This document shows, piece after piece, positions 1 through 64,000 of a stretch of 64,000 nt of DNA (positions are counted from its first letter, which is position 1; every line of letters begins with the position of its first letter). The notes under the pieces were generated by a model that was given only the letters and a program-made list of their open reading frames with translations, had not been told where the DNA came from and made no database searches. Position numbers and translations under genes: made by a program. The stretch comes from a virus. The stretch lies in the IMG/VR virus record IMGVR_UViG_3300042566_001780, positions 227,688-291,687 of that record; one strand, 5' to 3'.

Positions 1-1866
1 AGTACCATTTCCTGCAGTTGAAGTACCGCCAGTTGCATAGATTTTTGAATCATTACTAACAGAATTTCCACTTGAATGAAAATTGATAGTCGGAGTTCCA
101 ATTACTGATAATGAACCTATGTCAATAGTTGAATCATTATCTGATAATGACATATTGCCAGATAGAGAAATATCGGTTGCACTGAAACTCCCAGTGGCAT
201 CTCGTAATACTATTGTATTAGCCGTATTTGTAGATGTAGCATTTGACCCAAGCGTAATTGTATTTGCCGTATCATTATAGGTAGCAGTAATTCCGCCCCC
301 ATTCACAAAAACCGCCCCAACAACATCTTGAACAGATTCAGTAAAATTACTTACTTGGGATGACGTGATGGAAATTGGTGAAGTAGATATTGCAGTCACT
401 AAACCTTTGGCATTCACGGTAACAGTCAGGCTGTTTGCCACTCCGCCAAAAGATCCAGTATTTGAGTTGACTGTAGCTAAAGTAATTGGCGAACTCACAT
501 TGGCTGATCCGTCAACTGAAAGTGAAGCTGTTGCATCTCCAGTTAAACTTAGTGTTCTTGCTGTAGACCATTTATCTGCAGTTGCAACATTTCCGGTAGT
601 AGTAGCAATATTGACACCGTTGATAGTTGGGGTGAATTTGAAATCAACAATATTGGTAGTTCTTGGAATCGATAATACTAAAGTTTCTGTAGTGCCATTA
701 TCTGCCACAGAAATTAAATTGAAATTAGAACCAGCATTTGCGCCAGATTCGGCAATGTTATTGACACGCAACACCCATCGTGACAATGTATTTGTGTCAA
801 AAGTAATTTGTCTATTTGTTGAAGTAGCTCCGCGAATTCTAAGTTGATTATTAGCCCCGCTTAATGTAGTTACATCACTTGCAGATAATGTCGTAAAAGC
901 ACCAGATGAAGCAGTAGTTGCACCAATTGGCGAATTGTTTATGGTCAATCCAGTAGCAGATCCCCCGGTAATTGTTACAGCATTAGCATCTTGAAATGCC
1001 ATTGAACCCAAATTGACTGTCGTAATAGATGTAGTTCTTCCCTTTGCATCTATAGTGATATTAGGAAAAGATGTTGAGGTGCCATATGTTCCAGCAGTGG
1101 CTACAGTAGACAGTGTCAATATTCCTGCAGCATTTGCAGAACCATCAAAACTAGTTGACCAGGTGGCGTCTCCTGATACGGAAATCGTTCTAGCTGTAGC
1201 TAATTTTGTAGCAGTTGCGGCATTACCAGTAACACTGATCCCATAAGTACCAGTTAATCTTGCAGATGGTACTGTTCCTGATGAGAGATTATCTGCATTC
1301 AACGCAGTTACTGGAATAGTGATGTTGGCAGAACCATTGAAACTTGTAGCCGTGCCAGTAGCAGCTCCAGATAGCGCTATTGTTCTTGCAGTTGCCAGTG
1401 TTGCAGCAGTAGTAGCTGCAATGGATGCGCTATTTGAAACTGCAGTAATTCTACCTTTTGCATCTACAGTAAGAATAGGGATGGCAGATGTAGATCCAAA
1501 AGAACCAACATTAGAATTGACCGTAGCTAATGTGGTAGTAATTGCTGTGGATCCAGAACCAGAAATATCACCGCTAAGTGTAATGTTTTGATTGGCAGTT
1601 AAGTAGACATTAGTGTCTAATACCCAAGTATTAGCACCAGATTTCTTTAAGAATCCAGAAGTACCAGCTAATGCAGCTATAGCATTAAGGTCGGCATCGT
1701 ATTCCTGAAGCTGCACCCATCCGCCGTTATAAATAAATAAAGCAGTGAGATCAGTTCTGTAGAATAATTCTCCAAAGCTTGGGATGCTTGGAAAATCTAC
1801 TCCACCCGCCACAACGGCGTTAATAATGCTAGAGCCTTCAATGAGCTTTAAACCATCTGAAAACAT
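1..1866 (-). CDS. Tail fibre protein, C-terminal part outside window
   Basis: Reading leftward from ATG at 1866 the frame stays open to base 1, giving at least 622 residues without a stop. The N-terminus (MFSDGLKLIEGSSIINAVV) is followed by low-complexity Ser/Thr/Ala/Gly modules built on LATARTI, FDGSAN, TVDAKGR and IPILTVD motifs, the typical repeat of tailed-phage long tail fibres. A later segment contains FKFTPTINGVNIATT, also frequent in such fibres. It shares its modules with the second fibre gene at 3132-5048, so the two are paralogues. A late-type promoter lies about 30 bases upstream. The adhesin tip is not in the window. Host receptor binding is inferred from the family. Confidence 0.85.
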   Translation of the reverse strand, partial: MFSDGLKLIEGSSIINAVVAGGVDFPSIPSFGELFYRTDLTALFIYNGGWVQLQEYDADLNAIAALAGTSGFLKKSGANTWVLDTNVYLTANQNITLSGDISGSGSTAITTTLATVNSNVGSFGSTSAIPILTVDAKGRITAVSNSASIAATTAATLATARTIALSGAATGTATSFNGSANITIPVTALNADNLSSGTVPSARLTGTYGISVTGNAATATKLATARTISVSGDATWSTSFDGSANAAGILTLSTVATAGTYGTSTSFPNITIDAKGRTTSITTVNLGSMAFQDANAVTITGGSATGLTINNSPIGATTASSGAFTTLSASDVTTLSGANNQLRIRGATSTNRQITFDTNTLSRWVLRVNNIAESGANAGSNFNLISVADNGTTETLVLSIPRTTNIVDFKFTPTINGVNIATTTGNVATADKWSTARTLSLTGDATASLSVDGSANVSSPITLATVNSNTGSFGGVANSLTVTVNAKGLVTAISTSPISITSSQVSNFTESVQDVVGAVFVNGGGITATYNDTANTITLGSNATSTNTANTIVLRDATGSFSATDISLSGNMSLSDNDSTIDIGSLSVIGTPTINFHSSGNSVSNDSKIYATGGTSTAGNGT

Positions 1867-1894
1867 ATTGCTAATTCCTTCATCAATCAGTACC

Positions 1895-1902
1895 TATTTA
1901 GA
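1895..1902 (-). promoter_or_regulatory. Late-type promoter (TCTAAATA) for tail fibre gene
   Basis: On the minus strand the sequence TCTAAATAGG sits about 29 bases before the fibre start codon at 1866. The same octamer with T/G at the first position recurs before other structural genes here and resembles the T4 late promoter TATAAATA. Role inferred from sequence and position. Confidence 0.6.
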
Positions 1903-1914
1903 AGAAACGTCGTC

Positions 1915-2799
1915 ATGAAACTTACACTTAAACAATTTCTAACTGAAGGCGGTAAAGCTACTGCTCATTTAGGTACGTCTCGAGCTTCGCAATCTGATAT
2001 TCAGGAAGCTCTTAAAGTATTGGCTCCAATAATGGATACAACACCAGATAAGTTGAAAGAGCACATTCTTGGCTCTGGTCGATTGACTTTGGTGGGAAAG
2101 CAAAAAGATTCTGGGGATCTTGATATTGCAGTCATATCTAAAGACCCGGAATCTTTAGTGAGTGACATCTCAAAAGTGGTGAAGTCTGAACCACGAAAGA
2201 TAGGTTCATCTACTTATTCTTTTGCCGTACCTGTACTTGGTTCAAAAAAGATTCAAGTAGACATTATGTTTGTACCAAGTCTTGATTGGGCAGCATTTTC
2301 TCACTATGCCTCAGAAGATTCAAAGCATAAAAGTGGGGTTCGAAATGAACTATTGCATGCTACATTGAAGCATTCTGCAGAACCCGGAAAAGACTTGATA
2401 TTACGAGATAAAGATGGCAACTTGATCGTTCGAGTTAGCCGATCTTACGATTTGATCAATGGTGTCAAACGTGTTTTTAAAATTGCCAAGAAACGTAAAG
2501 ACGGTAAAGGTCGCGTCAAAGGACTTGACCACGTAAGCCCTGAAGAAGTTGAGAGCACGCTGAAAGAACTTGGAATAGTTGATCAATTCAGCAAAGAAGC
2601 TGACATAATTCTTGATCCAAAGAGATTTGCAGAAATGTTATTTGGACGCAATACTCAAATAGCAGATCTTGGAAGCACAGAGAGTTTGATAAAACTAATA
2701 TCTGCCAGAAAAGATAAAAATGAAATCTTTAAGGATGCAGTATCTGGAATAAAAGATCGGGGATTTGTTGTCCCCGATGAGTTAAAACAATTTAGTTAA
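1915..2799 (+). CDS. Pol-beta-type nucleotidyltransferase with capsid-targeting-like N-terminus
   Basis: The product is 294 aa. Residues 53-73 hold a GSGR...GDLDIAV motif and D116 lies in IQVDIMF, so D68, D70 and D116 match the metal-binding triad of the polymerase-beta nucleotidyltransferase superfamily. The substrate is unknown; tRNA or nucleotide transfer is possible. The N-terminus MKLTLKQFLTE resembles the T4 capsid-targeting peptide (MKTYQEFIAE) and ends in an LxE site like that cut by the T4 prohead protease, so the protein may be packaged in the head. It is the only rightward gene among leftward fibre genes. Its stop codon shares bases with the stop of the next leftward gene (TTAA). 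No clear promoter of its own was found. Confidence 0.7.
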   Translation: MKLTLKQFLTEGGKATAHLGTSRASQSDIQEALKVLAPIMDTTPDKLKEHILGSGRLTLVGKQKDSGDLDIAVISKDPESLVSDISKVVKSEPRKIGSSTYSFAVPVLGSKKIQVDIMFVPSLDWAAFSHYASEDSKHKSGVRNELLHATLKHSAEPGKDLILRDKDGNLIVRVSRSYDLINGVKRVFKIAKKRKDGKGRVKGLDHVSPEEVESTLKELGIVDQFSKEADIILDPKRFAEMLFGRNTQIADLGSTESLIKLISARKDKNEIFKDAVSGIKDRGFVVPDELKQFS

Positions 2800-3113
2800 G
2801 CTGGATCAGGATATCGTTCTTTAATTTCCTGAATTTTATCTAACCACTCTTGCATTGTGGCTTCACCTCTTTGTGCCTTAAAAAATAAGGGATCGGCTTC
2901 TTTTTTATAAGCATGAAATCTTAATGCGTCTATTTGTTCTGACGTTTTAACAGGCGCATAATATACCCAAGAGCTATTTTCCCACTCATATCCTTCACCC
3001 GGTTTTAGCGGGACTTCAATATATCCACTTGGATATGATGCTAATATTTCAGCAGAAGGTTGATTTGTCGTCTGCCAATAGCCTATACTAGGATGATAAA
3101 AACCTTTTTCCAT
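2796..3113 (-). CDS. Tail fibre assembly/cap-like small protein
   Basis: This 105-aa protein has an N-terminal part rich in aromatic residues (GYIEVPLKPGEGYEWENSSW) like phage tail-fibre assembly proteins, and a C-terminal helical part (EADPLFFKAQRGEATMQEW) that recurs at the ends of small fibre-associated proteins of myoviruses. It lies 18 bases downstream of the fibre gene on the same strand and is probably cotranscribed with it. A chaperone or fibre-tip accessory role is inferred from this context. No enzyme motif is present. Confidence 0.6.
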   Translation of the reverse strand: MEKGFYHPSIGYWQTTNQPSAEILASYPSGYIEVPLKPGEGYEWENSSWVYYAPVKTSEQIDALRFHAYKKEADPLFFKAQRGEATMQEWLDKIQEIKERYPDPA

Positions 3114-3131
3114 TAATTGCCTCTTTTAAAA

Positions 3132-5048
3132 TTACCGTAATTCGTGCCAAGCTCTAATTGGGCCATCTGGCAAATTATACCAGTGGTTAGGTGGAACCAC
3201 GGTAGTAATATGTTCCCATTCTCCAGAATCACCGTCTGCCTGGTACATGTTAACATAGGTGGTTGTTGAAACCCCGACATAAATATTACCCGATCCACCA
3301 ACATCAATCCAAATATTTAAAGCAATAGTTCTTCCCGTAGTATTCTGATACCACGTTCCTGCAGATCTAGTCACAGCTTGCCAAGTTTGTCCAACCCCCA
3401 ATGCATTAGCCGCTGTTCCTGCAGTTAGCGCGTTACCTGCATTAGTGGCATATGTGGCATTTGCACTGTTGCCAGTAATATCTATATCCCAGGTGCCACT
3501 TGCTCCGGTGCCGGTAAGACTAGGAGCACCAATAGTGTTGTAGCTGACTGTTCTTGCAGTATTTCCATTAAAGGTAGTACCACTTGCTACACCAGCTCCG
3601 CTATTATTAAATGTTAACGCTGCACTAGTTTGCGCGGTTATTGTTATGTTAGCACTTCCATTAAAACTTACACCATTAATGGTTCTAGCGTTAGCTAACA
3701 CGTTTGCAGTATTAGCGGCGATTGATGTCTGCGTAGATACTGCAGTAATTCTGCCTTTACCGTCAACTGTAATCACCGGGATTGCAGACGCAGATCCAAA
3801 AGTCCCATTATTTGCATTGACTGTTGTCAATGTCAACGTGCCGCTAACGTTTGCTGCCCCGTTAAAGCTGACTGACCAAGCTGCATCACCGGTGGCAGCT
3901 ATGGTTCTTGCGGTTGTTAGCTGATTTGCAGTATCGGCAATAGCAGCCGTTGAAATAGGAACTTGTACAACACCAGTTACCCGACCTTTATTGTCGACAG
4001 TGAGTTGCGGTATCAGCGTAGACGATCCGAAAGTACCAGCATTAGCATTTACGGTGTTCAATACCAAGTCAGAGCTGACATTTTCAGATCCATTAAAATT
4101 AACAGACCAAGCAGCATCACCAGTAGCAGCTATGTTTCTAGCTGTTGCGAGTGAATTTGCTGTAGCTGCAGTGACGGAAGTAGTAGAAACACCGGTAACT
4201 CTACCTTTACTATCGAGCGTAATGACTGGTATTAAGGATGAAGAACCATATGTACCAGCAGTTGCTACTTCAGCTAGTGTGAGAGCTGAAGAGGCATTTG
4301 CTGAGCCGTCGAATGTAGTAGACCAAGTACCGTCGCCTGTTATTGAAATCGTTCTTGCTGTAGCAAGTTTAGTGGCATTCGTGGCATTTGTTGCTGTTGA
4401 TGCAGATGTTGCTGAACCTACTGCCAGAGTTGATTGAGATGCCCAGGTTGGGGCTCCAGTGCCACCAGATAACAGAACCTGTCCTGATGCTCCGACACCG
4501 CTAATTGCATATGTAGATGCTGCGCTATATACAATTGCTCCTGCAGCAACCGAAGTAGAACCGGTACCGCCCTTTGCAACTGACAGGGTACCACCAATAT
4601 TAGAAAGATTTAAGTTCGCCTCAACTACATCTAGAATCGGGTTACCAGAAACACCAGATGGATTCGTAATACTAAGACGAGAAGAACCAGATACCAGGGT
4701 TCTAGATGCTGAAGTACCGACACCGGTTTTGACATAAAAACCAGTTACTGCTTGATTGATTAATGCTGATAATTCTGCATTGACCTGTTGGTAGGCTGAA
4801 GCTGGTAATCCACCTAGAGTGTCGGCGCCAATTTGGGAGCTGATTGATCTAACCCATCCCAAAGCAGGTTGATCACCAAATCCAGCATTAGCGTCTGGCA
4901 GCAAACCAAAGAAATACAGACCTGCCGATCCTTCTACCGAGTCTACAGTTTTATAGAACAGTGATCCATCGAAAGTTAAAGCGGGTTCTGGCAGTACAGA
5001 TCCGTATGGTATAATCGCGCCGCCGTTAAAGGTTTTATTTGTCGTCAT
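3132..5048 (-). CDS. Tail fibre protein with repeated modules
   Basis: The product is 638 aa. Residues 1-130 form a non-repetitive N-terminus (MTTNKTFNGGAIIPYG...) of the kind that attaches fibres to the virion. The middle has at least three modules of about 75 residues, each with LATAR.I, TGD..WS, FNGS.N, TLxTVNAN.GTFGS and TVD.KGR.T.V elements. The C-terminus (SGTWYQNTTGRTIALNIWI) is a separate folded domain. It is paralogous to the partial fibre at 1-1866, and recombination between the repeats would shuffle host range. A late-type promoter lies about 45 bases upstream. Confidence 0.85.
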   Translation of the reverse strand: MTTNKTFNGGAIIPYGSVLPEPALTFDGSLFYKTVDSVEGSAGLYFFGLLPDANAGFGDQPALGWVRSISSQIGADTLGGLPASAYQQVNAELSALINQAVTGFYVKTGVGTSASRTLVSGSSRLSITNPSGVSGNPILDVVEANLNLSNIGGTLSVAKGGTGSTSVAAGAIVYSAASTYAISGVGASGQVLLSGGTGAPTWASQSTLAVGSATSASTATNATNATKLATARTISITGDGTWSTTFDGSANASSALTLAEVATAGTYGSSSLIPVITLDSKGRVTGVSTTSVTAATANSLATARNIAATGDAAWSVNFNGSENVSSDLVLNTVNANAGTFGSSTLIPQLTVDNKGRVTGVVQVPISTAAIADTANQLTTARTIAATGDAAWSVSFNGAANVSGTLTLTTVNANNGTFGSASAIPVITVDGKGRITAVSTQTSIAANTANVLANARTINGVSFNGSANITITAQTSAALTFNNSGAGVASGTTFNGNTARTVSYNTIGAPSLTGTGASGTWDIDITGNSANATYATNAGNALTAGTAANALGVGQTWQAVTRSAGTWYQNTTGRTIALNIWIDVGGSGNIYVGVSTTTYVNMYQADGDSGEWEHITTVVPPNHWYNLPDGPIRAWHELR

Positions 5049-5093
5049 AGGTCAATCTGCCCTGGTAAGCATTCTAATCGAGGTGTTTCATTC

Positions 5094-5101
5094 TATTTAG
5101 C
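5094..5101 (-). promoter_or_regulatory. Late-type promoter (GCTAAATA) for tail fibre gene
   Basis: On the minus strand TTGCTAAATAG lies about 45 bases before the ATG at 5048. It matches the recurrent late-type box of this window. Confidence 0.6.
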
Positions 5102-5213
5102 AATTTTTGAAAGAAAAACCCTAAAGCTAGACATTGTGGTCTGCTCCTAAAATGAAGAACTTCTAGGTATCTGTGCATGTTAAAATTGCTTTTTGCACTT
5201 ACAAGGAGAACCT

Positions 5214-6194
5214 ATGACAGTGAATGCACAAGCTATCAACCCAACCTTCGAGCTCAACGCAGATTACCAAAAAGCCATATCTGATCTCATGAATCATGGC
5301 TACGAATCTGCTCCCCGCGGCCAAAAGACCAAAGAAATCATCAACTATTCATTCTCGCTGGTCAACCCACGCAATCGAATTGTTCATTTTCCAGATCGTA
5401 AAACTAGTCTAAAGTACCTACTTGGTGAGTTTATCTGGTACATTTCCGGCAGTGCAGACCCAAAGGGTATTCTTCCCTATGCAAAATTCTGGGACTCTAT
5501 TCGCAATCCCGATGGTACAGTAAATTCCAACTATGGTACTCGATTGTTTGGTCATCATCAAGACAGTCTGGTGACACGCGATGGACAAAAGATGTCTCAA
5601 TGGCAAGCTGTCATTAATATCCTCACTAAGGATAACGATAGCCGTCAAGCTATCGTGAATATTCATATGCCCAGCGATCGCTGGGATGGGAATAAAGATG
5701 TTCCATGCACCATCTCGCTGCAATTCCTAATTCGTGATTGGCGTCTGCATATGATCGTCACTATGCGAAGTAATGATGTCATTATGGGTACTTCAAATGA
5801 CATCTTCCAGTTTACTATGCTGCAGGAAGCTTTGGCATTGGAGCTTCGTAAAACTATGCCTGCTTTGGAACTCGGTTATTACTACCATAACGCTGGGTCT
5901 CTCCATATCTACGAGCGTCACTTTGAAATGGCCAAAGGAATCATGGAAGATAATCGAAAGCTTGAGCTTTCAATGCGGCCAATGGATTCATTCTCGGATA
6001 ATGTGCTGACCGGATTGGTTGGTGTTGAAGCAGCTTGGCAACATGCTGGAGCACCCAAAGATTTTGACTTTGCTAAAGTTGGAGCATGGCAATTGCTAAC
6101 TCCATACTGGCAAGATCTCGTTTTGATGTGTTTTGCTGATGATCATTCTGCAATGCATCGAGTTTTTGCTATTCCGGAAGACGAGGAACATTGA
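5214..6194 (+). CDS. Thymidylate synthase family, probable pyrimidine hydroxymethylase
   Basis: The product is 326 aa from ATG 5214, chosen because AAGGAG lies just upstream. It has the thymidylate synthase fold signatures: catalytic C165 in DVPCT, and the RSND...GTSNDIFQF block at 185-200. Aligned with the true ThyA of this window (287 aa, at 50888), its D196 replaces the pyrimidine-binding Asn (N200 of ThyA). In T4 gp42 an Asp at this position gives dCMP specificity, so a dCMP or CMP hydroxymethylase is favoured over a second ThyA. The reaction would be 5-hydroxymethylation with methylene-tetrahydrofolate. The substrate is inferred, not shown. It opens a rightward nucleotide-metabolism operon. 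Confidence 0.75.
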   Translation: MTVNAQAINPTFELNADYQKAISDLMNHGYESAPRGQKTKEIINYSFSLVNPRNRIVHFPDRKTSLKYLLGEFIWYISGSADPKGILPYAKFWDSIRNPDGTVNSNYGTRLFGHHQDSLVTRDGQKMSQWQAVINILTKDNDSRQAIVNIHMPSDRWDGNKDVPCTISLQFLIRDWRLHMIVTMRSNDVIMGTSNDIFQFTMLQEALALELRKTMPALELGYYYHNAGSLHIYERHFEMAKGIMEDNRKLELSMRPMDSFSDNVLTGLVGVEAAWQHAGAPKDFDFAKVGAWQLLTPYWQDLVLMCFADDHSAMHRVFAIPEDEEH

Positions 6195-6195
6195 A

Positions 6196-6462
6196 ATGTC
6201 AGGTGGATCCTTTGACTATGCTTATTACAAAATTTCAGATTTTGGTGATAGTCTTGAAGCTAAACTTCTTGCTTATGATCCAGATGATTGGAACACAGAA
6301 TTTGTCAAGTCACTGGATCCATCTACTGTAGCACTTTTGAAACAGATTGCTAAAGAAGCCCAAACGCTTGGACCAAAGGCAAGAGCAGTCGAATGGCTAT
6401 TTTCCGGTGACTATGGAGAGCAAACTTTTCTTGATGTCATTAGCAAAATTGAACAAAAATGA
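6196..6462 (+). CDS. Small conserved-type phage protein, function unknown
   Basis: The product is 88 aa from ATG 6196, one base after the previous stop. It opens MSGGSFDYAYYKI, an opening seen in uncharacterised phage proteins, and is acidic and helical with no motif I recognise. Its end overlaps the start of the downstream helicase by four bases (ATGA), so translation is probably coupled. Confidence 0.6.
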   Translation: MSGGSFDYAYYKISDFGDSLEAKLLAYDPDDWNTEFVKSLDPSTVALLKQIAKEAQTLGPKARAVEWLFSGDYGEQTFLDVISKIEQK

Positions 6463-8198
6463 ATTACGAAAAACAAATTCTTGAAGCTTATGATTTTCTA
6501 GGCTTCAAACCTCGGGGAAATCAGGTTGACAACATCAGTGAAATTGTAACAGCATTTCGAGATGATGGGTTTAGCTCTGTTACGTTATCCGCCCCAACTG
6601 GTACTGGTAAATCCATTATTGGTGCAGTAACAGCTGAAGTTTTGCATAAGCTCGAAAGTCCTGACCTCCATGTTGGTGCTAGCTTTCTGTTGTCACCAAC
6701 CAATATTCTTAGCGAGCAATATTTCAAGACCTTCCAAGAAGGCCGTGACCCTCTTGATACTCGATTTCGAATGATTAAAGGCGCAGCTAATTTCCCGTGC
6801 GCTGCACTTTCTACAGATACTGAGCCACAAACTGCAGAGATGTGCGCGCTTCGATTGTTCCAAAAGTCTGGTGAACAATCAATGATTGACACCTTTTGCA
6901 ATGGATGTGAATATGCATTGCAGAAACGACTGCGCGATCGTTCTCGCCACTTGATCACAAATTATGCATACTATTTCATTGATAGAATGTATACACAGAT
7001 GATGGCTAAAAGAACTGTTTGCGTATATGATGAAGCACATTTGATCAATGATCTTTTTACTGAGCACAATGCCATTTATGTCAGTGACTCTCGGTTAAAG
7101 AAGATGTCGGAAGAAATTCTTGCAAATCTTTCTATTAGCGATGTTGGTGTATTCAAAAAGATCAAAGATGTCACTAACCTCGTCAAAGAAGGTAAGGTGG
7201 CAAAATCCAATTACAAAGATGTGCTGCTAACTCTTGCAGAAGTTTATGGCATCGTAACTGAACTTGCTCAGAATGCTGCAGATGCAGCAGGAAATGATCA
7301 TAAGCGCTATATTGCCATGTCAAAGTTGTCCAAGAAATACTTTGGACTCGGTTGTAAAATTGGCGATTTGTTTGAATACAACTACGATCATGCATTTGAT
7401 TTCAAACCGGCCAATCCAAAATATAATCAATCTGAAAATGAGCTGAGTGTAAAGCCTATCTTTGTAGCTGACATGTTTGGGGTGCTGAATAATGCAAAGT
7501 ACAATTTGTTGATGTCTGGCACACTTGGCGAAGTTTATGCTAATCGTACTCTGACTCTAGAAAATAACAAACACATTCGCTTGGCACCAACTTTTCCAAC
7601 TGAGAATAAGAAGGTCGTATTCTACAAACCACAGGCATTAAGCAAAGATTCTCTGCAGTTGAATCAGGTAGCAACTAAACTAAAAGCTGCGTGCCAAGAG
7701 ATTGTCAAATATCATACTGACAAAAAAGAGCGAGGTATTATTTTGACTCCGTCATTTGCGTTGTCTGAAATGATTGCCGATATGATTTCAAAAGCAAATC
7801 TTCCAGTTAGAATTTTTGAACATCATAAAGGCGATAAACTTAGCCTTGCGCTGAACAGATTTAAAGATTATTCTGGTGGTCCAGCTGTTATGATCACTGC
7901 TTCTGGCTTTGAAGGCATGGACCTGCCTGGTGATTTGAGCCGCTATCAGATTTTAGTGAAAGCTCCGTATGCATCATTAGGAGAAGCACGTGTTAAATTG
8001 ATCTTGGAAAAATACCCAGATCTTTATAAGCTGCTTTGTCTAATGAAGATGGTGCAAGGTGCAGGTCGTAGTGTGCGTTCGCCGACTGACTATGCTACTA
8101 CGTACATCCTTGATTCAAATGCCCAGCGCATTTGGACTGATAAGATCAACGAGTGGCGTGATGAATTCTCTATCAGCTTCACCTCCATCCTAGAATGA
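6459..8198 (+). CDS. DinG/XPD-like superfamily 2 helicase with FeS cysteines
   Basis: The 579-aa protein has Walker A at 45-52 (APTGTGKS), a DEAH box in VYDEAHLIND, and a late motif VI-like MVQGAGRSVRSPTDYATT. Between Walker A and DEAH four cysteines (NFPCAAL, EMCALRL, FCNGCEYAL) are spaced like the iron-sulphur cluster ligands of XPD/DinG helicases. It probably unwinds DNA or DNA-RNA hybrids 5'-3' during replication, recombination or repair. It is coupled to the preceding small gene and followed by a new promoter. A role in T4-like replication restart is inference. Confidence 0.8.
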   Translation: MNYEKQILEAYDFLGFKPRGNQVDNISEIVTAFRDDGFSSVTLSAPTGTGKSIIGAVTAEVLHKLESPDLHVGASFLLSPTNILSEQYFKTFQEGRDPLDTRFRMIKGAANFPCAALSTDTEPQTAEMCALRLFQKSGEQSMIDTFCNGCEYALQKRLRDRSRHLITNYAYYFIDRMYTQMMAKRTVCVYDEAHLINDLFTEHNAIYVSDSRLKKMSEEILANLSISDVGVFKKIKDVTNLVKEGKVAKSNYKDVLLTLAEVYGIVTELAQNAADAAGNDHKRYIAMSKLSKKYFGLGCKIGDLFEYNYDHAFDFKPANPKYNQSENELSVKPIFVADMFGVLNNAKYNLLMSGTLGEVYANRTLTLENNKHIRLAPTFPTENKKVVFYKPQALSKDSLQLNQVATKLKAACQEIVKYHTDKKERGIILTPSFALSEMIADMISKANLPVRIFEHHKGDKLSLALNRFKDYSGGPAVMITASGFEGMDLPGDLSRYQILVKAPYASLGEARVKLILEKYPDLYKLLCLMKMVQGAGRSVRSPTDYATTYILDSNAQRIWTDKINEWRDEFSISFTSILE

Positions 8199-8223
8199 TC
8201 TCGGTTCATTCTTCAAAGCAGTG

Positions 8224-8229
8224 TACAAT
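8224..8229 (+). promoter_or_regulatory. Sigma70-like promoter -10 box (TACAAT)
   Basis: GTGTACAATTTC lies about 26 bases before the ATG at 8255, in a 56-base gap after the helicase stop. The same AGTGTACAATT string recurs at 15262 and 52878. A small palindrome (AATTTC...GAAATT) follows immediately. The -35 region is weak. Confidence 0.5.
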
Positions 8230-8254
8230 TTCATTTTGAAATTAATGGAAACCT

Positions 8255-9430
8255 ATGTCGGAAGATATTGATGATTTTATAAGTGGGCTTTTGTCTTCTT
8301 CAAGACCATCAAAAAGCCAAAGATCTGGCATTCGAGGTATTCGTTCTGCAGATGAGCGAGCAGTTAAAACGCGAAGATATCGAACTGCGGGAATGTCAAA
8401 AATTGGTTTACCGACTGCGTTAGACGACCCACAATTTTTTAAGGCTGGTATGGAAAACAAAGACTCTGTTATTTTTGGTGCGTATGGTGTAGATGATTGG
8501 CTAAGCAGCACATTCCTGCAACAAAGCATTCGAGATGGTATTACGACCATCATGAAGTCCGGCACCTGGATTATTCCAGCTAACTGGGATTTTGTTACAT
8601 GGTGCGCTACTATTTCTCCACGGTACAACTTCATTAGCGCCAATCGTGCAATGATCTTTACAAATTGGGGCCAAATTGAAGTTGGTCTCGGCCGCCAAAA
8701 GATTGAAGTCGAGATCAACGGTAAAATCAAAGAAGTCAATCAGTTTATTGACTTGCTGCATACTCAGTTCAAGCAGGCAGAAAACCTAATTGAATGGGTC
8801 TATGGCCAACGCGGTGAAAGCATCAGCGTGCCACTGAATTACCGTCCTGCTATTAATGAGGCGTACCCTTGGATCAATGGTGGGCTCGACGCCTATATTG
8901 ATGCCTACATGAATTCTGATGCCAGTGTTCTTATTCTTATTGGGGCACCGGGAACTGGTAAGACAACGTTTGTTAAAAACCTTATCCATCGCTCTGGTGC
9001 AGATGCAAAGGTTACCTATGATGTCAACGTCATGCAGAGTGATGGCATCTTTGCGTCTTTCATTGAAGGTCGTGAAAAATTCATGATCATGGAAGATGCT
9101 GATGCCTTCCTCAAGAGTCGGGCTGATGGCAATACTATGATGCACCGTTTCCTGAACGTGTCAGATGGTCTCATCTCTGCATCAAATAAGAAGCTGGTGT
9201 TTAGCACGAATCTTCCATCGGTGCGTGATATTGATGATGCTCTTATGCGTCCAGGCCGGTGCTTTGATGTGATGGAGTTCCGACCTCTTACTCGAGATGA
9301 GGCTATTGCAGTGTGTGACAAGACTGGCCGTCCCCATCCAGGTGATGGTTCCAGTTTCACTCTTGCATCTCTCTTTGGGGATTCTCCAAATACTTCTAAA
9401 GTTAAAACGAAGAAAGTTGGTTTTGTGTAA
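8255..9430 (+). CDS. AAA+ ATPase
   Basis: This 391-aa protein has an N-terminal region of about 200 residues with no recognised domain, then an AAA+ core: Walker A GAPGTGKTT, a Walker-B-type segment KFMIMEDADAFL, a sensor-1-like LVFSTNLPS, and the arginine-rich MRPGRCFDVMEF typical of classical AAA proteins. It probably remodels a protein or nucleoprotein complex; the partner is unknown. Its stop overlaps the start of the next gene by one base (TAATG). Three other AAA+ proteins lie in this window. Confidence 0.75.
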   Translation: MSEDIDDFISGLLSSSRPSKSQRSGIRGIRSADERAVKTRRYRTAGMSKIGLPTALDDPQFFKAGMENKDSVIFGAYGVDDWLSSTFLQQSIRDGITTIMKSGTWIIPANWDFVTWCATISPRYNFISANRAMIFTNWGQIEVGLGRQKIEVEINGKIKEVNQFIDLLHTQFKQAENLIEWVYGQRGESISVPLNYRPAINEAYPWINGGLDAYIDAYMNSDASVLILIGAPGTGKTTFVKNLIHRSGADAKVTYDVNVMQSDGIFASFIEGREKFMIMEDADAFLKSRADGNTMMHRFLNVSDGLISASNKKLVFSTNLPSVRDIDDALMRPGRCFDVMEFRPLTRDEAIAVCDKTGRPHPGDGSSFTLASLFGDSPNTSKVKTKKVGFV

Positions 9431-9987
9431 TGAAGAACTTTATTATTGAAGGTCTCGATAGACTTGGTAAAGATACGCTGATTAAAAATATCCAGCACAA
9501 AACTGGATATAAGATGGTGTGTCATCGATCTAAGCCTCTTGCCCTTGATTATTATCGCAAAGAAAATAATAGTCTGCTTCGATTCCAACAAGAGTGTTTT
9601 GCAAATGATATGCGTCTTCTTTGGATGTCTGAAGATACATCGGCATTTGACGGTGTTATCTTCAATCGTTCGTGGTTAGGCGAATTTGTATATGCGCCCA
9701 TGTATCGGGGGTATTCTGCGGAATACATTTTCGATTATGAAAATGTATATTCTCTTGAGAAGCTCAAACAAACTACGCTCGTGCTTTTGACTGAAGATTT
9801 TTCTAAGTCAAAGCATTTTATTGATGATGGGTTGAGCTTCGATATTTCAAAGCGCGTAGAAGAACAAAATAGCTTTGAACTTGCATTTGAGCGTTCGCGA
9901 ATTCCTTGTAAGAAAAAGATTAGTGTTACTGCAGATAATGGCAGTTTCAAAGATCCACTTTCTATTTTGTCTGAAGTTTTTGTTTGA
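9430..9987 (+). CDS. Thymidylate-kinase-like deoxynucleoside monophosphate kinase
   Basis: The 185-aa product starts MKNFIIEGLDRLGKDTLIKN, a GxDxxGKxT P-loop like thymidylate kinase. The FNRSWLGEFVYAPMYRG segment resembles the nucleoside-binding DR(Y/S) region. The length is slightly below bacterial Tmk. It sits between the AAA+ ATPase and a second nucleotide kinase, so a role in phosphorylating normal or modified dNMPs is likely. If the phage makes hydroxymethylated pyrimidine, this kinase or the next one would be needed to activate it; that is inference. Confidence 0.65.
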   Translation: MKNFIIEGLDRLGKDTLIKNIQHKTGYKMVCHRSKPLALDYYRKENNSLLRFQQECFANDMRLLWMSEDTSAFDGVIFNRSWLGEFVYAPMYRGYSAEYIFDYENVYSLEKLKQTTLVLLTEDFSKSKHFIDDGLSFDISKRVEEQNSFELAFERSRIPCKKKISVTADNGSFKDPLSILSEVFV

Positions 9988-9998
9988 AGGAAAATGTC

Positions 9999-10442
9999 AT
10001 GTTGATTAATCAAATCAAAAAAGATCAAGTTGAAGCTCGCAAAAACAAAGATTCTGTGAAAGCCAATCTACTCACTACGCTAATTGGTGAAGCTGAAATG
10101 GTTGGCAAAAACAATGGCAACCGTGCTCCATCAGATGCTGAAGTACAAGTAGTAGTTAAGAAGTTCATTAAGGGAATTGATGAAATTCTGACTCTGACTT
10201 TTGACAAAGACATTCAGAATTTCTTGACTGAGCTAGAAATCCTCAAGTCATATTTGCCAGAACAGCTGAGCCAAGAGCAACTTGCATTTGAGATTAGCAA
10301 AATCATCGGCTCTCTTACTGTTGCAAATCCTTCTCAGGCAATTGGTGTTGTGATGAAGGAGCTTAATGCAAAGTTCTCTGGGAAATTTGATTCCAAACAA
10401 GCTTCCATTTTGATCAAAGAAAATCTGGTACCCCAATCATGA
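9999..10442 (+). CDS. GatB/YqeY-like protein
   Basis: The 147-aa product from ATG 9999 (AAGGA upstream) matches the YqeY layout: an N-terminal helical half with LLTTLIGEAEMVGKNNG, the ELEILKSYLPEQLSQEQL linker, and a C-terminal half ending in KFDSKQASILIKENL. The domain is related to the tRNA-binding tail of the GatB amidotransferase subunit. The function of stand-alone YqeY proteins is not settled; tRNA binding is the usual guess. It overlaps the next gene by four bases. Confidence 0.75.
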   Translation: MLINQIKKDQVEARKNKDSVKANLLTTLIGEAEMVGKNNGNRAPSDAEVQVVVKKFIKGIDEILTLTFDKDIQNFLTELEILKSYLPEQLSQEQLAFEISKIIGSLTVANPSQAIGVVMKELNAKFSGKFDSKQASILIKENLVPQS

Positions 10443-11077
10443 TCGTCTTTGGTCAACCCACGTTGATCACGTTAACCAGCCCATCTTGCGGTGGAAAAAG
10501 CTGGTTAATGGAGCATCTGATTGCTGAATGGAATTTTCAAAGAATCATCAGCACTACTGATAGAGCTCCACGAGTTGGAGAAGTCGACAAGGTGCATTAT
10601 TTCTTTATGACTACTGAAGAATCTAAGGAGCTAGAGAAGCAAAAGAAATTTGCTGAGCTAGTCACTTATAATGGCGTTCGTTATGGTGTTACTCATGACG
10701 AAATGGTTCGCAAAGTAGCAAAGCCAAATAGCGCTCCTCCTATTGTTATTCTTGAACCTTCTGGATTGAAGGAATACGAGAAGTATTGCAAGAAAAACAA
10801 TTGGAGAATGTTCAAGATCTTTGTTGACACTCCAGAAGAAATTCGCATTCTTAGACTCGCAGATCGCACAACAAAAGACATCATTGCTAAACCAAATGCT
10901 TCTTATGAAGAGGTCAAGCAATGCATAGTGTCAAACAATAGTCGGTTGCAGGCAATAATTGAAAAAGAGCGTTCTTGGTATAAGAAAAGTAACTGGGATT
11001 TGATTGTACCAGGCACTTCACTAAGCGATGCAAAACATCTTATTCTAGACGCAGCAAAAAGGTTTAACAATGATTGA
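10439..11077 (+). CDS. Guanylate-kinase-like nucleotide kinase
   Basis: This 212-aa protein has a P-loop SPSCGGKSW near the N-terminus, followed by STTDRAPRVGEVDKVHYFF, the Gmk signature that binds the GMP base and phosphate, and then KFAELVTYNGVRYGVTHDE. The length and order match guanylate kinase. It would turn GMP/dGMP (or a modified dNMP) into the diphosphate. It is coupled to its neighbours by short overlaps within the nucleotide-metabolism operon. Confidence 0.75.
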   Translation: MIVFGQPTLITLTSPSCGGKSWLMEHLIAEWNFQRIISTTDRAPRVGEVDKVHYFFMTTEESKELEKQKKFAELVTYNGVRYGVTHDEMVRKVAKPNSAPPIVILEPSGLKEYEKYCKKNNWRMFKIFVDTPEEIRILRLADRTTKDIIAKPNASYEEVKQCIVSNNSRLQAIIEKERSWYKKSNWDLIVPGTSLSDAKHLILDAAKRFNND

Positions 11078-11582
11078 AGTTCAAGCGCCAAATAAGTTCA
11101 AAGTTAAGATGGCACACTGGACCGTTTTTCTTGCTGGGTCCATTGAAATGGGTGCTGCTGTTAAATGGCAAAATGAAGCTGTTGAGCAACTTAAACCATA
11201 CAATGATGAGTTGGTGTTGTTCAATCCTAGACGAGATGATTGGGATTCTTCTTGGGTTCAATCGATTGATAATCCCCAATTTGCTGAGCAAGTGAATTGG
11301 GAAATTGAACACATCACTAAATCAGACATTGTGTTCTTCTATTTTGCTGGTGACACAAAATCTCCAATCACTCTAATGGAGCTCGGCATTATTGCGGGAA
11401 TGCATATGCGATATGCGACATCAGATGTCATTGTTGTTTGTGAACCAAATTTTTGGCGAAAAGGAAATGTCGACATTCTCTGTGATACAATCAATGTACC
11501 GCTTTATGATAATCTAAAAGATGGTCTAAGTCATCTTGAAAATTATCTTGTCACTAATGGTGGGTTCATTCCTGGAGCGTGA
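11070..11582 (+). CDS. Nucleoside 2-deoxyribosyltransferase-like protein
   Basis: The 170-aa protein contains VFLAGSIEMGAAVKWQNEA and a C-terminal half with DIVFFYFAGDTKSPITLMEL and GIIAG. These match the nucleoside 2-deoxyribosyltransferase fold, in which the conserved Glu of the LMELG helix is the nucleophile. Enzymes of this fold exchange or hydrolyse nucleobases on deoxyribose, so salvage or base removal is plausible. It overlaps the kinase gene by eight bases and ends the recognisable nucleotide block. Confidence 0.7.
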   Translation: MIEVQAPNKFKVKMAHWTVFLAGSIEMGAAVKWQNEAVEQLKPYNDELVLFNPRRDDWDSSWVQSIDNPQFAEQVNWEIEHITKSDIVFFYFAGDTKSPITLMELGIIAGMHMRYATSDVIVVCEPNFWRKGNVDILCDTINVPLYDNLKDGLSHLENYLVTNGGFIPGA

Positions 11583-11583
11583 A

Positions 11584-11721
11584 ATGGAAAAAGACGTCAA
11601 TGATAATCAAGGTAGAAATCCTGATCGACCAGCAAATGTAAAAACAGATTTGATTTCACTTGGTGTAGTTGCAGTGCTGATGGCTCTTTCTTACGGCATT
11701 ATCAAATTTTTTGAACTATGA
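11584..11721 (+). CDS. Small single-pass membrane protein
   Basis: The 45-aa product has a charged N-terminal half (MEKDVNDNQGRNPDRPANVK) and a C-terminal hydrophobic helix (ISLGVVAVLMALSYGII). It starts one base after the previous stop and ends overlapping the next start (ATGA). Its function is unknown; inner-membrane insertion is inferred. Confidence 0.55.
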   Translation: MEKDVNDNQGRNPDRPANVKTDLISLGVVAVLMALSYGIIKFFEL

Positions 11722-12062
11722 GTGACTGTGACTTTCGAATCAAAGCTGAACATATTTGTGAAGATTGCGGACATGTTCAGATGGTTCATGGACTAGTAAC
11801 GTCTGACAATGGCGTCTATTTTGGCAGTGCCCATAATTGGTGTGATGTTTGTGATACGGGATTGCCGAAGTTTAGTTGGAAGATTGTTGTTCCCGCAGGG
11901 AACATTGACATCACCTTCTTCATGAAAGGTCTTCCGAAAAAGATGGCATTTCAAATCGGCAATCAAATTTTCACCTTGGACTATGAACCTGAAGAACCAT
12001 CTGAGTTTTTCTTTATGGCCAAAATGTTGACAAATGCTATGAAAAAGATTGGCGTAAACTAA
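11718..12062 (+). CDS. Small zinc-binding-type protein, unknown
   Basis: The 114-aa product has paired cysteines C14/C17 (CEDCGH) and C42/C45 (CDVCD), a four-Cys arrangement that would bind zinc. The C-terminal half is a beta-rich stretch with no recognised motif. It is coupled at both ends to its neighbours by overlapping start and stop codons. No function assigned. Confidence 0.55.
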   Translation: MSDCDFRIKAEHICEDCGHVQMVHGLVTSDNGVYFGSAHNWCDVCDTGLPKFSWKIVVPAGNIDITFFMKGLPKKMAFQIGNQIFTLDYEPEEPSEFFFMAKMLTNAMKKIGVN

Positions 12063-12895
12063 TGGGACGTCTTACTGATAATGACAAACGGTTTTGGATT
12101 TTTACATATGGAAAATCCAACTACAATCCTTGGAGAATGATTCTTTCAAGTGGCGGGGGCTATGATGAACCAGCAAAAACTAATCTGACTTGCTACGGAT
12201 TTGGTTATGTTTTTCGTGTTCATTTTCCAAATTTCATAAAACCTTTCCGTGAATGGCACGAATTTCGATTTGAGAAACTTGCAGATGGTAGAAAAGGTTA
12301 TTGGGAAGAGCATCCTCGAGAATTTGGTTTTTCTCTTGATGAAGGTTTCTTAACTTTCTATCATGGGCCACAAACTCATGACAGTATAACGACAAAATCA
12401 ACTAGCTTCTTTCTTCCGTGGACACAGTGGTTCTTCAATCGCTATAGCGTCTATGGTTTGAATGGCGAACATTTGAAAAGCTGGATTTCTGAACGAAGTT
12501 TGTTCAAGAAAAAGAAGCCGTTTAATGAGTATGAAGAACAACGACAGTTCAAAGATCAGCAGGTACCAAAAGCCAAGTTTTTGATTCACGATGCTGATGG
12601 TACTGCGGTTATTGCAACAACTTATATCCAAGAACGTGAATGGACGTTTGGAGAAGGCTGGTTTCAATGGCTTCGATTCTTCAAAAAGAATCTGGTACAA
12701 CGTACACTTGACATTGAATTTTCCCAAGAAGTCGGTCATGACAAAGGTTCATGGAAGGGCGGGTTGATGGGTACCTCGATTGAGATGAATCCAAATGACC
12801 TTCATGAATCTGCATTTAAGCGATTCTGCGACCAAGAACATCGTTCAAAGAATGGCAAGTTCAAGATAAAATTCATAAAACAAATCGAGGAGTAA
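12062..12895 (+). CDS. Phage protein of unknown function, 277 aa
   Basis: The product is rich in Trp, Phe and Tyr and contains FWIFTYGKSNYNPWRMILSS near the N-terminus and WQ/WF-rich segments in the middle (FFLPWTQWFFNRYSVYG). No catalytic motif is recognisable. Its size and clean reading frame support a real gene. It starts at the stop of the preceding gene (TAATG) and belongs to the long coupled operon of small genes. Confidence 0.6.
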   Translation: MGRLTDNDKRFWIFTYGKSNYNPWRMILSSGGGYDEPAKTNLTCYGFGYVFRVHFPNFIKPFREWHEFRFEKLADGRKGYWEEHPREFGFSLDEGFLTFYHGPQTHDSITTKSTSFFLPWTQWFFNRYSVYGLNGEHLKSWISERSLFKKKKPFNEYEEQRQFKDQQVPKAKFLIHDADGTAVIATTYIQEREWTFGEGWFQWLRFFKKNLVQRTLDIEFSQEVGHDKGSWKGGLMGTSIEMNPNDLHESAFKRFCDQEHRSKNGKFKIKFIKQIEE

Positions 12896-12898
12896 GCA

Positions 12899-13123
12899 AT
12901 GCTAGTAGAAAAATTCAACGAAGTCAATAGTCACATTATCAATCTGCTTCTTCGTCACCGTGAAGAACGCGTCGACATCACCTATCAAGATGTTTTTGAC
13001 ATTCAACAACGGTTGGACAAATTGATTGTTGATGTTGCTGCGGCAGAAATTGTCATCAATGAGCTGGATGTGGCACCAAAGAAATCTTGTGGTGGCAACT
13101 GCTCTGAGTGTGCATGTCATTAA
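12899..13123 (+). CDS. Small helical protein with Cys-rich tail
   Basis: The 74-aa product is helical, then ends in CGGNCSECACH, a compact Cys/His cluster able to bind metal. A strong ribosome site (GAGGAG) precedes ATG 12899. The stop overlaps the next start (TAATG). Function unknown. Confidence 0.55.
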   Translation: MLVEKFNEVNSHIINLLLRHREERVDITYQDVFDIQQRLDKLIVDVAAAEIVINELDVAPKKSCGGNCSECACH

Positions 13124-13341
13124 TGAAATTCCCAGGCATTTTCATCAGTCATCATGGTTCAGCCGATATTGACGCGTTAAGCAAAGAAACCCATGAATGG
13201 GAAGTTCGAGCTTCTAAAGGTGAATGTGCCTGGATTTGTTCAGATTGTTGTGTCACTTTCCCAGATGGAATGCCTGCAAAATGCGAACATGGTCATGAAG
13301 GCTGTACCAAAATCATTGAAAGTTTCCGAAATGAAAAGTGA
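13123..13341 (+). CDS. Small Cys/His-rich protein
   Basis: Read from ATG 13123, the first in-frame start overlapping the upstream stop, the 72-aa product has C35, C39, C42, C43, C54 and C61 with nearby His (CEHGHEGC), suggesting a zinc-binding fold. It overlaps the next gene by eleven bases. Function unknown. Confidence 0.5.
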   Translation: MKFPGIFISHHGSADIDALSKETHEWEVRASKGECAWICSDCCVTFPDGMPAKCEHGHEGCTKIIESFRNEK

Positions 13342-13645
13342 TGCCCAAATTAGCTATGATTTAGCTTTAGCCATCGGTTGGACTAAAGCAGATTTGGTTA
13401 TTGCAGAAAACAAAGTTTTTGTTTGGCGCGGAAATAATTGGCGTGAATTCTCTTACACTGATCCCACAGTCATCTGGCCTATTGCTGTTCGCTTTAGAAA
13501 AATGCCAAGTGAAGTTTGGTACAGAGCTGCACCTAAGAAAGAATGGTATGTCGCAATGCCAGATGGTCCAGGTACTTGGTGTATGTATGCCGATTCCCCT
13601 GAAAAAGCAGTAGCTCTTGGGGTTATCTCAGAGGTCGCAGAATGA
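13331..13645 (+). CDS. Small phage protein, unknown
   Basis: The 104-aa product from ATG 13331 (MKSDAQISYDLALAIGW) is Trp-rich, with WRGNNWREFSY in the middle and a GPGTWCMYADSPEKAVA tail. The longer upstream open frame overlaps the previous gene and lacks a good start. It overlaps the next gene by four bases. No function recognised. Confidence 0.55.
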   Translation: MKSDAQISYDLALAIGWTKADLVIAENKVFVWRGNNWREFSYTDPTVIWPIAVRFRKMPSEVWYRAAPKKEWYVAMPDGPGTWCMYADSPEKAVALGVISEVAE

Positions 13646-14118
13646 ATTTGCCCAAACCAAAAGTCTTTGTGAAAAGTTCCGAGTGGAATGATGCTCTTCT
13701 CAAGAGATGTTCATTCAATGGATGGCGTCATGATTATGGTGATTGCGACATGCGGCTCTACACTGAAGAGCAATTGCATGAATTTGCAAAATCGCAAATT
13801 GAAGAAGTGCTAGGTTTAGTGTTCACTAATTTGGTCAACATTGCAAAAACCAAAGAATTGGCGAAAGACATAGACCAAACATGGTGCGCTGCAGCACAAG
13901 GCATGCATCGTTTGGCAAATGAAGCTTTGAAAAAAGTTGATCATCTTGAGCCAACTGAAAAAGCTTCTCCTGAAAAATTAGAAGAAGCTCTGGAAGAAGC
14001 TTATTGGATCTTCGATGCCAAACGAAAAGGTTATTCCATGTGGCACGACCCAATGTCTGAGCGTGATGCATTCAAAACCACTATTCGAAAATTGTTGAAA
14101 GATTCAAATGGCGACTAG
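13642..14118 (+). CDS. Helical phage protein, unknown
   Basis: The 158-aa product is mostly charged helix, with a central segment ATGMH-like (AAAQGMHRLANEALKKVDH) and an acidic tail. It overlaps its neighbours at both ends (ATGA at the start, eleven bases at the end), consistent with translational coupling. No motif recognised. Confidence 0.55.
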   Translation: MNLPKPKVFVKSSEWNDALLKRCSFNGWRHDYGDCDMRLYTEEQLHEFAKSQIEEVLGLVFTNLVNIAKTKELAKDIDQTWCAAAQGMHRLANEALKKVDHLEPTEKASPEKLEEALEEAYWIFDAKRKGYSMWHDPMSERDAFKTTIRKLLKDSNGD

Positions 14119-14332
14119 AACTCGTGAAGTTGTTGTATCTAACAAAGCACAATGCAAATTGTGCAATGATGTTATTGAATCAAAATCTGGCCATGACTTC
14201 AAGTACTGTAGTTGTGGCGAAATTTTTGTAGATGGCGGAAACGAATATCTTCGTCGCGGTGCAAAGAACTTCGACAATTTCATTGAGCTAAGTGAGATTG
14301 AGGAGATTGTTGAGGATAGCGCGAATGAATAA
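14108..14332 (+). CDS. Zinc-ribbon small phage protein
   Basis: The 74-aa product has C16/C19 (CKLC) and C34/C36 (CSCG), followed by IFVDGGNEYLRRG. This pattern of C-x2-C, HDF, CxCG and VDGG(x)YLRR is a recurring family of small phage and bacterial zinc-ribbon proteins without known function. It overlaps the next gene by eight bases. Confidence 0.65.
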   Translation: MATRTREVVVSNKAQCKLCNDVIESKSGHDFKYCSCGEIFVDGGNEYLRRGAKNFDNFIELSEIEEIVEDSANE

Positions 14333-14930
14333 CCTGATGATTCGGTGGCTCACGCTTGTGAATGGGCATATCAATGATGGCTGGAAATTCCTTTGGAGTT
14401 GTTATGGCAACAATGCCAGGAGCCTCGAGGGTGTCATTTGGGACAATGGAATCCAAGAGATGACTAGCACTATTTGCTATGACACCAAGACTTTTGAGGT
14501 TTACAACATCAGCGTTCACTGCTTTGATTCTAATAGTTTAGACAATAGTCGGAGCAAAGCTGCTATTTTCTTCACAGATGAAAAGCATAAGAAAGTCTAC
14601 GTCGAAGAATCTAATAAGCATGATGCTGCATGGGATCAAGCATGGTCGGGTGTCCTCTATGAAGAGGTGAAGTCATTTGATGATCTGGTGAAATTCATTC
14701 ATGATTCTCATTACCAGAAACTTGATGATCCTGAAGAGTTTGACGTAGTTGTTGACACCCTGAAAAAGCATCATGACAAGCTTTGGCAAATGACTCAACG
14801 AAACATGAATTCTGAATTTGTTGGAATGAACATTATGGATGACATTCGCATTGAACAGATGAGTGAATTGAAGCAAGCTATGCAACTGTGGAAAGATTTC
14901 AAAAATGGAAAAGCTTTTAGGCAAAATTGA
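14325..14930 (+). CDS. Phage protein of unknown function, 201 aa
   Basis: Read from ATG 14325, the product starts MNNLMIRWLTLVNGHINDGW and has a mixed alpha/beta composition with an acidic helical C-terminal half. No domain recognised. It overlaps the previous and next genes by 8 and 26 bases. Confidence 0.55.
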   Translation: MNNLMIRWLTLVNGHINDGWKFLWSCYGNNARSLEGVIWDNGIQEMTSTICYDTKTFEVYNISVHCFDSNSLDNSRSKAAIFFTDEKHKKVYVEESNKHDAAWDQAWSGVLYEEVKSFDDLVKFIHDSHYQKLDDPEEFDVVVDTLKKHHDKLWQMTQRNMNSEFVGMNIMDDIRIEQMSELKQAMQLWKDFKNGKAFRQN

Positions 14931-15243
14931 ATCGGTGAAATTTGGCTATGTTGGCTACCAAGACATGCAATTTGGTCTGCAGGTGTCATTCACCGGAAAA
15001 GACGGCTGGGGAGTTTCGGCCACCATCGCAAATGCTTGGTCTTTGGACATGGAATGCCCGTATAATCATGCATGGACTGAAGACGACCGGGATTCTGGTT
15101 TCGCAAAGACTATGCGCAAAATCAACCAAGTTATGAATGATGCTAAGGTGACTGACATCTATCAACTGAAGGGTGTTCCAGTTGAAGTGATCTTCGAAGG
15201 AAGCGTGTTGAAGGATTGGAGAATTTTGACTGAAGTTTTGTGA
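14905..15243 (+). CDS. Conserved small phage protein (GYQD/WRILTEVL family)
   Basis: The 112-aa protein shows FGYVGYQDMQFGLQVSFTGK, GWGVSATIANAWS, and the terminal PVEVIFEGSVLKDWRILTEV. I recognise this order of motifs from many unrelated phages and prophages as a conserved family without a known role. It ends the first run of small genes and is followed by a promoter and hairpin. Confidence 0.65.
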   Translation: MEKLLGKIESVKFGYVGYQDMQFGLQVSFTGKDGWGVSATIANAWSLDMECPYNHAWTEDDRDSGFAKTMRKINQVMNDAKVTDIYQLKGVPVEVIFEGSVLKDWRILTEVL

Positions 15244-15261
15244 AAAGCTCCAAAAACAGTG

Positions 15262-15267
15262 TACAAT
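15262..15267 (+). promoter_or_regulatory. Sigma70-like promoter (TTGTGA-18-TACAAT)
   Basis: TACAAT at 15262 has TTGTGA at 15238-15243 with an 18-base spacer. The expected start point near 15274 falls inside the left arm of the hairpin at 15270-15306, so RNA started here would lack a complete left arm and escape the terminator, while read-through RNA would fold it. Confidence 0.5.
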
Positions 15268-15269
15268 TG

Positions 15270-15310
15270 AACCTAAGATGAAAACATAAGCAGATCATCT
15301 TAGGTTTTTT
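15270..15310 (+). terminator. Intrinsic terminator with 12-bp stem
   Basis: Perfect inverted repeat AACCTAAGATGA (15270-15281) and TCATCTTAGGTT (15295-15306), followed by more T residues. It is placed directly after the operon ending at 15243. Confidence 0.8.
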
Positions 15311-15329
15311 ACTATTTGGAACTTTGATC

Positions 15330-15539
15330 ATGACTCGGCATTTTAATAACCAGGACTTTTTCAAAGGGTTTAGCGCTGTGAAGCCAAGCATGGTTGATGA
15401 TCTACTCATTTTGCCTAGCAAATTATCACAGGATGATTGCGGTGAGCAAAAAATACAAGTGAAAATCCTGAAAGCTAGATCTGCTGACAATCAACGCGTT
15501 TCTTTTCAACTTACTTGGAACTTTGATCATGACTCTTGA
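15330..15539 (+). CDS. Small phage protein, unknown
   Basis: The 69-aa product (MTRHFNNQDFFKGFSAVK...) is the first gene after the promoter-terminator element. Its start region, TTGGAACTTTGATCATGACTC, is duplicated at the start of the next gene. It overlaps that gene by eleven bases. No motif recognised. Confidence 0.5.
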   Translation: MTRHFNNQDFFKGFSAVKPSMVDDLLILPSKLSQDDCGEQKIQVKILKARSADNQRVSFQLTWNFDHDS

Positions 15540-15768
15540 AACTATTCGTACCAATCTCATCAAGACCATTGAGGGCAAACAGCTCTATCTTGATGAAGTC
15601 ATCAAAGCTCGGCAACAAGCAAATGGCACTCTTGATGCAGTGTTTTTTGCTCAAGAAGAATTCCTGAAGATCAATATTGCCGAGCTCAATGCCATCCTTG
15701 ATGATGTTGAAAAGCTCATTCAACCGACAGCTCCATTTACTGGTGAAATCTTTCATCATCCGGTGTAA
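15529..15768 (+). CDS. Small helical phage protein
   Basis: The 79-aa product (MTLETIRTNLIKTIEGKQLY...) is predicted helical throughout, with a long amphipathic run (AQEEFLKINIAELNAILDDV). ATG 15529 is preceded by the duplicated 21-base start region. Function unknown. Confidence 0.5.
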   Translation: MTLETIRTNLIKTIEGKQLYLDEVIKARQQANGTLDAVFFAQEEFLKINIAELNAILDDVEKLIQPTAPFTGEIFHHPV

Positions 15769-15770
15769 TC

Positions 15771-16004
15771 ATGGTTGAATGGGGCAAAATGTTCTTGCAA
15801 CTCGTGGTGCAAGAGAAAAGTAGCAATGATTATCGTGCTTTCTTGACCTGGCGCGATGTCGATAGTGATGGCATTTTTGAATTGCGGGGCTATGGCAAAG
15901 ATGGTGCCTTGGCTGCAGCCGATGCATGGCACAAATTTGTGACTGATGCCGAATTTCATAGCTACTGGTCAGGTCATTATTTGGAGCAGAAATCTCATGG
16001 TTGA
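15771..16004 (+). CDS. Small phage protein, unknown
   Basis: The 77-aa product has a beta-rich start (MVEWGKMFLQLVVQE) and a C-terminal helix (ALAAADAWHKFVTDAEFHSY). It starts two bases after the previous stop and overlaps the next gene by eight bases. No motif recognised. Confidence 0.5.
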   Translation: MVEWGKMFLQLVVQEKSSNDYRAFLTWRDVDSDGIFELRGYGKDGALAAADAWHKFVTDAEFHSYWSGHYLEQKSHG

Positions 16005-16209
16005 TCATTTGACAGTCATTCTCTATTTGTGGACCTCTGTTGTTGCAGCTGGGACCGCTTCTTCACTCAAAGTCGAGAAAGACTGGCGCCCAATTGGCGA
16101 GTATCATTCGTGGCAACGTGGTGGTCCTAGTGGAATGACACTATGTGAAAACGCGGCAAAGCAACTTGGTCTTGAGAAGACGCGTTATCGTTGCGTTATT
16201 TCAAAATGA
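15997..16209 (+). CDS. Small protein with hydrophobic N-terminus
   Basis: The 70-aa product from ATG 15997 has a hydrophobic segment (LTVILYLWTSVVAAGTA) that could be a membrane anchor or signal peptide, followed by a polar tail. Its end overlaps the next start by four bases. Function unknown. Confidence 0.5.
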   Translation: MVDHLTVILYLWTSVVAAGTASSLKVEKDWRPIGEYHSWQRGGPSGMTLCENAAKQLGLEKTRYRCVISK

Positions 16210-16463
16210 TTTCGAAAACTACTCGCCTTACTATTGCAAACATCTGCTATGCAAATGTGGCAGGTCAATTTGCATTGTTCAGCAACCCAAAGTTCCGTGG
16301 ACCAAACTTCACATGGAAAGAATTTCCAGCCATGTGTGAGAAGCAAGCGGATATTTGGATGATCCTCAACAGTGTACGTGGTAACAAAGAAGAAATCAAT
16401 AGTGTTGCTCGTCAAGTGGCAAAAGAAATTGCTACTACTTTGGTGTGGCATTTGGAGAAATGA
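16206..16463 (+). CDS. Small phage protein, unknown
   Basis: The 85-aa product from ATG 16206 (MISKTTRLTIANICYANVAG) has a C-terminal helix (VARQVAKEIATTLVWHLEK). It is coupled by four-base overlaps on both sides. No domain recognised. Confidence 0.5.
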   Translation: MISKTTRLTIANICYANVAGQFALFSNPKFRGPNFTWKEFPAMCEKQADIWMILNSVRGNKEEINSVARQVAKEIATTLVWHLEK

Positions 16464-16828
16464 AAATGGTACGAAAAGTGAAGCTCATTGATAGAAACAC
16501 GATGCTGGACTACAATGATGTAGACTACCATCATGATATGTTTATGGCTCTAGAGCGAGCCTCAAAACTGGGATGGACCTTTTCATGTCGTGATAATCAT
16601 GTTCGAATTGACAGGCATGACGGCGCTAGGAAAACGGAAATACCATGGAGCCTTGCATATGCAGTCTCGATCTATGGAGAAAATGATTTCGATGCTCCTA
16701 TTGAAGATCTCGAGCGTGCTATTGATTTCTGCGAACATGAGCGTCAAGAGGCAATCATTAAGACGCAAAAAATTAATGCTGCTTTGGCCAAATTGACTGA
16801 TGAAGAAAAGAAACTTTTAAAATTGTGA
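16460..16828 (+). CDS. Helical phage protein, unknown
   Basis: The 122-aa product from ATG 16460 has a His/Asp-rich middle (YNDVDYHHDMFMALERA, RIDRHDGARKTEIPW) and a coiled C-terminal helix. No known domain. The next gene starts eight bases downstream behind AAGGAAAT. Confidence 0.5.
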   Translation: MKMVRKVKLIDRNTMLDYNDVDYHHDMFMALERASKLGWTFSCRDNHVRIDRHDGARKTEIPWSLAYAVSIYGENDFDAPIEDLERAIDFCEHERQEAIIKTQKINAALAKLTDEEKKLLKL

Positions 16829-16836
16829 AGGAAATT

Positions 16837-17277
16837 ATGTCTAAGAAAATTGCATTCTATGTGAATTTTGCTGTTAAGCAATCTGTGCTTAACTACATTG
16901 CCGAAAGCATGATTGAAACTCTTCTTGACGAAATTGACGATTTCTATGATGAAGACTTCTTAAAATTTGCCAACATAGATCTAGATGAGCTCGCAACCTC
17001 AATTGCTAATTTTGAACCGTTTCAAACGGCCTTCAAAAAAGAAATTGAAGATCTTGGAACGTGGGCTGTTGATGATCCCCATTGGATTTGGGGCCACAAA
17101 ATTCTCAAACATCCTGAATGGAAAAAGATTGTAAGCCATATCAAATTTATGGATAAAATCTATCAGGATATCGAGAAATCAGAAAATAGCAAAAACGAAA
17201 AGCAGAAAGCCGTTGATTCTGCTATTGATCTTTTGCAAAAATCTGGGTACACTGTTCTTAAGCAACCTAATTTTTGA
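16837..17277 (+). CDS. Acidic helical phage protein, unknown
   Basis: The 146-aa product from ATG 16837, chosen for the AAGGAAAT ribosome site, is acidic and helical with DEIDDFYDEDFLKFANIDLD near residues 33-52 and a lysine-rich C-terminal helix. No motif recognised. Confidence 0.5.
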   Translation: MSKKIAFYVNFAVKQSVLNYIAESMIETLLDEIDDFYDEDFLKFANIDLDELATSIANFEPFQTAFKKEIEDLGTWAVDDPHWIWGHKILKHPEWKKIVSHIKFMDKIYQDIEKSENSKNEKQKAVDSAIDLLQKSGYTVLKQPNF

Positions 17278-17279
17278 AA

Positions 17280-17480
17280 ATGAGCTGGAACAACGTAATC
17301 CCATGGTTCATCTATGAAATGCGTCGAGAGAAAGATGAAGCTATGATGTTAGGCGCAACTGCCGAAGAACTTAACTCTGGTTGGGTTCGAAGTTGTCCAA
17401 AGCAATTCATTCAAATGGATCTTAGTTTCAGCCGAAGAGAAGATCGAAAGCTCTATAGTTTGGGCGTGCAAATTTTTTGA
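17280..17480 (+). CDS. Small phage protein, unknown
   Basis: The 66-aa product (MSWNNVIPWFIYEMRREKDE...) has an aromatic N-terminus followed by charged residues. It starts two bases after the previous stop and ends the second run of coupled small genes. Function unknown. Confidence 0.45.
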   Translation: MSWNNVIPWFIYEMRREKDEAMMLGATAEELNSGWVRSCPKQFIQMDLSFSRREDRKLYSLGVQIF

Positions 17481-17511
17481 TGGCATTGTGGTTTTCATGA
17501 TGATTTTAGGT

Positions 17512-17517
17512 TAGAAT
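17512..17517 (+). promoter_or_regulatory. Putative sigma70-like -10 box (TAGAAT)
   Basis: GGTTAGAATAGC lies 30 bases before ATG 17548 in a 67-base gap. The -35 region is poor. The same TTAGAATAG string occurs at 61956, where the promoter is much better. Confidence 0.4.
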
Positions 17518-17547
17518 AGCTTCATCACCAAAACAAACTTAAACATC

Positions 17548-18156
17548 ATGAACCACTTTGCAAAATTTGAAAAAGCCCATCAAGAAGCTCTGGCGATGAT
17601 CCAGTCTTGTCTTGACAATGTTGATGAACCTGAGCTGCAGGCAATCACTAAGTACTTGCTTGAGACTGATGCAAATCCGTATAGCTTCTTGCCTGATGGT
17701 TGGGCGGGTTGTATGACGACGTCTACCGGTTTCCAAAGTCTTCTTCATATGATTCATCATGCACTGTATGATGACGGTGACATTAGCTTTCCGATCGTTA
17801 ACGGCGAACCTCGTATGTCCTTCGTTTGGAAAAATGAAGAGAACTATGCAAATGAGGTTCTTAATTCGACTGAAAAAGATTTTCAAAAACGGCGAGGAAA
17901 TGTCTATGAAGTTGAGCAATGCAAAGACATTTTTGACTTCATTGAAAAGCACAAAGAATACCATCGAAAAGACGTGAAGCGCTTTTTCATTATGGACGCA
18001 GTTATGCATGGTTGGGAATATTCTGTTGAACACAATTCCAAATACGCCAACTTCGATCCTGACTGGGAATTTGATGAAGAAGTGATTGCTGAAGTTGAGA
18101 AGAAGAAAGCATTGCGTGAAAAGATGGGTCTTGCTCTGAAAGGCCATTCCAAATGA
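17548..18156 (+). CDS. Phage protein of unknown function, 202 aa
   Basis: The product has several His-containing motifs (FQSLLHMIHHALYDDGDISF, HKEYHRKDVKRFFIMDAVMH) and a basic-acidic C-terminal helix (EVEKKKALREKMGLALKGH). A metal-binding role is possible but not supported by a recognised family. It is first in a new transcription unit and overlaps the next gene by four bases. Confidence 0.55.
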   Translation: MNHFAKFEKAHQEALAMIQSCLDNVDEPELQAITKYLLETDANPYSFLPDGWAGCMTTSTGFQSLLHMIHHALYDDGDISFPIVNGEPRMSFVWKNEENYANEVLNSTEKDFQKRRGNVYEVEQCKDIFDFIEKHKEYHRKDVKRFFIMDAVMHGWEYSVEHNSKYANFDPDWEFDEEVIAEVEKKKALREKMGLALKGHSK

Positions 18157-18296
18157 TGACACTTCAGTTGGTTTTGCTAGTACTCAACTCAATTGTCAGC
18201 TACAAGTGTTTTGTGAATGAATCTAGCTTTTGGGGTTGGGCAAATCTCGTAGCAAGTGCAAACATGTTTGCAAACATCATGGCCAAATTGGTCTGA
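18153..18296 (+). CDS. Small membrane protein
   Basis: The 47-aa product (MMTLQLVLLVLNSIVSYKCF...) has a hydrophobic N-terminal helix and a second weakly hydrophobic segment. ATG 18153 overlaps the upstream stop (ATGA), supporting coupled translation. Function unknown. Confidence 0.45.
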   Translation: MMTLQLVLLVLNSIVSYKCFVNESSFWGWANLVASANMFANIMAKLV

Positions 18297-18300
18297 AATC

Positions 18301-18870
18301 ATGCCAAAAATTCAAAACATTTCGAAGGCTGCAGCAAAATCCGGCAGCCATTTTTTCACTGGTGATAATTCCATACTGATCCAGATTGTGGATCCGGCCA
18401 CCGAGTTTCCAGTTCCTGCCCAAAAATTTCAAGAGATTCATCAATTTGAATTTCTGGATGTTGAAGATGACGGGGTCACAAACTTTGGTGATGGGCGTAT
18501 GGTGGACATGAGTGAGTTTGCCATTACCAAAGATCAAGCAAAACAGCTCGTGCAGATTTTGCAAAGTGCAAAAGAACGAGACATGAATGTCGTCGTTCAT
18601 TGTCATGCCGGGATTTGTCGTAGCGGGGCTGTGGTTGAAGTTGGCGTCATGATGGGTTTTGACGATCCAAAAGTATTTCGCAGCCCTAATCTGCTTGTCA
18701 AGCATGAGATGATGCGGGCACTTGGCTGGACTTATGATAGTGATGAACCTCATACCATCAACGGGCAACCTATTGCCATGGAGTGGAATTCATTTGTTGA
18801 CAAAGTTTGGTTTTTGAGAGAAGCGCGTAGGCATCACAATGAATCTCAAGAACGTGAAGGAGATGTTTGA
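18301..18870 (+). CDS. Dual-specificity/tyrosine phosphatase-like protein
   Basis: The 189-aa protein has VVVHCHAGICRSGAV with C101 and R107, the Cx5R phosphate-binding loop of protein tyrosine and dual-specificity phosphatases, followed by Ser108 as in the family consensus. A candidate general acid Asp lies in the preceding DGRMVDMSEF segment. The substrate could be host phosphoproteins, RNA 5' ends or another phosphate ester; none is shown by sequence. The next gene begins directly after its stop. Confidence 0.75.
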   Translation: MPKIQNISKAAAKSGSHFFTGDNSILIQIVDPATEFPVPAQKFQEIHQFEFLDVEDDGVTNFGDGRMVDMSEFAITKDQAKQLVQILQSAKERDMNVVVHCHAGICRSGAVVEVGVMMGFDDPKVFRSPNLLVKHEMMRALGWTYDSDEPHTINGQPIAMEWNSFVDKVWFLREARRHHNESQEREGDV

Positions 18871-19026
18871 ATGGAACTGAAATGGCTTTTCATTTTTGCC
18901 GGAGTTGTCATCACCGCAGGTGTTTCGGGTGAAGCTTTCATGCAATGGCAGGAACAGAAGTGCGTTGTTGAAGCTACCAAAAATTCTTCCTTTTCAGCAG
19001 ATGAAATTATGAAAATGTGCAAGTGA
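18871..19026 (+). CDS. Small membrane-anchored protein
   Basis: The 51-aa product starts MELKWLFIFAGVVITAGVSG, a signal-anchor-like segment, followed by a short polar tail with two cysteines. It begins on the base after the phosphatase stop. Function unknown. Confidence 0.5.
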   Translation: MELKWLFIFAGVVITAGVSGEAFMQWQEQKCVVEATKNSSFSADEIMKMCK

Positions 19027-19031
19027 TTTTG

Positions 19032-19077
19032 GGTTGAGTGCAAAAAGCAGTGTATAATTCATTTAACGCACTCAACC
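19032..19077 (+). promoter_or_regulatory. Promoter -10 box inside an inverted repeat
   Basis: TATAAT at 19053-19058 is bracketed by perfect 10-base arms GGTTGAGTGC (19032-19041) and GCACTCAACC (19068-19077). RNA starting near 19065 would contain only the right arm. The arms share GGTTGAGT/ACTCAACC with the element at 59598-59638. Confidence 0.55.
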
Positions 19078-19090
19078 TTGGATCTAAATC

Positions 19091-19441
19091 ATGAGCATGA
19101 ACATTCTGATTACTGCTAGTCGCAAGATCACCTTCAAAAAGAAGGACGGAAAACGTAGCGGTAGTGTTCAAAACATCAAGTTTGATGAGATTCAAACCCC
19201 AACAGTAATCACTCGTCAAATCCTGGCCAGCAAAGATCCGGTTAAAGCCTACAAGGATTATGTTGCTACTTTGAGTCATGTCGAAAAAGTTGCGGTCTAT
19301 GAAAAAGATGATCTTTTTGAAGAAGGCCCGGTCCTCTTCTATGAAGATTTTGATTGGACAAAAGATCATCTTGAAAAATTTGATCTGTGGATTGAGTTCT
19401 GCAATCAAGAAGGATTCACTGTCAAATTTGAAGAAATGTGA
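19091..19441 (+). CDS. Phage protein of unknown function, 116 aa
   Basis: The product (MSMNILITASRKITFKKKDG...) has a basic N-terminus and an acidic, aromatic C-terminal half (FYEDFDWTKDHLEKFDLWIE). It is the first gene after the bracketed promoter, which suggests strong separate expression. No domain recognised. Confidence 0.55.
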   Translation: MSMNILITASRKITFKKKDGKRSGSVQNIKFDEIQTPTVITRQILASKDPVKAYKDYVATLSHVEKVAVYEKDDLFEEGPVLFYEDFDWTKDHLEKFDLWIEFCNQEGFTVKFEEM

Positions 19442-19449
19442 GAACCAAA

Positions 19450-19638
19450 ATGGACATTATTGAAGCATTCATTGAGACTATCATTGCCATTATGTGGCTT
19501 GCATTCGGGATTGGATTTGCAGGATGTATGCTTTTTGCAATCTTCTGTTTCACTCAGGGCAGTTTGCTGTACGGGTTTTCTTCACTGGTTGCCTCGGTTA
19601 TTTTTGGCACTTTCTCAACTTACCTTTTTCACAAATGA
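19450..19638 (+). CDS. Small two-helix membrane protein
   Basis: The 62-aa product from ATG 19450 is almost wholly hydrophobic, with two segments (IIAIMWLAFGIGFAGCMLFA and GFSSLVASVIFGTFSTYLF) that should span the membrane. It overlaps the next gene by four bases. Function unknown. Confidence 0.5.
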   Translation: MDIIEAFIETIIAIMWLAFGIGFAGCMLFAIFCFTQGSLLYGFSSLVASVIFGTFSTYLFHK

Positions 19639-19877
19639 GCACTTATCAAGAATGCCTTTTTGCAGGCAAAGAAGTTATCGTTGTATCGATGGTCAGCAAA
19701 GGAAATCGCATCCATTCCTCTGTGAAGCCGTACATTGGGCATGTTGGAATCGTTGAACGAGAAGCAAAGAATGGCATGCTTCTCGTCAAGTTCACCTATT
19801 CTTGGTGTCATTACGATCATTACCGTGCTATCCCTGCAGGATGTGTTAAAATTCTCGAAACTGTGAAATTTGCTTAA
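19635..19877 (+). CDS. Small beta-rich phage protein
   Basis: The 80-aa product from ATG 19635 is beta-rich (GKEVIVVSMVSKGNRI, GHVGIVEREAKNGMLLVKF), suggesting a small barrel such as an SH3-like fold. That is a composition-based guess. It is coupled to the upstream membrane protein gene. Confidence 0.5.
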   Translation: MSTYQECLFAGKEVIVVSMVSKGNRIHSSVKPYIGHVGIVEREAKNGMLLVKFTYSWCHYDHYRAIPAGCVKILETVKFA

Positions 19878-19894
19878 CTTTAGGATTTTCAAAA

Positions 19895-20656
19895 ATGGAA
19901 CAAGACCAAATCGACCAACAAATTTCTGAAACTGCTCGCGGCAGTCTTCCCAAGTGGCCGCAAATGATTGTGAGTGGTGAGAAGGTTACTGAAGAACAAG
20001 CATTTGAAATCATCTTTCGTACTGATGAATTTTTGACCTCTGCTCATAGTTACAGTGGTGGCAACAATCGCCAATTCAATGAGTGGTACCGTGAGGCCGC
20101 TGATTTGAACAAACTTCAAGTCACCCGGAAGTACCCAGAGGGACATGAATACAAAGACGTTGATTGGCACCTTCAAGAAAAGCTTCGTGAAGCCCTGAAG
20201 GTCATTTCGACTGAGTATGTCCATAACACTTGGGCCAGCAGTTCTTTCATCTTTGGTCCTCATGGTTGGTGTCATCCTGATGGTGCTATTAGCTACACTG
20301 ACAATGTTGGGAAATGGCCATCTATTCGCGAAGTCTACAACGACTGGGAAAAGCTGGCAAAAGCGTTTCCATTTCTTGATGTTCATGTGACTCTCATGAG
20401 TGGTGAGCAATCTGAAGATGTGAGTCAAGCAGTCATTAATTTCCACGTTCATGATGGTGTGGCTGACATCTGCTCCCCAGATGAAAGTGTCCACAATGTA
20501 GCATCTCGGGATTTTTCTGATTCTGGGCTGATGTCTTCTTTTCTGACACGAAGTGAACAAGGTCTTCCTTTCTCTTGGTGTGGTCGTGCAGCAGATCTGG
20601 TCAAAGACCAGGTTCAAAAAATTTTGGAAAATCATGTCGAAGAAATCGCTGATTGA
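19895..20656 (+). CDS. Phage protein of unknown function, 253 aa
   Basis: The product contains SLPKWPQMIVSGEKVTEEQA followed by EIIFRTDEFLTS and a GGNNRQFNEWY segment. I have seen this order in uncharacterised large-phage proteins but know no function. Its size and clean frame make it a confident gene. It overlaps the next gene by 23 bases. Confidence 0.6.
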   Translation: MEQDQIDQQISETARGSLPKWPQMIVSGEKVTEEQAFEIIFRTDEFLTSAHSYSGGNNRQFNEWYREAADLNKLQVTRKYPEGHEYKDVDWHLQEKLREALKVISTEYVHNTWASSSFIFGPHGWCHPDGAISYTDNVGKWPSIREVYNDWEKLAKAFPFLDVHVTLMSGEQSEDVSQAVINFHVHDGVADICSPDESVHNVASRDFSDSGLMSSFLTRSEQGLPFSWCGRAADLVKDQVQKILENHVEEIAD

Positions 20657-21173
20657 AAAACTGGAGTGGTTCTTGGAAAGAACAAGAACCACTCCTATTA
20701 TGTCCATCTTCACGTCTCCGGAGATGATTGCTCTTCTGGAAGAAACGATTGGGCATTTAAAGAGGACACCTAGTGTAGAAATTGAGTTGCCTGAAGGTGA
20801 TGAGAGACTAGCTAAGGTTCGCTTCACTAAATGGGATGTAGACACTAAGCATCTTCATGTTTGTCTTTCAGTTTCTGAAATTGCATCTAGATTGAATGAC
20901 TCATTGGACGTAGAGCCCTCGGCTTGGGCGTGCTGGTCTGATCAACAAGACCCAACCAAAGACAAACCTGGAATCACGTCTTTTGAGCCAATGGCGTATG
21001 CAAAAAGGCTGCCACTTTTTTCTTTTGCGCAAATTGGAAAAATTGAACTTTCTATGGTACAATTCATCCAAGATGTTGCACAGCAGAAACCAGAAAAGCC
21101 AGATTATTGGTCAGCTTGTGGTCAATGCGAAAGAAACATCTCACGCGCTGAAGATCTAATTCAAGGAAAATGA
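20634..21173 (+). CDS. Phage protein of unknown function, 179 aa
   Basis: The product from ATG 20634 (MSKKSLIEKLEWFLERTRTT) is helical at both ends and has a possible metal pair near the C-terminus (WSACGQCERN). The upstream part of the open frame overlaps the preceding gene and is not used. No domain recognised. Confidence 0.55.
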   Translation: MSKKSLIEKLEWFLERTRTTPIMSIFTSPEMIALLEETIGHLKRTPSVEIELPEGDERLAKVRFTKWDVDTKHLHVCLSVSEIASRLNDSLDVEPSAWACWSDQQDPTKDKPGITSFEPMAYAKRLPLFSFAQIGKIELSMVQFIQDVAQQKPEKPDYWSACGQCERNISRAEDLIQGK

Positions 21174-21175
21174 AA

Positions 21176-21463
21176 ATGGCTGTTTCTACCAAAGTTCTGA
21201 TTGATCTCGTCCATCATTTTGACGACGATAGTCGTACTGTGTTCATTGATGGTGAAGACACCGGCATCAAATTTGACAGTTCTCTTGGTGTTCATCTTCA
21301 TGGAATAATGATTGGACATTTGAGCAGCCGTGATAAAACTTGGGTCTTTGAATCGCTGGATGCTGAAAAGTTTGATAGCGGAATTTTGGTGAATGATTAC
21401 CATTGGAAGAATTTGGAATTTGCTGAAATGAAGGTGGCAGAATTCATCCATGCGAAAGGTTGA
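21176..21463 (+). CDS. Small phage protein, unknown
   Basis: The 95-aa product (MAVSTKVLIDLVHHFDDDSR...) is read from ATG 21176, which has better spacing to AAGGA than the ATG at 21170. It is mixed alpha/beta with many His and Asp. Function unknown. Confidence 0.5.
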   Translation: MAVSTKVLIDLVHHFDDDSRTVFIDGEDTGIKFDSSLGVHLHGIMIGHLSSRDKTWVFESLDAEKFDSGILVNDYHWKNLEFAEMKVAEFIHAKG

Positions 21464-21468
21464 AAATC

Positions 21469-21654
21469 ATGATTGAAACCAATTTGAAAGTGTTGCTGTC
21501 CTATTTTGTTGATGGCACTGAGTTGTCTCAGGATCAGATGCAAATGCTAGTTGATGCCCAATTTGTGACATTTTGCCCTGAGGTCATTAAGGGGAAGAAA
21601 TTCAACGGTTTTGAATTGACTCAAGCTGGTCGAATTGCATTGGTGTCAAAATGA
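21469..21654 (+). CDS. Small helical phage protein
   Basis: The 61-aa product from ATG 21469 (MIETNLKVLLSYFVDGTELS) ends in FNGFELTQAGRIALVS, which resembles the winged-helix end of small regulators. This is suggestive only. It overlaps the next gene by four bases. Confidence 0.5.
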   Translation: MIETNLKVLLSYFVDGTELSQDQMQMLVDAQFVTFCPEVIKGKKFNGFELTQAGRIALVSK

Positions 21655-22433
21655 GTCAACCTAGAGCTTTGCAACTTGCAAATTGGCTTCAGCATCGAGC
21701 CATGGGTGGAATTACACCAAAAGATATTGAAGCATCTGAAGAACTGCGCCGACAGCATGCTGAAATCGAGAGGCTGAATCAGTTGCTCTCAATTGAGCAA
21801 GGTAAAACGCATCAGTGGAAAGTGCTAGCTGAGTCGCAAAATGCTCAAATTAGCATGAAGACGCCAGATGCTTGTCGCGAATGGTTGAAAGAGCATCAAT
21901 GGTCCAGCGGCAATTACAATCAAGAAGGAGATTGGGAAAGTGATTGCCCAGAATGTGGTGGTTGGAAAAGCCAGGGCCATACCAAAGAGTGTAAGATTAC
22001 TGCTATGCTTTCAGAAGAACCACAGACTGTCACTGGCATAATGTCTTTGCAACATCGCGTTAGAGTGCATCTAGCTAATCGGTATTCTTACTCCCACCGA
22101 GAGTTTTGTGAAAAGCTTGAAGAAATCTTGCATGAGAATGTTTCAATGAACCAGTTGCAGCTGCCAATTGCTGCTTCACCTACCGTAATACACCAATGGC
22201 GAAAGCCGCATTGCTTTGACTGGCATGATGGACACCCAGATATCACTGACGGGGGAGGACCATATGAGACCCGGGTTTTGTTCACGAGCCCAGTTTACGT
22301 CGCAGAGTTGTTAACAGATGATGAAATTGAAATTGCCTACATGCGTTTGGCTGATAAGCAATCTTTCAGATCATTTCGAGATGGTGTTCATTTTGCAGAA
22401 CGCCACCACCAAATAAAAGGAATGGAATTATGA
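21651..22433 (+). CDS. Coiled-coil prophage-type protein, 260 aa
   Basis: Residues 1-60 (ALQLANWLQHRAMGG, ELRRQHAEIERLNQLL) form a helix-coil unit found in many prophage proteins of Burkholderiales. The middle has a Cys cluster (DCPECGGW...KECK), and the tail reads FAERHHQIKGMEL. The same N- and C-terminal motifs recur in the next two genes, so the three form a family. The role is unknown, and import from a temperate phage is inferred. Confidence 0.6.
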   Translation: MSQPRALQLANWLQHRAMGGITPKDIEASEELRRQHAEIERLNQLLSIEQGKTHQWKVLAESQNAQISMKTPDACREWLKEHQWSSGNYNQEGDWESDCPECGGWKSQGHTKECKITAMLSEEPQTVTGIMSLQHRVRVHLANRYSYSHREFCEKLEEILHENVSMNQLQLPIAASPTVIHQWRKPHCFDWHDGHPDITDGGGPYETRVLFTSPVYVAELLTDDEIEIAYMRLADKQSFRSFRDGVHFAERHHQIKGMEL

Positions 22434-23137
22434 GTGATGCTCTAGAAATAGCAAACCGGCTTGAAGGCGTGCGCGTTCGTGAACATTATGACTTGATCCC
22501 AAAAAGGATTGCGGTTGATGAGCTACGCCGCCAGCACGCTGAAATCGAGAGCCTGCGGGCACAGCTCGAAGTTGGGCAGGCCGAAGAACGGACGTTGCGC
22601 GAGGCGCTGGCTGCTGCGGAAAACGCCAAGACGGACCCTGATGAGCCAGAGGCTGCTTGGGCTCTGATCGAGCAGCGCCATCTTGCCACACTGGCCCAAG
22701 CCGCAAAGCTATCCGCAGCGCCATCGCAGCCAGTGGCGCAGCCAACAGAGCAGGAAGCACAACTTGTGCTTGAGCGAGATTCAGCCCGCAGGGCGTATGA
22801 CCGTCAGTGTCGAGTAACCAACACGGCATACGCAAAGATCAGAGAGCTTGAGCAGGCCGCACAGCAAGCGCGGGTTGCACAGGGTGAGCCGGTTTATCAG
22901 ACCCAATCCCACGATGGGCGCTGGATCGACCTTGGGCGATCCAGCTACGATTACAACGTGCGAAATGGGCACACTGGTCGAGTGCTCTACACCTACCCAC
23001 AACAGCTTACCGAGCCTGTAACAGATGAGCAGATCAAAGAAGAGTGGTTTCACATTCACAGCTTGAGCATCTCGACGCTTGAAAAAGTAATTCTATTAGC
23101 TCGTGCTATTGAGCGCCTTCATGGAATCAAGGAGTGA
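22430..23137 (+). CDS. GC-rich coiled-coil prophage-type protein, 235 aa
   Basis: The product repeats the ELRRQHAEIESLRAQLE motif, then a long Ala/Glu/Gln coiled coil, then EPVYQTQSHDGRWIDLGRSS and a tail ARAIERLHGIKE. This layout is common in prophages of Comamonadaceae and Burkholderia. Bases 22510-23010 are clearly more GC-rich and use GC-ending codons, unlike the surrounding phage genes, which points to recent transfer. Function unknown. Confidence 0.65.
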   Translation: MSDALEIANRLEGVRVREHYDLIPKRIAVDELRRQHAEIESLRAQLEVGQAEERTLREALAAAENAKTDPDEPEAAWALIEQRHLATLAQAAKLSAAPSQPVAQPTEQEAQLVLERDSARRAYDRQCRVTNTAYAKIRELEQAAQQARVAQGEPVYQTQSHDGRWIDLGRSSYDYNVRNGHTGRVLYTYPQQLTEPVTDEQIKEEWFHIHSLSISTLEKVILLARAIERLHGIKE

Positions 23138-23140
23138 ATT

Positions 23141-23779
23141 ATGTGTGAAAATACGCTTTTGCCGTGTCCTTTTTGTGGTGGAGAGCCCTACTTTGAAGGT
23201 AATGCAGCTGATTGGAAAGACGATAATCGTTATGTAGAACTGTCATTGAGGTGTTGTGCAGTAATGACCGAAGCCATTGGCTGGCGGAGAGCACGTGACA
23301 TGACAGTCAATGCTAGAACTGCAGAACTGCAAGCCAAGCTAACAAAAGCTTGGAATAATCGTAATCATTCAGATGAACCAGTGGCATGGCGCTATAAAGC
23401 TATGGCAATTGTGGATGGTGTTAGGGTACCTATTGCAACTATAGATCCCCATAGAAATGAATGGGAAATTACGCAACAGGAGCCGCGAGAACGATCGCAT
23501 CTCTCCTACCCGCTTGATTACCCTGCCATAGCCGATCATGAGGCACTTTATGCGCAACCGCAACAGGCCAGTGAGCTGATGACGGATGAGCAGGCAGACA
23601 GCGCTGGGGCGCACTCTGAAGGGCAGGGACTCGACAACATGATGAACGCGATTCATGCTGTCACGGGAGCAAAGACTATGGGTGAAGCGATGGCGCACAT
23701 GGCGGCCTACCGAAAGTATGAGCGAATCGAGGCAATTCGCTTCGCAGAGCGTCACCACAACATCAAGGGGAAGCAATGA
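23141..23779 (+). CDS. Lar-like zinc-ribbon fused to prophage-type tail
   Basis: The 212-aa product starts with LLPCPFCGGEPYFEG and a KAWNNR segment, the signature of Lar/restriction-alleviation-like zinc ribbons. The rest is a GC-richer region ending IRFAERHHNIKGKQ, matching the tail of the neighbours. The GC content rises after about 23480, so the protein looks like a mosaic of native and imported parts. An anti-restriction role is possible by family name but unproven. Confidence 0.6.
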   Translation: MCENTLLPCPFCGGEPYFEGNAADWKDDNRYVELSLRCCAVMTEAIGWRRARDMTVNARTAELQAKLTKAWNNRNHSDEPVAWRYKAMAIVDGVRVPIATIDPHRNEWEITQQEPRERSHLSYPLDYPAIADHEALYAQPQQASELMTDEQADSAGAHSEGQGLDNMMNAIHAVTGAKTMGEAMAHMAAYRKYERIEAIRFAERHHNIKGKQ

Positions 23780-24354
23780 GCCTGACTGATGAGCAGATTG
23801 ATGAAGTAGCTTCATCATACAAATCTCATGTAAATTGCGGCGAGGACTCAACGCCGGTAATTCATTACTACCACGCTGATGACTTTGCGCGTACCATCGA
23901 ATCCGTAGCCACTGCACCGCTGCTGGAGCGCATCAAAGAACTTGAACAAGAGCTCCTTGAAAGTGCTCGTCTTCATGGAATGGGATCTGAACGAGAAGCT
24001 GCGCTCATGGGTAAAGTAGATCGTCTTGAGCAAGAGTTGGCAAAAACAAAACTCACCAAGGTTGCAGCTTGGGTGAAAGAATCTGATCTCAAAGAACTTC
24101 AATCTGCCAATGGTATGAGCATTTGGGCTTTAAAAAGCCCGAAAATCTATTGGCCTGAATGCGATGTAAAGGAAAAAGGTTTTGTAGCTGTCTATACGGG
24201 TTCTCAGGTGGGTTGGGATGATGATCAAATGATTCGCTTTGCTTGGACTATTTTGGTTCAGGGAAACACTTCTGATAGCCTCGATCAAAGACTGGAAACA
24301 TTTAGGCAAAATGAAATTTTGCGAGGTAATCAATTTAGCAAGGTGCCATCGTGA
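23776..24354 (+). CDS. Coiled-coil phage protein, 192 aa
   Basis: The N-terminus (MSLTDEQIDEVASSYKS) matches the DEQI motif of prophage-type proteins. A heptad-rich coiled coil (LLERIKELEQELLESARLHG) follows and the C-terminal 90 residues look like native phage sequence. The start overlaps the previous stop by four bases. Function unknown. Confidence 0.55.
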   Translation: MSLTDEQIDEVASSYKSHVNCGEDSTPVIHYYHADDFARTIESVATAPLLERIKELEQELLESARLHGMGSEREAALMGKVDRLEQELAKTKLTKVAAWVKESDLKELQSANGMSIWALKSPKIYWPECDVKEKGFVAVYTGSQVGWDDDQMIRFAWTILVQGNTSDSLDQRLETFRQNEILRGNQFSKVPS

Positions 24355-24626
24355 ATGAAAGACCTATTTGGCCTAAGCACAAGATCCAGGCAACTTTGCA
24401 TGAAATCATTCTAGATGGTGTTGCGCGAGATTTCTCTGATGAGCAAATCATCAGCGAAACCTGCAATCTGTGTGATGCTTCTATGATTCAAGTCTATCGA
24501 GATTGGTTTCATTCTCAAATGATTGAAAATGTTCGTGACTTTGTTGAGGATTATTTTGCTGAAGATTGGGCAATTGAAAAAGCTGTGCTGATGCTGACTA
24601 ACTACGAAAAGGCGCTGAAAACGTGA
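24351..24626 (+). CDS. Small phage protein with GTG start
   Basis: The 91-aa product begins at GTG 24351 overlapping the upstream stop (GTGA); no in-frame ATG lies near. It is helical and acidic, with CNLCD near the middle. Function unknown. Confidence 0.5.
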   Translation: MNERPIWPKHKIQATLHEIILDGVARDFSDEQIISETCNLCDASMIQVYRDWFHSQMIENVRDFVEDYFAEDWAIEKAVLMLTNYEKALKT

Positions 24627-24826
24627 TCGACATTGAGACTATGTCATGGCGCAAAACGTTGATTGCTTTAGCAGAACAATCAGCTCTCATGGATGTTATT
24701 CATGATCTCTATCCAGGCAAAGAAAATCGAGTTTTGCGTGATAAGTTGTGTCAACCGCATAGAGAAATCTGTGTTAGAATTCACTATCGCCGGATTGAAC
24801 TAGTGATTCAGCGAAATTTTTCATAA
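24623..24826 (+). CDS. Small phage protein, unknown
   Basis: The 67-aa product is read from GTG 24623, which overlaps the previous stop; ATG 24641 is an alternative. It has an acidic start and a basic C-terminal half (KLCQPHREICVRIHYRRIE). Function unknown. Confidence 0.45.
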   Translation: MIDIETMSWRKTLIALAEQSALMDVIHDLYPGKENRVLRDKLCQPHREICVRIHYRRIELVIQRNFS

Positions 24827-24835
24827 GGTGAAATA

Positions 24836-24931
24836 ATGGATCACTTAGCTTGGTGGGAGATCATTTTGATCATTATCTGCGCTTTTGCTCCAGTTGCTAC
24901 ATTTCTTTTTGTCTATTTTAGGAAATCTTGA
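24836..24931 (+). CDS. Very small membrane protein, 31 aa
   Basis: The product is a single hydrophobic helix (WWEIILIIICAFAPVATFLF) flanked by charges. A good ribosome site (AAGGTG) precedes ATG 24836, and the frame ends just before the next start, so a real gene is likely despite its size. Function unknown. Confidence 0.45.
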   Translation: MDHLAWWEIILIIICAFAPVATFLFVYFRKS

Positions 24932-24933
24932 TC

Positions 24934-25302
24934 ATGGCTATGGATTATGAACAACTCACTCGTGAAGAACTGATTGCTAAAGTCAAGGAACTTACTGCAA
25001 ATAATCAGCGAGTAGCAGAAATCATTCTGCGAAATGATCGCGTAGACACCGTCAAATGGGCTAGTGATCTCCTGCTATCTGAAAAAGATGGCGACATGCT
25101 GGTCACTGAAGATTCTTCAATGCGACAGCAAATTGAAGAATTGAAAGCTCAGCTTGAAGAGAGCAAAAAGTCATGTAAGATTTTCTCAGGTATGCTGGTT
25201 TTCGGTCAAGATGTCGTGTTCCCAAAAGGTGAAGAGACGACTGATGAAGAGGCGTTGGCCGCAATTGAAGCTGCAGTGAAAAAGGCTAACGCAAATGAGT
25301 GA
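24934..25302 (+). CDS. Coiled-coil phage protein, 122 aa
   Basis: The product (MAMDYEQLTREELIAKVKEL) has two heptad-rich helices, the second around MRQQIEELKAQLEESKKS, and an acidic tail. This suggests an oligomeric protein. Eight bases overlap with the next gene. Function unknown. Confidence 0.55.
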   Translation: MAMDYEQLTREELIAKVKELTANNQRVAEIILRNDRVDTVKWASDLLLSEKDGDMLVTEDSSMRQQIEELKAQLEESKKSCKIFSGMLVFGQDVVFPKGEETTDEEALAAIEAAVKKANANE

Positions 25303-25747
25303 GCGCATTAGCCAAGTTAACTTCACCTGGCTGCCAAAATCGTGCCCATGTGGTGACGTGATGGATTCTGATTGCCAGAAACATGGTTGTCTATGGCAAA
25401 ATAATCCAGAACAAGTTCCACAACATTTCAGAATTCCTATAGATGAAGTTCAGCAAGAATTTGAACGCTGGGCGTCAAACAATGGAATTGAAATTTATGG
25501 TGAGTGGGAAGGCCAAACGTACATAAGTTCAACAGAGCGTTATTCTTATGAAGTTGATCAACGCGCTGCAAAAACACGACTAGCTCTCAAACTTTTCAAA
25601 CAAAGAAAAGCCGAACTTGGTGTAATTTACAACTACATAGCGCATGCGCTGATTGATCTTCAGGGCAATGATGCCTCAGGTTGCAAATACCGTTTGAAAA
25701 TTCTTTTGGAAGATCTTGAAAAAGCTAAAGAATCTGTTGTACAATGA
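25295..25747 (+). CDS. Phage protein of unknown function, 150 aa
   Basis: The product has an N-terminal Cys cluster (PKSCPCGDVMDSDCQKHGC) likely to bind zinc and a helical C-terminal half (YRLKILLEDLEKAKESVV). It is the last gene of its run and its stop overlaps the -10 box of the next promoter. Confidence 0.55.
   Translation: MSERISQVNFTWLPKSCPCGDVMDSDCQKHGCLWQNNPEQVPQHFRIPIDEVQQEFERWASNNGIEIYGEWEGQTYISSTERYSYEVDQRAAKTRLALKLFKQRKAELGVIYNYIAHALIDLQGNDASGCKYRLKILLEDLEKAKESVVQ
25740..25745 (+). promoter_or_regulatory. Sigma70-like -10 box (TACAAT)
   Basis: GTTGTACAATGAC overlaps the stop of the preceding gene. The leader contains CAACCACTCAACC, a lone copy of the right half-site seen at 19068 and 59630, then AAGGA before ATG 25780. 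Confidence 0.45.
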
Positions 25748-25779
25748 CATCATCAACCACTCAACCTTAAGGATTTTTC

Positions 25780-26034
25780 ATGTTGAAAGTTTTCATCCTC
25801 GCTGCTCTCACTGCTACTTCCGCTCATGCCGGCATGTTTGATTCTGCAGCCACTAGCAATTGGCCAACGAAGCCAACAAAGAAGTATAAGCTGGAAATGT
25901 ACGGCTATGATGCTCGTGCCTATGAATTCCAAACTGACAATGGTATGAAATGCGTTGCAGTTTTTCCTGGCGGCGACGCCAAAGGTTGGCAACTGCAATG
26001 TCTTCCTGTCACCAATGCTCAACCCGCGAAGTGA
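25780..26034 (+). CDS. Small exported protein
   Basis: The 84-aa product starts MLKVFILAALTATSAHAG, a Sec signal peptide with a predicted cut after AHA. The mature part is about 67 aa with two Cys (MKCVAVFPGG, LQCLPV) that could form a disulphide in the periplasm. Envelope action is inferred. It has its own promoter and is followed by a membrane protein gene. Confidence 0.6.
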   Translation: MLKVFILAALTATSAHAGMFDSAATSNWPTKPTKKYKLEMYGYDARAYEFQTDNGMKCVAVFPGGDAKGWQLQCLPVTNAQPAK

Positions 26035-26039
26035 ACATC

Positions 26040-26600
26040 ATGAAAAAGATTCTTTTTGCAATTGCTATTTCGCTTGCTGCAATCACTGCATTTGCGCAAA
26101 CGACCACAATCACTCTCACCAAAGAACAAGCTGCAGCACTGGCCCAAGCACAGCCTACTACTGCAGCAAATGTTAGTGAAACTGTTCGCCAGGAAGCAAG
26201 TGCATGGGGAGAACTTGGCGCAAACATGGGCAAAGCCTTGGTAGCTGCAGCCAAAGAAATTGGCGTGGCTGCCAATGAATTTTCTGAGACAAATCTTGGG
26301 AAAATCACTGTAGCAATTGTCGTCTATAAGTTGATTGGCGAAAGTATTATCGGATTTGTAGTTGGATTTTTGCTTCTTGTATTCTTCTTTGGAATTGCAT
26401 TGTGGTTCCTGCTTACCAAAAGTTTTTATGATTGTGAATACGAACACGTACCATTTCTTTGGGGAATGACTACTCGAAAGATGTTGCGGAAGTTTTATGC
26501 ACCCAAAAACAATCACGGTGAAATTGCTGCAGCTCGAATGATTGGTGCTTTGGTATCAATTATCATTGGATTGTTTGCTGGTCTTAACGTGATGTTTTGA
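26040..26600 (+). CDS. Membrane protein with signal peptide, 186 aa
   Basis: ATG 26040 opens MKKILFAIAISLAAITAFAQ, a signal peptide with likely cut at AFA|Q. After an Ala-rich periplasmic stretch come two strongly hydrophobic segments (IIGFVVGFLLLVFFFGIAL and MIGALVSIIIGLFAGLNV). With the preceding exported protein it makes an envelope-directed pair; superinfection exclusion or envelope alteration is possible but only inferred. Confidence 0.6.
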   Translation: MKKILFAIAISLAAITAFAQTTTITLTKEQAAALAQAQPTTAANVSETVRQEASAWGELGANMGKALVAAAKEIGVAANEFSETNLGKITVAIVVYKLIGESIIGFVVGFLLLVFFFGIALWFLLTKSFYDCEYEHVPFLWGMTTRKMLRKFYAPKNNHGEIAAARMIGALVSIIIGLFAGLNVMF

Positions 26601-26611
26601 AAGAGAAAATC

Positions 26612-26968
26612 ATGAAGCGTACTCAAGGTCCTTGGATTGTTGTCAAAGAGGACGTTACCCAAATGTCTGATGGTATTATTGTTGGGTCATTGAATGGATA
26701 TGAAGTTCGACCGCTGGGTCAACAACCATTGGGAGAAGAGCTTCTTGATCTTGCCCTAATTCAACAAGCGCCAGAACTTCTTGAGCAACTTGAGACTTTG
26801 GTTAAGAAAGTTCAAAATCATATGGTTCATGGAACTTCACTTGATACGCAAGACCTTTTCTTGGCAAAAAGGGTCATTTATCAAGCACGTAAGCCAATTG
26901 ATCTTGATTCCAATGCTGAAGCATATCAAAAGCAATGGGATGAGCGACTTCACTTTTCGGAGGAATAA
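26612..26968 (+). CDS. Small phage protein, unknown
   Basis: The 118-aa product from ATG 26612 starts MKRTQGPWIVV, followed by a helical segment ALIQQAPELLEQLETLVKKV. The GPW start with a later ALIxxAPELLE segment recurs in small phage proteins without known role. Its stop overlaps the next start. Confidence 0.5.
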   Translation: MKRTQGPWIVVKEDVTQMSDGIIVGSLNGYEVRPLGQQPLGEELLDLALIQQAPELLEQLETLVKKVQNHMVHGTSLDTQDLFLAKRVIYQARKPIDLDSNAEAYQKQWDERLHFSEE

Positions 26969-27147
26969 TGCCTTCTATTCGGAAAATTAGATTGCGCCAA
27001 AAGCGAAAAGGGTCTACGGTCGGCAAGCGATGTAGCACTTATCAAGCTGGTTGTGTAATTTGCGACACTTGGAAATTTTTTGACATACATAAGAAGTTTC
27101 CAAGTCACGATGAGCTCTTCAAATTCATGGAAAATAATCATGGCTGA
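26968..27147 (+). CDS. Small basic phage protein, 59 aa
   Basis: A strong ribosome site (GGAGGAATA) precedes ATG 26968. The N-terminal half is very basic (IRKIRLRQKRKGSTVGKRC) and is followed by CVICDTWKFF, so nucleic-acid binding with a small metal site is possible. It overlaps the next gene by eight bases. Function unknown. Confidence 0.5.
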   Translation: MPSIRKIRLRQKRKGSTVGKRCSTYQAGCVICDTWKFFDIHKKFPSHDELFKFMENNHG

Positions 27148-27313
27148 TTTCAACAAAGAAGATGTGCAAGGCCCGCCGCGCTGGCGTGAATACCGTGGCG
27201 AAATGATTTTGATTTTCCCAAATGGAGAAATTCAGCTCAAAGGTTTCAATGGGTGGAGTTTCTCTTCATTTTGGGGAGTTATTTGCCACATTGATGAAGA
27301 GCTGTCACCGTAA
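27140..27313 (+). CDS. Small phage protein, 57 aa
   Basis: The product (MADFNKEDVQGPPRWREYRG) is aromatic-rich and coupled to both neighbours by overlaps. No motif recognised. Confidence 0.45.
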   Translation: MADFNKEDVQGPPRWREYRGEMILIFPNGEIQLKGFNGWSFSSFWGVICHIDEELSP

Positions 27314-27663
27314 TGGGACTCACGATCTATAATGGTACGATGGATGGTGCTATGACTCCAATTTGCAATTGTTGTGGCATCATGCTTTGCTGGGACATTA
27401 GCGAAGAAGAAGCTCTTGGTGAAGATAATGAATTTTGGGAAAATTGGATTTGCCAAGAGTGTAATGACGGTGTCAGACTTAGTTTGAAAGATTGGCGAAT
27501 TTCAAAAGGATTAAAAGTGGAAGAAGATCTGGCTAAGGTTGTTGAAGAGCAAGAAGCTGTGAAAGCTGATATTGCATACAACGACTTCAAATCATCTGGT
27601 GAAATCTATAAGTATGAAGCTGCTCGAGCACTCGCTGAGCAAATCAAATGGCAAGAAAATTGA
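27313..27663 (+). CDS. Zinc-finger-type small protein
   Basis: The 116-aa product has CNCCGIMLC and WICQECNDG, four to five cysteines spaced like a treble-clef or ribbon zinc site, then a charged helical C-terminus. It is the last gene of the long small-gene region. Function unknown. Confidence 0.55.
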   Translation: MGLTIYNGTMDGAMTPICNCCGIMLCWDISEEEALGEDNEFWENWICQECNDGVRLSLKDWRISKGLKVEEDLAKVVEEQEAVKADIAYNDFKSSGEIYKYEAARALAEQIKWQEN

Positions 27664-27675
27664 TGTGATCTTCTC

Positions 27676-27729
27676 GGGTTGAAGGTTTTTGGTGTATAAT
27701 TCATCCATGAACACCAAAACCTTCACCCC
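27676..27729 (+). promoter_or_regulatory. Promoter -10 box inside a near-perfect inverted repeat
   Basis: TATAAT at 27695-27700 sits between arms GGGTTGAAGGTTTTTGGTGT (27676-27695) and its near-complement at 27711-27729 (one bulge, one mismatch). The expected start point, near 27707, coincides with the ATG of the helicase gene, so the mRNA may be leaderless. Confidence 0.5.
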
Positions 27730-29227
27730 CTCTCCTCAACAATCTGCTTACTTTTCGTGGATTGTTTCTGACATCGGTTCTGCAGTTCTTGAAGCTGTGG
27801 CAGGTGCAGGAAAGACCACTACATTGGTACATGGTCTTTCCCTCATGAAAGGCTACAAGTTCTTTGGAGCCTACAACAAAAAGATTTGCGAAGAAATTGA
27901 GAAGAAGACTGTTGGTATTGAGAACCTGACAGTGTCTACTTTTCATGCTGCCGGCTTCAAAGCTTGGCGCAAAGCAGCTCCAAATGTTCGGGTTGATGCT
28001 GACAAGTGCAAGCGCATTTATCGTGAAGCTTGTGAACGTAATCCTGAAGCAAATTATCAATTGGTTGAAGGTCCTGTCCTTCATCTGGTTTCTCTTGCAA
28101 AACAATCTGCGATTGGGATTGCAAGCAAATCGATGGTCTCAGTTGACAATTGGCTCCACTTGATTGATCACTTTGATATTGAGGTCTTCAATGAAGAAAC
28201 TGGAGTCGACAACACCAAGTTGATCATTCAATTGGCACGCAAAACGCTAGAAGCATCGATTGCTGAAAATACTCGTGTTGTCGATTTTGACGACATGATC
28301 TATGCTCCGTTGTATCACAATGTGAAAATGTTCCAGTTTGATTGGGTCTTGATTGACGAAGCTCAAGATACTAATGAAACGCGTCGATTGCTTGCTCTGC
28401 GCATGTTGAAGCGTGGTGGTCGGATGGTAGCAGTCGGTGATCCGAGACAAGCGATTTATGGTTTCGCAGGCGCTGATTCCAACTCCCTGCGTCTGATTGC
28501 GGAATCGGTGAATGCAAAGCAGATTCCTCTAACAATCACTTATCGGTGCCCAAAGAAAGTGGTTGATTATGCTCATCAATGGGTGTCTCACATCCAAGCT
28601 GCAGAGACTGCCCCTGAAGGTGAAGTGACATCGATTGACGTTGCTGAACTCGGGAATGTCGCAAAACCCGGTGATGCTATTCTCTGCCGGTTCAATGCCC
28701 CACTGATTAAGCACGTCTACGCCTTCATTGCTCAAGGTATTCCTGCTAAAGTCGAAGGTCGTGAAATTGGTTCTGGCCTGAAGACTTTGGCATCTCGGTG
28801 GAAGGTTCGTAAGCTGTCTACTTTGGTTGAAAAGCTGGATGCTTATCGTGAACGCGAATCCAACAAGTTCCGCGTAAAAGAACAAGAGTCAAAGGCTGCA
28901 GCAATTGAAGACAAAGTGGACTGCTTGAAGGTTATCGTGGATCGTGTCATGAAGATTGATCCTGATTGCAAAAAGCCAGTTGAGCGTATTTGCTCCGAGA
29001 TTGATGCAATCTTCACCGAAGATGGAAGTGCAAAGGTTGTTCTTCTGTCTAGCATTCATAAAAGCAAGGGACGTGAGTGGTCTAACGTGTTTCTTCTCCA
29101 AACAGGTCCTAGCGCGTGGGCGCGGAAAGAATGGGAACAGGAGCAAGAAGACAATCTTTGCTATGTTGCAGCCACCCGCGCAATGGAAAAGCTGATTTTG
29201 GTAGACATCAGCAAAGAAGGCAAATGA
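27707..29227 (+). CDS. UvrD-like superfamily 1 helicase
   Basis: The 506-aa protein has Walker A AVAGAGKTTT (about residues 30-39), Walker B VLIDEAQDTN, AVGDPRQAIYGFAGAD (motif III), ITYRCPKK (motif IV), SSIHKSKGREW (motif V) and EDNLCYVAATRAMEKL (motif VI), the full UvrD/PcrA set. It would translocate 3'-5' on single-stranded DNA in replication or repair. ATG 27707 is chosen because the -10 box ends six bases earlier; no ribosome site lies close by. Confidence 0.85.
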   Translation: MNTKTFTPSPQQSAYFSWIVSDIGSAVLEAVAGAGKTTTLVHGLSLMKGYKFFGAYNKKICEEIEKKTVGIENLTVSTFHAAGFKAWRKAAPNVRVDADKCKRIYREACERNPEANYQLVEGPVLHLVSLAKQSAIGIASKSMVSVDNWLHLIDHFDIEVFNEETGVDNTKLIIQLARKTLEASIAENTRVVDFDDMIYAPLYHNVKMFQFDWVLIDEAQDTNETRRLLALRMLKRGGRMVAVGDPRQAIYGFAGADSNSLRLIAESVNAKQIPLTITYRCPKKVVDYAHQWVSHIQAAETAPEGEVTSIDVAELGNVAKPGDAILCRFNAPLIKHVYAFIAQGIPAKVEGREIGSGLKTLASRWKVRKLSTLVEKLDAYRERESNKFRVKEQESKAAAIEDKVDCLKVIVDRVMKIDPDCKKPVERICSEIDAIFTEDGSAKVVLLSSIHKSKGREWSNVFLLQTGPSAWARKEWEQEQEDNLCYVAATRAMEKLILVDISKEGK

Positions 29228-29232
29228 CAATT

Positions 29233-29268
29233 ATCCTCTGGGGCCTATAGGTGAGGCTCAGAGGTGTT
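29233..29268 (+). terminator. Imperfect hairpin terminator after helicase gene
   Basis: CCTCTGGGGCC and GGCTCAGAGG form an imperfect stem followed by TGTTTTTC. It lies a few bases after the helicase stop. Confidence 0.5.
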
Positions 29269-29290
29269 TTTCTAAGAAAGTAATAGAGCT

Positions 29291-29548
29291 ATGTGTACCG
29301 AACAAACAGCACTCCCATGCCCCTTCTGTGGAGCTGAGATCGATCTTTCTGATGAAGACGTTCTCTACCCAACTGGAGCATGGAAGACGCATGAAAGCGG
29401 ATTTCGCGGCTACCTTAGGCCAAATGATCCAACTAGAGAAGGTCTAGTGTGGAGCATACACTGCAATGTCATCTACGGTGGATGCTCCGCAGAAATGAGT
29501 GCAGATTCCAAAGAAGAAGTTGTTCAGAAATGGAATCGGCGAGCTTAG
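29291..29548 (+). CDS. Lar-like zinc-ribbon protein
   Basis: The 85-aa product starts TALPCPFCGAEIDLSDED and ends in a GGCSAEMSADSKEEVVQKWN segment, the layout of Lar-family restriction-alleviation zinc ribbons (CPFCG, a later Cys, then W(N)RR). The name comes from the Rac prophage protein; activity here is unproven. It converges on, and overlaps by four bases, the leftward repeat-protein gene. Confidence 0.6.
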   Translation: MCTEQTALPCPFCGAEIDLSDEDVLYPTGAWKTHESGFRGYLRPNDPTREGLVWSIHCNVIYGGCSAEMSADSKEEVVQKWNRRA

Positions 29549-30426
29549 AAATAGCGATTGAATTCTGCTCTGAAATGCCCTTGGACCTTTTCACGGATCA
29601 AGGGCATTTGTTCTTTGATGTACAACGTTAACACCTTGTTGATGTTTCCCATGAGGTGAAACTCACTTCCTATTTGTGGCAAACCTAAAAGGTTAGTTAA
29701 TTTGTCAGCATCAATGGAGAAAGTACCTCCAACCTCTTTTGGTGCAAAATCTAATGAAGAAATTGGATTATGCGAACAATCACACGTTTCATTAATTATT
29801 TTTGGGATTCCCTTTAGGGAAGTTATTTTGTTGTGTGCACAATGATAGCTATTGCCTACCTCTTTTGGGCCGCCCTTCAGTGATTCTATCTGGTTTCTAG
29901 AGCAATCAAAATGTTCACCTACTTCCCGCGGACACCCAATTAACGATTGCAATTTGTTGTTAGCTATAGAGAAAGTTTCACCGACTGCAGTTGGAGCACC
30001 TTCTAATGAAACTAATGAATTTTCATCAGCATAGAAAGCTCCATAGATTGTGTCTGGTGCACCAACCAAATTAGTCAATTGATTACCACCGCAGTCATAC
30101 CAATTCCCAACTGACTTTGGCCCATGCTCCAAGCTTTTTAATTTGTTGTATCTGCAAAAGAATGATGCTCCTACACTAATTGGACATCCTTTCAGTGTTT
30201 TCATTTTGCTATGAGAACAATCAAATGATCCAGTTATATGCCCAAACTGAATAGGGATTTGGCTAGCTTTTGCTAACTCTACATGGTAAGATAGATCTAC
30301 ATCACCATTGACATCAACTGTTAGATCATCATTGATGATATAATTTTCAATTTCCCATTTTTCAAGAAGATCAGCAATAGCTTCTTTGGTGTTGAATTTT
30401 GATTCGTACAGAGACGTGAGTTTCAT
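29545..30426 (-). CDS. Repeat protein (SLxGxPxxVG type) with capsid-targeting-like start
   Basis: The 293-aa product begins MKLTSLYESKF, then an approx. 65-residue lead-in ending PIQFGHITGSFDCSH. Nine tandem units of about 21 residues follow, with consensus L.SL.GaP.eVG..FdCs.N, a leucine-rich-repeat-like solenoid, and a charged C-terminal helix. Three relatives lie to the right. LYE near the N-terminus fits the L-x-E prohead protease rule. A structural or ejected role is inferred from this start and the shared late promoter region at 34088. Confidence 0.65.
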   Translation of the reverse strand: MKLTSLYESKFNTKEAIADLLEKWEIENYIINDDLTVDVNGDVDLSYHVELAKASQIPIQFGHITGSFDCSHSKMKTLKGCPISVGASFFCRYNKLKSLEHGPKSVGNWYDCGGNQLTNLVGAPDTIYGAFYADENSLVSLEGAPTAVGETFSIANNKLQSLIGCPREVGEHFDCSRNQIESLKGGPKEVGNSYHCAHNKITSLKGIPKIINETCDCSHNPISSLDFAPKEVGGTFSIDADKLTNLLGLPQIGSEFHLMGNINKVLTLYIKEQMPLIREKVQGHFRAEFNRYF

Positions 30427-30431
30427 AGTGC

Positions 30432-30935
30432 TTAATGTGAATTGACAAAAATTGGATAGAAGACTTTTTCTTTTAGTTCTTCAACATCTTTTTCAGTGAT
30501 TGCTGGATTTTCACTGATCTCAAGAGAATCAGCCCCTTTTGGTGCACCAGCTAAAGTTATCAATGAGTTGTATGATGCATCATACATACCGCTAACTTCT
30601 CTTGGTCCTCCCCTCAAGTCTGAGAGCTTATTCACCCGACAGTGAAATTCTCCATCAACCTCTAATGGAGCTCCTTTAAGTGACTTAAGATTATTCTCAT
30701 TAACAGTGAATGATCCTTTAGTGAATTGCTGTGCCCCAACTAATGAGACTAACTTGTTATTGTCGAGATCAATATCGCCAGTGATAAGTTCAGGAAATCC
30801 TTCTAATGTTTCTATTTCATTGAACATTACCATGAAGTCGCCGTGAACTTCGTTTGGGCATCCAACTAGACTCTTCAATCCACAATTTTGCATTGAAAAA
30901 TAACCGTCTACTTTGCCAAACTTGAATGGAAGATA
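30432..30935 (-). pseudogene. 5'-truncated repeat-protein gene at IS left border
   Basis: The frame from 30935 to 30432 encodes YLPFKFGKVDGYFSMQNCGL followed by six or so repeat units and a helical tail. Its first residues align with the lead-in of the paralogues (YLPIQFGKITGSF), but the upstream 45-50 residues including MKLKQLFE are missing and an in-frame TGA lies just before, at the edge of the IS607-type element. An ATG at 30893 could still start a 153-aa product. The missing part is not found on the other side of the element. Confidence 0.65.
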
Positions 30936-30956
30936 TCATTTTTAGATTCAAATCTC

Positions 30957-30964
30957 TATAAATA
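30957..30964 (+). promoter_or_regulatory. T4-like late promoter box (TATAAATA) before tnpA
   Basis: TCTATAAATAGAAATATAG lies 31 bases before the tnpA start codon and is an exact T4 late promoter core. It lies inside the estimated element, so it would travel with it. Confidence 0.4.
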
Positions 30965-30995
30965 GAAATATAGATTCAATAAATCATTTATCAAT

Positions 30996-31601
30996 ATGAT
31001 CAAACTTAGAAAATTTGCTGCTGATCTTGGTATTTCTCGCATGACCCTTTGGAACTGGAAAAAAGCAGGAAAGATCCAGTTCCACAAAATTGGCTCAATG
31101 AATTACATTGATGTCGATACATATAACAAATTCCTTGGCATAAAAGCAGTAAAAGAGGAGCGTATTGTTATTTATTGCCGAGTCTCATCTACTGCAAATA
31201 AGGCAAATTTAGAAACTCAATCTGAGAGATTGATTTCATATTGCAATGCAAAAGGTTATCGAGTCAGTAAAGTAGTGACTGAATTCGGTTCCGGTCTAAA
31301 TGATAAACGTCCAAAGTTAGAAAAGCTATTGAAAGAGCAAGATTTTACAAAATTAGTAGTTGAACATAAAGATAGACTGACTAGATTTGGATTCAACTAC
31401 ATAGAGCAACTGCTTGCAGTAAATGGAATCCAAATTGAAGTTGTGAATAATGTTGAGTCAGACAAAGAAGACATTGTTCAAGATTTCGTATCGGTGATTA
31501 CTTCTTTTTATGCTAGAATTTACGGGCAACGATGTAGTAAGCGGCATACTGAAAAATTAGTGCAGGATTTAGCGCTCAATTCGGAGAAATCTGCTAAATA
31601 A
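30996..31601 (+). CDS. tnpA: IS607-family serine recombinase (transposase)
   Basis: The 201-aa protein begins with a MerR-like helix-turn-helix (LRKFAADLGISRMTLWNWKK), then the serine recombinase domain with YCRVSS, where S64 is the likely nucleophile, and FGSGLNDKRPKLEKLL and VEHKDRLTRFGF. This N-terminal DNA-binding plus catalytic order is typical of IS607 TnpA. The frame is intact. It is followed after 24 bases by tnpB. Confidence 0.85.
   Translation: MIKLRKFAADLGISRMTLWNWKKAGKIQFHKIGSMNYIDVDTYNKFLGIKAVKEERIVIYCRVSSTANKANLETQSERLISYCNAKGYRVSKVVTEFGSGLNDKRPKLEKLLKEQDFTKLVVEHKDRLTRFGFNYIEQLLAVNGIQIEVVNNVESDKEDIVQDFVSVITSFYARIYGQRCSKRHTEKLVQDLALNSEKSAK
31593..31600 (+). promoter_or_regulatory. 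Late-type box (GCTAAATA) before tnpB
   Basis: TGCTAAATAAGTG overlaps the last codons of tnpA and lies 26 bases before the tnpB start. It equals the late box used at phage genes, but it also encodes Ala-Lys-stop, so chance is possible. Confidence 0.3.
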
Positions 31602-31625
31602 GTGTATAGATCAATATAACAAATT

Positions 31626-32861
31626 ATGGCTGTACCAGTTCTAAAAGCTTTCAAATATCGAATATATCCAAATAAGGAGCAGGAGTCCTACCTGCTCCAA
31701 AATTTTGGATGTGTTCGCTTTGTTTGGAACCAGTTGGTAGCCAACTTCAATTCATTCTCAAAAGAAGGTCCAAATCGGCCAATGAATGAAAAGATATTGA
31801 AGGATAATGAACTATATCCTTGGTTAAAAGAGGCGATAAGTTATGCATTGCAGCAAAAGCGAATGGATTTTGATGAGCTGAAGAAACAGTTCTTCAATAA
31901 AGGTCGTAAAGTCAAATTAGGCAGGCCCAAATTCAAAAGACGAGGTAGAAATGAGTCATTCAGAATTCCTGCTGCTTCAATGTACCTAGAAAATTTTGAC
32001 AAAATCAAAGATGGGCGTATCAAATTGCCGAAAATGTCGCCTATGAAAATTGTCATAGATCGGCCTTTTACTGGCAAACCCAAATCGGTCACAGTCTCTA
32101 AAAATGCAAGTGGACAATATTTTGTTTCAATTTTAGTCGAAGAAGACATAGAGTTGAAACAAAATACCGGTCGCTCAATCGGTATTGATCTTGGTTTGAA
32201 AGATTTGCTCATCTTAAGTGATGGCACAAAAGTCTCCAATCCAAGATGGTTTAGAGAAAACCAATCTAAACTAAAGCGAGCACAGCAACATTTAAGTCGC
32301 AAGATAAAAGGTTCAAATAGATACAATAGGCAGAAAATCAAGGTAGCCAAAATCTACAGAGATGTGACAAATCAACGAAAGTTTGTTTATCACAACTTGT
32401 CAAGTTGGCTAGTTGATAACTATGACACTATTTGTACAGAGAACCTTAAAGTGAAGAATATGGTGAAGAATCGCAGTTTGGCAAAGTCGATACAAGATGC
32501 AAGTTGGTCTACGTTCATATCTATGTTAGATTACAAATCTCGTTGGTACGGTCGCACATTCCATAAGATAGACACCTGGTTCCCATCTAGTAAGACATGT
32601 TCTTGCTGTGGACATAAAATGGAATCGATGGATCTATCTGTGAGAGAATGGACTTGTCCATCTTGCAATACGCACCATGATCGTGACTTAAATGCAGCCA
32701 CAAACATACTAAATGAAGGTATTAAAGACCTTTATGACATGACCTCGGCTGAATTAACCGAGTACAGACGTGGAGAGGCAATAAGACCCAAGGAAGTTCT
32801 TCCAAAGGCAGCTTCAGTGAAACGTCTAGTTAGTTTTATAGATTTTTATAAAACGGCGTAA
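31626..32861 (+). CDS. tnpB: TnpB RNA-guided nuclease of IS607-type element
   Basis: The 411-aa protein has an N-terminal helix-turn-helix region (FKYRIYPNKEQESYLLQNFG), the split RuvC nuclease with D188 in SIGIDLGLKD, E272 in CTENLKVKN and the HDRDLNAATN segment near 352-359, and a zinc ribbon (CSCCGHKM...CPSC). All catalytic positions are present. TnpB proteins cut DNA matching the guide next to the element's right end and help it persist. The guide RNA should overlap the 3' end of this gene and extend into the repeat-protein gene to the right. Confidence 0.85.
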   Translation: MAVPVLKAFKYRIYPNKEQESYLLQNFGCVRFVWNQLVANFNSFSKEGPNRPMNEKILKDNELYPWLKEAISYALQQKRMDFDELKKQFFNKGRKVKLGRPKFKRRGRNESFRIPAASMYLENFDKIKDGRIKLPKMSPMKIVIDRPFTGKPKSVTVSKNASGQYFVSILVEEDIELKQNTGRSIGIDLGLKDLLILSDGTKVSNPRWFRENQSKLKRAQQHLSRKIKGSNRYNRQKIKVAKIYRDVTNQRKFVYHNLSSWLVDNYDTICTENLKVKNMVKNRSLAKSIQDASWSTFISMLDYKSRWYGRTFHKIDTWFPSSKTCSCCGHKMESMDLSVREWTCPSCNTHHDRDLNAATNILNEGIKDLYDMTSAELTEYRRGEAIRPKEVLPKAASVKRLVSFIDFYKTA

Positions 32862-33503
32862 TTATTCACCAACTTCTTTTGGAGCTCCTTCAAGAGAAGT
32901 TAAGTAATTGTTAGAACAATCAAAACTACCACCTACTTCTTTTGGAGCACCCTTAAGGGTTTCTAATTTGTTATATGCACAATCAAAATTACTGCCAACA
33001 AATCTAGGGCTTCCCTTAAGTGAGACTAAACTATTTCTACTACAATCGAAAATTCCTCCTACTTCTCGCGGAGCCCCAACTAATGAAGTAAGAAAGTTTC
33101 GCATGCACAAAAAATTTCTTCCTACTTCTAGCGGTCCGCCAATCAAGCTAGACAAATTATTGTATGAACAGTTGAAAATTCCATCAACTTCTTGTGGTGC
33201 TCCTTCTAAAGAAGTCAATTCATTATCGCTGCAATTGAATGATCCACCTACTTCTCTTGGTGACCCTTTTAGTGATTTGAGGTATCCACCAAAGAATCTA
33301 AATGATCCTGTAATTTTGCCAAATTGGATTGGCAAATATTCAAAATGCACATTGGATCCAAAATCAACGTCCCCATCAACATCTACAGTTAGATCACTAT
33401 TGATATGGTAATTGATGAAGCCATATTTTTGTATCCATGCTTCAACTTCTTCTCGCGTCTGAAGAAATTGAGATTGATTTTCAAATAATTGTTTTAGCTT
33501 CAT
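32862..33503 (-). CDS. Repeat protein cut short by the IS element
   Basis: The 213-aa product starts MKLKQLFENQSQF, has the lead-in DLTVDVDGDVDF and YLPIQFGKITGSF, then six repeat units such as SLKGSPREVGGSFNCSDNEL, and stops abruptly in the middle of a unit (GAPKEVGE) at the IS right border. Full-length relatives continue with more units and a helical tail, so this is probably a 3'-truncated gene that may still be expressed. The start overlaps the previous gene's stop by four bases. Confidence 0.65.
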   Translation of the reverse strand: MKLKQLFENQSQFLQTREEVEAWIQKYGFINYHINSDLTVDVDGDVDFGSNVHFEYLPIQFGKITGSFRFFGGYLKSLKGSPREVGGSFNCSDNELTSLEGAPQEVDGIFNCSYNNLSSLIGGPLEVGRNFLCMRNFLTSLVGAPREVGGIFDCSRNSLVSLKGSPRFVGSNFDCAYNKLETLKGAPKEVGGSFDCSNNYLTSLEGAPKEVGE

Positions 33504-34063
33504 TCTTCATTTCCAATGAACTGGCCTTCAACATGCTCTGCATCACTCATTATTTCAGCTACATCAATTTTGGTTTCATAGAAATAGACATCACCACCAA
33601 TGTGTTTGCTTATTCCATAAGATGAAGCCAAATCTCTATTTGAACTACAATCAAAATCTCCGCCAACAAATTTAGGACTTCCCTGAAGATCTGTTAATTT
33701 ATTTCTACTACACATAAATGATTTGCCGACTTCTCGTGGGGCACCTTTTAGGCGATACAGACTATTGCTAGATGCATTAAAAGATCCGCCCACTTCTCTG
33801 GGTGATCCTTCCAGCGAAGTTAATCCAAATCGTGTGCATGAAAAACCACCGGTCACAGTTCTCCATCTAAATGGAAAATTATCTTGTGGATTCAGCAATG
33901 GAATGAAAGTTACATTTCCATCAACGCTAACTGAGAAATCTTCATGAATTTCATAGGATCCGTCGACTAGAACAACCCGTCTAGATTTGATTAAGTCATC
34001 TATCTCTTCTTTTGTCTGAAGAAATTGAAGATTAGTATTTTCAAATAATTGTTTTAGCTTCAT
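33500..34063 (-). CDS. Repeat protein with capsid-targeting-like start, 187 aa
   Basis: The product starts MKLKQLFENTNLQFLQTKEE, nearly identical to the next gene, followed by a lead-in with SVDGNVTF and three to four repeat units (SLEGSPREVGGSFNASSNSL), then a degenerate tail with a C-terminal acidic end. It is first in the leftward array and lies behind a late-type promoter. LFE fits the L-x-E cleavage rule. Packaging in the capsid is inferred. Confidence 0.65.
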   Translation of the reverse strand: MKLKQLFENTNLQFLQTKEEIDDLIKSRRVVLVDGSYEIHEDFSVSVDGNVTFIPLLNPQDNFPFRWRTVTGGFSCTRFGLTSLEGSPREVGGSFNASSNSLYRLKGAPREVGKSFMCSRNKLTDLQGSPKFVGGDFDCSSNRDLASSYGISKHIGGDVYFYETKIDVAEIMSDAEHVEGQFIGNEE

Positions 34064-34087
34064 TTTGTATCAATAGTGATTATTTTC

Positions 34088-34095
34088 TATTTAGC
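34088..34095 (-). promoter_or_regulatory. Late-type promoter (GCTAAATA) for repeat-protein array
   Basis: On the minus strand GAGCTAAATAGAAAATAATC lies about 25 bases before the ATG at 34063. A second, divergent box lies 18 bases away. Confidence 0.6.
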
Positions 34096-34113
34096 TCATT
34101 AGCTCTCAAAATT

Positions 34114-34121
34114 GCTAAATA
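34114..34121 (+). promoter_or_regulatory. Late-type promoter (GCTAAATA) for AAA+ gene
   Basis: ATTGCTAAATAGTC on the plus strand lies 28 bases before ATG 34150, divergent from the box at 34088. Confidence 0.6.
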
Positions 34122-34149
34122 GTCAAATCACACAACTCTCTTGAAAATC

Positions 34150-35787
34150 ATGGTAAAACTCACTCTATCTGAATTCTTAGTCGAAGAGCAATTCTCTTCA
34201 GATGACGCCGATCGTCTTCTTTCAGTCATGCAACGTAGACTTCCTAAACTATTAGGTCAAAAAATCTATCGCCATGGTGGATCTAATGGCTTTGTTTCTT
34301 TAGGTTCTTCTGCTAAAGCTGCACTTTACTTCTTTGGTGATCGCGCCTTCCAAATCAAACTTAAAGGTTCTACTTTAGCTGGCATTGATGTTTGGGACAA
34401 ATTTGCGCTGAATCGCGGCCCAAGCTACTCTATTGATTTGTCTAAGCTAAATGCTGGATCTATTTTAGCTTCCATTTCTCGTTTGGCTGACCTCATCTTA
34501 GACCCGGTTGAAGGAAAGATTGAAGCTGAAGTTGTAAATGAGTCAATTCAACTCGATGAAATGGCTAAACGAGTATCTGATGTAGACTTCTTCAACATGG
34601 TCAAATCCGCCTTTGGTGAAGATGGTGCTAAGAAAGTATCATGGGATCAAATTAAGCAGGTTGCCGATACGAATGACGTTCTTATTCCTGGTTACATTCG
34701 TTCGCAGAAAATTGGTCGCGGTCTGTGGGATGCTACTCCAAAAGCTTCTACTGGATCTGAAAGCGCTGAAGCAAAAGAAGAGCCGAAAAAGCCAGCAAAA
34801 GCAGCACCTGTTTTGTACATCAAAGTGACTGCGCAAGATCCCGAAACTAAGAAGTTCATTAGCACCGGTGACAGCAAAGAAGCTCAGGCATTAATGGGAC
34901 AAATTCAAACTGCATTGCAAGCTGAACCCTCTAAAGCTGAACTAAAAGATCCAGAAACTTTGTATGGCCACATGGCGCAATTAGTTGATATGATTGCCAA
35001 GGCGCAATTAAGATCACTAATCATCACCGGGGGGCCTGGAAGTGGTAAGACCTATACTATCATGCAAGTGATTGAACAAAATAATCTTTTAAAAAACAAG
35101 GATTACGTTAAGCTTTCAGGCAAAGCAAGCCCTATCGAAATCTATAAGACCCTGTTCATGTATCGCGAAGGTGGCTTAATAGTTTTTGATGATCTTGATA
35201 GCATGTGGCGTAATGAAGATGCCACCAACATTTTAAAGGCGGCTTTAGATTCTTCTCCGGTTCGTGAAATTTCCTGGGTATCAACTCAAACCATTAACGT
35301 CTCACGAATGCCAGATGACAAAAAGCAAGAGCTCTTCAAGATGATTGATAAGCAGATTGATGGTACTGATGAAGACATTGACGATTTCTTAGGTGATGAT
35401 GAGGAAGATGGTAAGGAATCGAAAAAGTCTAAGAAGCGTGTAGTAGATACCAAGATTCGTTATCCATCTACATTTGATTTCAGAGGTCGTGTTATCTTTA
35501 TTTCCAATTTGAAGCCAGAAGATCTTGATTCTGCAATTATGTCACGATCTACTAAGATCAATATGGACATGACGCCAGAACAAATCCTTATGCGTATGCG
35601 TTCTATTCTCCCAAAGCTTGGAGGTACTGACGTTCCACTAGATAAGAAGGAAGAACTTCTTGATCAACTGATTGCTATGCATGGTCGTAAAGAAATTACT
35701 GCAGTAACTATGCGTGAATTTACCAAGGGTCTTGACATTGTTAGATCAGGTGCACCAAACTGGCGGGACCTCCTAATTTATATGTGA
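34150..35787 (+). CDS. AAA+ ATPase with capsid-targeting-like N-terminus
   Basis: The 545-aa product starts MVKLTLSEFLVEEQFSS, matching the T4 capsid-targeting peptide pattern with an L-x-E site. Residues to about 220 are of unknown fold. The C-terminal half has Walker A GGPGSGKTYT, Walker B LIVFDDLDSMW, and GRVIFISNLKPEDLDSAIMSR as sensor 1 and arginine region. A highly charged insert (DEDIDDFLGDDEEDGKESKK) sits between. The ATPase is paralogous to the one at 59658, which lacks this start and has an early-type promoter. The substrate is unknown. Confidence 0.75.
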   Translation: MVKLTLSEFLVEEQFSSDDADRLLSVMQRRLPKLLGQKIYRHGGSNGFVSLGSSAKAALYFFGDRAFQIKLKGSTLAGIDVWDKFALNRGPSYSIDLSKLNAGSILASISRLADLILDPVEGKIEAEVVNESIQLDEMAKRVSDVDFFNMVKSAFGEDGAKKVSWDQIKQVADTNDVLIPGYIRSQKIGRGLWDATPKASTGSESAEAKEEPKKPAKAAPVLYIKVTAQDPETKKFISTGDSKEAQALMGQIQTALQAEPSKAELKDPETLYGHMAQLVDMIAKAQLRSLIITGGPGSGKTYTIMQVIEQNNLLKNKDYVKLSGKASPIEIYKTLFMYREGGLIVFDDLDSMWRNEDATNILKAALDSSPVREISWVSTQTINVSRMPDDKKQELFKMIDKQIDGTDEDIDDFLGDDEEDGKESKKSKKRVVDTKIRYPSTFDFRGRVIFISNLKPEDLDSAIMSRSTKINMDMTPEQILMRMRSILPKLGGTDVPLDKKEELLDQLIAMHGRKEITAVTMREFTKGLDIVRSGAPNWRDLLIYM

Positions 35788-35842
35788 AAGTAATAATTTA
35801 GTATTACTTTTAGATCGGCACAAAAGTAATAACTTCAATCTG

Positions 35843-35885
35843 AGCCCAGAATGTGTTATAATTTCGCATTCTGGGCTTTTTCTTT
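35843..35885 (+). terminator. Terminator hairpin with promoter in its loop
   Basis: Perfect arms AGCCCAGAATG (35843-35853) and CATTCTGGGCT (35867-35877) are followed by TTTTTCTTT. The 13-base loop holds TATAAT (35857-35862), with TTCAAT 17 bases upstream as a weak -35. RNA starting near 35869 would carry only part of the right arm and could not terminate here. Confidence 0.7.
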
Positions 35886-35894
35886 GCTTGAAAT

Positions 35895-36080
35895 ATGCGC
35901 AACACTCTCCTCTTAATTATTACTGTTTGCACTATCGTGGGTGCACTTATTGGTCATGCATTCAGCTATCCCATTTTGGGTGCTATTTTTGGGTTCATGG
36001 CACTTCCTTTTGTGATAGGATCTATTGTGGTCGGCATTGCATGCATCATCAACTCATTTTCCAAAATTTTCAATCTATGA
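35895..36080 (+). CDS. Small membrane protein, 61 aa
   Basis: ATG 35895 opens MRNTLLLIITVCTIVGALIG, followed by a second hydrophobic stretch (ALPFVIGSIVVGIACIINSF), predicting two membrane helices. It is the first gene after the loop-embedded promoter and overlaps the next gene by four bases. Function unknown. Confidence 0.55.
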   Translation: MRNTLLLIITVCTIVGALIGHAFSYPILGAIFGFMALPFVIGSIVVGIACIINSFSKIFNL

Positions 36081-36532
36081 GATTCTACTCACTTGTCAAT
36101 TATTACCTGTCTGATCTCCAGCGAGGGCTTCAGACTGCTCATGCAGTGTCTGAAATGTTAGTGGATCCTAAAAACTGCAAGGCAAAATTGCAGCACTATC
36201 ATCAATGGGCAAAAGATCATAAGACTATCATTATTCTGAATGGTGGCAATTCAAAGATGCTGCAGGAAAGCTATGATAATCTTTCTATTTGGTGTACTGC
36301 AGCGGGTTTGCCTATCACAAAATTCCATGAAGATGAGCAAAGCTTGAATTGCGCGTTAACTTGTGTAGGCCTGGTGTTGCCTGAAGAAATTTATGGTGCA
36401 AAACGTGCTTCAAATGATTTCATTAGTCATTATGAATTTAGAAATGCTGATGGCATTTGGATGAAAAATTATTATCCTGCAGAACCAGCATACCAAATTC
36501 TGGAAATCCTCAACAAATTCAAACTTGCGTAA
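36077..36532 (+). CDS. Peptidyl-tRNA hydrolase 2-like protein
   Basis: The 151-aa product (MRFYSLVNYYLSDLQRGLQT) has the PTH2-like order: a strand then RGLQTAHAVSEM helix, a later HKTIIILNGGNSKMLQESYD strand-helix, and ALTCVGLVLPEEIYGAKRAS near the end. PTH2 enzymes release peptides from tRNA. Catalytic residues cannot be confirmed by eye, so this is a fold-level call. It could also be a non-enzymatic relative. Confidence 0.5.
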   Translation: MRFYSLVNYYLSDLQRGLQTAHAVSEMLVDPKNCKAKLQHYHQWAKDHKTIIILNGGNSKMLQESYDNLSIWCTAAGLPITKFHEDEQSLNCALTCVGLVLPEEIYGAKRASNDFISHYEFRNADGIWMKNYYPAEPAYQILEILNKFKLA

Positions 36533-36544
36533 CAAGGAAAACAA

Positions 36545-37579
36545 ATGTCAAAAATTCTGATTACCGGCATGAATAAGCTTCAATGCACTGAAGACTTTTA
36601 TCTTGACCAACATTTGAAAGTCGTCCCGTCGCATTACTCTCTCATTCGCGCTCTTCGAGATATGGGGCATACTGTTGAGCAACGAATTGTGATGATAGGC
36701 GAAAATCTATCTGAATACGATCATGTAATTGTGTATATCCATAATCCTGCAGGGTTTGCCGGATTTGTATACAATGCCCTGTATACCATTTACACCCGGC
36801 CTGATTGCATTTTGGCATTTGATGATTGGCAAGTTGATAGCATTTATTCTGGTCTACTGTCTCTGAAAGATCCAGAAAAACTGTTTCGATCGTATGTTAA
36901 GGATGGGCATAAACACATTCCCGATCATATTGAAGATTACGAATCAATGATGATGAAAGCGCTCGACATCATTGATTCAAAAACTAACCGAATGATGATT
37001 TCGGCTTTTGCTGGCGGTGATCTTTCTAAGTTGATCGAATATCCAAGTAATCGCATTTTTAGTTATAATCCCAACCCGTATCATTTGAATCGACAGGGTG
37101 TCAAAGTAATCCCTGAAAATAAACAGAAAGTCTTTAACTTTGCTGGGCTGGTACAGGGCAAAACCGCCAGGTGGCTCAAATCCCAAAAGATTGGTGACAC
37201 TGGCTGGGATCTAAAAATGTATGGTTCCCGTAAAGATGGCCAAGACCGCGTCACTGAAGATGTGATGGTGAATATCTATGGGGAGCAATGGGGCATTTTA
37301 ATGCCGGGATATTTCCATGCCGGGTCGGGGTGGTGGAGGGCCCGTCCCCTACAGTCAGCCGATGCTGGTTCTATTTTGATTGGTGAATTTGCTGAAATGA
37401 TGGTTCTTTACCAAGATGAAGGTGCTGCTACGGTAAAGCCAGTTGATCTGATTAATCTTTCTACTAACGAACTTGCAGAGATTGCTGCTTATCAAAAAGA
37501 ATGCCTGTACAAAGCACATCCTTTGGATAAGAATGTCGAAAAAGAAGAACTCAATACCATTTTGAAGGCAGTAGTGTAA
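36545..37579 (+). CDS. Putative glycosyltransferase, 344 aa
   Basis: The product opens MSKILITGMNKLQC, with SLIRALRDMGHTVEQR and a VIVYIHNPAGFAG segment, the N-terminal Rossmann layout of GT-B glycosyltransferases. The C-terminal half has KVFNFAGLVQGKTARWLKSQ, GWDLKMYGSR and LMPGYFHAGSGWWRARPLQS, resembling a donor-binding domain. It precedes UDP-galactopyranose mutase by zero bases, so a sugar-transfer role with UDP-galactofuranose as donor is plausible. The family match is by layout, not a signature motif. Confidence 0.5.
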   Translation: MSKILITGMNKLQCTEDFYLDQHLKVVPSHYSLIRALRDMGHTVEQRIVMIGENLSEYDHVIVYIHNPAGFAGFVYNALYTIYTRPDCILAFDDWQVDSIYSGLLSLKDPEKLFRSYVKDGHKHIPDHIEDYESMMMKALDIIDSKTNRMMISAFAGGDLSKLIEYPSNRIFSYNPNPYHLNRQGVKVIPENKQKVFNFAGLVQGKTARWLKSQKIGDTGWDLKMYGSRKDGQDRVTEDVMVNIYGEQWGILMPGYFHAGSGWWRARPLQSADAGSILIGEFAEMMVLYQDEGAATVKPVDLINLSTNELAEIAAYQKECLYKAHPLDKNVEKEELNTILKAVV

Positions 37580-38593
37580 ATGAAAATTCTAGTTGTCGGC
37601 GCTGGTTTTTCTGGTGCGGTTATTGCTCGTGAACTGGCAGAAGCAGGTCATAATATTACTGTCATTGACAAGCGGGGTCATATTGCAGGAAATGCATTTG
37701 ACTTTAAAAATGACTATGGCATTCGTGTGCACAAGTATGGGCCTCATCTTTTTCATACAAATAATGAAACAGTGTTTGCCTATCTTAGCAAATTTACAAC
37801 ATGGATCCCGTATGAGCATAAAGTAAAAGCTATGTTAGCAGATGGCAGATATGTTACATTGCCCGTGAATAAAGAAACTGCTGAGATTGTAGGAAAAGAA
37901 AACATTGTCGATATTTTTATTCGCCCATATACTAAAAAAATGTGGGGGATGAGTATTGAGGAACTTGATCCTGAGATTCTACAGCGAGTTCCTATTCGTG
38001 ACGATATGAATGACAAATACTTTCCAAATGATCAATTCCAGTTTATGCCAGAAAATGGATATACTGAACTAATTAGGCAAATGCTACATCACGAAAATAT
38101 TTCTGTGCTGTTGGGCAAACCTTTTAGCAAGAAGTTGGAAGATGAATTTGATCACATCTTCAATTCAATGCCAATCGATGAGTATTACGATTTTTGTTAT
38201 GGCGAACTGCCATATCGATCTATCAAGTTTCATACTGTGGACCTCCCTGCTCCTAAGCTTTTGCCAACAACTACAGTAAACTTCACTCACAGCGGACCTT
38301 ATACTCGAGTTACTGAGTGGAAGAACATTCCAGGTCATGGAACAAATGATCAAATGACAACCTTAACTTTTGAGGAACCATGCGATTATTTGGACAATAA
38401 TAAAGAACGGTACTATCCGGTCAAAGATGCCTCTGGGAAAAATAGAGAAATCTATAAAAAGTATGAAGGTATTCTGAACGCGAAGACTACCTTTATTGGT
38501 AGATGCGGACTTTATGCTTACTTAGATATGCACATGGCAGTCAGTACCGCTTACTCCATTGCTAAACGATTTTTGAAAGAGCGAAATGGCTGA
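37580..38593 (+). CDS. glf: UDP-galactopyranose mutase
   Basis: The 337-aa protein begins MKILVVGAGFSGAVIARELA, an FAD-binding GxGxxG dinucleotide fold, then IDKRGHIAGNAFDFKNDYGI and HKYGPHLFHTNNETVFAYLS, the Glf signature with substrate-loop His residues. FIRPYTKKMWG and the C-terminal GRCGLYAYLDMHMAVSTAYS complete the pattern. It converts UDP-Galp to UDP-Galf with reduced FAD. It lies between a glycosyltransferase-like gene and a cytidylyltransferase, so the phage makes or uses a furanose sugar. Confidence 0.9.
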   Translation: MKILVVGAGFSGAVIARELAEAGHNITVIDKRGHIAGNAFDFKNDYGIRVHKYGPHLFHTNNETVFAYLSKFTTWIPYEHKVKAMLADGRYVTLPVNKETAEIVGKENIVDIFIRPYTKKMWGMSIEELDPEILQRVPIRDDMNDKYFPNDQFQFMPENGYTELIRQMLHHENISVLLGKPFSKKLEDEFDHIFNSMPIDEYYDFCYGELPYRSIKFHTVDLPAPKLLPTTTVNFTHSGPYTRVTEWKNIPGHGTNDQMTTLTFEEPCDYLDNNKERYYPVKDASGKNREIYKKYEGILNAKTTFIGRCGLYAYLDMHMAVSTAYSIAKRFLKERNG

Positions 38594-38873
38594 TTTTATT
38601 CTGGTAGCGCAATCATTTCATAAAAATGCAGCAATTGCAGAAGTGCTAAATAAACGTGCAAAAGATGATCGAGTGATTGTTGTCACGAACAAAGAAGACG
38701 ATTCTAAATGGGAAGTTTTCTTTGAGCGTGTTTGTAAATGCTCAGTCTATCAATTCAGTCTTAGTGAAGAACTTCCGAAAACTCTGGAAGAAGCTTCTAA
38801 AAAGCTGAAAGACTTTCATCCCACGCAATTCACCCTAAACCAAGAATGTGTTTTTCTATATGATCCTGAATGA
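38586..38873 (+). CDS. Small phage protein in sugar cassette, 95 aa
   Basis: The product (MADFILVAQSFHKNAAIAEV) looks like a small alpha/beta domain with strands at 1-8 and 28-34 (RVIVVTNKED). It overlaps glf by eight bases and the cytidylyltransferase gene by fourteen, so it is translated with them. No family recognised. Confidence 0.5.
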   Translation: MADFILVAQSFHKNAAIAEVLNKRAKDDRVIVVTNKEDDSKWEVFFERVCKCSVYQFSLSEELPKTLEEASKKLKDFHPTQFTLNQECVFLYDPE

Positions 38874-39327
38874 ATTGAAAAAACTGCAAGGCAAAAAAAT
38901 TGGATTTGTAGCAAGTTGTTTTGACTTGCTGCACGCAGGTCATGTAGCCATGCTTAGTGAAGCAAAGAATCATTGTGATTTTTTGATTGCTGCATTGCAA
39001 GTAGATCCGTGTGTTGATCGGCCACACAAAAATAAGCCAGTACAAAGCATAGTTGAGCGGCAACTACAGCTAGCATCATGTAGATTTGTGGATGACATCA
39101 TCATTTACCATACAGAAAAGGATCTAGAAGATCTTCTGCTGATTCTGCCTATAGATGTGCGTATTCTCGGCGTCGAATATCAGGATCTAGAATTCACCGG
39201 TAGACAAATTTGCATTGATCACGGAATTGAGCTTGTTTTCAATTCGCGAAATCATTCTTTTAGTTCAAGCGGTTTGCGGAAGCGTGTGCTTGAAGCTGAG
39301 CAAAAAGCTGCGACAAAAGTAGATTAA
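38860..39327 (+). CDS. Glycerol-3-phosphate cytidylyltransferase-like nucleotidylyltransferase
   Basis: The 155-aa product from ATG 38860 has ASCFDLLHAGHVAMLSEAKN with the HxGH nucleotide-binding motif at 25-28, and a later SSSGLRKRVL that fits the conserved second motif (RTxGISTT-like) of this superfamily. The size matches TagD-type enzymes, which make CDP-glycerol or related CDP-polyols. With glf and a glycosyltransferase-like gene it forms a sugar-activation cassette. The true substrate is unknown. The start has no clear ribosome site. Confidence 0.7.
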   Translation: MILNELKKLQGKKIGFVASCFDLLHAGHVAMLSEAKNHCDFLIAALQVDPCVDRPHKNKPVQSIVERQLQLASCRFVDDIIIYHTEKDLEDLLLILPIDVRILGVEYQDLEFTGRQICIDHGIELVFNSRNHSFSSSGLRKRVLEAEQKAATKVD

Positions 39328-39881
39328 GCAAAAATCTTGTTTCCATCCCAGAAATAGAATTTTGCATCAGGGAAGACTCGAGTGTTTGAGTCTTCCGATC
39401 TAATTCCATTATCTTCGATCCACTCAAAGAACTCTTGAGAAAGATGTCTAGCTCTTTCTCCAGAAGATAGAAAAAGTTGAACCGGAATAGGGTCATTTCC
39501 ATTCATCAACAGAATGGCATCTGTTCTAGCACGGCCTTCGTGACTCACGACTTTCACGCTCTTGATACTATCATCTTCTTCGCGGGTGATTGACAAAATC
39601 AAGAATGGCGTAGCTATTGGTTCTCCACGTTTCATCATCTCAGCAAAGTTCCTTGCATCCTCTGTTCTATCTGTTGCAGTAGCTAAGGCCTTGAATGTAG
39701 TCGGTTTGATCCAAGCTACAGCTCCACGATAGAGGATGTTTTGTCCCATAGGTGTAGCTCCCATCCCGTTTTTGTTATCAAAGTTGACTTTGCCAACTTT
39801 GAACTTTTCGTTTACGTTCGATGGTGTAGCTTCTGGGAAATTTTCCTCTTCTAAGAGGTTCAAAAGTTCGCGTAAGATCAT
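39324..39881 (-). CDS. Phage protein with ParB-like motif and CTS-like start
   Basis: ATG 39881 gives 185 aa starting MILRELLNLLEEENFPEATP, which fits the L-x-E capsid-targeting pattern of other late proteins here; ATG 39905 is an alternative. The C-terminal half has VKVVSHEGRARTDAILLMNG followed by DPIPVQLFL, like the core strand-helix of ParB/Srx-fold domains. A late-type box lies upstream. It overlaps the convergent cytidylyltransferase gene by four bases. Function unknown. Confidence 0.55.
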   Translation of the reverse strand: MILRELLNLLEEENFPEATPSNVNEKFKVGKVNFDNKNGMGATPMGQNILYRGAVAWIKPTTFKALATATDRTEDARNFAEMMKRGEPIATPFLILSITREEDDSIKSVKVVSHEGRARTDAILLMNGNDPIPVQLFLSSGERARHLSQEFFEWIEDNGIRSEDSNTRVFPDAKFYFWDGNKIFA

Positions 39882-39912
39882 AATTCTGTAGTACAATGCA
39901 TTCATTCTAAGT

Positions 39913-39920
39913 TATTTAGA
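39913..39920 (-). promoter_or_regulatory. Late-type promoter (TCTAAATA)
   Basis: On the minus strand AATTCTAAATAACTTAG lies 32 bases before ATG 39881 (or 8 before ATG 39905). Confidence 0.5.
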
Positions 39921-39951
39921 ATTTTTCAACCAACTTTGAAAGTTTTTACAA

Positions 39952-41040
39952 ATGTCTCATTTCATGAAGTCTGGCAATACATTCAAGATTGCCGCGGATG
40001 CAGCGCTTGATCTGTACGATCATCTGCCAGTTGGCACATATGTTGTCAAGCAGGACATGTTCAAGAACTTCTTCCTAGAAGCCATTGAAGATTTCAGCTT
40101 TTCTGGTAAGATTTACGGTGACACTGTAAAACAGCGTGAACGTATCTTCAACACGTTTGAGACTCGCAAAAACTCTACTGGCGTGCTGTTGACTGGTGAA
40201 AAAGGTAGTGGCAAAACCCTGCTGGCAAAACTGCTGGCTATTAAGGCTCATGAGTCTGGGATGCCAACGATTGTCATCAATACTCCGTGGTGTGGTGATG
40301 AATTCAACAATTTTATGCAGCTGATTTCTCAGCCGTGTATGGTTCTGTTTGATGAGTTTGAAAAAGTGTATGATAAGGATGAACAAGCTGCATTGCTGAC
40401 TTTGCTCGACGGTGTCTTTTCCAGCAAGAAGCTTTTTGTCCTTACCTGTAATGACAAATATCGCGTTGATACTCACATGCGAAATCGTCCTGGCCGCATT
40501 TTCTATTCGATGGATTTTGATGGACTCTCAATTGAATTCATTCAAGAATACTGCCAAGACAATTTGCACGACAAATCAAAGATTGATGGAATTTGCAAAG
40601 TGTCGATGGCATTTTCCAAGTTCAACTTCGATATGCTGCAGGCCATGGTTGAAGAAATCAATCGCTATGGTGAAACGCCGCAAGAAGCAATGCGTTATCT
40701 GAATGCGAAACCCGAGTATTCCGAATCCGTTATGTATGATGTTGCTCTCAAAGTTGATGGTGAACCTATCAAAATTGAGAATATTCAAGGACATAATCGA
40801 AAGCTTAACACCAATCCGCTGATTGTTCAACGAATCAATATCGATTATGAAGTTGTCACTATCGATAAAGATGGTGAAGAAGATACTGATTGGGAAGAAG
40901 CTCGATTTTCTCCAGCAGATCTGGTGAAGGTTGATATTTCTACTGGTACTTTTATGTTCAAAAATAGCATGGGCCAAGAACTCACCCTGTCTCGTGAAGT
41001 TGACAAAAGTACAAAATTTCATGAATTGCTGCTGGTATGA
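39952..41040 (+). CDS. AAA+ ATPase, 362 aa
   Basis: The product has Walker A TGEKGSGKTLLAK, Walker B PCMVLFDEFEKVYD, sensor-1-like LFVLTCNDKYR, and an RNRPGRIFYSMDF arginine-finger region, so it is a classical AAA ATPase. The C-terminal 110 residues (KVDGEPIKIENIQGHNRKLN onward) form a beta-rich domain not seen in its three AAA relatives in this window. It probably remodels a phage or host complex. It is coupled to a tiny membrane protein gene. Confidence 0.75.
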   Translation: MSHFMKSGNTFKIAADAALDLYDHLPVGTYVVKQDMFKNFFLEAIEDFSFSGKIYGDTVKQRERIFNTFETRKNSTGVLLTGEKGSGKTLLAKLLAIKAHESGMPTIVINTPWCGDEFNNFMQLISQPCMVLFDEFEKVYDKDEQAALLTLLDGVFSSKKLFVLTCNDKYRVDTHMRNRPGRIFYSMDFDGLSIEFIQEYCQDNLHDKSKIDGICKVSMAFSKFNFDMLQAMVEEINRYGETPQEAMRYLNAKPEYSESVMYDVALKVDGEPIKIENIQGHNRKLNTNPLIVQRINIDYEVVTIDKDGEEDTDWEEARFSPADLVKVDISTGTFMFKNSMGQELTLSREVDKSTKFHELLLV

Positions 41041-41111
41041 AAGCATTCCTTATTTGGATTTCAATCGTAGCTCTTGCATTTCTGTCTAGCTATCTGTTGG
41101 TATTCAATTGA
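41037..41111 (+). CDS. Tiny membrane peptide, 24 aa
   Basis: ATG 41037 overlaps the AAA+ stop codon (ATGA) and encodes MKAFLIWISIVALAFLSSYL plus four residues, a single hydrophobic helix. It ends just before a strong terminator. The coupling supports a gene, but length alone would not. Confidence 0.35.
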   Translation: MKAFLIWISIVALAFLSSYLLVFN

Positions 41112-41118
41112 ACGTGTG

Positions 41119-41140
41119 AAAAGGGTCTATAGACCCTTTT
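41119..41140. terminator. Palindromic terminator
   Basis: A perfect 22-base palindrome with arms AAAAGGGTC and GACCCTTTT around TATA, placed after the AAA+ operon. The T-rich right arm fits intrinsic termination. Confidence 0.75.
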
Positions 41141-41161
41141 CCTATTTGCGAAAGATGAATA

Positions 41162-41629
41162 ATGTCTTCTATTATTGAAGTTTCTGGTAATCTTTTAGAC
41201 ATAACTTCAGGCATGATCATTCACGGTTGCAATGCTCAAGGAGTAATGGGCTCTGGAATAGCGCTGCAACTTAAGAATAAGTACCCAGGGATGTTTTCTA
41301 CATATGTCAATGATGTTAACTTATGGTCTCAAAAAGGGACCCGGAGACATGATTGTTTAGGTGCAGTGTCTTGGCATATTGAAGGCGATCTTGTCATTGG
41401 AAGTTGCATCACACAGCTTTTCTATGGAAAAGACGGTGCAAAGTATGTGTCTTATGATGCTGTTGATTCATGCGCTATGGATGTGAATGCTATGTTGAAA
41501 TCTGGTGAATTTGCTGAGTTGCATATTCCAAAAATAGGAGCAGGACTAGGAGGTGGTAGTTGGAGTGTCATTAGTGAAATTTTGACACATCGTATCGAAG
41601 TACCTATTATTTGTTGGGTGAAAGAATGA
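41162..41629 (+). CDS. Macro domain protein
   Basis: The 155-aa product is a single macro domain: GNLLDITSGMIIHGCNAQGV, MGSGIALQLKNKYPGMFSTY and a later IPKIGAGLGGGSW loop. Macro domains bind ADP-ribose, and this small type can remove ADP-ribose from proteins or nucleic acids or act on ADP-ribose 1''-phosphate. In a phage it may undo ADP-ribosylation used in defence or finish tRNA repair; both are inference. It overlaps the next gene by four bases. Confidence 0.8.
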   Translation: MSSIIEVSGNLLDITSGMIIHGCNAQGVMGSGIALQLKNKYPGMFSTYVNDVNLWSQKGTRRHDCLGAVSWHIEGDLVIGSCITQLFYGKDGAKYVSYDAVDSCAMDVNAMLKSGEFAELHIPKIGAGLGGGSWSVISEILTHRIEVPIICWVKE

Positions 41630-41994
41630 AACCAATAGCTTATAGATTCCAAATCAAATCTGGTGATTCATGGCAAACTTATCATGCTTCAAATTTGCCA
41701 AAGAATGTCATTCTCAGCAATGTTGTGCCATTATTTGAAAAACCTGTATTTGATCAAGCTTTTCTGAGAACGGTGTTTGAATCTAGTTTGAATTTCAATG
41801 ATTTCTATTCTCAGTTATGTAGCATTCAAATAATGGATCAAGAGCCAGGGGACATCGTGAATAGGCTACTTGCTAGAGCAGCTATTCGAAGGCAAATTTC
41901 TTCAAGAAAAAGCGTTGAGCTCAATGAAAAAGATCGTATTGCAGATCTTCTTGAGGAAGCAGCACATGAAATTATGAAGTTAAGAGGAAAATGA
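41626..41994 (+). CDS. Phage protein of unknown function, 122 aa
   Basis: The product from ATG 41626 (MKPIAYRFQIKSGDSWQTYH) is beta-rich at the N-terminus and helical at the C-terminus (IADLLEEAAHEIMKLRGK). It is coupled to the macro domain gene. No motif recognised. Confidence 0.5.
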   Translation: MKPIAYRFQIKSGDSWQTYHASNLPKNVILSNVVPLFEKPVFDQAFLRTVFESSLNFNDFYSQLCSIQIMDQEPGDIVNRLLARAAIRRQISSRKSVELNEKDRIADLLEEAAHEIMKLRGK

Positions 41995-41995
41995 C

Positions 41996-42496
41996 ATGAG
42001 CAACAGCCTATCGGCTTTTTTAAAAGATCTTGCGGACTACACAAAAAGATTTATTTTCATGGGCAACAGCGATTATGCAAAGCAAATTATTGAATCAATC
42101 GAAGAACTAAAAAGCCAAGTTGTAGCTCTTTCTAAGCCGAGCCTATTTGCAATTTGCAAACTAAAAGTAGAAAATTCTGCTCAAGAAAAACAAGCATTTG
42201 AGTCGTGGGTGAAGTCAGTTTCGGGAGAAAGTGCTGATTTTTCAACAGATGAAACTGGAAATTATCAGCATCCCGAAATGTATGCTGCTTGGTTAGCGTG
42301 GAACGCAAGAGTGACACAGCAAAACTATGTTAAAATTCCCTATGCAAAGCTAAAGCTTAAATCCATTGACAATGGAATGCCGGACTGCCCGCATTGCGGA
42401 AACAATCGTCAAGTTTGGCGAAATCAGATTACGAACAAGCTCACATGTCACCGTGCATATTGCAACACTGTCATTGAAGAAATGGAAACAAAATGA
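41996..42496 (+). CDS. Phage protein with C-terminal zinc ribbon
   Basis: The 166-aa product has a helical start, a middle ESWVKSVSGESADF and AAWLAWNARV segment typical of small phage proteins, and a C-terminal CPHCGNNRQVW...LTCHRAYC zinc ribbon. DNA or RNA binding is plausible. A ribosome site AGAGGAAA precedes ATG 41996. Confidence 0.55.
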   Translation: MSNSLSAFLKDLADYTKRFIFMGNSDYAKQIIESIEELKSQVVALSKPSLFAICKLKVENSAQEKQAFESWVKSVSGESADFSTDETGNYQHPEMYAAWLAWNARVTQQNYVKIPYAKLKLKSIDNGMPDCPHCGNNRQVWRNQITNKLTCHRAYCNTVIEEMETK

Positions 42497-42714
42497 TCAA
42501 GTCTTTTACTCTGAAGCAAATTCCTTCCCATGTTGATCTGGAGCCAGGTGTTACGGTCTACGAGTCTGCTAAGTACGATTATGGTTTGGCAAGTGATGAC
42601 AGTCGATTCACCGGCATTCATCATGTTTCAGTGACTCTTGATCCAACTGGTGACTATCCATTTTTTACGGTTCCTGCACATTTCTTGGAGCCGATTGAGA
42701 ATGTCACAACCTAA
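42493..42714 (+). CDS. Small phage protein, 73 aa
   Basis: The product (MIKSFTLKQIPSHVDLEPGV) is a beta-rich domain with an aromatic tail. It overlaps its neighbours by 4 and 14 bases. Function unknown. Confidence 0.5.
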   Translation: MIKSFTLKQIPSHVDLEPGVTVYESAKYDYGLASDDSRFTGIHHVSVTLDPTGDYPFFTVPAHFLEPIENVTT

Positions 42715-42967
42715 TTGCCTGCATATTCTTCAGGTTGGCAGATCTTTTGTGGCACTCAAAGATAGTGCTTCTGCAAATCGCTATATAGACCATTATGGAC
42801 TGTCAAAACAAGCAGTCCATCTTGGATGCAAAGAAGTCCATCAATCCTACATTGACATTTTTGAAAAGTGTAAAGTTGATAGAATTGGCTTTGAGCATCT
42901 AGGTCTTTTGCTGCAACCCTCATTTACACCGTTTTTCAAACATGTCCCAACAACCAAAAGTAACTGA
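42701..42967 (+). CDS. Small phage protein, 88 aa
   Basis: The product from ATG 42701 (MSQPNCLHILQVGRSFVALK) has several Cys and His but no recognised family. It overlaps the topoisomerase gene start by 26 bases, so it may help its translation. Confidence 0.5.
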   Translation: MSQPNCLHILQVGRSFVALKDSASANRYIDHYGLSKQAVHLGCKEVHQSYIDIFEKCKVDRIGFEHLGLLLQPSFTPFFKHVPTTKSN

Positions 42968-44714
42968 CTACGCCGTTCTTGATGAGATTGAACACGTACG
43001 CCGTCGTACTGGCATGTACGCGGGTTCTACTGAACTGCAAACAGCTTCGGACTGGATTTATGATCCTAATCTAAAGAAGATGGTCAAGAAGCAGGTGAGT
43101 TACATTCCTGCTCTTATCAAAATTTTCTCAGAAATTCTCGATAATGCAATCGATGAACACCGTCGTGCTCCAAACGTGCTTGATGCTATTCGGGTAGATT
43201 TCACTGCAGAAGGCATTATCACAATCACTGATAATGGTCGCGGTATTCCAGTTGAAGTCCATCCGCAAACTGGAAAATATATTGCAGAAACTGTGTTCAC
43301 GACGCTGCGTGCAGGTTCTAACTTTGACGATACAAAAGATCAACAACTTGTTGGCACCAATGGCGTTGGTAGTACACTGACATCTATCTTGTCTACCATG
43401 TTTCGCATCGAATCATGTGATGGCAAGAAGGTGTACACGCAAGAATTTAGAAATGGTCTTCGGGAGCGTGATGAACCGAAGATCAAATCTGACAACAAGA
43501 ATCGTACGAAAATTACATTCAAGCCAGATTACGAATTCTTCAAGTTGAAAGGTTTGGACGCCGATCATGCAATGAAGATGACCAAGAAGATTGCAGATGC
43601 CGCTGCATGTAACCCGGGTGTAAAGTTCTACATTAACGGTGATCGAATTGCTGTTAAGGATTTTGGTGACTACATTTCACTATACACTGATGAGTTTGTG
43701 TATGACGATACTCCTGATTGGAAGGTTGGCATCTCTCATTCTGATGGATTTGAGCAAATTAGCTTTGTCAACTCGGTTGAAACATACCAAGGTGGTACAC
43801 ATGTAGCATACGTAATGGATCAAATTGTTGAAGCCATTCGAGCATATATCAAGAAAAAACATAAGGTAGAAGTAAAGCCTGCTGACATCCGCAATCATAT
43901 GCGGGTGTATATTAGTGCCAACGTGAATCGGCCTAAGTTTTCTTCTCAAACAAAAGAGAATATGATTTCTCAATATGGAACTTACAAGACTTCTTGGGAA
44001 GTTCCTGATAAGATGATTCAGAAGCTGCTGAAGTCGCCAATTATTCAATCTGTGCTTGATTGGGTAGAAGCGAAGCAGAAAGCTGCAGAACTTGCAGAAT
44101 TGCGTAAACTCAACAAAGAAGCGGCAAAAGCAAATCCGCGTCGAGTTGAAAAGTTTGATGACGCCATTGAAAAAGTCAATAGGCACCAGTGCCAGATTTT
44201 TTTTACGGAGGGGGACTGCCTTTTTGAGGACACTTTGATTTATTCTCAAGGCAATGGGAATATTAAAATTAAAGATTTGCAAATAGGTGATTTTGTCCTA
44301 ACTCACCAAAACAATTTCAAACAAATAGTTAACAAAACTACTAAGTTAAAAGAGTGTATAAAATTTTGTCTGGAGGATAATAAAATTTTAATTTGTTCAA
44401 AAGAACATAAAATGTTATGTTATTCTAGAAATGACAAATGTTTTGGCTGGGCAACAGCTGAATACATAGCAAATAATCTAGATTCTTTCTATTTGGTAGA
44501 AAATGAGATAATTTCCAAAAGATGCATGGGGGACGAGCTAATAAGTAAGAACCTCCATGATAACGAATTTATTTTAGAATTTGGCAGTGGCCAAACATGG
44601 GAATCTTCACCCAACCACAGGTGGATGGTTTATCAATTAAAAACAAATAGTTTTGTAGTAGTGTCTACAGAAGATATGGAACTTGGCGATATGTTGTTAA
44701 TGAGTATGTCATAA
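42942..44714 (+). CDS. DNA topoisomerase II large subunit, N-part fused to split-intein N-half
   Basis: The 590-aa product has the GHKL ATPase (E64, N68 in FSEILDNAIDE; DNGRGIP at 97-103; GTNGVG at 138-143), the transducer domain, and stops being topoisomerase at residue 425 in FFTEGD. This is the first half of the TOPRIM EGDSA motif. C426 then opens an intein (CLFEDTLIYS, IKIKDLQIGDFVLTH as block A; ILICSKEHKMLCY as block B). The remaining 165 residues are all intein-like. The enzyme corresponds to T4 gp39. Trans-splicing with the product of 45888-46331 would restore EGDSA. Confidence 0.9.
   Translation: MSQQPKVTDYAVLDEIEHVRRRTGMYAGSTELQTASDWIYDPNLKKMVKKQVSYIPALIKIFSEILDNAIDEHRRAPNVLDAIRVDFTAEGIITITDNGRGIPVEVHPQTGKYIAETVFTTLRAGSNFDDTKDQQLVGTNGVGSTLTSILSTMFRIESCDGKKVYTQEFRNGLRERDEPKIKSDNKNRTKITFKPDYEFFKLKGLDADHAMKMTKKIADAAACNPGVKFYINGDRIAVKDFGDYISLYTDEFVYDDTPDWKVGISHSDGFEQISFVNSVETYQGGTHVAYVMDQIVEAIRAYIKKKHKVEVKPADIRNHMRVYISANVNRPKFSSQTKENMISQYGTYKTSWEVPDKMIQKLLKSPIIQSVLDWVEAKQKAAELAELRKLNKEAAKANPRRVEKFDDAIEKVNRHQCQIFFTEGDCLFEDTLIYSQGNGNIKIKDLQIGDFVLTHQNNFKQIVNKTTKLKECIKFCLEDNKILICSKEHKMLCYSRNDKCFGWATAEYIANNLDSFYLVENEIISKRCMGDELISKNLHDNEFILEFGSGQTWESSPNHRWMVYQLKTNSFVVVSTEDMELGDMLLMSMS
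44217..44711 (+). other. Split intein N-fragment (IntN)
   Basis: Codons 426-590 of the large-subunit N-part. C426 is the splice nucleophile and follows EGD. Block A (IKDLQIGDFVL) and a block-B-like KEHKMLCYSR are present; a second block-B-like SSPNHRWMVY lies near the end. At 165 residues it is longer than most known IntN pieces, so it may keep remnants of a linker domain. Confidence 0.85.
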
Positions 44715-44722
44715 AAATAGCG

Positions 44723-44779
44723 CATTTTTTGTCTCCTTCTATAAATATGAATATATTTTACTGAAGGAGACAAAAAATG
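44723..44779 (+). promoter_or_regulatory. RBS-masking hairpin with late promoter in loop
   Basis: Perfect 17-base arms CATTTTTTGTCTCCTTC (44723-44739) and GAAGGAGACAAAAAATG (44763-44779) enclose a 23-base loop. The right arm holds the GGAG ribosome site and the ATG of the endonuclease gene. The loop starts with TATAAATA (44740-44747), the T4 late promoter core. Read-through RNA would hide the start; RNA begun in the loop would expose it, as known for the T4 I-TevI gene. Confidence 0.85.
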
Positions 44780-45886
44780 TCCATGAAACATAACTTTACT
44801 TTTATTGATACCGATCTTCAAAATCCAATTAATTTTGGAATTAATGAAATTACCCAAAAGAATTTAAACAAATCTATATCTTCCAAGTTTAAAAGAATTC
44901 TTAAAAAAGACTTTATTGATTTTCTATTAGCAAAAGTACCTATAGATAAAAAAATATTTTGCAATTGGTGCGGGCGGCCAAATGTAACATGTAAAGGCAT
45001 TTATGGTATAGATTTTTCTAATATGACAGTATCTCTTATGGATATTGAATACTCCAAAAAGTTACACTGTTGTTATGGAACCACAGAATGTCAAAGTAAA
45101 AAATTAAACCCTAATTCTATAGAATTTGTTTCTAAATCAAGAAATTTGTCATTAGAAGAGGCGCGCGAATACATTCTGAATAGAAATAAATCTCCATTCT
45201 ACAGCAGAAATCATAAAACTTTAGATGATTACAAAAAATATCAAGGATCTAGATGCTTTTCAGATGATGTAGAAAGAAATAAAGAGATAATTAATAAACA
45301 AAATTTTTCAAGAAGTTTAGATGGATTTAAGGAAAAATATGGTCCTATTGAAGGACAACAAAAATATGATCTATATCAATCCAAAAAAGCCATAACTTTA
45401 GAAAATCTTATTAAAAAGTATGATGATCCAAAAGTTGCAGAAGAAAAACTTTTATCTTGGAAAAGATCAACATCTTTGACATTGGAAAATTGTATTAGAA
45501 GACATGGACCAGTAGAAGGGCCTAAGTACTATAAAAAATCCGTTGAAAATGGCGGGCTATATAGTACAATAACTTTTGCATATGACGGGTCTGCGTTAAG
45601 GAGTAATAATGAAAGAAAGTTTTATGAATTACTGCTAGTTGCAGGTATCCCTAAAGAAGAAATATTGATAGATAATTGCTATCCAGAAAGTGCATTGCGA
45701 TATGATTTTTTTATAAAATGCTTAGGCATTTTTATAGAGATAGCTGGTATGAATGATGATCAATATAACGAGAAAATGATTCTAAAAAATAAAATATTCA
45801 ATGCATGGATAGTAAGACCGTTAGAGATTGATAAAGCAGCAACTAAAATAATAGAGTATTACAATTTTTTAAAAGAAGAGAAATGA
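44777..45886 (+). CDS. Putative homing endonuclease between split-intein halves
   Basis: The 369-aa protein has N-terminal cysteines (FCNWCGRP, KLHCCYGTTEC) that may bind zinc, two to three YGPIEGQQKY/HGPVEGPKYY repeats probably contacting DNA, and a C-terminal nuclease-like core with ESALRYDFFIKCLGIFIEIAG, a PD-(D/E)xK or Vsr-like strand pattern (D then E). It is free-standing and sits between the intein halves, the arrangement known as a fractured gene. Its AT-rich codon use differs from the flanking topoisomerase. Translation is controlled by the hairpin at 44723. Confidence 0.7.
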   Translation: MSMKHNFTFIDTDLQNPINFGINEITQKNLNKSISSKFKRILKKDFIDFLLAKVPIDKKIFCNWCGRPNVTCKGIYGIDFSNMTVSLMDIEYSKKLHCCYGTTECQSKKLNPNSIEFVSKSRNLSLEEAREYILNRNKSPFYSRNHKTLDDYKKYQGSRCFSDDVERNKEIINKQNFSRSLDGFKEKYGPIEGQQKYDLYQSKKAITLENLIKKYDDPKVAEEKLLSWKRSTSLTLENCIRRHGPVEGPKYYKKSVENGGLYSTITFAYDGSALRSNNERKFYELLLVAGIPKEEILIDNCYPESALRYDFFIKCLGIFIEIAGMNDDQYNEKMILKNKIFNAWIVRPLEIDKAATKIIEYYNFLKEEK

Positions 45887-45887
45887 T

Positions 45888-46040
45888 ATGTTTGAGAAAC
45901 TTCTGGATGATTTTGAAACTATTGGGAAAAGATTGGTCAAAATTAATGCTGTAGACTTTGCAGGTCTTGCCAATACAGTTGATATTGAGGTTGAAGATGA
46001 TAATTCATTTACCCTATCAAACGGCCTCATTTCTCATAAT
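45888..46040 (+). other. Split intein C-fragment (IntC)
   Basis: Codons 1-51: block F-like VDIEVEDDNSF and the terminal ISHN with penultimate His50 and N51, followed by Ser as first extein residue. It has the size and motifs of known phage IntC pieces (about 35-50 aa). Confidence 0.85.
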
Positions 46041-46331
46041 TCTGCCCGCTCTTCCATTCAGGCTGCTCGCGGTAAAAACAAGTTTATTGGATCTTTTTCT
46101 CTTCGGGGCAAGCCGCTTAATGTATATGATGCCGAAATTAAGGATGTGATTGCAAATGCTGAATTTGCAAACATGCTTGCTGTTACAGGATTGCAACTTG
46201 GAGAAAAAGTTGAAGCTGAGTCTGATGGAAATTGGCACATCATTGAAATTGACGGTAAAGACGTATTGGTTAATGAAAATGATTTTATTAACATTAACGG
46301 TGATCTTATTAAGGTTAAAAATTTGATCTAG
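45888..46331 (+). CDS. Split-intein C-half fused to topoisomerase TOPRIM middle part
   Basis: The 147-aa product starts with a 51-residue IntC: VDIEVEDDNSFTLSNGLI (block F) and SHN (block G, N51). S52 is the +1 residue, and the extein continues SARSSIQAARGKNKFIGSFS, LRGKPLNV and NMLAVTGLQLGEKV as in T4 gp39 and GyrB. Joining to EGD of the N-part gives EGDSA. The last 37 residues (GNWHIIEIDGKDVLVNENDF onward) have no place in a continuous topoisomerase and may be a tail gained when the second cassette split the gene. No promoter seen. Confidence 0.85.
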   Translation: MFEKLLDDFETIGKRLVKINAVDFAGLANTVDIEVEDDNSFTLSNGLISHNSARSSIQAARGKNKFIGSFSLRGKPLNVYDAEIKDVIANAEFANMLAVTGLQLGEKVEAESDGNWHIIEIDGKDVLVNENDFININGDLIKVKNLI

Positions 46332-46346
46332 ACTTTGACGGTTATT

Positions 46347-46354
46347 GCTAAATA
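46347..46354 (+). promoter_or_regulatory. Late-type promoter (GCTAAATA) for second endonuclease gene
   Basis: ATTGCTAAATACATTTTTG lies 19 bases before ATG 46374 and just after the stop of the IntC-topoisomerase piece; an AAAGGA ribosome site follows. Confidence 0.6.
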
Positions 46355-46373
46355 CATTTTTGAAAGGATAAAA

Positions 46374-47423
46374 ATGAAATGTACTTTATGCAATAATGAA
46401 ATACCAAGCATCTATAAAAATAGAATTGCATGTTGTATTAGTCCGTGTGAGTCATTTTTCATAAAACCAAGAACAATATTATGGAAAATAAAAGTATTGG
46501 GCTTCAATGAACAAAAAGTCCTAGATGAAAACCGTAAAAGAACGCAAAAAGCTGGAAATACGAGAAAATCATTGGGGCTTTCTAAAGGTGCAAATAATCC
46601 AAATAGCAAACAATATTTGTTAAATCTAGGTAAGAGTGAAGATGAAATAGCACAATTTCATAAATCTACTGCCAAAAAAATGGTGGATACAAAAATAAAA
46701 GATGACTTTTATAAGGTAAAATCTAATAATCCATATTCTTATGAATACTGGATATCTCGCGGATATTCAAATGAAGAAGCTAAAAATAAAATAAGATCTA
46801 AAAATCATAATTGTGCCGAATACTGGATATCTCGCGGATATTCAAATGAAGAAGCTAAAAAACTAAGTTCAGAAAGTGCTGATACTAATTCATTAAAAGC
46901 AAAAATCAAAAGACATAAAAATGAAGGTCATAAAAAATATATGGAAACAAAAAATAAAATGTCTGGTAGTTGGAATCCAAAATCTGCAAATAGTGTTAGT
47001 TTTTCATCTTCACAATCAGCAAATGCCTTTTTTAAGAAAATATATAAATTTGTTAGGCGGTTGGGTTTCACTAGACATGAGATGACGTTTAAATTAAATT
47101 TCGGTAAAGAATTTTGGATTAAAAAAGATAAAAAAATTTATTTTTATGATTTTGTTTTGCACCCCCTAAGATTGATAGTAGAATTCAACGGCGAACATGT
47201 TCATGTTGATCCTGGTTTATCTTTAGAAGAAAAATTAAAATGGAAACACGCGTTTTCTAAAATGGATGCTTTTAGTATTGAAGAATATGATAAGCAAAAA
47301 AATATAGCAGCTGCTGCTAGAGGGTATAAAATAATTTATGTCTGGTATAAAGATCAGGAATCTGGATTTAATTCTATTGTTGATTTTTTAAAGGAAAAAT
47401 ATAATCATGGTACAAAAGATTAA
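46374..47423 (+). CDS. Vsr-like homing endonuclease
   Basis: The 349-aa protein has an N-terminal Cys motif (MKCTLCNNEI), two copies of EYWISRGYSNEEAK (a repeat typical of phage homing endonucleases), and a C-terminal nuclease core with KIYFYDFVLHPLRLIVEFNG followed by EHVHVDP. The D...EFNGxxxH pattern is that of the Vsr-related (EDxHD-type) homing endonucleases. ATG 46374 is chosen over a longer frame because of the late promoter and AAAGGA. Its 3' end overlaps the third topoisomerase piece by 17 bases, just as an endonuclease gene abuts gene 60 in T4. Confidence 0.8.
   Translation: MKCTLCNNEIPSIYKNRIACCISPCESFFIKPRTILWKIKVLGFNEQKVLDENRKRTQKAGNTRKSLGLSKGANNPNSKQYLLNLGKSEDEIAQFHKSTAKKMVDTKIKDDFYKVKSNNPYSYEYWISRGYSNEEAKNKIRSKNHNCAEYWISRGYSNEEAKKLSSESADTNSLKAKIKRHKNEGHKKYMETKNKMSGSWNPKSANSVSFSSSQSANAFFKKIYKFVRRLGFTRHEMTFKLNFGKEFWIKKDKKIYFYDFVLHPLRLIVEFNGEHVHVDPGLSLEEKLKWKHAFSKMDAFSIEEYDKQKNIAAAARGYKIIYVWYKDQESGFNSIVDFLKEKYNHGTKD
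46743..46861 (+). repeat. 44-bp exact direct repeat inside endonuclease gene
   Basis: Identical 44-base segments at 46743-46786 and 46818-46861, 75 bases apart, encode the two EYWISRGYSNEEAK units. Exact identity at DNA level points to a recent in-frame duplication. Confidence 0.85.
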
Positions 47424-47990
47424 AGTTAAAGCAAAAAATGTTAAGCCAACTCCCGATCAACTGCGAACTTATGTTCAGCAACAAGGACGTTTGACGACTC
47501 GAAATACGAATTTGCGTTTTGGTAAACTGATTGTGCTATCAGACCAAGACCTTGATGGATAGCTTCGGCTATCCATATTACATACACATTTAAAGAGTTA
47601 TTTGGATTTCATGTTTCTTCACTGCTGCTTTCCTTTTGGGCGAAGTACTGGCCAGAGTTGTTCAAACTCGGCATGGTATATCGGATGAACACTCCGCTTT
47701 ATATTGTCAAAACCAATAAGGGCGAACTTTTAGAATTCTTCACTGAAGAAGATTATGAGCGCTGGGCAGCAAAGGGTATCAAACATAAAGCTGACTATTA
47801 CAAAGGTCTTGGCGGTTTTGATACGGAAACTTTTGAGCGATTTATTGAGAATCTTGATAAGTATCTTGTTAAAATTACAGAGCTTGAAGCCCAAGACCTT
47901 GCAAAAATTGAGCTAGCTTTCTCTAACAAAGAGCAAGATGCTCGCAAAGAGTGGCTTGAGGATATTCGATACTTTGAAATTGAAGATTGA
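47407..47990 (+). CDS. Topoisomerase II large subunit C-part, read through a ribosomal bypass
   Basis: ATG 47407 encodes 51 residues ending NLRFGKLIVLSDQDLDG at GGA 47557-47559, followed at once by TAG. The required continuation of TOPRIM, FHVSSLLLSFWAKYWPELF, starts at 47607 after a 47-base gap, in a different frame. Together they give 178 aa (T4 gp60 is 160). The gap has the T4 gene 60 hop signals (see separate entry). The DxDxDG metal site is complete, so only bypassing yields an active subunit. The start follows AAAGGA and overlaps the endonuclease gene. Confidence 0.9.
47557..47606 (+). other. Translational bypass element, T4 gene 60 type
   Basis: Take-off GGA (47557-47559), stop TAG, hairpin GGATAGC-TTCG-GCTATCC (7-bp stem with UUCG loop, 47557-47574), an internal GAG (47594-47596) and landing GGA (47604-47606). 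Translation resumes at TTT 47607. The gap after take-off is 47 bases; in T4 it is 50, with the same take-off, stop, UUCG hairpin, GAG and landing signals. Upstream codons encode a basic nascent peptide (QKIKVKAKNVK), also as in T4. Confidence 0.9.
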
Positions 47991-47995
47991 AAATT

Positions 47996-49336
47996 ATGCT
48001 AAAAACAGAATCAACTGCAACAGAATTTATTGACGAAAAGCTTCGTCTTTACTCTGCTCACTCCAACATTCGAGGTATACCATTTATTGGAGACGGCTTC
48101 AAACAAGCTCACCGAAAGGCTGTTTGGGGTATGCTTAAACGTGGTGAAAATGCCGACAAAGATACTATTGAAAGAATTTCCGCAAGGTCCGCCAGTGACA
48201 CAAACTACGCGCATGGCGTAGGCTCACTTGAAGGCACAATGGTTGGACTGGCGCAGGATTATGCTGGCAGCAACAATATTCCATTGTTTGAAAAGTTTGG
48301 TCAATTTGGTGATCGTCTCAACAAAAAGCCTGCAGCCTCTCGCTACATTAAAGCAAAGCTTGCACCTTACTTTCGTCAGCTTTTCCGCAAAGAAGATGAT
48401 CTCATTTTCGAGTTCATGACTTCAAATGGAATGGAAGTTGAGCCAAAATACTTTACTCCTCTTTTGCCACTTGTTCTGGTAAACGGAGCTGAAGGTATGG
48501 GTACAGGTCATAGCACCTATATTATGGCCTATAATCCAGAAGAGATTAAAACCAACATCATTAAGCTGCTTGATGGCAAGAAACTTAAACCCAACACAAT
48601 GCTTCCATGGTGGAAGGGGTTTAATGGTTCTGTTAGCCGTAATCCAGAAACTAGTCAACTTGAAATTACAGGTTGTTACAACATTAAGGATGGGCGTACA
48701 CCAATTTTGACTGTTACTGAGCTTCCTATCGGCATCCAAAGTGATCAATACAAAGCTCATTTGGACAAGCTTGAAGATCGTGGAATTATTCTCAGTTACG
48801 ATAATCTTTCTGACAAGCGCGGTTTTGAATTCGTTATTCGGATTCCAAAATCCACTGCAGAAAAAACTGATGAAGAAATTAAAAAGCTCTTCAAACTGGC
48901 ATCAAAAGAAACAGAGAACTTGACTGTTTGGGATGGTGATGGTGTCCTTAAACGGTATGAAAATGTCGAGTCACTTCTTGAAGAATGGGTTGAATGGCGT
49001 GTTGCGCGATTTGAGGATCGTCGCCAAGCTCTAATGAAAAAGACCAAAGAAGACATTCTTTGGGCAAGTGAAAAATACAAGTTCATTATTTTCTATCTGA
49101 AGAATGTCAACTTCTTCCGTGATAATGAAACTAAAGTAATTGTTGAGAGGCTTCAAACTGAAGGTTTTACCCGCATTGAAGATCTTCTAAGCATGCCAAT
49201 GCGATCACTCACTAAGCAAAAGATTGAAGAACTCAAGAATGAAGTTGAAAAACTGAAAGTCATTTTGAATGATCTTGAAAATGACAATGCAACTTCAATG
49301 TTTAAACGAGATCTCAAAGAGTTGAAAATAGCATGA
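47996..49336 (+). CDS. DNA topoisomerase II medium subunit (gp52-like)
   Basis: The 446-aa protein matches the DNA-cleaving subunit of T4-type topoisomerase II and GyrA: DGFKQAHRKAVWGM, HGVGSLEGTMVGLAQDY, FGDRLNKKPAASRYIKAKLA with catalytic R116-Y117, and LPLVLVNGAEGMGTGHSTYI. It forms the DNA gate and a tyrosine-DNA link. ATG 47996 is chosen over an upstream TTG. It follows the bypassed piece by five bases and is not fragmented. Confidence 0.92.
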   Translation: MLKTESTATEFIDEKLRLYSAHSNIRGIPFIGDGFKQAHRKAVWGMLKRGENADKDTIERISARSASDTNYAHGVGSLEGTMVGLAQDYAGSNNIPLFEKFGQFGDRLNKKPAASRYIKAKLAPYFRQLFRKEDDLIFEFMTSNGMEVEPKYFTPLLPLVLVNGAEGMGTGHSTYIMAYNPEEIKTNIIKLLDGKKLKPNTMLPWWKGFNGSVSRNPETSQLEITGCYNIKDGRTPILTVTELPIGIQSDQYKAHLDKLEDRGIILSYDNLSDKRGFEFVIRIPKSTAEKTDEEIKKLFKLASKETENLTVWDGDGVLKRYENVESLLEEWVEWRVARFEDRRQALMKKTKEDILWASEKYKFIIFYLKNVNFFRDNETKVIVERLQTEGFTRIEDLLSMPMRSLTKQKIEELKNEVEKLKVILNDLENDNATSMFKRDLKELKIA

Positions 49337-49494
49337 TCACTATTTGTATAGATGAAGTGAATGACCCAAAAAGCTTTAGCATTTCTAAAGATGGCATGGT
49401 AAAATCTATTTCTGCAGAAATGGACAAATTGCAATTTCTGATTAGCATTCTATCTGCACTGAAATTGGATTTTGAAGTAATTCACTCTAATTGA
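49333..49494 (+). CDS. Small phage protein, 53 aa
   Basis: ATG 49333 overlaps the topoisomerase stop (ATGA). The product ([20 protein letters not shown]) ends in a helix ([20 protein letters not shown]). Coupling supports a real gene. Function unknown. Confidence 0.45.
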
Positions 49495-49497
49495 AAT

Positions 49498-49532
49498 TCT
49501 CCAGTTTTTTCTGCGCCAGAAAAAACTGGAGA
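49498..49532. terminator. Perfect 16-bp hairpin after topoisomerase operon
   Basis: Arms TCTCCAGTTTTTTCTG and CAGAAAAAACTGGAGA are complementary over 16 bases with a CGC loop. The T-run lies in the stem, so it is unusual for an intrinsic terminator and could instead be an RNA processing site. A relative lies at 52853-52871. Confidence 0.55.
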
Positions 49533-49555
49533 CAAATAAAATAGCAAAAAATCTT

Positions 49556-50380
49556 ATGAATGCTTATGAAACGCTAGGTGTCAAACCTGGGACTTCTGCT
49601 GATGATGTCAAAAAGGCATATCGCAAACTTGCTCAAAAATACCATCCCGACAAATATCAAGATGGTCCTGAGAAAATAGAAGCAGAAAAGAAATTCAAAG
49701 AGATTCAAGCTGCATATGAAGAGGTCACAAACCCAAAGCAGCAAAAGAATATGTGGGGGCATGGAAACCCCAATGGCTTTACCGAAATGGATGATATTAT
49801 TCGTGCATTTCGTGAAGCGCATGAAGGTAATTTTCACCAGCGCCGATCAGTCCCAATGATCAACATTCGGCTGTCTCTTAAAGAGGCATTCGAAGGTAAA
49901 AAGATTATGTTGAATATTGATGGAAATAGCATCAATTATCAGATTCGGCCAGGTCTACCATCCGGTGTAGGCTTCATGGATGAAGTGCCTGTTGGTGATG
50001 GTAAAAAGCAAATCAATGTTCGAATTGATATTGTCGACCAAAAGTTTGCATTCAGGCAAATTGGATCTTTTGATGGTATCAATTTTAGCGGCGATCTTGA
50101 AACCGTCATTGATGTTGATGCACTTGATATTCTGTCTGGAAGCTGGATTGAAGTTCAGGATTTCCTTGGAGAAAAGCTTCAAGTGCGAGTACCAAGCGGG
50201 TTCAATGGTGGGCAGATGCTGAAAGTAGCTAATAAAGGTTACTACAACTGGAAGGGTCAAGGATATACAGATCGCGGCCATATGTTTCTTCATGTGCGCC
50301 CGGTCTTCAAAGCAAAGCATGAAATCAATAAAGATAAACTGAAGAAGCTTTATGACGAAGTCTGCGGTGCAAATGCCTAA
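49556..50380 (+). CDS. DnaJ/CbpA-like co-chaperone
   Basis: The 274-aa protein starts with a J domain (residues 1-65) holding the HPD motif at 30-32 and [12 protein letters not shown]. No zinc-finger domain follows; the rest is a two-part C-terminal substrate-binding region ([55 protein letters not shown]), as in CbpA/type II DnaJ. It would recruit host DnaK to phage proteins. It overlaps the next gene by eight bases. Confidence 0.85.
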
Positions 50381-50891
50381 TGACATTTCAGGTATTTCTT
50401 TTTCGCAAAAGAAATTGGTGAAAGTTATTTCTGGAGGTCAGACTGGTGTAGACCAAGCTGGTCTTTTTGCCGCTATTTCTTGCGGATTGGAAACCGGTGG
50501 GCAAGCTCCTGAAAACTATTTAACCAGTGCAGGCAATTTCCCAATGTTAGAATTATTTGGATTGACTGCCGATGGAAATTACTATGAGCGCACTGGGGCT
50601 AATGTCAAAAATTCCGATGGTACTATCATTATTGCGGAAGATTTGACCTCTGCAGGTTCTAGCGCCACAAGGCGCTTTTGCGCTCGAATAAATAAACCAT
50701 GCTTAGAAATCGAATTACAAAATTTGACCTTCACTACAGCTCATGTGATTGAAATTTGCGAATTCATCACTGCTAAAGAAATTTCAATTTTGAACGTCGC
50801 CGGGAATCGAGAGCGCTACAAAAATAATGCAGTTTTTTCTTGCGCAAAAAAATTGTTGACAGAAGTTTTCACCACACTTAAGCAATTATGA
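50373..50891 (+). CDS. SLOG-superfamily/molybdenum-carrier-like protein
   Basis: The 172-aa protein has [53 protein letters not shown] and a C-terminal [10 protein letters not shown]. This order matches the putative molybdenum carrier family, a Rossmann-like member of the SLOG superfamily that binds nucleotides or nucleotide derivatives. Despite the family name, a molybdenum role is doubtful in a phage; sensing or processing a nucleotide signal is another option. It overlaps thyA by four bases. Confidence 0.75.
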
Positions 50892-51751
50892 CTTCACAAA
50901 CTTTCGAATATAATCTCCTCAACCTGTATCATGACATTCTTCAGAATGGCGATGAGCGAATTGATCGCACGGGCGTAGGCACTCTTTCAGTTTTTGGTCG
51001 ACAACTTCGAATCAATCTTCAAGATGGATTTCCGTTAGTCACTACTAAGAAGATGGGATTTAAGTCCATTCTGGCAGAACTTCTTTGGTTCATTGAAGGT
51101 AGCTGCGATGAGCGCCGCCTTGCAGAAATTCTACATGGGACACGTGATGTGTCCAAGAAAACTATCTGGACTGCAAATGCCGAAGCTCCATACTGGAAGT
51201 CTAAAGCAAATTTTGAAGGTGATTTAGGTCGCGTGTATGGTGTGCAATGGCGTACATGGCATGGTCATGATGATGTTTATGTTGATCAACTCCAAAATAT
51301 CATTAATACCCTCAAGACAGACCCAACAAATCGCCGCATGATTTTATCTGCATGGAACGTAGGTGAGCTTGACATGATGGCACTTCCGCCGTGCCATATG
51401 TTTGCGCAGTTTTTTGTGTCACAGAAAAAACTGTCATGTCAAATGTATCAGCGCTCAGTTGATAGTTTCTTAGGTCTCCCATATAACATCTCATCTTATG
51501 CACTGCTCACGCATATCATTGCAAAGATCTGTGATCTAGAAGCTGGTGAGCTTATTATGTGTCTTGGCGATACTCACATCTACAAGAATCACATTGACCA
51601 AGTCAAACAACAAATTGCTCGTACGCCATTTGAATTGTCGAAGCTTTCTATTTCTGATAGCATAAAAAGTCTTGATGATCTGAAGATGGAACATTTTTCT
51701 ATTACTGATTATCAATATCATCCTGCTATAGTTGCTGAAATGGCAGTGTGA
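50888..51751 (+). CDS. thyA: Thymidylate synthase
   Basis: The 287-aa protein has all ThyA signatures: DRTGVGTLSVFG, the folate-binding FPLVTTKK, GDLGRVYGVQWRTW, catalytic C169 in ALPPCHMFAQF, RSVDSFLGLPYNISSYALL with N200, and GDTHIYKNHIDQ. It makes dTMP from dUMP with methylene-tetrahydrofolate. N200 is present, unlike in the paralogue at 5214, so this is the genuine thymidylate enzyme. It lies in an operon with the SLOG-like gene. Confidence 0.95.
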   Translation: MTSQTFEYNLLNLYHDILQNGDERIDRTGVGTLSVFGRQLRINLQDGFPLVTTKKMGFKSILAELLWFIEGSCDERRLAEILHGTRDVSKKTIWTANAEAPYWKSKANFEGDLGRVYGVQWRTWHGHDDVYVDQLQNIINTLKTDPTNRRMILSAWNVGELDMMALPPCHMFAQFFVSQKKLSCQMYQRSVDSFLGLPYNISSYALLTHIIAKICDLEAGELIMCLGDTHIYKNHIDQVKQQIARTPFELSKLSISDSIKSLDDLKMEHFSITDYQYHPAIVAEMAV

Positions 51752-51752
51752 A

Positions 51753-52262
51753 ATGACTTCACAAATTTCATTTTATCGGTATATACGATATCATAAGTTT
51801 GATCCAATACGCGGGGAACTACGTGTAAATCCAAATGGCGGAGTAGCTTTAGGTTTTATTCAACGTGATGATTATCTTCAGTTTGTGTTCACTAGGTGCC
51901 ATCTTGATGATCGCTTTTCCAAACTCACTGCAAAAAACCGGCTAGAAGCCAGGGCCAGAGCCATAAATTTGCGAGGCGAAAAATATTTTTCTGCATGCGG
52001 ACCAATTGCAGAGAATCGAGATATAATGATTTTGTTGGATGAGATTTTCAAGTTAGAAAAATCATTTATTCCAAATGAGGCAGATAAGACAAGCGTTGAA
52101 CTCAAGAAGTACTTGATGGAATGTGTCAATCAAATTAAGAAAATTCGTGAACACAATGCTGAAGAACGCGCTAAATACGATGAATGGATACAGCTGCGTA
52201 GAGCACTTGACTTTAAATCCCTATACGCAAAGGGGATGCCGGCTGTAATGTTAATTGATTGA
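51753..52262 (+). CDS. Phage protein of unknown function, 169 aa
   Basis: The product from ATG 51753 (MTSQISFYRYIRYHKFDPIR) is basic and helical in its second half (VNQIKKIREHNAEERAKYDE). It starts one base after the thyA stop. No domain recognised. Confidence 0.55.
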   Translation: MTSQISFYRYIRYHKFDPIRGELRVNPNGGVALGFIQRDDYLQFVFTRCHLDDRFSKLTAKNRLEARARAINLRGEKYFSACGPIAENRDIMILLDEIFKLEKSFIPNEADKTSVELKKYLMECVNQIKKIREHNAEERAKYDEWIQLRRALDFKSLYAKGMPAVMLID

Positions 52263-52278
52263 ACTTCTAAAACTTGAA

Positions 52279-52470
52279 ATGGAAACTCGTACTTCAAAAC
52301 CTGCTTATATGGAAAAAGACAATCTGACTCGTAAGAATAATGCTGCTCATAAAGCGCATGTTCGAAGCATCAAAGAGAGTCAACAGGCATCATATTTTGC
52401 TGACGAATATGATGATGACGAACTGGATGAATATTCCATTAAGTTTGAGCCGGTGAAAGACGAAGACTAA
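52279..52470 (+). CDS. Small phage protein, 63 aa
   Basis: The product (METRTSKPAYMEKDNLTRKN) has a basic first half and a very acidic tail (DEYDDDELDEYSIKFEPVKD), a charge pattern seen in small nucleic-acid or protein mimics. Function unknown. It ends the operon before a terminator. Confidence 0.45.
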   Translation: METRTSKPAYMEKDNLTRKNNAAHKAHVRSIKESQQASYFADEYDDDELDEYSIKFEPVKDED

Positions 52471-52485
52471 TTCATTTCTGCCCTA

Positions 52486-52526
52486 ATGAAAAGGACTACA
52501 TGTCAAAGTGTAGTCCTTTTGTTTTG
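52486..52526 (+). terminator. Intrinsic terminator
   Basis: AAAAGGACTACA and TGTAGTCCTTTT form a 12-bp stem with loop TGTCAAAG, followed by GTTTTG. It follows the gene ending at 52470. Confidence 0.8.
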
Positions 52527-52534
52527 CTTGAATG

Positions 52535-52569
52535 AAAGTTCAAAGTTCAAAGTTCAAAGTTCAAAGTTC
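52535..52569 (+). repeat. Five tandem copies of AAAGTTC
   Basis: A perfect heptamer repeat, five copies, in the gap between a terminator and the RNA ligase gene. It could mark slippage or a protein-binding array. Confidence 0.9.
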
Positions 52570-52636
52570 AACTTGAGAGAAGATCTTAAAGAGAAAAAGA
52601 AGGCTCAGCCGTCAGCCGCGGTGCGATTTATAGGCA

Positions 52637-52837
52637 TTATGGGGCAAATAAGCTTTTGCACAGAGCAGTGGCAAATAAGAACAGTACGTAGTAGCAAATA
52701 AGAAAATCACTTTCAATTTCTCTAAAATCAGCAGCTCCGGATTCACCAGAGGCGCTCAGGGACACCAACATCATAAAGACATATGGTACCTTATCCGAGT
52801 CAAGAAACACTCCTGAGGCCTTTTTAGTGACTTCCAT
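52637..52837 (-). CDS. Doubtful small membrane-type frame
   Basis: A 66-aa frame from ATG 52837 (MEVTKKASGVFLDSDKVPYV) ends with a hydrophobic segment (LICYYVLFLFATALC). It is the only open frame of note in this gap, but it lacks a ribosome site and lies opposite a promoter, so it may be chance. Confidence 0.2.
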   Translation of the reverse strand: MEVTKKASGVFLDSDKVPYVFMMLVSLSASGESGAADFREIESDFLICYYVLFLFATALCKSLFAP

Positions 52838-52877
52838 AATTTTTGCGCAAGTTTTTTCTGCAACAGAAAAATTAGTG

Positions 52878-52883
52878 TACAAT
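52878..52883 (+). promoter_or_regulatory. Sigma70-like promoter -10 box (TACAAT)
   Basis: TTAGTGTACAATCACT lies 32 bases before ATG 52916, the same AGTGTACAAT string as at 8224 and 15262. A TTTTTCTG/CAGAAAAA hairpin lies just upstream. Confidence 0.5.
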
Positions 52884-52915
52884 CACTCCATTCAAACTTC
52901 AACCTAGAAACCATC

Positions 52916-54082
52916 ATGTTCCCGAAGATCGAAACCATCCAAGACTTTCAACCCAAGATTGACGGTAACAAGCAGATTCGAGTTAAAACCGTTGAATCTG
53001 GAATTGCTGCTGGATTCACTGTCATCTGCTACATGGTTCAGGATGAAGATACCTTTGCAGGATCCAATCAAGAATTCGAAAAAGAATGTCGTGGCATTGT
53101 GTTTGGTCCTGGCGGCCAGCTGGCCGCCCGCACTATGCAAAAGTTTTTCAACATTGGTGAAAAACCTGAGACAATGCCTGAAAATATCAAATGGCAAGAT
53201 GTTGTTCGGATCATGATGAAAGTTGATGGATCCATGGTGACGCCAGTTGCTATCTCTAATGAACAATTCAAATTCAAGACGAAGAAGTCTTTTGACACTC
53301 CTGAAGCGGCACTTGCAGATTCCATCACTGCAAAAATTGATGTTGATACTAATGGAGCTGCATCAAAGTTTATTTGGGATTGCGTTTCTAAAGGACTGAC
53401 ACCTACCTTTGAAGTTACTTCTCCGCGATTCCCGATTGTTGTCCACTATCGGACTGATGAACTGACTTTGCTTCATGTTCGCGAAAATGTGAGTGGGCGC
53501 TATTTTTCTGAAGAAGAAATTCTGAAGATGAACTCACCATTTAAGTTGGTTGAAAACAAGATTGCTGATTTCTATAATGATGGAATTCCTGCCAATATTG
53601 TGTCTTGGGAAAAGCTGAAAAAAGCTGCAGAAACTATGGAAGGAATTGAGGGCTGGGTGCTTCAGTTTAAAAATGGTGATATGGTCAAAATGAAGACTGC
53701 ATGGTACATCAACCTGCATCATGCAATCACTTTTGTGCGATATCGTGACGTTGCTCGAGCTATTTTGACTGACACCGCTGATGACTTGAAGGCAGCATTC
53801 AACTTGCTGAAGCGCGATGTGACACCGATTCTCAACATTGAAGGTGTCATCAAAACAGTTGTTTCTGAAATTGAAAGTGCGGTAATGATCGCAGTAAATG
53901 AAGGCAAACAGCTGAACTTCACTGCAAAGGATATGGCGCTGAAATATAAAGTGCATAAACACTTTGGGCTTATTATGAATCAATTCAACGGCAAGGAAAA
54001 TAACTTCTATGAATATTATTTGAAGAATTACATCAATGATTGGACTCTTGAAGTCATCCCAACAACCGTAAATGAAGAATGA
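52916..54082 (+). CDS. rnlA: T4-type RNA ligase 1
   Basis: The 388-aa protein has the nucleotidyltransferase motifs of T4 Rnl1: KVDGS with adenylated Lys102, preceded by KECRGIVFGPGG, then FEVTSPRFPIVVHY, EGWVLQFKNG (motif IV) and MVKMKTAWY (motif V). The C-terminal helical region fits the tRNA-recognising domain of Rnl1. It seals broken RNA and in T4 repairs tRNA cut by host anticodon nuclease. No polynucleotide kinase gene is in the window. It is expressed from its own promoter and overlaps the next gene. Confidence 0.88.
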   Translation: MFPKIETIQDFQPKIDGNKQIRVKTVESGIAAGFTVICYMVQDEDTFAGSNQEFEKECRGIVFGPGGQLAARTMQKFFNIGEKPETMPENIKWQDVVRIMMKVDGSMVTPVAISNEQFKFKTKKSFDTPEAALADSITAKIDVDTNGAASKFIWDCVSKGLTPTFEVTSPRFPIVVHYRTDELTLLHVRENVSGRYFSEEEILKMNSPFKLVENKIADFYNDGIPANIVSWEKLKKAAETMEGIEGWVLQFKNGDMVKMKTAWYINLHHAITFVRYRDVARAILTDTADDLKAAFNLLKRDVTPILNIEGVIKTVVSEIESAVMIAVNEGKQLNFTAKDMALKYKVHKHFGLIMNQFNGKENNFYEYYLKNYINDWTLEVIPTTVNEE

Positions 54083-54612
54083 AAATGCGAAACCCAAATA
54101 ATCTGCAGCACCCACTTTTGACTCGGTTTGAGAAAATCATTTTCTTTAGTCGATGGCTGCAAGCGCCAATGTACGTTGGCCTTATCGTGGCCCAAATTGT
54201 CTATGTCTACAAGTTCATTGTTGAACTAATTCATTTGGTCAGCACGGCTTCTACCTTGAAAGAAACCGAAGTTCTGCTGATTGTTCTAGGATTGGTAGAT
54301 GTCGTGATGGTGGCAAACTTGCTGCTCATGGTGATCGTGGGTGGTTATGAAACTTTTGTCTCACGACTTTATCTTGAAGAACATCCAGATCGGCCCGAGT
54401 GGCTAAGCCATGTTGACGCTGGTGTCTTGAAGATCAAATTGGCTGCAAGTCTAATTACGATCAGCTCAGTTCATTTGCTAAAGACATTCATCAATGCTGA
54501 TAATGTGCCAATGAACACTATCCTTGCGCAACTTGGAATTCATGGAATGTTTCTGCTATCAGCTTACACTTTGGCATCAACAGAAAAATTGTTGAAAAAT
54601 AATCGACATTGA
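54079..54612 (+). CDS. YqhA/UPF0114-family membrane protein
   Basis: The 177-aa protein has the family pattern FEKIIFFSRWLQAPMYVGLI, MVANLLLMVIVGGYETFVSR, SHVDAGVLKIKLAASLITIS and SVHLLKTFI, with about four membrane helices. YqhA-like proteins are bacterial inner-membrane proteins without a settled role. A phage copy next to RNA ligase probably acts on the host membrane. It ends at a bidirectional terminator. Confidence 0.8.
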   Translation: MKMRNPNNLQHPLLTRFEKIIFFSRWLQAPMYVGLIVAQIVYVYKFIVELIHLVSTASTLKETEVLLIVLGLVDVVMVANLLLMVIVGGYETFVSRLYLEEHPDRPEWLSHVDAGVLKIKLAASLITISSVHLLKTFINADNVPMNTILAQLGIHGMFLLSAYTLASTEKLLKNNRH

Positions 54613-54638
54613 AAAAGGGGGATTATTCCCCCTTTTTC
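54611..54638. terminator. Bidirectional terminator between convergent genes
   Basis: GAAAAAGGGGG and CCCCCTTTTTC form an 11-bp stem around ATTATT. The A- and T-rich ends give a U-run in both directions, serving the YqhA and PhoH genes. Confidence 0.85.
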
Positions 54639-55377
54639 ATTTCTTCGTCTTTGGATCTGGACTATCTAAATGGATAAGAAGTTCCCTAACAAGTTCTGAG
54701 CGTTGAACATCAGAATTGCCAAATTCAACAATGTTAATAAGACGCGATTTGCCACGAACTTTACGAATAATCCAATCAAGACCATGTTCTTCAATCCCAA
54801 GCTTGTTGAAGTTCAAGTCACATTGAGATGGGTCACCATTTACCACAAACGTCGAATAATCACCGGCACGAGTGACAAATAATTTCATTTCTTGCGGCGT
54901 GGCGTTCTGGCTCTCATCGAGTATAACATATGAGTTCCGAAAGGTTCTTCCACGCATGAAGGACAACGGAGCAAATTCAATTTTGCCTGCATCAAGAAGT
55001 TTTTTGGCCATAGTTGGACCAACTAATTCTTCAGTAGCATCTAAAAGAGGCTTTAGATATGGAGCGATCTTTGAATCTAAATCTCCCGGTAAAAACCCGA
55101 GAGATTGACCTGCTTCAACTGCTGGTCTAGTCAATACCACTTTTTGGACATCTCCAGCCAGCAATCGCTCCATTGCTACGGCCATAGCTAAAAATGATTT
55201 ACCAGAACCTGCTGGGCCACTTCCGATTGTAAGTGGCGAATTTCTCAACGACTCAAGATACATTTCTTGAGCAAAAGATTTAGGCTGTGGCACAAAGCGA
55301 AGTTTGATAACTTTGTTTCCTTCTTCTTTTATTGGTTGTGGATACTTGTTTTCACGATTTAGTAATTTGCGACCCAT
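54637..55377 (-). CDS. phoH: PhoH-like ATPase
   Basis: The 246-aa protein has PhoH family motifs: SPLTIGSGPAGSGKSFLAMA (Walker A), VVLTRPAVEAGQSLGFLPGD, SYVILDESQNATP (Walker B) and FVVNGDPSQCDL. PhoH proteins are widespread in phages, and bacterial members have RNA-directed ATPase or nuclease-linked activity; the phage role is unknown. A strong AGGAGG site precedes the start. Confidence 0.9.
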   Translation of the reverse strand: MGRKLLNRENKYPQPIKEEGNKVIKLRFVPQPKSFAQEMYLESLRNSPLTIGSGPAGSGKSFLAMAVAMERLLAGDVQKVVLTRPAVEAGQSLGFLPGDLDSKIAPYLKPLLDATEELVGPTMAKKLLDAGKIEFAPLSFMRGRTFRNSYVILDESQNATPQEMKLFVTRAGDYSTFVVNGDPSQCDLNFNKLGIEEHGLDWIIRKVRGKSRLINIVEFGNSDVQRSELVRELLIHLDSPDPKTKK

Positions 55378-55456
55378 TAAAATCCTCCTACAGGATTGGT
55401 CAAATTGTTAAGAATGTACTCTGAGTAAGTACAGAGGTTCTCTCGAGGAGAACATA

Positions 55457-55546
55457 CGAAAAAGCCCGCTTAACACCACTGATGAATAATGCTGCACGCG
55501 AATGAAATACCGTGCCATAGTGTAGGAAAAGTGTGTAAGCGGGCTT
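55457..55546 (-). ncRNA. Candidate structured RNA ending in a terminator
   Basis: On the minus strand AAGCCCGCTTA (55546-55536) pairs perfectly with TAAGCGGGCTT (55472-55462), which is followed by a T-run. The enclosed 63 bases can form GCACG/CGTGC and other small stems. The closing stem is long-range, so this is more than a simple terminator. It is not tRNA-like: no T-arm is seen. It lies between phoH and the leftward gene ending at 55573 and could also just terminate that gene. Confidence 0.4.
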
Positions 55547-55572
55547 ATGAAAATCATAAAGCCTAGACAATA

Positions 55573-55968
55573 TTAGTCTTGCTTTTTGACAACATAACGA
55601 ATCCAATCAGCAACATTCATCTGCTGATTATGAAGTAAACATTCACCTGCCTCAAGACACCAAAGTAGATATTCTGCTAATTCTACTTGATCAATTGGGT
55701 CTAACATCTCGATGTAGGAACGAGTTGCAGATGAAGTAGCTTCGGAACCGGGTAATACAGGATTTTCAAATTGAAGATCAGCGCTCTTCAAACCATTTTT
55801 GAAAAACTCTGCAACTCTAGCAATAACTAAAGTTTGATATGCATTAGTAATTTGGCCGGATTTAACGACTTCTTTAAGGGTTAAGTCCACTAGCTGTGGA
55901 GCATGACCTGGAGCCCCATAGCATTTTTCATTTTCAGTTAATGAAGAAACAAGTTGATGTAATTTCAT
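55573..55968 (-). CDS. Late protein with capsid-targeting-like start, 131 aa
   Basis: The product starts MKLHQLVSSLTENEKCYGAP, with LTE as a possible L-x-E cleavage site. The rest is helical (ELAEYLLWCLEAGECLLHNQ) with no recognised domain. A CTTAAATA late-type box lies 23 bases upstream. A packaged internal protein is inferred. Confidence 0.55.
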   Translation of the reverse strand: MKLHQLVSSLTENEKCYGAPGHAPQLVDLTLKEVVKSGQITNAYQTLVIARVAEFFKNGLKSADLQFENPVLPGSEATSSATRSYIEMLDPIDQVELAEYLLWCLEAGECLLHNQQMNVADWIRYVVKKQD

Positions 55969-55990
55969 AAGATGTTTGCTAGTTTTAGAC

Positions 55991-55998
55991 TATTTAAG
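55991..55998 (-). promoter_or_regulatory. Late-type promoter variant (CTTAAATA)
   Basis: On the minus strand GCTTAAATAGTC lies 22 bases before ATG 55968 and overlaps the end of the upstream gene. Confidence 0.45.
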
Positions 55999-56215
55999 CT
56001 TTTCCGCTAATTTTCAATGAAATTAATTGATCTAACTCAGCAATACCTTGCTCTAACGGTTTTACGTAAGCGGGGTTTCTTCGCGCCATTAACATTCGAT
56101 CGTATAGAACATTTTTAGTTTTAATTAATTCGTCAAATGATAAATTGACCCAAGTGTCTTTTGGCGCTATAGTAACTACAGGTTCATCAACGTAGTTCAA
56201 TGGTAAATCTCCCAT
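55994..56215 (-). CDS. Small conserved-type phage protein, 73 aa
   Basis: The product has SFDELIKTKNVLYDRMLMAR followed by RNPAYVKPLEQGIAELDQLI, a helical-hairpin pattern I recognise from other large phages without a known role. It overlaps the preceding gene on the same strand by 19 bases. Confidence 0.6.
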   Translation of the reverse strand: MGDLPLNYVDEPVVTIAPKDTWVNLSFDELIKTKNVLYDRMLMARRNPAYVKPLEQGIAELDQLISLKISGKA

Positions 56216-56457
56216 CCTTGAATAGCTTCTAATTTATTATGTACATGCTGGACCAAATTGAAAATTTCAACTGGAAGATCTACTTCTAAGAGCAGTTGAA
56301 AAGTTTCGTAGCATTCCATTATTAGATCTTCAATGTCTTCTTCATCTGGTACAAATTCTGGTGGAGATGACAAATCGTGAAGATCATGTGGACGCTCTTC
56401 CTCAATTTGTTCAAGAAGTTCCTGAACATCTTCTAGTTCATCTTCAATTTTGCGCAT
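56197..56457 (-). CDS. Acidic small phage protein, 86 aa
   Basis: ATG 56457 (GAGGAT upstream) gives MRKIEDELEDVQELLEQIEE, a very acidic helix, followed by FVPDEEDIEDLIMECYETFQ. The longer frame from 56484 lacks a ribosome site. Function unknown. Confidence 0.5.
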   Translation of the reverse strand: MRKIEDELEDVQELLEQIEEERPHDLHDLSSPPEFVPDEEDIEDLIMECYETFQLLLEVDLPVEIFNLVQHVHNKLEAIQGWEIYH

Positions 56458-56483
56458 GATGATCCTCAGAAAGTAAGCCACCA

Positions 56484-56491
56484 TCTAAATA
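56484..56491 (+). promoter_or_regulatory. Late-type promoter (TCTAAATA), rightward
   Basis: CCATCTAAATAGAAG lies about 90 bases before ATG 56580. It and the leftward box at 56537 point through each other, so their leaders overlap in antisense. Confidence 0.5.
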
Positions 56492-56536
56492 GAAGTAGCA
56501 TATAGATCAACATGAAAGCTGACCATGATCTATATC

Positions 56537-56544
56537 TATTTAGC
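56537..56544 (-). promoter_or_regulatory. Late-type promoter (GCTAAATA), leftward
   Basis: AAGCTAAATAGATATAG on the minus strand lies about 80 bases before ATG 56457. Confidence 0.5.
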
Positions 56545-56579
56545 TTTTTCAGTCAGCGGAAACATAGGAATTATCAATC

Positions 56580-58727
56580 ATGTCTTATAGCTTATTTTGG
56601 AGAGATACTAGTTTACCATTCACGCAGAAACAGGTAGCTATTGATGTACCTGCAGGTTCAACTGTATCTACTGCAGCATCACTTAGATTTACTGGTAAGG
56701 GTGCTGCTAACTACGGTAAAGTACAACAAGAAAACTTGATGCGCCTACTTGAGAATTTTGCATCAGGCACGTCTCCAGAAAATCCGACTGTGGGTCAACT
56801 TTGGTTTGATACATCTATATCAACCTTAAAAGTTTGTGTAGCTACAGCACCATCTCCTGTTAGCTGGAGAACCATTAAAACAACACAAATTGGTGAAATA
56901 GGAGAAGCCCCTCCATCACCTGCGGCTTTAGGTGATTCGTGGTTCTCTAAAACTGGATCATCATCAGGATTTGGTTATCACTACACCGGGCTTGGCAGAT
57001 TCCCACAGACCAATTGGACCTCAACTGGTTATTATCCAACGACTAACACCACAACACTTGGTGCAAAAATCAATTCTTCTGCTTTTAATAATGCTCCAGG
57101 TACAAATCCTGGAGAAGCATATATCCATGGATACGTATCAGGTGTCGGCGCAGATGTTGATGGTAGTGTTACTTTTAACGGCACCTCTATCACATTACTC
57201 AAAGGTGTATTGAACACAACATTCCCAACACCAGTAGACCAATTTGCATTTATCATGTATGATAGATCGCAGTCATTACTTGCTGGCACATCTTATTTTA
57301 CGGCATTCAAGGACGCATCTGGACAGTGGTTTTATGATCGTTTTGGAAGTTCAACCAACTGGACTGCATTTACACCAAGTACTGTAGCAGATAATGAGCA
57401 AATCATCATAGGTACTTTAGTAGTGGCTGATATTGATGCTACCACATCTACAGGTATTACATCTTTAACTTTGTGGAATGAGGCAAAGTATTTGGCTGAT
57501 GTTGAACATGTGCCAGCAACATTAATTAACGGCTCGATTGGCGGATGGCAACAATATTCCCCAAATACCTTAGTAGTTGCTGGAAGATATGAATATGATT
57601 TAGCTTTGCAGAAACTTCTAAAGTTAATTGGGGATACATTTATTAATGGTGGATCTGGCGCATATGATCTATTCCTTAAAAATCGTTTAACTCCATTCAA
57701 TACATTAGATGCAAGTTTGAGCGCCGCATGGAAATCAAGAACACCTGTAGATACCAATGTTGCAACTAATACCCCTGCAGGGTTAGAACTACTCCGTGTT
57801 CAGCCAACTTCCCAAGATTGGGACAAATTATTAGCTATTGCAAAATGGGCAATAGATCGCTATGAGCTGCCAAACGGATTTGCTTCTAATGTGCCAGATG
57901 TTCCGTTTGTTCAAGATGGATTGCCGATGGACAGTGCGACAGCAGCAAACTATGGAATTCCTCATGGTAGAAATATTGCGCTAAGCACTGTTGGGCAAAT
58001 TAGTCTAGCACGTATGTACCAAGAATGCCTAAACATTTTAGAAGCTGCAGTGTCAAAGCGTTATGTTTTGAAAGGTCTTTTAGGACAATCGGGGGTTAAC
58101 ACTGATTTTGGTGATAATGTTGAAGTAACAGGTCACGTTAGTTATTCTGCTAACGTGACTGGAGCTCCCCTTACTGCTAATCCTTTTACTGGATTGCGAT
58201 TCCAATTCGCAGCAAATGAAATGCACCGCTTCTTTACTTCAGGTCAGGCTATTGAGATCGTGTTTACCCATAATCCTGGTGTTACACCCACAGCTTCTGA
58301 CATTGAATTGAAGAGTATTACTGATAATAGTGGTAGAGCTCGGTTCACTATGGACAAGTTCTATACAATGACTTCATCTGCGACTCCGTCATTAAGTGCG
58401 CCGCCAGTAGATGGTGGATTTAGTCTAATCAATGGAACTATAAATGCTAGCGTGGTGCAAACATTTGCAACATATTCTGTTGGGAGTTCAACTATTAGTG
58501 TTAGAGCGCAACGCGGCTTTGCAAATGCCAATTCTATAGACTTTTATGTGTACGTGAATACGGCATCATCTACTACCGGAACCTTCGATATCTCGTGGAA
58601 CTGGGTGAATGATACTGAAGAATACATGGACACGGTTTCTACCAGAATTTATCCTGAACCAGCAGCTTTCGAAGTATCGCATAAGCTTGGTTCTACTCTA
58701 TGGACTGCATCAATACCGGTCACTTAA
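56580..58727 (+). CDS. T4-like structural protein (fibre/baseplate type), 715 aa
   Basis: Residues 30-80 contain LRFTGKGAANYGKVQQENLM, RLLENFASGTSPENPTVGQL and WFDTSISTLKV, a module found at the N-terminus of large structural proteins of T4-like and jumbo phages. The remainder is a long beta-rich shaft and C-terminal globular region (FDISWNWVNDTEEYMDTVST). A tail-fibre or baseplate-associated role is likely. It lies behind a late-type promoter and before a terminator. Confidence 0.7.
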   Translation: MSYSLFWRDTSLPFTQKQVAIDVPAGSTVSTAASLRFTGKGAANYGKVQQENLMRLLENFASGTSPENPTVGQLWFDTSISTLKVCVATAPSPVSWRTIKTTQIGEIGEAPPSPAALGDSWFSKTGSSSGFGYHYTGLGRFPQTNWTSTGYYPTTNTTTLGAKINSSAFNNAPGTNPGEAYIHGYVSGVGADVDGSVTFNGTSITLLKGVLNTTFPTPVDQFAFIMYDRSQSLLAGTSYFTAFKDASGQWFYDRFGSSTNWTAFTPSTVADNEQIIIGTLVVADIDATTSTGITSLTLWNEAKYLADVEHVPATLINGSIGGWQQYSPNTLVVAGRYEYDLALQKLLKLIGDTFINGGSGAYDLFLKNRLTPFNTLDASLSAAWKSRTPVDTNVATNTPAGLELLRVQPTSQDWDKLLAIAKWAIDRYELPNGFASNVPDVPFVQDGLPMDSATAANYGIPHGRNIALSTVGQISLARMYQECLNILEAAVSKRYVLKGLLGQSGVNTDFGDNVEVTGHVSYSANVTGAPLTANPFTGLRFQFAANEMHRFFTSGQAIEIVFTHNPGVTPTASDIELKSITDNSGRARFTMDKFYTMTSSATPSLSAPPVDGGFSLINGTINASVVQTFATYSVGSSTISVRAQRGFANANSIDFYVYVNTASSTTGTFDISWNWVNDTEEYMDTVSTRIYPEPAAFEVSHKLGSTLWTASIPVT

Positions 58728-58732
58728 TCATT

Positions 58733-58756
58733 TTGGGATCCAACGGATCCCAAAAG
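58733..58756. terminator. Hairpin terminator
   Basis: TTTTGGGATCC and GGATCCCAAAA form an 11-bp stem with loop AAC right after the structural gene. Confidence 0.75.
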
Positions 58757-58790
58757 TAAAATTTTGTAACTGTCTCTAGAAGTTCAACAT

Positions 58791-58817
58791 GTTGGTGTAG
58801 AATAACACTACACCAAC
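58791..58817 (+). promoter_or_regulatory. Promoter -10 box overlapping an inverted repeat
   Basis: GTTGGTGTAG (58791-58800) and CTACACCAAC (58808-58817) are perfect arms around AATAACA. TAGAAT (58798-58803) overlaps the left arm and loop, with a start point near 58810 in the right arm. No clear -35 box. Confidence 0.45.
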
Positions 58818-58832
58818 CACTTTGGAGTTTTT

Positions 58833-59099
58833 ATGAGCCAGCTTCCTCTCATCACTATTGGTCAAATTTACTTGCACCCATCGTACAACGAATACATGGT
58901 GGTGACAAAGTACAATCGTGGTGATGTGAACTTTTCTGGTCCTGGTTTTTCTGGTAAATGCTGGGTTGAAGCATTCTTGCAAAAGTTTCAACCCGTTGAT
59001 CCTGCCGATATCACAGAGGCAGAGAAAACTGTTCTTCTGTCTTTTGGGGTGCCAAACTTGTTGGTTGGTTGGTTTGAACCTTATTGTGAAGAAGATTGA
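58833..59099 (+). CDS. Small phage protein, 88 aa
   Basis: The product (MSQLPLITIGQIYLHPSYNE) is beta-rich, with NEYMVVTKYNRGDVNFSG and a helical tail ITEAEKTVLLSFGVPNL. TTTGGAG precedes ATG 58833. It is expressed from the bracketed promoter. The last 89 bases overlap a convergent gene. Function unknown. Confidence 0.5.
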   Translation: MSQLPLITIGQIYLHPSYNEYMVVTKYNRGDVNFSGPGFSGKCWVEAFLQKFQPVDPADITEAEKTVLLSFGVPNLLVGWFEPYCEED

Positions 59100-59529
59100 G
59101 ATTCAAACTTGAATTAGTCAACACAAAATTTTCACCATGTAAAATCTTGTAGTTGCTACATTCTTCACATTCTAGATGGAGGGCTTGCTGTTTAGTGAGC
59201 CCTCCATTTATCACTTCAAAGTCAAGAATAATTGCTGTAACTCCGTCATAAAGTTTCGGGTCATACAAAGCCGACTTTCCAGTTCTTGTAGTTGTTTTGC
59301 AGTTTAGGAATTCGCTTTTGTGTTGATGTAGTCTTTGTTCTATTTTCTTCTGGTGACTTTGGCCAATATAGTACCATGTGCTTTTTGGATGAAGATCTAT
59401 TTTTAGCACATAAACAGAAAACATCCCTGGCACATGCTTATCACCCTGAAAAGACGACTGTACTGGGAAAGAAGATAAGAATCTTTTCCAGTCTCTAGAA
59501 ATTTGGTCTAAACAGGGTGGTGCATGCAT
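59011..59529 (-). CDS. GIY-YIG-like nuclease
   Basis: ATG 59529 is the first ATG in frame and gives 172 aa. FSVYVLKIDL and TWYYIGQSHQKKIEQRLHQH match the GIY-YIG core with the conserved Arg in EQRLHQH, and ALHLECEECSNYKI offers the catalytic Glu. It may be a homing or DNA-repair type nuclease. A late-type box ends only six bases before the ATG, so the leader would be very short. Its 3' end overlaps the convergent gene by 89 bases. Confidence 0.65.
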   Translation of the reverse strand: MHAPPCLDQISRDWKRFLSSFPVQSSFQGDKHVPGMFSVYVLKIDLHPKSTWYYIGQSHQKKIEQRLHQHKSEFLNCKTTTRTGKSALYDPKLYDGVTAIILDFEVINGGLTKQQALHLECEECSNYKILHGENFVLTNSSLNLNLLHNKVQTNQPTSLAPQKTEEQFSLPL

Positions 59530-59534
59530 CTTGT

Positions 59535-59542
59535 TATTTAGC
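59535..59542 (-). promoter_or_regulatory. Late-type promoter (GCTAAATA) for GIY-YIG gene
   Basis: GTGCTAAATAACAAG on the minus strand ends next to ATG 59529. Confidence 0.45.
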
Positions 59543-59597
59543 ACATAGAATGTTACACTTTTTGCGCAAACTGTTACATTCTCCAACCCAAAAACTT

Positions 59598-59638
59598 AGG
59601 TTGAGTGTTATATAATTCATTCATCAACAACTCAACCT
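59598..59638 (+). promoter_or_regulatory. Promoter -10 box inside an inverted repeat
   Basis: AGGTTGAGT (59598-59606) and ACTCAACCT (59630-59638) flank TATAAT (59611-59616). The arms equal the core of those at 19032-19077. The leader then has ACGGAG before ATG 59658. Confidence 0.55.
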
Positions 59639-59657
59639 GTTAAAACGGAGTTTTCAA

Positions 59658-60650
59658 ATGAGCAACACAGCAAAAGTCACCTGGAACGATGCACTGGGCC
59701 GCTGGGAAGCGCTTTTCAATGGTGAAGTTCTGGCTTCTCGTCGGGACTTCAAAGGTGGTATCGATTATCTGCGGAACGCAATTGAAGGCGGTTTCAATCT
59801 TCGTGCAAAGAAATTCAATGTGACGAAGATCGAAATTGTCAATGCTCCTGTTGAAGCAGAGTTTGATGATTCTGATGGCGACGCTCAAATTGCTCGTGAA
59901 CATGAAGTGTTCCCCATCAACGAGCGTTTTGCCATCATGGAAGACTACATTGACATGGTGAGTCAATTCCAATTGGCTTCTACGGTGGTCACTGGCGAAG
60001 GTGGTCTTGGTAAAAGCTACACCGTCATGAAGACACTGTCGGCCAATGGTCTTCGTGATGTTGGTTCGATGGAGCCTGGCGAACGATTCCTTGCTGGCCG
60101 CGGTTATGTGGTGGTCAAAGGGTTCTCTACTGCTAAGGGCCTGTTTCGTACACTGTATGAGAACCGCAACAAGATCGTAGTCTTTGACGATCTGGATTCT
60201 ATCCTGAAGCAAGCTGATGCAGTCAATTTGCTTAAGGCTGCACTCGATTCCTACGATACTCGTATTGTGACGTGGAATTCTGAAAGCTCTTTTGGAGGTG
60301 ATGATGATCTGCCAAAGTCTTTCGAATTCACCGGTGGTGTGATCTTCATCTCCAACTTGCCAAAGCACAAGATTCCCCAAGCAATTCGTAGCCGGGCAAT
60401 GTGTGCAGACGTCAGCATGACTCGCAGTGAAGTTGTTGAGCGTATGCGAGTGATTGCAGTCTCTGAAGAATTCATGCCTGGGTTTGAAGTGGAGCATAAG
60501 CTTGAGGCTCTGGAATTTGTTGCAGAAAATGCACATAATCCGCTCATTACTGAACTGAACCTTCGTTCTTTGGTCAACGTGGTCAAAGCACGTGCTGCAA
60601 AGCCTGATAGCTGGAAACGCCTTGGACTGTACTCGATGATCAACTCTTGA
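59658..60650 (+). CDS. AAA+ ATPase, early-type paralogue
   Basis: The 330-aa protein has Walker A TGEGGLGKSYTVMK, Walker B KIVVFDDLDSILKQ, LLKAALDSYDTRIVTWNSES, GGVIFISNLPKHKIPQAIRS and MTRSEVVERMRVI. These blocks align one-to-one with the late AAA+ at 34150, so the two are paralogues, but this one lacks the capsid-targeting-like start and acidic insert. Its promoter is sigma70-like. Function unknown. Confidence 0.75.
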   Translation: MSNTAKVTWNDALGRWEALFNGEVLASRRDFKGGIDYLRNAIEGGFNLRAKKFNVTKIEIVNAPVEAEFDDSDGDAQIAREHEVFPINERFAIMEDYIDMVSQFQLASTVVTGEGGLGKSYTVMKTLSANGLRDVGSMEPGERFLAGRGYVVVKGFSTAKGLFRTLYENRNKIVVFDDLDSILKQADAVNLLKAALDSYDTRIVTWNSESSFGGDDDLPKSFEFTGGVIFISNLPKHKIPQAIRSRAMCADVSMTRSEVVERMRVIAVSEEFMPGFEVEHKLEALEFVAENAHNPLITELNLRSLVNVVKARAAKPDSWKRLGLYSMINS

Positions 60651-60669
60651 TCAACACCCACAACTAACG

Positions 60670-60692
60670 AAAGGGACCCTTAGGGTCCCTTT
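60670..60692 (+). terminator. Intrinsic terminator after AAA+ gene
   Basis: AAAGGGACCC and GGGTCCCTTT form a 10-bp stem around TTA, about 20 bases after the AAA+ stop. Confidence 0.75.
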
Positions 60693-60783
60693 CCATTTGT
60701 GGATGTGCAACTATTCCACAGAGATTTCATGATCACCGGGACTCACCTAATTGATCAGAAAACAATGCTCATGACCTCTACTC

Positions 60784-60791
60784 GCTAAATA
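60784..60791 (+). promoter_or_regulatory. Late-type promoter (GCTAAATA)
   Basis: CTCGCTAAATAATC lies 34 bases before ATG 60826 and should serve the two genes 60826-61937. Confidence 0.6.
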
Positions 60792-60825
60792 ATCAAAATT
60801 AGCATGTGAAAAGGCATTAAGCATA

Positions 60826-61236
60826 ATGACTGATCAGCAAAGAGAACTTATCTTAAATGAAGCTAGTAATGCAGCTATCACATTAGATCACCAGCTTAAT
60901 AACCTGATGGATGTGTATGATTCCTTTATTGACACATCAAGCGATGATATAAATTCAATCTTATTTGAAGATTTGATCATATCAATTGAAGCTTTAAGTA
61001 TACTACCTGGATTAATTGCAATGGAATTAATTTCATGGAAATCTGGGACTTCTAGTATACCTTTGATGGAATTTGATGTAGACATTATTAATGAATTTGC
61101 TATTCATTTGAATTCGATAGTTCATTTTCTCAAATTACACAATGCTTCATTAATAGGTTTTGATAACAAAAAAGTTGACATGTCACTTATGATCATACGC
61201 ACTGCAAATCAATTGCTTGGAACAGCACGAGTCTGA
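60826..61236 (+). CDS. Helical phage protein, 136 aa
   Basis: The product (MTDQQRELILNEASNAAITL) is acidic and nearly all helical, with a hydrophobic middle (FEDLIISIEALSILPGLIAM). It is first behind a late-type promoter and followed by a capsid-targeting-like gene, so a virion role is likely. No family recognised. Confidence 0.5.
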   Translation: MTDQQRELILNEASNAAITLDHQLNNLMDVYDSFIDTSSDDINSILFEDLIISIEALSILPGLIAMELISWKSGTSSIPLMEFDVDIINEFAIHLNSIVHFLKLHNASLIGFDNKKVDMSLMIIRTANQLLGTARV

Positions 61237-61238
61237 AA

Positions 61239-61937
61239 ATGAAATTACTCAAAGAACTTTTAGAAGGTAAACTTGAAAAGGAATCTATCTTTTCAGTTCA
61301 CATCCCAGCATTTGTTTTCAATGGGCGTGATTACCACTATGACGTAGCAAAAATCCGTGTCATGGCAACCTCAGAACAACATGCTATTGATATTGTGAAT
61401 GATCACAAGGTAGATGTCATTCGATTTTTGACATCACAACGATCTTCTCCATCAAATAAAAAGCTGATTGATCCAAAGAAGCAGGTTAAGGACGCAATCG
61501 TTTTCAAGCCATCTTATTTTGCTAAGAAGACATCAATTGTTCACAGCAAGTCAGTGCTCACTGATCATGGTGGATTCAAAACAATTCATTTGACTAATGC
61601 TTTGACTGAAGCACTTGACGATAGATTGTTGACAGCTGCAAGCTATGCATTCACTTTAGTTAAGAACTCTAGAGAAGGCATTGGCAATCAAGTTGATGAA
61701 CCAACTTTTATTGGTAATAACACTATGGAATTCGGTATTCGCGATTTCGGGCAATGGGAAATGTCGGAAGGCGAAGAAGATGATGGTGATTATGATTGGA
61801 TGGTGCCAAAAGAATCTACAATTGCTAAGTTGAAAGCTTATCTTGAAACAGCAAAAAAGCATCATCCAGTCATAGAATACGATTTTCATATTGGTGAAAA
61901 ATCGTGGATCTATGTTTCAATCAAATTAGTGGGTTGA
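61239..61937 (+). CDS. Late protein with capsid-targeting-like start, 232 aa
   Basis: The product starts MKLLKELLEGKLEKESIFSV, with two possible L-x-E sites. The body is mixed alpha/beta (VHIPAFVFNGRDYHYDVAKI, EQHAIDIVNDHKVDVIRFL) and ends with KSWIYVSIKLVG. No domain recognised. It shares the late promoter at 60784. A packaged internal protein is inferred. Confidence 0.55.
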   Translation: MKLLKELLEGKLEKESIFSVHIPAFVFNGRDYHYDVAKIRVMATSEQHAIDIVNDHKVDVIRFLTSQRSSPSNKKLIDPKKQVKDAIVFKPSYFAKKTSIVHSKSVLTDHGGFKTIHLTNALTEALDDRLLTAASYAFTLVKNSREGIGNQVDEPTFIGNNTMEFGIRDFGQWEMSEGEEDDGDYDWMVPKESTIAKLKAYLETAKKHHPVIEYDFHIGEKSWIYVSIKLVG

Positions 61938-61991
61938 AAAAGCATTAACTTTTAGTTAGAATAGAACCATCTATGTCAAAAGGATGGTTCT
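61934..61991 (+). promoter_or_regulatory. Strong sigma70-like promoter with leader hairpin
   Basis: TTGAAA (61934-61939), a 17-base spacer and TAGAAT (61957-61962) form the best promoter in the window. AGAACCATC (61963-61971) and GATGGTTCT (61983-61991) are perfect arms next to ATG 61992. A start near 61969 would remove most of the left arm, freeing AAAAGGA and the start codon. Confidence 0.65.
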
Positions 61992-62774
61992 ATGGAAAAA
62001 AGTTCACACGATTCCCTCGGCGATCGGATGAAAGCTTATGAAGCTGCATCAACCGATCGATATGCAGTTAAGGGACACCCGCTCATTGCACGACTTGATG
62101 GTCGTAGCTTTCACACCTACACCAAAGGTTTTCACCGACCATATGACATCAACCTGTCGTCGCTTATGATAGGTTTAGCATCTGCACTAGTTGAGGAATT
62201 CCATGCAAATGTTGGATATGTCCAATCTGATGAAATTTCTCTGATGTGGTATGTAGCAGAAGACGCCTTACAAGAATATCCATTTGCTGGCCGTTTCCAA
62301 AAACTCGATTCTGTACTTGCGAGTTTTGCTGGTGCTTGGTTCAACCGCCGGTCAAACATTCTCAAGATCAAAGAAGATCAACTTGCTACTTTTGACTGTA
62401 GGTCCTTCAATGTACCTTCTAAAGATGAGGCGCTCAATATCTTTAAGTGGAGGCAGTGGGATTGTAGGAAAAACGCTGTGAGTATGGCTGCTCACACTTA
62501 CTATTCTGCAAAATTCTTGCATGGTATGAAACGCGATGAGATGATCTTTCTTTTGAAAGACGAAGTTCATGTAGATTTTGACAAGTATCCAGAATTTTTC
62601 AAAGATGGCACTTTTGTGAAAAAAGTTCAGGTAGAACGCCACTTGACTCCAGAAGAATGTGATAAAATTCCTCTTGAACATCGACCTACTGGTCCTGTGA
62701 TGAGGTCAGAAATGAAGACCTTCTATGTGGACAGTGGTCAAAAAGAAGATTTTGAGAAATTCATTTTTGGCTGA
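61992..62774 (+). CDS. Thg1-like 3'-5' RNA polymerase (tRNA-His guanylyltransferase family)
   Basis: The 260-aa protein has DSLGDRMKAYEAA, LIARLDGRSFHTYTKGFHRP (metal-binding D36) and YVQSDEISLMWY (D80, E81), then GRFQKLDSVLASFAGAWF, all conserved in Thg1 and Thg1-like proteins. These enzymes add nucleotides to RNA 5' ends in the 3'-5' direction and can repair truncated tRNAs. In a phage it may repair or edit tRNAs together with RNA ligase 1. The gene has its own strong promoter. Confidence 0.88.
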   Translation: MEKSSHDSLGDRMKAYEAASTDRYAVKGHPLIARLDGRSFHTYTKGFHRPYDINLSSLMIGLASALVEEFHANVGYVQSDEISLMWYVAEDALQEYPFAGRFQKLDSVLASFAGAWFNRRSNILKIKEDQLATFDCRSFNVPSKDEALNIFKWRQWDCRKNAVSMAAHTYYSAKFLHGMKRDEMIFLLKDEVHVDFDKYPEFFKDGTFVKKVQVERHLTPEECDKIPLEHRPTGPVMRSEMKTFYVDSGQKEDFEKFIFG

Positions 62775-62776
62775 AA

Positions 62777-63577
62777 ATGCAAAAGCAACTGTTGATTGGG
62801 TCAGTGGCCGCTTACCATTGGCTTAGTGGTAAAGTTGAATATCGTGCACCACGTGACATCGATATTTTGACTCCAGCCTCAATCAGCAGTAGTTCGCGTC
62901 ATATTTGTAACATTGAAACTCAGTGGCATGATCTTGCTGAGGAAATTATTGAGACATCAAGGGACAAAGTCTTTTGTGATCTTGATTTGCTGTATACACT
63001 AAAAGTGTCGCATGCATATTGGGATATTCACTGGCAAAAAACTACCTTTGACATTGTCACCTTCAACCGATTTGGTGTTACAATCAACCAAGATCTTCAT
63101 GATGGTCTTGTGAAAATGTGGTCTGTTATTCATGGACCTAAGAAAGTCAATCTTAACAAAAAGGTAGATGAATTTTTCACAGAGCACGTGAAGCGTGAAT
63201 ACGATCATGAAATTTTGCATGAGCTGGTAGCATTCAACCAAAAACCAATGCATACTTTGATCAGACCAGATCTACAATCTGTTTGGGTAGATAAAGGAAT
63301 GTTTTTTGATTTGCCTTTTGAAAAGCAAATTGAAACAGCTCTTGAAGAGATGATGGTAATAGCAATTGAGCGCAGTCACTTGAGTATCAAGAGTCCTAAT
63401 CTTGTAAAAGTATCTTCACTTCATAAAGCGCATAAACTTCTTGTAACATCAATGACTAAAGGTTGGTTTGCTCAATTTTTGGTTGAAAATATTGAAAATC
63501 TTCTTGGAAATCAAACTAAGAAACGTTGTTTGGATAAAATCAATTCTGTTTTGCACCTTTTGGAAACCACATCATGA
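62777..63577 (+). CDS. Nucleotidyltransferase-fold protein, 266 aa
   Basis: The product starts MQKQLLIGSVAAYHWLSGKV followed by RAPRDIDILTP (D27, D29) and a later KTTFDIVTFN Asp, matching the GS...DxD...D pattern of minimal nucleotidyltransferases. The rest is helical. It starts two bases after the Thg1 stop, so it may act on the same RNA targets. The substrate is unknown. It could also be an antitoxin-like or inactive member. Confidence 0.6.
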   Translation: MQKQLLIGSVAAYHWLSGKVEYRAPRDIDILTPASISSSSRHICNIETQWHDLAEEIIETSRDKVFCDLDLLYTLKVSHAYWDIHWQKTTFDIVTFNRFGVTINQDLHDGLVKMWSVIHGPKKVNLNKKVDEFFTEHVKREYDHEILHELVAFNQKPMHTLIRPDLQSVWVDKGMFFDLPFEKQIETALEEMMVIAIERSHLSIKSPNLVKVSSLHKAHKLLVTSMTKGWFAQFLVENIENLLGNQTKKRCLDKINSVLHLLETTS

Positions 63578-63960
63578 TCGAAATCTCTAATCCACAATCT
63601 ATCAGCAAAGAAGCTGTCGGCATCCTAATCAATGCGCTGAACAACAAAAATTTTGATAGTTTTTGTAATGCGGCCTGGCTCAACTACTCAGCTGAGCGTC
63701 AAAACCTTGATGTGTATGATCCAGTCACAAATCGCCTGATTTTCACTGGTGAAAAAGTTCATGCATCTGGCGGTGAAGGCGATGGTGCTTCCCTTGAGAT
63801 TGTTTTTGAATGCAAGAAAATCAATGAAGATTCCTCTACTGAAGAGTTCTTCTTCAAGATTGAAGGAAACTACAGCTCATGGGCCGATAATGGCTATGAG
63901 CGCACTATCACTATTGTGAAACCTGAGCCCCGTACTGTAATTTTTTACGAACCTGCCTGA
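63574..63960 (+). CDS. Small phage protein, 128 aa
   Basis: The product (MIEISNPQSISKEAVGILIN) has an alpha-helical start and a beta-rich second half (LEIVFECKKINEDSSTEEFF, TVIFYEPA). It overlaps the previous gene by four bases. No domain recognised. Confidence 0.55.
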   Translation: MIEISNPQSISKEAVGILINALNNKNFDSFCNAAWLNYSAERQNLDVYDPVTNRLIFTGEKVHASGGEGDGASLEIVFECKKINEDSSTEEFFFKIEGNYSSWADNGYERTITIVKPEPRTVIFYEPA

Positions 63961-63973
63961 AAGGAAAATTCAA

Positions 63974-64000
63974 ATGTCTACTTTGCTTGAAATTCTGAAA
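63974..64000 (+). CDS. Start of a gene cut by the window end
   Basis: AAGGAAAATT precedes ATG 63974, which encodes MSTLLEILK before the window ends. Only the first nine residues are seen, so no call is possible. Confidence 0.4.

What the first reader, a model, noticed from the sequence alone, without database searches (positions are those of the whole stretch)
44217..46040. Split intein at the TOPRIM EGD|SA site of a topoisomerase
The N-part ends EGD then Cys with intein block A and B motifs. The separate C-part begins with an intein block F/G ending HN, followed by SARSS. Trans-splicing would restore EGDSA, the most conserved metal-binding motif, so enzyme activity depends on splicing. The IntN is long (165 aa), with a second block-B-like motif, which differs from compact phage split inteins.
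Basis: partly seen in the sequence, partly recalled or inferred. Interest (0 to 1): 0.9.

Follow-up and report, generated by a model that had tools for sequence, protein, structure and literature searches.

The report
Thrice-broken topoisomerase gene with ribosome hop
In an uncultured 292-kb virus of bacteria, one essential enzyme gene is cut in three places, and the enzyme can be rebuilt only by joining two protein pieces, pairing with a third, and having the ribosome jump over 47 letters of RNA, a jump until now tied in phages to phage T4 gene 60.

Summary
The split intein is real. The type II topoisomerase large subunit is cut at the TOPRIM motif, EGD|Cys...His-Asn|SA. IntN is at 44217-44711, IntC at 45888-46040, and a free-standing homing-endonuclease-like gene (44777-45886) lies between them. 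Seven close relatives have EGDSA uninterrupted. Two other phages carry the same long two-module split intein at the same site. It is a new member of the known "fractured gene" kind.

The same gene is broken twice more. A second endonuclease gene (46374-47423) splits it where T4's mobA insertion splits genes 39 and 60. Just after DxDxDG, a UAG stop and a 47-nt gap (47560-47606) follow. This gap is a homologue of the T4 gene 60 translational bypass: GGA take-off and landing codons, a UUCG hairpin holding the take-off codon, GAG 6 nt before landing, and exact restoration of the conserved protein.

I found further bypass elements in three uncultured phages and in Proteus, Salmonella, Acinetobacter and Shewanella phages. 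Take-off and landing codons match by box (GGR/GGR, GGY/GGY, GAY/GAY) and the hairpin covaries. Splicing and bypassing are inferred; neither was measured.

The parts
42942..44216 (+). N-extein: ATPase and transducer part of the topoisomerase large subunit (T4 gp39-like), ending TEGD
   Evidence: PF00204 and PF02518, phrog_543 E 1e-120, 31% identity to T4 gp39
44217..44711 (+). IntN, 165 aa, Cys1, two block-B-like modules
   Evidence: homologous IntN at the same site in L111 and L074
44722..44780 (+). 18-bp hairpin that buries the Shine-Dalgarno sequence and start codon of the first endonuclease gene
   Evidence: -28.2 kcal/mol, z -8.7; similar hairpin in L111
44777..45886 (+). Free-standing homing-endonuclease-like ORF 1, 369 aa
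   Evidence: Related to the ORFs in the same position in L074 (E 4e-22) and L111 (E 5e-18); nuclease type not settled
45888..46040 (+). IntC, 51 aa, ends His-Asn
   Evidence: 42-47% identical to the IntCs of L111 and L074
46041..46211 (+). C-extein of the split intein: SARSS...TGLQLGEKV (TOPRIM, first half)
   Evidence: Aligned with intact relatives and T4 gp39
46212..46331 (+). Cassette-specific gp39 C-terminal tail (39 aa, ...VNENDFININGDLIKVKNLI) and stop
   Evidence: Homologous in all nine bypass carriers aligned, absent from intact relatives
46374..47423 (+). Second free-standing endonuclease-like ORF (349 aa; the mechanical ORF starts at TTG 46335), overlapping the gp60 start
   Evidence: Related over its length to the ORF in the same place in L161 (E 1.9e-27); Vsr/EDxHD-like motif YDFVLHPLRLIVEFNGEHVHVDP read by eye
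47407..47559 (+). gp60-like ORF1: 35-aa extension with nascent-peptide segment (RTYVQQQ), then LRFGKLIVLSDQDLDG; take-off codon GGA 47557-47559
47555..47576 (+). Take-off hairpin ATGGATAGC-UUCG-GCTATCCAT, 9 bp
   Evidence: covariation; only such site on either strand of the window
47560..47606 (+). 47-nt bypassed gap: UAG stop 47560-47562, SD-like GAG 47595-47597, landing GGA 47604-47606
   Evidence: Homologous to the 50-nt T4 gap
47607..47990 (+). gp60-like ORF2: FHVSSLLLSFWAKYWPELF..., TOPRIM_C
   Evidence: PF16898 E 1e-18; continues the protein of intact relatives exactly
47987..49336 (+). Topoisomerase medium subunit (gp52-like), uninterrupted
   Evidence: PF00521 E 5e-80

Best explanation
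The large subunit of this phage's type II topoisomerase is encoded in pieces by two kinds of mobile element and is expressed by two unusual steps. (1) A fractured-gene element (split intein plus free-standing endonuclease gene) sits at TOPRIM EGD|SA; trans-splicing joins the ATPase part to SARSS...LGEKV. (2) A T4-type cassette sits further on, made of a gp39 tail, an endonuclease gene, a gp60 N-extension and a bypass gap. It ends the first polypeptide and starts a second one (gp60-like). (3) The ribosome making gp60 stalls at Gly-GGA before UAG, takes off with the help of the nascent peptide and the UUCG hairpin, slides over the gap, re-pairs at the second GGA and continues with FHVSSLL. The spliced protein and the bypassed protein then assemble with gp52, as in T4. 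Shown here: anatomy, homology, empty sites in relatives, covariation. Inferred: splicing, bypassing, assembly, and homing by the two endonucleases.
For: Intein: Cys1, block B His, His-Asn and Ser+1 present; gp41-1 and Npu DnaE matches; same insertion in L074 and L111; uninterrupted relatives. Cassette: same order and homologous tail as T4 39-mobA-60, empty site in RB6 and in the window's relatives. Bypass: 47-nt gap homologous to T4's 50 nt, matched GGA codons, UAG, UUCG hairpin, GAG 6 nt before landing, exact restoration of the conserved protein, no usable start codon for ORF2, take-off/landing codons matched by decoding box in all 11 sequences, hairpin covariation, no second topoisomerase copy in the record.
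Against: Neither splicing nor bypass was measured. The KKYK nascent-peptide motif of T4 is RTYV here, with only Tyr kept. The AlphaFold2 model of IntN is too poor to show a Hint fold. The fold upstream of the take-off hairpin, which would correspond to T4's 5' stem-loop, is not stronger than shuffles. The record is a metagenomic contig.
Confidence: 0.87

Rival explanations
1. Ordinary split intein only, as first read; the rest of TOPRIM is made from separately translated ORFs (re-initiation at ORF2 instead of a bypass).
For: Split enzyme genes with non-covalent assembly are known (T4 gp39/gp60, Aeh1 nrdA; PMC2988022). A TTG codon in the right frame exists at 47658.
Against: Starting at 47658 drops 17 conserved residues (FHVSSLLLSFWAKYWPE) and splits TOPRIM after DxDxDG. 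No ATG, GTG or TTG in that frame lies between the take-off site and 47658. The gap is homologous to a proven bypass, with matched codons and a covarying hairpin in every carrier.
Confidence: 0.05
2. A decaying pseudogene or an assembly error: the stop and frame change are damage, and the enzyme is not made.
For: The sequence is a metagenomic contig; one gene carries three interruptions.
Against: All coding pieces are open and conserved, and gp52 is intact. The frame break has the same detailed anatomy as T4 and nine other sequences from unrelated datasets. No second copy exists in the record.
Confidence: 0.04
3. The intein at EGD|SA is a degenerate relic that no longer splices, and the three pieces assemble without it.
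For: IntN carries a second, unusual module, and the relative L111 has Thr instead of Cys at position 1.
Against: The window keeps Cys1, the block B His, the penultimate His, the terminal Asn and Ser+1. Leftover intein between EGD and SA would interrupt the metal-binding motif.
Confidence: 0.1

Closest known systems
Phage T4 genes 39 - mobA - 60.1 - 60 with the 50-nt gene 60 bypass (AF158101)
   Same: Same gene, same two break points, homologous gp39 tail, endonuclease gene in between, gp60 with an N-extension, GGA/UAG/UUCG hairpin/GAG/GGA gap of similar sequence.
   Different: Gap of 47 not 50 nt, shorter hairpin core (UAGC-UUCG-GCUA), RTYV instead of KKYK, an unrelated Vsr/EDxHD-like endonuclease instead of HNH MobA, only about 31% (gp39) and 26% (gp60) identical proteins, and an added split intein upstream.
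Fractured genes with split inteins (Dassa et al. 2009, known here from citations in PMC3229294; gp41-type example in L067)
   Same: IntN on one ORF, free-standing endonuclease gene, IntC on the next ORF.
   Different: Host gene is a topoisomerase at TOPRIM EGD|SA; IntN is 165 aa with two block-B-like modules, against about 88 aa for gp41-1 (from memory).
Bypassing in mitochondrial genes of Magnusiomyces yeasts (named in PMC11194080 and PMC5009743)
   Same: Ribosomes skip untranslated inserts.
   Different: Not compared by sequence here; other genes, other translation system.

Membership tests
Split intein / fractured gene | Cys/Ser at position 1, block B S/TxxH, C-terminal His-Asn, nucleophile at +1 | tested here: met
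   Cys1, SKEH, ISHN, Ser+1
Split intein / fractured gene | Halves on separate ORFs with a free-standing endonuclease gene between them | tested here: met
   44217-44714, 44777-45886, 45888-46331; same order in L074, L111, L067
Split intein / fractured gene | Intein family sequence signature | tested here: met
   gp41-1 1.8e-5, Npu DnaE 5e-5; Pfam matches below curated cut-off
Split intein / fractured gene | EDxHD (Vsr-like) nuclease in the middle ORF | tested here: inconclusive
   ORF 1 keeps a YDF...EIAGMN core shared with L111 but not the usual H/D; no Pfam match
Split intein / fractured gene | Hint fold | tested here: inconclusive
   AlphaFold2 pLDDT 44, no usable Foldseek match
Split intein / fractured gene | Trans-splicing activity | not testable with these tools
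   Needs co-expression
[quoted passage not shown]
   GGA 47557-47559, UAG, GGA 47604-47606
T4 gene 60 bypass | Take-off hairpin with tetraloop containing the take-off codon | tested here: met
   9 bp with UUCG; covariation in nine distinct sequences
T4 gene 60 bypass | SD-like sequence about 6 nt before landing | tested here: met
   GAG then 6 nt then GGA, as in T4
T4 gene 60 bypass | KKYK nascent-peptide signal about 30 residues before take-off | tested here: not met
   RTYV at that place; only Tyr, 28-31 residues before take-off, is shared by all carriers
T4 gene 60 bypass | 5' stem-loop upstream of the take-off hairpin | tested here: inconclusive
   A stem of like position and shape folds, but z -0.3 (T4 itself -0.6)
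T4 gene 60 bypass | Joined ORFs give the uninterrupted protein of relatives | tested here: met
   DQDLDG|FHVSSLLLSFWAKYW equals the relatives with no residue gained or lost
T4 gene 60 bypass | Ribosomes bypass the gap | not testable with these tools
   Needs a reporter or mass spectrometry
T4 mobA-60 mobile cassette | gp39 tail, endonuclease gene and gp60 extension inserted together, absent from relatives | tested here: met
T4 mobA-60 mobile cassette | HNH MobA-type endonuclease gene in the cassette | tested here: not met
   Straboviridae carriers have related HNH-like genes; the window and L161 carry an unrelated one, L121 and L156 none

The most novel reading that the evidence does not exclude
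Programmed translational bypassing is not a T4 curiosity but a mobile recoding cassette spread over distant phage lineages. Natural variants exist in take-off/landing codon box (GGR, GGY, GAY), gap length (43-52 nt), endonuclease type and nascent peptide, and some copies have lost their endonuclease. In this phage the cassette coexists in one gene with a split intein, so the enzyme needs trans-splicing, subunit complementation and a ribosome hop.
Probability: 0.85. Interest if true: 0.92.

Novelty: new variant of a known kind. Interest (0 to 1): 0.87.

Why it matters
Long-range bypassing has been studied in bacteria on one natural example. The 2010 review (PMC3014915) calls it apparently unique to T4 gene 60, and a 2024 kinetics paper (PMC11194080) names only T4 gene 60 and yeast mitochondria. 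A set of natural homologues with covarying parts separates essential from incidental signals: KKYK is not conserved, while the wobble base of the take-off codon, its stem partner and the landing codon change together. It makes cross-lineage reporter tests possible at once. For intein biology it adds a TOPRIM split intein with a two-module IntN. The TOPRIM active-site codons emerge as a hot spot where different mobile elements found different ways to stay harmless.

Tried and rejected
A pattern scan of viral contigs for GGATAGC(N)TTCG(N)GCTATC gave 49 hits, none in a topoisomerase. Loci found with IntN alone were other intein genes. A scan with the first endonuclease found no viral-contig relatives. 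AlphaFold2 of IntN and of the first endonuclease gave low confidence, and Foldseek gave nothing usable. Rfam gave only chance microRNA matches on the hairpin at 44708-44794. A T4-like late promoter (TATAAATA, 44740) inside that hairpin was considered, but the motif is not enriched in the window (3 found, 2.4 expected), so it is not claimed. The PNAS paper on the T4 mobile cassette and the Dassa 2009 paper are not held; statements about them rest on citations in held papers and on memory.

Full report
1. The ORF 42942-44714 encodes the ATPase and transducer part of a T4-gp39-like topoisomerase up to TEGD, then Cys and 165 aa of intein-like sequence. The ORF from 45888 starts with 51 aa ending in His-Asn, followed by SARSS. 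Pfam finds Intein_splicing and Hint_2 on IntN below the curated cut-offs. A PDB sequence search finds the gp41-1 intein (1.8e-5) and Npu DnaE (5e-5). Seven IMG/VR relatives, 70-79% identical over the TOPRIM_C part, have EGDSA without a break, so the element is an insertion.

2. It is a fractured gene. Between the halves lies a free-standing ORF (44777-45886). The same three-part arrangement at the same residue occurs in LR756500.1 (L074, 462 kb; EGL|C...HN|SALS) and in L111 (EGD|T...HN|SAAK). The middle ORFs are related (E 4e-22 and 5e-18), the IntCs are 42-47% identical, and the IntNs are 20-26% identical and all long. The His of the first block B is invariant. In the second block-B-like module L074 has lost it, so the first module is the likely active one and the second looks like an appended copy (inference). 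A gp41 fractured gene (L067) has the same order of parts.

3. The middle ORF is probably expressed with delay. An 18-bp hairpin (44722-44780; -28.2 kcal/mol, z -8.7) buries its Shine-Dalgarno sequence and start codon; L111 has a similar one. T4 endonuclease genes are regulated by such hairpins (PMC2988022). For this phage it is inference.

4. The gene is broken twice more. After SARSS...TGLQLGEKV, intact relatives continue with QLRFGKLVVLSDQDLDGFHVSSLL or close variants. In the window a 39-aa tail and a stop follow, then a second endonuclease-like ORF, then a new ORF (47407) with a 35-aa extension, LRFGKLIVLSDQDLDG and UAG. The conserved protein resumes in another frame after a 47-nt gap. T4 has the same order: gp39 tail, mobA/60.1, gp60 with extension, DADHDG, UAG and a 50-nt gap. 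The uninterrupted T4 relative RB6 reads GEKAENLNYHNIAIMTDADHDGLGSIYP and lacks tail, extension and gap.

5. The gap is a bypass element. It shares with T4 the take-off GGA, UAG, a UUCG hairpin, GAG six bases before the landing GGA, and the frame change. A hairpin with a Gly or Asp codon plus stop in its arm occurs once on both strands of the window; local shuffles give about 0.1 per strand. No standard start codon lets ORF2 begin without losing conserved residues. The genome record holds no second copy of the gene.

6. It belongs to a family. Elements found here, as take-off/landing codon and gap length: T4 GGA/GGA, 50; Proteus SJ_PmiM and Pm5461 GGG/GGA, 51; Salmonella S16 and Escherichia LG358 GGT/GGC, 48; Acinetobacter KARL-1 GAT/GAC, 43; Shewanella Thanatos-1 GGT/GGT, 52; uncultured L121 GGT/GGC, 48; L156 GGT/GGC, 49; L161 GGG/GGG, 44; window GGA/GGA, 47. 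The landing codon is not translated, so its agreement with the take-off codon's decoding box in every case is evidence for function. On nine distinct hairpins 98.8% of cells pair, four pairs change on both sides, and the wobble base of the take-off codon pairs as U-A, A-U or G-C (at most 2 of 500 shuffles reach any observed value). All carriers keep a Tyr 28-31 residues before take-off; KKYK itself is not conserved.

7. The cassette is mobile and varied. The gp39 tail is homologous in all nine carriers aligned. The endonuclease is HNH MobA-like in the Straboviridae carriers. It is a different, Vsr/EDxHD-like protein in the window and L161 (E 1.9e-27 to each other), and is absent in L121 and L156. 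So the bypass persists after the endonuclease is lost. An untested idea is that tail and extension dock the two polypeptides.

8. Novelty. The held literature treats T4 gene 60 as the only established phage case (PMC3014915, PMC11194080); PMC5009743 adds a possible case in Streptomyces phage Hau3 and cites the view that the insert protected against the endonuclease. Some near-T4 records (HY01) carry a 'putative non-coding translational bypass' annotation, and S16, Pm5461 and KARL-1 are annotated as two gp60 ORFs without naming a bypass. Most subscription papers were not readable, so parts of the Straboviridae set may have been noticed before. The distant carriers and the combination with a split intein were not found in any paper searched.

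9. Limits. Splicing and bypassing were not measured. Structure prediction failed for lack of relatives. Only 80 of 256 profile hits could be inspected. The window and three of the carriers are metagenomic contigs.

Noticed in passing
L108 2630-6202, L114 3826-7366: A different split intein with an EDxHD-like endonuclease gene sits at the other TOPRIM metal motif, TDAD|C...HN|CDG; L113 and L132 seem to carry an uninterrupted intein there.
   Followed up: partly
L111 5155-5652: The IntN at EGD| starts with Thr instead of Cys, an unusual first residue for an intein.
   Followed up: no
L074 6792-9514: The medium subunit (gp52-like) of the same phage is fractured too, HHGD|C...VVHN|SALN, with its own endonuclease ORF.
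   Followed up: partly
G000:C1:84800-87800 (L174): Terminase large subunit with two intein-like regions and an EDxHD-like endonuclease ORF before it; one looks like an atypical split with a long C part.
   Followed up: partly
G000:C1:6000-9500 (L176), - strand: gp46/SbcC-like ORF that starts with most of an intein ending VSHN|TTIINALC; the N half was not looked for.
   Followed up: no
G000:C1:106500-110500 (L175): Ribonucleotide reductase with a contiguous mini-intein.
   Followed up: no
L060 3914-4436 (Acinetobacter phage KARL-1): The bypass appears to use Asp codons (GAT to GAC), one codon earlier than in the other phages.
   Followed up: partly
window 46212-46328: The conserved NEND...G...V tail of the gp39 part in all bypass carriers has no known role; it may dock the two polypeptides.
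   Followed up: partly
window 44722-44780: Strong hairpin over the start of the first endonuclease gene, with TATAAATA in its 5' arm and loop.
   Followed up: partly

Follow-up and report, generated by a model that had tools for sequence, protein, structure and literature searches.

Endonuclease A and the Split-Intein Topoisomerase Gene

The window analyzed here is a stretch of 64,000 nucleotides, positions 227,688-291,687 in the record of an uncultured virus with a length of 291,687 bp. Homologues of gp23, gp20, gp21, gp17, gp18, gp15, gp43, gp41, gp44, gp46, and uvsW were found, and the source virus is a T4-like jumbo phage. In the window, the gene for the large subunit of topoisomerase II is interrupted by two endonuclease genes of the same family, here called A and B (Table 1). 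The intein halves around endonuclease A have the ends EGD/CLFEDT... and ...LISHN/SARSS (slashes mark the splice boundaries), i.e., Cys1 and HN followed by Ser, and the topoisomerase PHROG profile stops at column 445 upstream and picks up at column 445 downstream. Since the exteins abut at this column and an intein half is present on either side, endonuclease A is placed in the gap of a split-intein (fractured) gene, in agreement with the preliminary description of this DNA, which had attached the endonuclease to a split intein. As read from the sequence, the order is extein-IntN, endonuclease, IntC-extein, with trans-splicing as a prediction.

Table 1. Features of the endonuclease A locus and its surroundings (window coordinates).
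Feature	Position	Strand	Remarks
Topoisomerase II large subunit, N-terminal part, with intein N half	42942..44714	+	Intein from Cys codon 44217
Hairpin 5' arm	44723..44739	+	CATTTTTTGTCTCCTTC; only in read-through RNA; complements 44763-44779, 17/17 bp
Hairpin loop, 23 nt	44740..44762	+	Opens with TATAAATA (44740-44747)
Late-promoter motif TATAAATA	44740..44747	+	Opens the loop; predicted RNA start ~44753 by T4 spacing
Possible operator	44751..44771	+	Agrees at 16 of 21 positions with 44196-44216, the sequence immediately 5' of the intein insertion point
Hairpin 3' arm	44763..44779	+	GAAGGAGACAAAAAATG; holds GGAG 44766-44769 and ATG 44777-44779
Endonuclease A, 369 aa	44777..45886	+	Probably related to the I-Bth0305I (EDxHD / Vsr-like) family
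Intein C half with next topoisomerase large-subunit piece	45888..46331	+	C half runs to ...LISHN (46040)
Late-promoter motif CTAAATA within TTGCTAAATAC	46348..46354	+	26 nt before endonuclease B; PWM 12.9 bits; without masking hairpin
Endonuclease B, same family as A	46374..47423	+	Interrupts the topoisomerase gene at another point

Endonuclease A gave no direct match to Pfam, its PHROG is common to two more endonucleases of the same genome, and its relatives match REase_MTES_1575 and DUF559, which are Vsr-like restriction folds. The best PDB fold match of its modelled C-terminal domain (mean pLDDT 64.7, moderate confidence) was 3r3p, the catalytic domain of I-Bth0305I, with a probability of 0.92 but a weak E-value of 0.22; the match of the endonuclease family profile to the same structure was likewise weak (E = 0.46). 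Alignment of endonuclease A with 25 relatives revealed conserved D..E..G positions (D310, E321, and G324 in A), while the near-invariant His that follows E..G in the family alignment was not found in A, a strongly diverged member. Lacking this residue, endonuclease A may be inactive or altered in its chemistry.

Endonuclease B splits the topoisomerase gene just before a translational bypass of the T4 gene 60 type (47557-47606, in the part of the same gene at 47407-47990). There, the open reading frame ends with ...SDQDLDG at GGA-TAG. The hairpin GGATAGCTTCGGCTATCC comes next, then a second GGA (47604-47606), and downstream of this GGA the Toprim domain is resumed in a different frame (FHVSSLLLSFWAKYWPELFKLGMVY). 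The gap measures 47 nt as compared to 50 in T4 gene 60 and interrupts the protein at the equivalent position; no copies of the bypass were detected by the queries made against viral_contigs and the phage collection. The combination of endonuclease B and bypass recalls the T4 mobA and bypass cassette.

A Hairpin Over the Start Site of Endonuclease A

Upstream of and into the endonuclease A gene, a perfect 17-bp inverted repeat encloses a 23-nt loop, and both the GGAG and the ATG lie entirely inside its 3' arm, which places a stable stem over the Shine-Dalgarno sequence and the start codon. The arms and the motif at the beginning of the loop were found exactly as the preliminary description had them. 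Folding of the RNA (101 nt) yielded -30.2 kcal/mol (z = -7.1), and none of 200 shuffles was equally stable. Perfect repeats of at least 15 bp with a loop of at most 45 nt occurred twice in the window, namely at endonuclease A and, in terminator-like form, near 49498, as compared to none in 20 dinucleotide shuffles. In the whole record the endonuclease A hairpin is present in a single copy, and among open reading frames of at least 50 aa with a Shine-Dalgarno sequence its stem is the longest over any start site, stems of at least 11 bp being seen at only five. Thus, by every measure applied, a 17-bp stem over the start site is far beyond chance. Rfam matches of the hairpin were sub-threshold microRNA models reflecting merely a long hairpin and were discarded. 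The second long repeat (49498-49531; CTCCAGTTTTTTCTG / CAGAAAAAACTGGAG) is flanked by the genes for the topoisomerase medium subunit and for a DnaJ-like protein and is perhaps a terminator.

Late Promoter Motif and Cost of Opening the Start Site

The virus possesses a homologue of the late sigma factor gp55 (phrog_234, E = 8e-31). On its own, TATAAATA was not significant in the window (3 occurrences vs. 2.4 expected) and too common to be informative; for this reason, leader motifs were sought without prior assumption. De novo search of the whole record detected CTAAATAG in 26 gene leaders (1.6 expected) and GCTAAATA in 22 (1.4 expected), while TATAAATA was significant by its position, with 7 leaders vs. 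0.6 expected. These motifs were strand-biased and mostly located 26-45 nt before the ATG; GCTAAATAG is the preferred form and TATAAATA a minor one. The weight matrix (PWM) of the leader motif, the training set of which left out the hairpin loci, reads tngCTAAATAG. Taken together, leader motifs and PWM point to a phage with T4-type late promoters of shifted preferred sequence. The motif at endonuclease A, TATAAATAT, is a weak variant of GCTAAATAG, scoring 5.9 bits, a value reached by 60 of 351 leaders, whereas the promoter motifs in the hairpins of a uvsX endonuclease and a GIY-YIG endonuclease of the same genome score 12.2 bits each. Hence, the late promoter previously claimed for the loop agrees with the gp55-type sigma factor and the T4-type late promoters of this virus, but its sequence is weaker than the motif that the virus prefers.

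The T4-type motif at endonuclease A is positioned such that the 5' arm would be missing from late RNA. In line with this, opening of the region from Shine-Dalgarno sequence to ATG was computed to cost 22.6 kcal/mol for read-through RNA but 3.5 kcal/mol for late RNA, which corroborates the placement of the promoter proposed earlier. Similar values were computed for the uvsX endonuclease (17.6 to 2.4 kcal/mol) and the GIY-YIG endonuclease (18.3 to 2.1 kcal/mol), and opening of the unmasked start site of endonuclease B, used for comparison, costs only 2.1 kcal/mol.

Further Start-Site Hairpins of the Same Genome

Three of the five start-site hairpins of at least 11 bp in the record are found on endonuclease genes. 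All three have TATAAATA in the loop or the 5' arm, and their stem sequences are unrelated to one another. Besides endonuclease A, these concern the endonuclease of the split-intein uvsX gene (intein ends GPSG/CLPADEK... and HN/SGKS; hairpin ACGCTCCTATAAATA-GCT-TATTTATAGGAGCGT) and a GIY-YIG endonuclease flanked by tRNA genes (hairpin CATAATTGTTCTCC-TATAAATAGAGTATA-AGGAGAACAATTATG), which is a positional analogue of T4 segB. At the locus that holds the latter (L011, 3917-3953), a 204-aa gene without assigned function carries a 13-bp hairpin before its ATG, the 5' arm of which is overlapped by TATAAATA; here, masking amounts to 15.5 kcal/mol and, in late RNA, to 4.3 kcal/mol. By contrast to these genes, no masking start-site hairpin was seen on the endonuclease that lies in the split intein of the late gene terL.

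Other features of this genome concern the inteins and a further endonuclease-like gene. The uvsX split intein (L008, 1300-4400) has an N half of only ~29 aa. The terL split intein with its nested endonuclease (L007, 4000-6700) has the ends GK/CFFG... and ...HN/TT, and terL seems to have a second intein start further on (AQELN/CASYDTLL). A long GIY-YIG-like open reading frame (L006, 13439-15022, minus strand) lies just after gp23, the position that segD occupies in T4.

Relatives in Other Phages

Direct searches for relatives of endonuclease A and of the downstream intein part returned little, and the family was opened up via the uvsX endonuclease copy and an alignment. The alignment search retrieved 80 viral loci, nearly all of them endonucleases inside split inteins, which sit at the Walker A motif of phage ATPases. 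Start-site hairpins with a score of at least 13 were present at 5 of 65 relatives as compared to 1 of 367 flanking open reading frames (Fisher p = 3.6e-4). Sorted by host gene, strong hairpins were found for uvsX (3/5), AAA/gp44 (2/8), gp41 (1/5), and topoisomerase (1/1), and no strong masking hairpin was detected among the intein-gap endonucleases of terL (0/28) and gp46/47 (0/15); one uvsX endonuclease (L096) also showed none. The difference between early-type genes and terL (7/34 vs. 0/28, p = 0.011) weakens to 4/31 (p = 0.07) once the two copies of the own genome and the one of the Vibrio phage are excluded.

The latter copy, VmeM32_00088, is the endonuclease in the split-intein gp41 of the cultured Vibrio phage vB_VmeM-32 (Straboviridae). 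A 14-bp stem covers its Shine-Dalgarno sequence, the 5' arm runs into TCTAAATAA, and the opening cost drops from 19.1 to 5.0 kcal/mol. In this phage, TATAAATA was found in 13 leaders vs. 0.7 expected and CTAAATAA in 9 leaders and never on the opposite strand. Its gp55 gene (L219, ~2980-3024) has a 17-bp hairpin over the leader with a TATAAT-like loop sequence. In an uncultured phage (L101), the endonuclease of split-intein uvsX carries an 11-bp stem with GATTAAATA, the leader motif of that contig, in the loop, and the same design is probably present there. At another locus (L166), a leader motif overlaps the 5' arm of the hairpin. Two further loci, L105 and L122, have strong hairpins, but the promoter motif was not supported, and they were therefore left out as promoter-containing hairpins; L105 and LR756500 share one hairpin, which was counted once. 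A scan of the whole collection with the pattern TCTCCTATAAATAN{2,32}GGAGA returned 77 stretches, mostly apparent chance, and this set was not used as proof; it contains a GIY-YIG-like gene (L040, 10 bp) and an HNH-like gene (L058, 7 bp) that fit the hairpin model.

We consider the chances evenly balanced that the leader with a late promoter in a hairpin is a convergent regulatory module that split-intein endonucleases of T4-like and jumbo phages have gained afresh each time, with other sequences and other promoter motifs, and kept in early genes (topoisomerase, uvsX, gp41, AAA ATPase) but not in the late gene terL.

Discussion

We propose, with a probability of about 85%, that the hairpin together with the promoter in its loop works as a switch by which translation of a selfish homing endonuclease depends on where transcription starts. 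Read-through RNA from early or middle topoisomerase promoters would have both arms and fold over the Shine-Dalgarno sequence and the ATG, giving topoisomerase-intein halves but little endonuclease A; the early timing of the topoisomerase gene is assumed here from T4. Once a gp55-type sigma factor is active, RNA polymerase would start within the loop, the RNA would lack the 5' arm, and the open start site would allow endonuclease A to be made. With the start site inside the hairpin and a late promoter in its loop, translation of endonuclease A is probably late only. At that time, replicated DNA would be on hand for homing, and leaking cleavage or translation would be harmless to the essential early gene. 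The transcription start in the loop, its timing, the block of translation, and the homing activity of endonuclease A are inferred from sequence features; the interpretation given in the preliminary description is well supported by comparative sequence evidence. Counting against the switch are the relatives that have no hairpin, the weak motif of 5.9 bits, and the hairpins of L105 and L122 with no clear promoter motif.

The weak motif and the latter two hairpins would also fit if the hairpin served as constitutive damping of a toxic enzyme and TATAAATA in the loop were no working promoter. We regard this as unlikely, given that all three endonuclease hairpins of the genome have TATAAATA in the loop or 5' arm, spaced such that the 5' arm would be lost, and that a 17-bp stem with masking of 22.6 kcal/mol would nearly abolish expression. 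A long stable stem between two genes of the same strand could suggest transcription termination or processing of the RNase III type; however, the 3' arm continues into coding sequence, a T run is missing on either strand, the stem ends exactly with the ATG, and the placement over Shine-Dalgarno sequence and ATG recurs with unrelated sequences, making this hardly tenable. Translational coupling, in which ribosomes finishing the topoisomerase-intein N half would unfold the hairpin irrespective of promoter choice, might be suspected from the stop codon just 8 nt upstream of the 5' arm. From what is generally known of ribosome footprints, a terminating ribosome reaches only the base of the 5' arm, leaving most of the 17-bp stem in place, and promoter choice is favored by a start site that is masked and has a promoter of its own within the loop, so that coupling seems very improbable.

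The leader might also, or mainly, act at the DNA level. Compatible with the switch, endonuclease A would then bind an operator overlapping promoter and hairpin and repress its own late transcription, as does I-TevI, the operator of which matches its homing site at 15 of 20 positions (PMC2988022). The possible homing-site-like operator at endonuclease A (Table 1) parallels this match, and an equally good one was found in none of 353 other gene leaders, in none of 500 shuffles, and in 0.2% of windows. On the other hand, the operator was not seen at seven more loci (uvsX endonuclease C, terL endonuclease D, L096, L101, L105, L122, and L166), the testing of eight loci leaves its significance modest, and both compared sequences contain a GGAG-like purine run. 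Thus, the match is suggestive for endonuclease A alone, and we regard operator control of this leader as a tentative, rather doubtful reading.

The switch proposed here follows a logic that has been described for I-TevI, I-TevII, I-TevIII, SegB, Aeh1 MobE, e, soc, and 49 (PMC2988022; PMC3014915), and the same scan recovered the T4 soc and I-TevII leaders as a control. Since the logic is that of T4 I-TevI, SegB, and Aeh1 MobE, the mechanism is already known; the earlier reference to I-TevI was correct but too narrow, as I-TevII, I-TevIII, SegB, and MobE belong here as well. As in I-TevI, ribosome-binding site and start of endonuclease A are sequestered in the predicted read-through RNA, a T4-type late promoter is placed so that late RNA would shed the 5' arm, and the homing endonuclease lies within a split host gene. 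Unlike I-TevI, I-TevII, and I-TevIII, which are GIY-YIG or HNH enzymes of group I introns, endonuclease A is probably I-Bth0305I-like and belongs to a split intein, and its hairpin is of unrelated sequence, as had been stated with respect to I-TevI, and has a longer perfect stem. Aeh1 mobE and T4 segB share with it a location outside introns and a hairpin over the ribosome-binding site combined with a late promoter, and mobE likewise splits an essential gene (nrdA), but these endonucleases are of the HNH and GIY-YIG types. We know of no intein that joins the split NrdA of Aeh1. The leaders of T4 e, soc, and 49 are likewise masked early and open late (PMC3014915), although their products are not homing endonucleases (49 being endonuclease VII).

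The arrangement of the topoisomerase gene, cut in two with intein halves and with endonuclease A in the gap, resembles that of fractured genes, in which each half of a host gene carries an intein half and an endonuclease gene lies between them (Dassa et al., 2009, as cited in PMC6892783 and PMC10448857). In the literature searched, which included these two articles, no masking hairpin or late promoter was described on split-intein endonucleases, and split inteins, homing endonucleases, and late promoters were brought together by none of the papers. The new part would therefore be the repeated, independent use of this logic by I-Bth0305I-like endonucleases of split-intein genes, a description of which was not found in that literature.

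If true, selfish endonucleases would have repeatedly reached one solution to living in an essential early gene without being expressed together with it. This would extend the rule known from T4 introns to split-intein genes, the arrangement that supplies inteins widely used in protein engineering, and Vibrio phage vB_VmeM-32, which is cultured and has a known host, would allow a direct test. Moreover, a start-site-dependent hairpin would offer a simple plan for a gene switch restricted to the late phase.

What the first reader, a model, noticed from the sequence alone, without database searches (positions are those of the whole stretch)
47557..47606. T4 gene 60-type ribosomal bypass in a topoisomerase C-part
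The frame encoding the TOPRIM DxDxDG motif hits TAG right after GGA, and the homologous continuation begins 47 bases later in another frame. The gap has a GGA take-off, UAG, a 7-bp hairpin capped by UUCG, an internal GAG and a GGA landing codon, in the same order as in T4 gene 60 (50-base gap). A frameshift or sequencing error would not recreate all these signals. The 47-base length and different nascent peptide make it a natural variant for testing which signals matter.
Basis: partly seen in the sequence, partly recalled or inferred. Interest (0 to 1): 0.95.

Follow-up and report, generated by a model that had tools for sequence, protein, structure and literature searches.

The report
T4-type ribosome bypass in giant phage
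An uncultured large phage appears to make ribosomes skip 47 untranslated bases inside its topoisomerase gene, using a relative of the famous phage T4 "gene 60" hop; together with other natural versions found here, it shows which signals evolution has kept.

Summary
In a 291.7-kb uncultured phage record the topoisomerase large-subunit frame reads ...SDQDLDG, ending GGA-UAG. The homologous continuation (FHVSSLL...) starts after a 47-nt gap in another frame. Eight relatives have the halves joined with no gap. A covariance model built from four other bypass elements, without the window, finds this site at E = 6e-9; the next best hit in the window is 0.1. The same anatomy occurs in T4, S16, Proteus, Acinetobacter and one other uncultured phage, with gaps of 43-51 nt. 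Take-off and landing codons change together (GGA/GGA, GGU/GGC, GGG/GGA, GAU/GAC), and GAG stays 6 nt from landing in all six. The split-gene layout and a protein tail (49% identical to T4 gp39's) also match. What differs: the adjacent endonuclease is not HNH MobA type, KKYK is not conserved, and the phage is far from Straboviridae. Verdict: a real, probably functional member of the T4 gene 60 bypass family. Bypassing itself is inferred, not shown.

The parts
42942..44714 (+). Topoisomerase large subunit, piece 1: ATPase and gyrase-B domains up to TOPRIM ...FFTEGD, then a split-intein N-half (CLFEDT...)
   Evidence: phrog_543 1.1e-120, PF00204/PF02518; gp41-1 split-intein structures match the joined intein query
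44777..45886 (+). ORF of homing-endonuclease type between the two intein halves
   Evidence: weak phrog_22677 match 7e-6; position in a fractured gene
45888..46331 (+). Piece 2: intein C-half ending HN|S, TOPRIM middle part, and C-terminal tail at 46212-46328
   Evidence: TIGR01443 intein_Cterm 1.1e-5; phrog_543; tail 49% identical to T4 gp39 tail; the phage records hit by the tail are topoisomerase large subunits or that locus
46335..47423 (+). Second endonuclease-type ORF, directly upstream of and overlapping ORF1; not HNH MobA type
   Evidence: 31% identical over 340 aa to the ORF in the same place in L023; phrog_22677 6e-7; no HNH match in Pfam
47407..47559 (+). ORF1 (gene 60-like 5' part, 51 codons, ends SDQDLDG), with the nascent-peptide region at codons 1-34
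   Evidence: aligned to T4/S16/CP21 N-termini with invariant Tyr, Arg and DxDxDG
47516..47550 (+). Candidate 5' stem-loop (upper stem 5 bp, 6-nt loop), same place as T4's
   Evidence: -13.2 kcal/mol, reached by 1.4% of synonymous recodings; T4 2.6%
47557..47559 (+). Take-off codon GGA
47560..47562 (+). UAG stop after take-off codon
47555..47576 (+). Take-off hairpin, 9 bp, cUUCGg loop, contains take-off codon and stop
   Evidence: 100% paired and 6 of 10 pairs doubly changed over six lineages
47560..47606 (+). 47-nt bypassed gap (including landing codon)
   Evidence: absent from eight relatives; R1 hit 47548-47606, E 5.9e-9
47595..47597 (+). GAG (minimal Shine-Dalgarno-like), 6 nt before landing codon, only GAG in the gap
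   Evidence: same spacing in all six hairpin-bearing lineages
47604..47606 (+). Landing codon GGA, the only GGA in the gap
47607..47990 (+). ORF2: TOPRIM C-part, 127 aa (FHVSSLLLSFWAKYWPELF...)
   Evidence: PF16898 2e-18; phrog_543 3e-27; 70-79% identical to intact relatives
47996..49336 (+). Topoisomerase medium subunit (gp52-like), next gene
   Evidence: PF00521 5e-80

Best explanation
This is a T4 gene 60-type programmed ribosomal bypass. The phage topoisomerase large-subunit gene was split by an endonuclease-bearing insertion, and the new downstream gene carries a 47-nt non-coding element at the same TOPRIM position as in T4. Inferred mechanism: ribosomes reach GGA (47557) with UAG in the A site. 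The nascent peptide and the UUCG hairpin block termination, and peptidyl-tRNA-Gly lets go. [quoted passage not shown] GAG assists landing on GGA (47604), and translation resumes at TTT (47607), joining DLDG to FHVSS in a 178-aa chain that assembles with the upstream pieces. The most likely origin is horizontal gain of a cassette (tail + endonuclease + nascent-peptide region + bypass element) by endonuclease homing. Shown here: the sequence anatomy, homology to other bypass elements, absence of the gap from relatives, and protein-level conservation of both halves. Inferred: the translation event and the mobility.
For: Leave-window-out covariance model finds 47548-47606 at E 5.9e-9, next hit 0.1; it is the only strong hit in the 291.7-kb record. 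Joining the halves aligns with eight intact relatives with no residue gained or lost at DG|FH. Six lineages share stop + UUCG hairpin + GAG-6nt-landing codon, and their take-off/landing codons co-vary within one codon box. Hairpin covariation exceeds all shuffles. In the held sequence (about 0.39 Mb) the descriptor hits only bypass loci. gp39-type tail homologous to T4's. 5' stem-loop in the T4 position. In ORF2, first and second codon positions are 81-85% identical to relatives against 31-54% at third positions. No second copy of ORF2 in the record.
Against: No expression or proteomic data; host unknown. T4's KKYK motif is not conserved (LRTYV here, though the Tyr sits 29 residues from the take-off Gly against 30 in T4). 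No 3' stem-loop after landing. The ORF2 frame is open through this particular gap. The 5' stem-loop support is moderate and it is not seen in all lineages. The contig is a metagenome assembly whose reads could not be checked.
Confidence: 0.88

Rival explanations
1. The insert has broken the gene: only the 51-aa peptide is made and ORF2 is decaying.
For: A stop and a frame change interrupt the gene; no protein data exist.
Against: ORF2 keeps 127 codons open with third positions far more diverged than first and second; no other copy of ORF2 in the record; the insert is homologous to an element T4 expresses efficiently, with co-varying signals.
Confidence: 0.06
2. A -1 (or +2) frameshift at GGA-UAG reads through the gap, adding about 16 residues (I-ASAIHITYTFKELFG) between DLDG and FHVSS.
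For: The ORF2 frame has no stop across the window's gap.
Against: No slippery heptamer at the site; the extra residues would sit directly after the catalytic DxDG; the equivalent frame has a stop within the gap in all five other lineages; it would not explain matched codons and the fixed GAG spacing.
Confidence: 0.03
3. The two ORFs are translated separately (reinitiation) and the chains assemble.
For: The gene is already in pieces; a standalone gp60 exists in Campylobacter phage CP21; AAAGAG lies before the landing site.
Against: No ATG, GTG or TTG in the ORF2 frame in the gap; the first is a TTG 17 codons after landing, which would drop the conserved FHVSSLLLSFWAKYWPE. CP21's gp60 keeps DxDG joined to its continuation.
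Confidence: 0.03
4. The gap is removed from RNA (intron), or is a sequencing or assembly error.
For: IMG/VR metagenome record; reads not available here.
Against: 47 nt is too short for a self-splicing intron and Rfam finds nothing in 42000-50000; an error would not create a homologue of the T4 bypass element.
Confidence: 0.01

Closest known systems
Phage T4 gene 60 bypass (NC_000866; 50 nt; PMC5009743, PMC3014915, PMC11194080)
   Same: Position after DxDG; GGA/GGA; UAG; UUCG take-off hairpin; single GAG 6 nt before landing; 5' stem-loop place; split gp39/gp60 with endonuclease between; gp39 tail
   Different: 47 nt, 9-bp rather than 10-bp stem; no KKYK; no HNH MobA; 29% protein identity in ORF2; phage distant from T4's family
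Bypass loci of other Straboviridae: S16 (48 nt, GGU/GGC), Proteus Pm5461/PM2 (51 nt, GGG/GGA), Lazarusvirus AC4/fHyAci03/KARL-1 (43 nt, GAU/GAC), Aes012 (17 nt, annotated)
   Same: Same layout; stop, hairpin and GAG-6nt-landing (except Aes012)
   Different: MobA-type endonuclease or a relic; other codons; Aes012 has no UUCG hairpin or GAG
Uncultured phage L023 (IMGVR_UViG_3300002895_000002, 213 kb)
   Same: Related non-HNH endonuclease-type ORF in the same place (31%), tail, hairpin, GAG-6nt-landing
   Different: 45 nt, UGA stop, GGU/GGC; 26% ORF2 identity
Fractured genes with split inteins and endonuclease
   Same: Pieces 1 and 2 show this at EGD|S; a related endonuclease-type ORF lies in a split-intein PhoH-like gene of LR756500
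   Different: The bypass site itself has no intein

Membership tests
[quoted passage not shown]
   GGA 47557 and GGA 47604; no other GGA in the gap
T4 gene 60-type programmed bypass | Stop codon directly after take-off codon | tested here: met
   UAG 47560-47562
T4 gene 60-type programmed bypass | Take-off stem-loop with tetraloop containing take-off codon and stop | tested here: met
   9 bp, UUCG; covariation over six lineages
T4 gene 60-type programmed bypass | GAG 6 nt 5' of landing codon | tested here: met
T4 gene 60-type programmed bypass | Sequence homology to known bypass elements | tested here: met
   leave-out model E 5.9e-9
T4 gene 60-type programmed bypass | 5' stem-loop upstream of take-off | tested here: inconclusive
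   Same place and size as T4, p about 0.014 against synonymous recoding, but not seen in every lineage
T4 gene 60-type programmed bypass | Nascent-peptide signal (KKYK about 30 residues before take-off) | tested here: inconclusive
   Homologous region present with Tyr at 29 residues, but motif reads LRTYV
T4 gene 60-type programmed bypass | 3' stem-loop at start of ORF2 | tested here: inconclusive
   No stable structure found (z +1.4), but the same test also misses T4's (z +1.3), so it has no power here
T4 gene 60-type programmed bypass | Fused product made by bypassing | not testable with these tools
   needs expression or proteomics
mobA + bypass mobile cassette | Topoisomerase gene split with endonuclease ORF immediately upstream of the bypass gene | tested here: met
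   46335-47423, overlaps ORF1 by 17 nt
mobA + bypass mobile cassette | HNH endonuclease of MobA type | tested here: not met
   No HNH match, whereas the Pm5461 counterpart (7.7e-5, above cut-off) and the S16 one (0.037, below cut-off) give one; resembles L023's ORF instead
mobA + bypass mobile cassette | Mobility in mixed infection, protection by the bypass insert | not testable with these tools
   needs phage crosses and cleavage assays

The most novel reading that the evidence does not exclude
The bypass element is a module not tied to MobA. In large phages outside Straboviridae (this one and L023) it travels with an unrelated, probably Vsr-like endonuclease, so bypass cassettes form a broader mobile class in which the hop evolves with its own take-off/landing codon pair.
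Probability: 0.45. Interest if true: 0.85.

Novelty: new member of a known kind. Interest (0 to 1): 0.78.

Why it matters
The T4 gene 60 hop is the standard example of long ribosomal bypassing, and a 2010 review called it apparently unique to T4 (PMC3014915). Divergent natural homologues allow a test of what is essential. Across six lineages the gap length (43-51 nt), the stop (UAG or UGA), the take-off amino acid (Gly or Asp) and the KKYK motif vary. The UUCG hairpin around the stop, the codon-box match and the GAG 6 nt before landing do not. GAG was reported to have only a modest effect in T4 (PMC5009743), so its strict conservation is unexpected. Finding the element with a different endonuclease in a distant phage also bears on how it spread.

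Tried and rejected
DNA searches for the whole motif: the first viral-contig pattern gave four chance hits outside any topoisomerase; a second found only Proteus phage Pm5461; genome contigs none. No relative of ORF2 in bacterial genome contigs. DNA-level similarity of the window's 801-bp region to phage records: none. Rfam: nothing. Transcription terminator: the hairpin has no T run and is not listed. Structure of the second endonuclease-type ORF: model too poor to use (mean pLDDT 50), so 'Vsr-like' rests only on my reading of its C-terminal motifs. The profile of all ORF2 parts was too diverse to search with. I first took the gp39 tail and the nascent-peptide region as cassette inventions; Aeromonas phage 65 carries both contiguously in an intact protein, so they are older parts of some phage topoisomerases that the window's close relatives lack.

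Full report
WHAT IS THERE. The window is G000:C1:227688-291687 of a 291,687-base IMG/VR virus record. At 47407 an ATG opens a 51-codon frame ending SDQDLDG, the TOPRIM DxDxDG motif, with GGA at 47557-47559 followed at once by TAG. The TOPRIM C-part, FHVSSLLLSFWAKYWPELF..., begins at 47607 in another frame and runs 127 codons to 47990 (PF16898 2e-18; phrog_543 3e-27). The gap is 47 nt, 47560-47606. It lies within reach of a hairpin of 9 pairs (47555-47563 with 47568-47576) with a UUCG loop, and contains one GAG (47595-47597) and a closing GGA (47604-47606).

THE GAP IS AN INSERT. Eight viral contigs carry a related gene (C-parts 70-79% identical). In all eight, D[QE]DLDG is directly followed by [FY]H[VI][ST]SL and the frame is open for at least 505 codons upstream. 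Removing the 47 nt joins the window's gene exactly as in these relatives, with no residue gained or lost. The record holds no second copy of the C-part. In the C-part, codon positions 1+2 are 81-85% identical to relatives while position 3 is 31-54%, so the downstream half has evolved as protein. This pairwise measure covers the whole divergence and cannot by itself date the constraint to after the insertion.

SURROUNDINGS. The large-subunit gene is in pieces. Piece 1 (42942-44714) ends in a split-intein N-half after the catalytic EGD. An endonuclease-type ORF follows (44777-45886). Piece 2 (45888-46331) starts with an intein C-half (TIGR01443 1.1e-5; gp41-1 and DnaE intein structures match), continues TOPRIM and ends in a tail. 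A second endonuclease-type ORF (46335-47423) overlaps the bypass gene by 17 nt. GC falls to 27-33% over the inserted ORFs against roughly 35-44% in the flanking sequence.

COMPARISON WITH T4 AND OTHERS. T4 gene 60 (L009) has its 50-nt gap at the homologous residue; TAGC...TTCG...GCTATC, the A-rich stretch before GAG, and GAG-6nt-GGA align by eye. The piece-2 tail is 49% identical to the T4 gp39 tail; searched against 50,697 phage records it hits 55, and the listed ones are topoisomerase large subunits or that locus. Related bypass loci were recovered in Salmonella phage S16 and relatives, Proteus phages Pm5461 and PM2, Acinetobacter Lazarusvirus, and an uncultured 213-kb phage (L023). Take-off / stop / gap / landing: T4 GGA UAG 50 GGA; Pm5461 GGG UAG 51 GGA; S16 GGU UAG 48 GGC; AC4 GAU UAG 43 GAC; L023 GGU UGA 45 GGC; window GGA UAG 47 GGA. 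In all six there is exactly one GAG in the gap and it lies 6 nt before the landing codon. Bypass had already been proposed by depositors for fHyAci03 and for a 17-nt gap in Aeromonas phage Aes012, so the element is not confined to T4; the 2010 review described it as apparently unique to T4 (PMC3014915).

STATISTICS. A covariance model from T4, Pm5461, S16 and L023, without the window, gives 41.6 bits and E = 5.9e-9 at 47548-47606; the next hit in 64 kb is 0.1. Over the whole record it is the only strong hit (2.7e-8). E-values from this short calibration are rough, but the distance between first and second is large. The take-off hairpin is paired in 100% of cells over six lineages, with 6 of 10 pairs changed on both sides; no shuffle reached either figure. 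A plain descriptor of the signals finds the site once in the window, never in 60 simulated windows, and in the held loci only at bypass sites (about 0.39 Mb held).

OTHER T4 SIGNALS. A 5' stem-loop at 47516-47550 lies where T4's does, with a 5-bp upper stem and 6-nt loop in both; 1.4% of synonymous recodings fold as well (T4: 2.6%). It is not evident in Pm5461, AC4 or L023 by the same test, so I treat it as suggestive. The nascent-peptide region is homologous (invariant Tyr and Arg) but T4's KKYK reads LRTYV here. No 3' stem-loop was found, though the test does not detect T4's either.

MECHANISM. By homology with the worked-out T4 case (PMC5009743, PMC11194080): stalling at GGA with UAG in the A site, hairpin and nascent peptide blocking termination, release of peptidyl-tRNA-Gly from the codon, forward sliding while mRNA structure refolds behind the ribosome, GAG-aided landing on the only GGA in the gap, and resumption at TTT. 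The anatomy is shown; every step of the translation event is inferred.

RIVALS. Gene decay is disfavoured by the conserved downstream half and intact signals. A -1 or +2 shift would keep the frame open in the window (not in the other five lineages) but would add about 16 residues beside the catalytic DxDG, and no slippery heptamer is seen. Reinitiation would need a start in the gap; none exists in frame except ATT, and the first TTG is 17 codons downstream. Introns and terminators found no support.

ORIGIN. Aeromonas phage 65 has both the tail and the nascent-peptide region contiguously in an intact protein, and Campylobacter phage CP21 has a standalone gp60 with a similar N-terminus and no gap. 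The window's close relatives lack both segments. The simplest reading is that the window phage gained tail, endonuclease ORF, nascent-peptide region and bypass element together; ancestral presence with loss in the relatives is not excluded. In T4 the cassette is attributed to a homing endonuclease, MobA, of HNH type (PMC5009743, PMC2988022). Here the ORF gives no HNH match, while the Pm5461 counterpart does clearly and the S16 one only below its cut-off, and it is 31% identical to the ORF in L023. A distant homologue lies in a split-intein PhoH-like gene of LR756500. Calling it Vsr-like is my reading of motifs; the fold prediction was too poor to use.

PHAGE. The record has a gp23-type capsid gene (PF07068, 2e-89). 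The medium subunit is at most about 38% identical to any listed phage record, best Xanthomonas phage X1 and Pseudomonas phage pf16. I read it as a large T4-superfamily phage distant from Straboviridae; no tree was built, and the host is unknown.

VERDICT. Observation confirmed with one numerical correction. Interpretation supported as a homologous member of the T4 gene 60 bypass family; function inferred with high but not complete confidence.

Noticed in passing
42942-46331: The same topoisomerase gene also carries a fractured split intein with its own endonuclease-type ORF at the catalytic EGD|S motif, so one enzyme would need trans-splicing and a ribosomal bypass to be complete.
   Followed up: partly
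L023:5439-5924: Second uncultured phage (213 kb) with a gene 60-type bypass: GGU take-off, UGA stop, 45-nt gap, GGC landing, UUCG hairpin, GAG 6 nt before landing. No relative found in viral contigs.
   Followed up: yes
L015:2685-2730 (also L016, L017, L020): Acinetobacter Lazarusvirus bypass uses Asp codons (GAU take-off, GAC landing, 43 nt), one codon upstream of the usual Gly site.
   Followed up: partly
L025:2442-2461, L024:5096-5115: Aeromonas Tulanevirus phages have a 17-nt gap with GAC at both ends, no UUCG hairpin and no GAG; annotated as a predicted bypass in Aes012. A possible minimal form.
   Followed up: partly
L022:5056-5109: Proteus phage Pm5461 gap is 51 nt, in frame, with only the first UAG as a stop, so stop readthrough could also give a product there.
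   Followed up: no
L029:1085-3088, L028:1088-3091: Intact topoisomerases of Aeromonas phages 65 and AS-zj contain the gp39-type tail and the gp60-type nascent-peptide region side by side, so T4's bypass-promoting peptide may derive from an older protein segment.
   Followed up: partly
L051:3004-3510: Campylobacter phage CP21 has a standalone gp60-like gene with no gap, among tail genes: a split subunit without bypass.
   Followed up: partly
L050:3599-5900: Uncultured phage LR756500 has a PhoH-like gene split by a split intein around an endonuclease-type ORF distantly related to the window's.
   Followed up: partly
31626-32858: Transposase-family ORF (phrog_506, 4e-128) in the phage genome.
   Followed up: no
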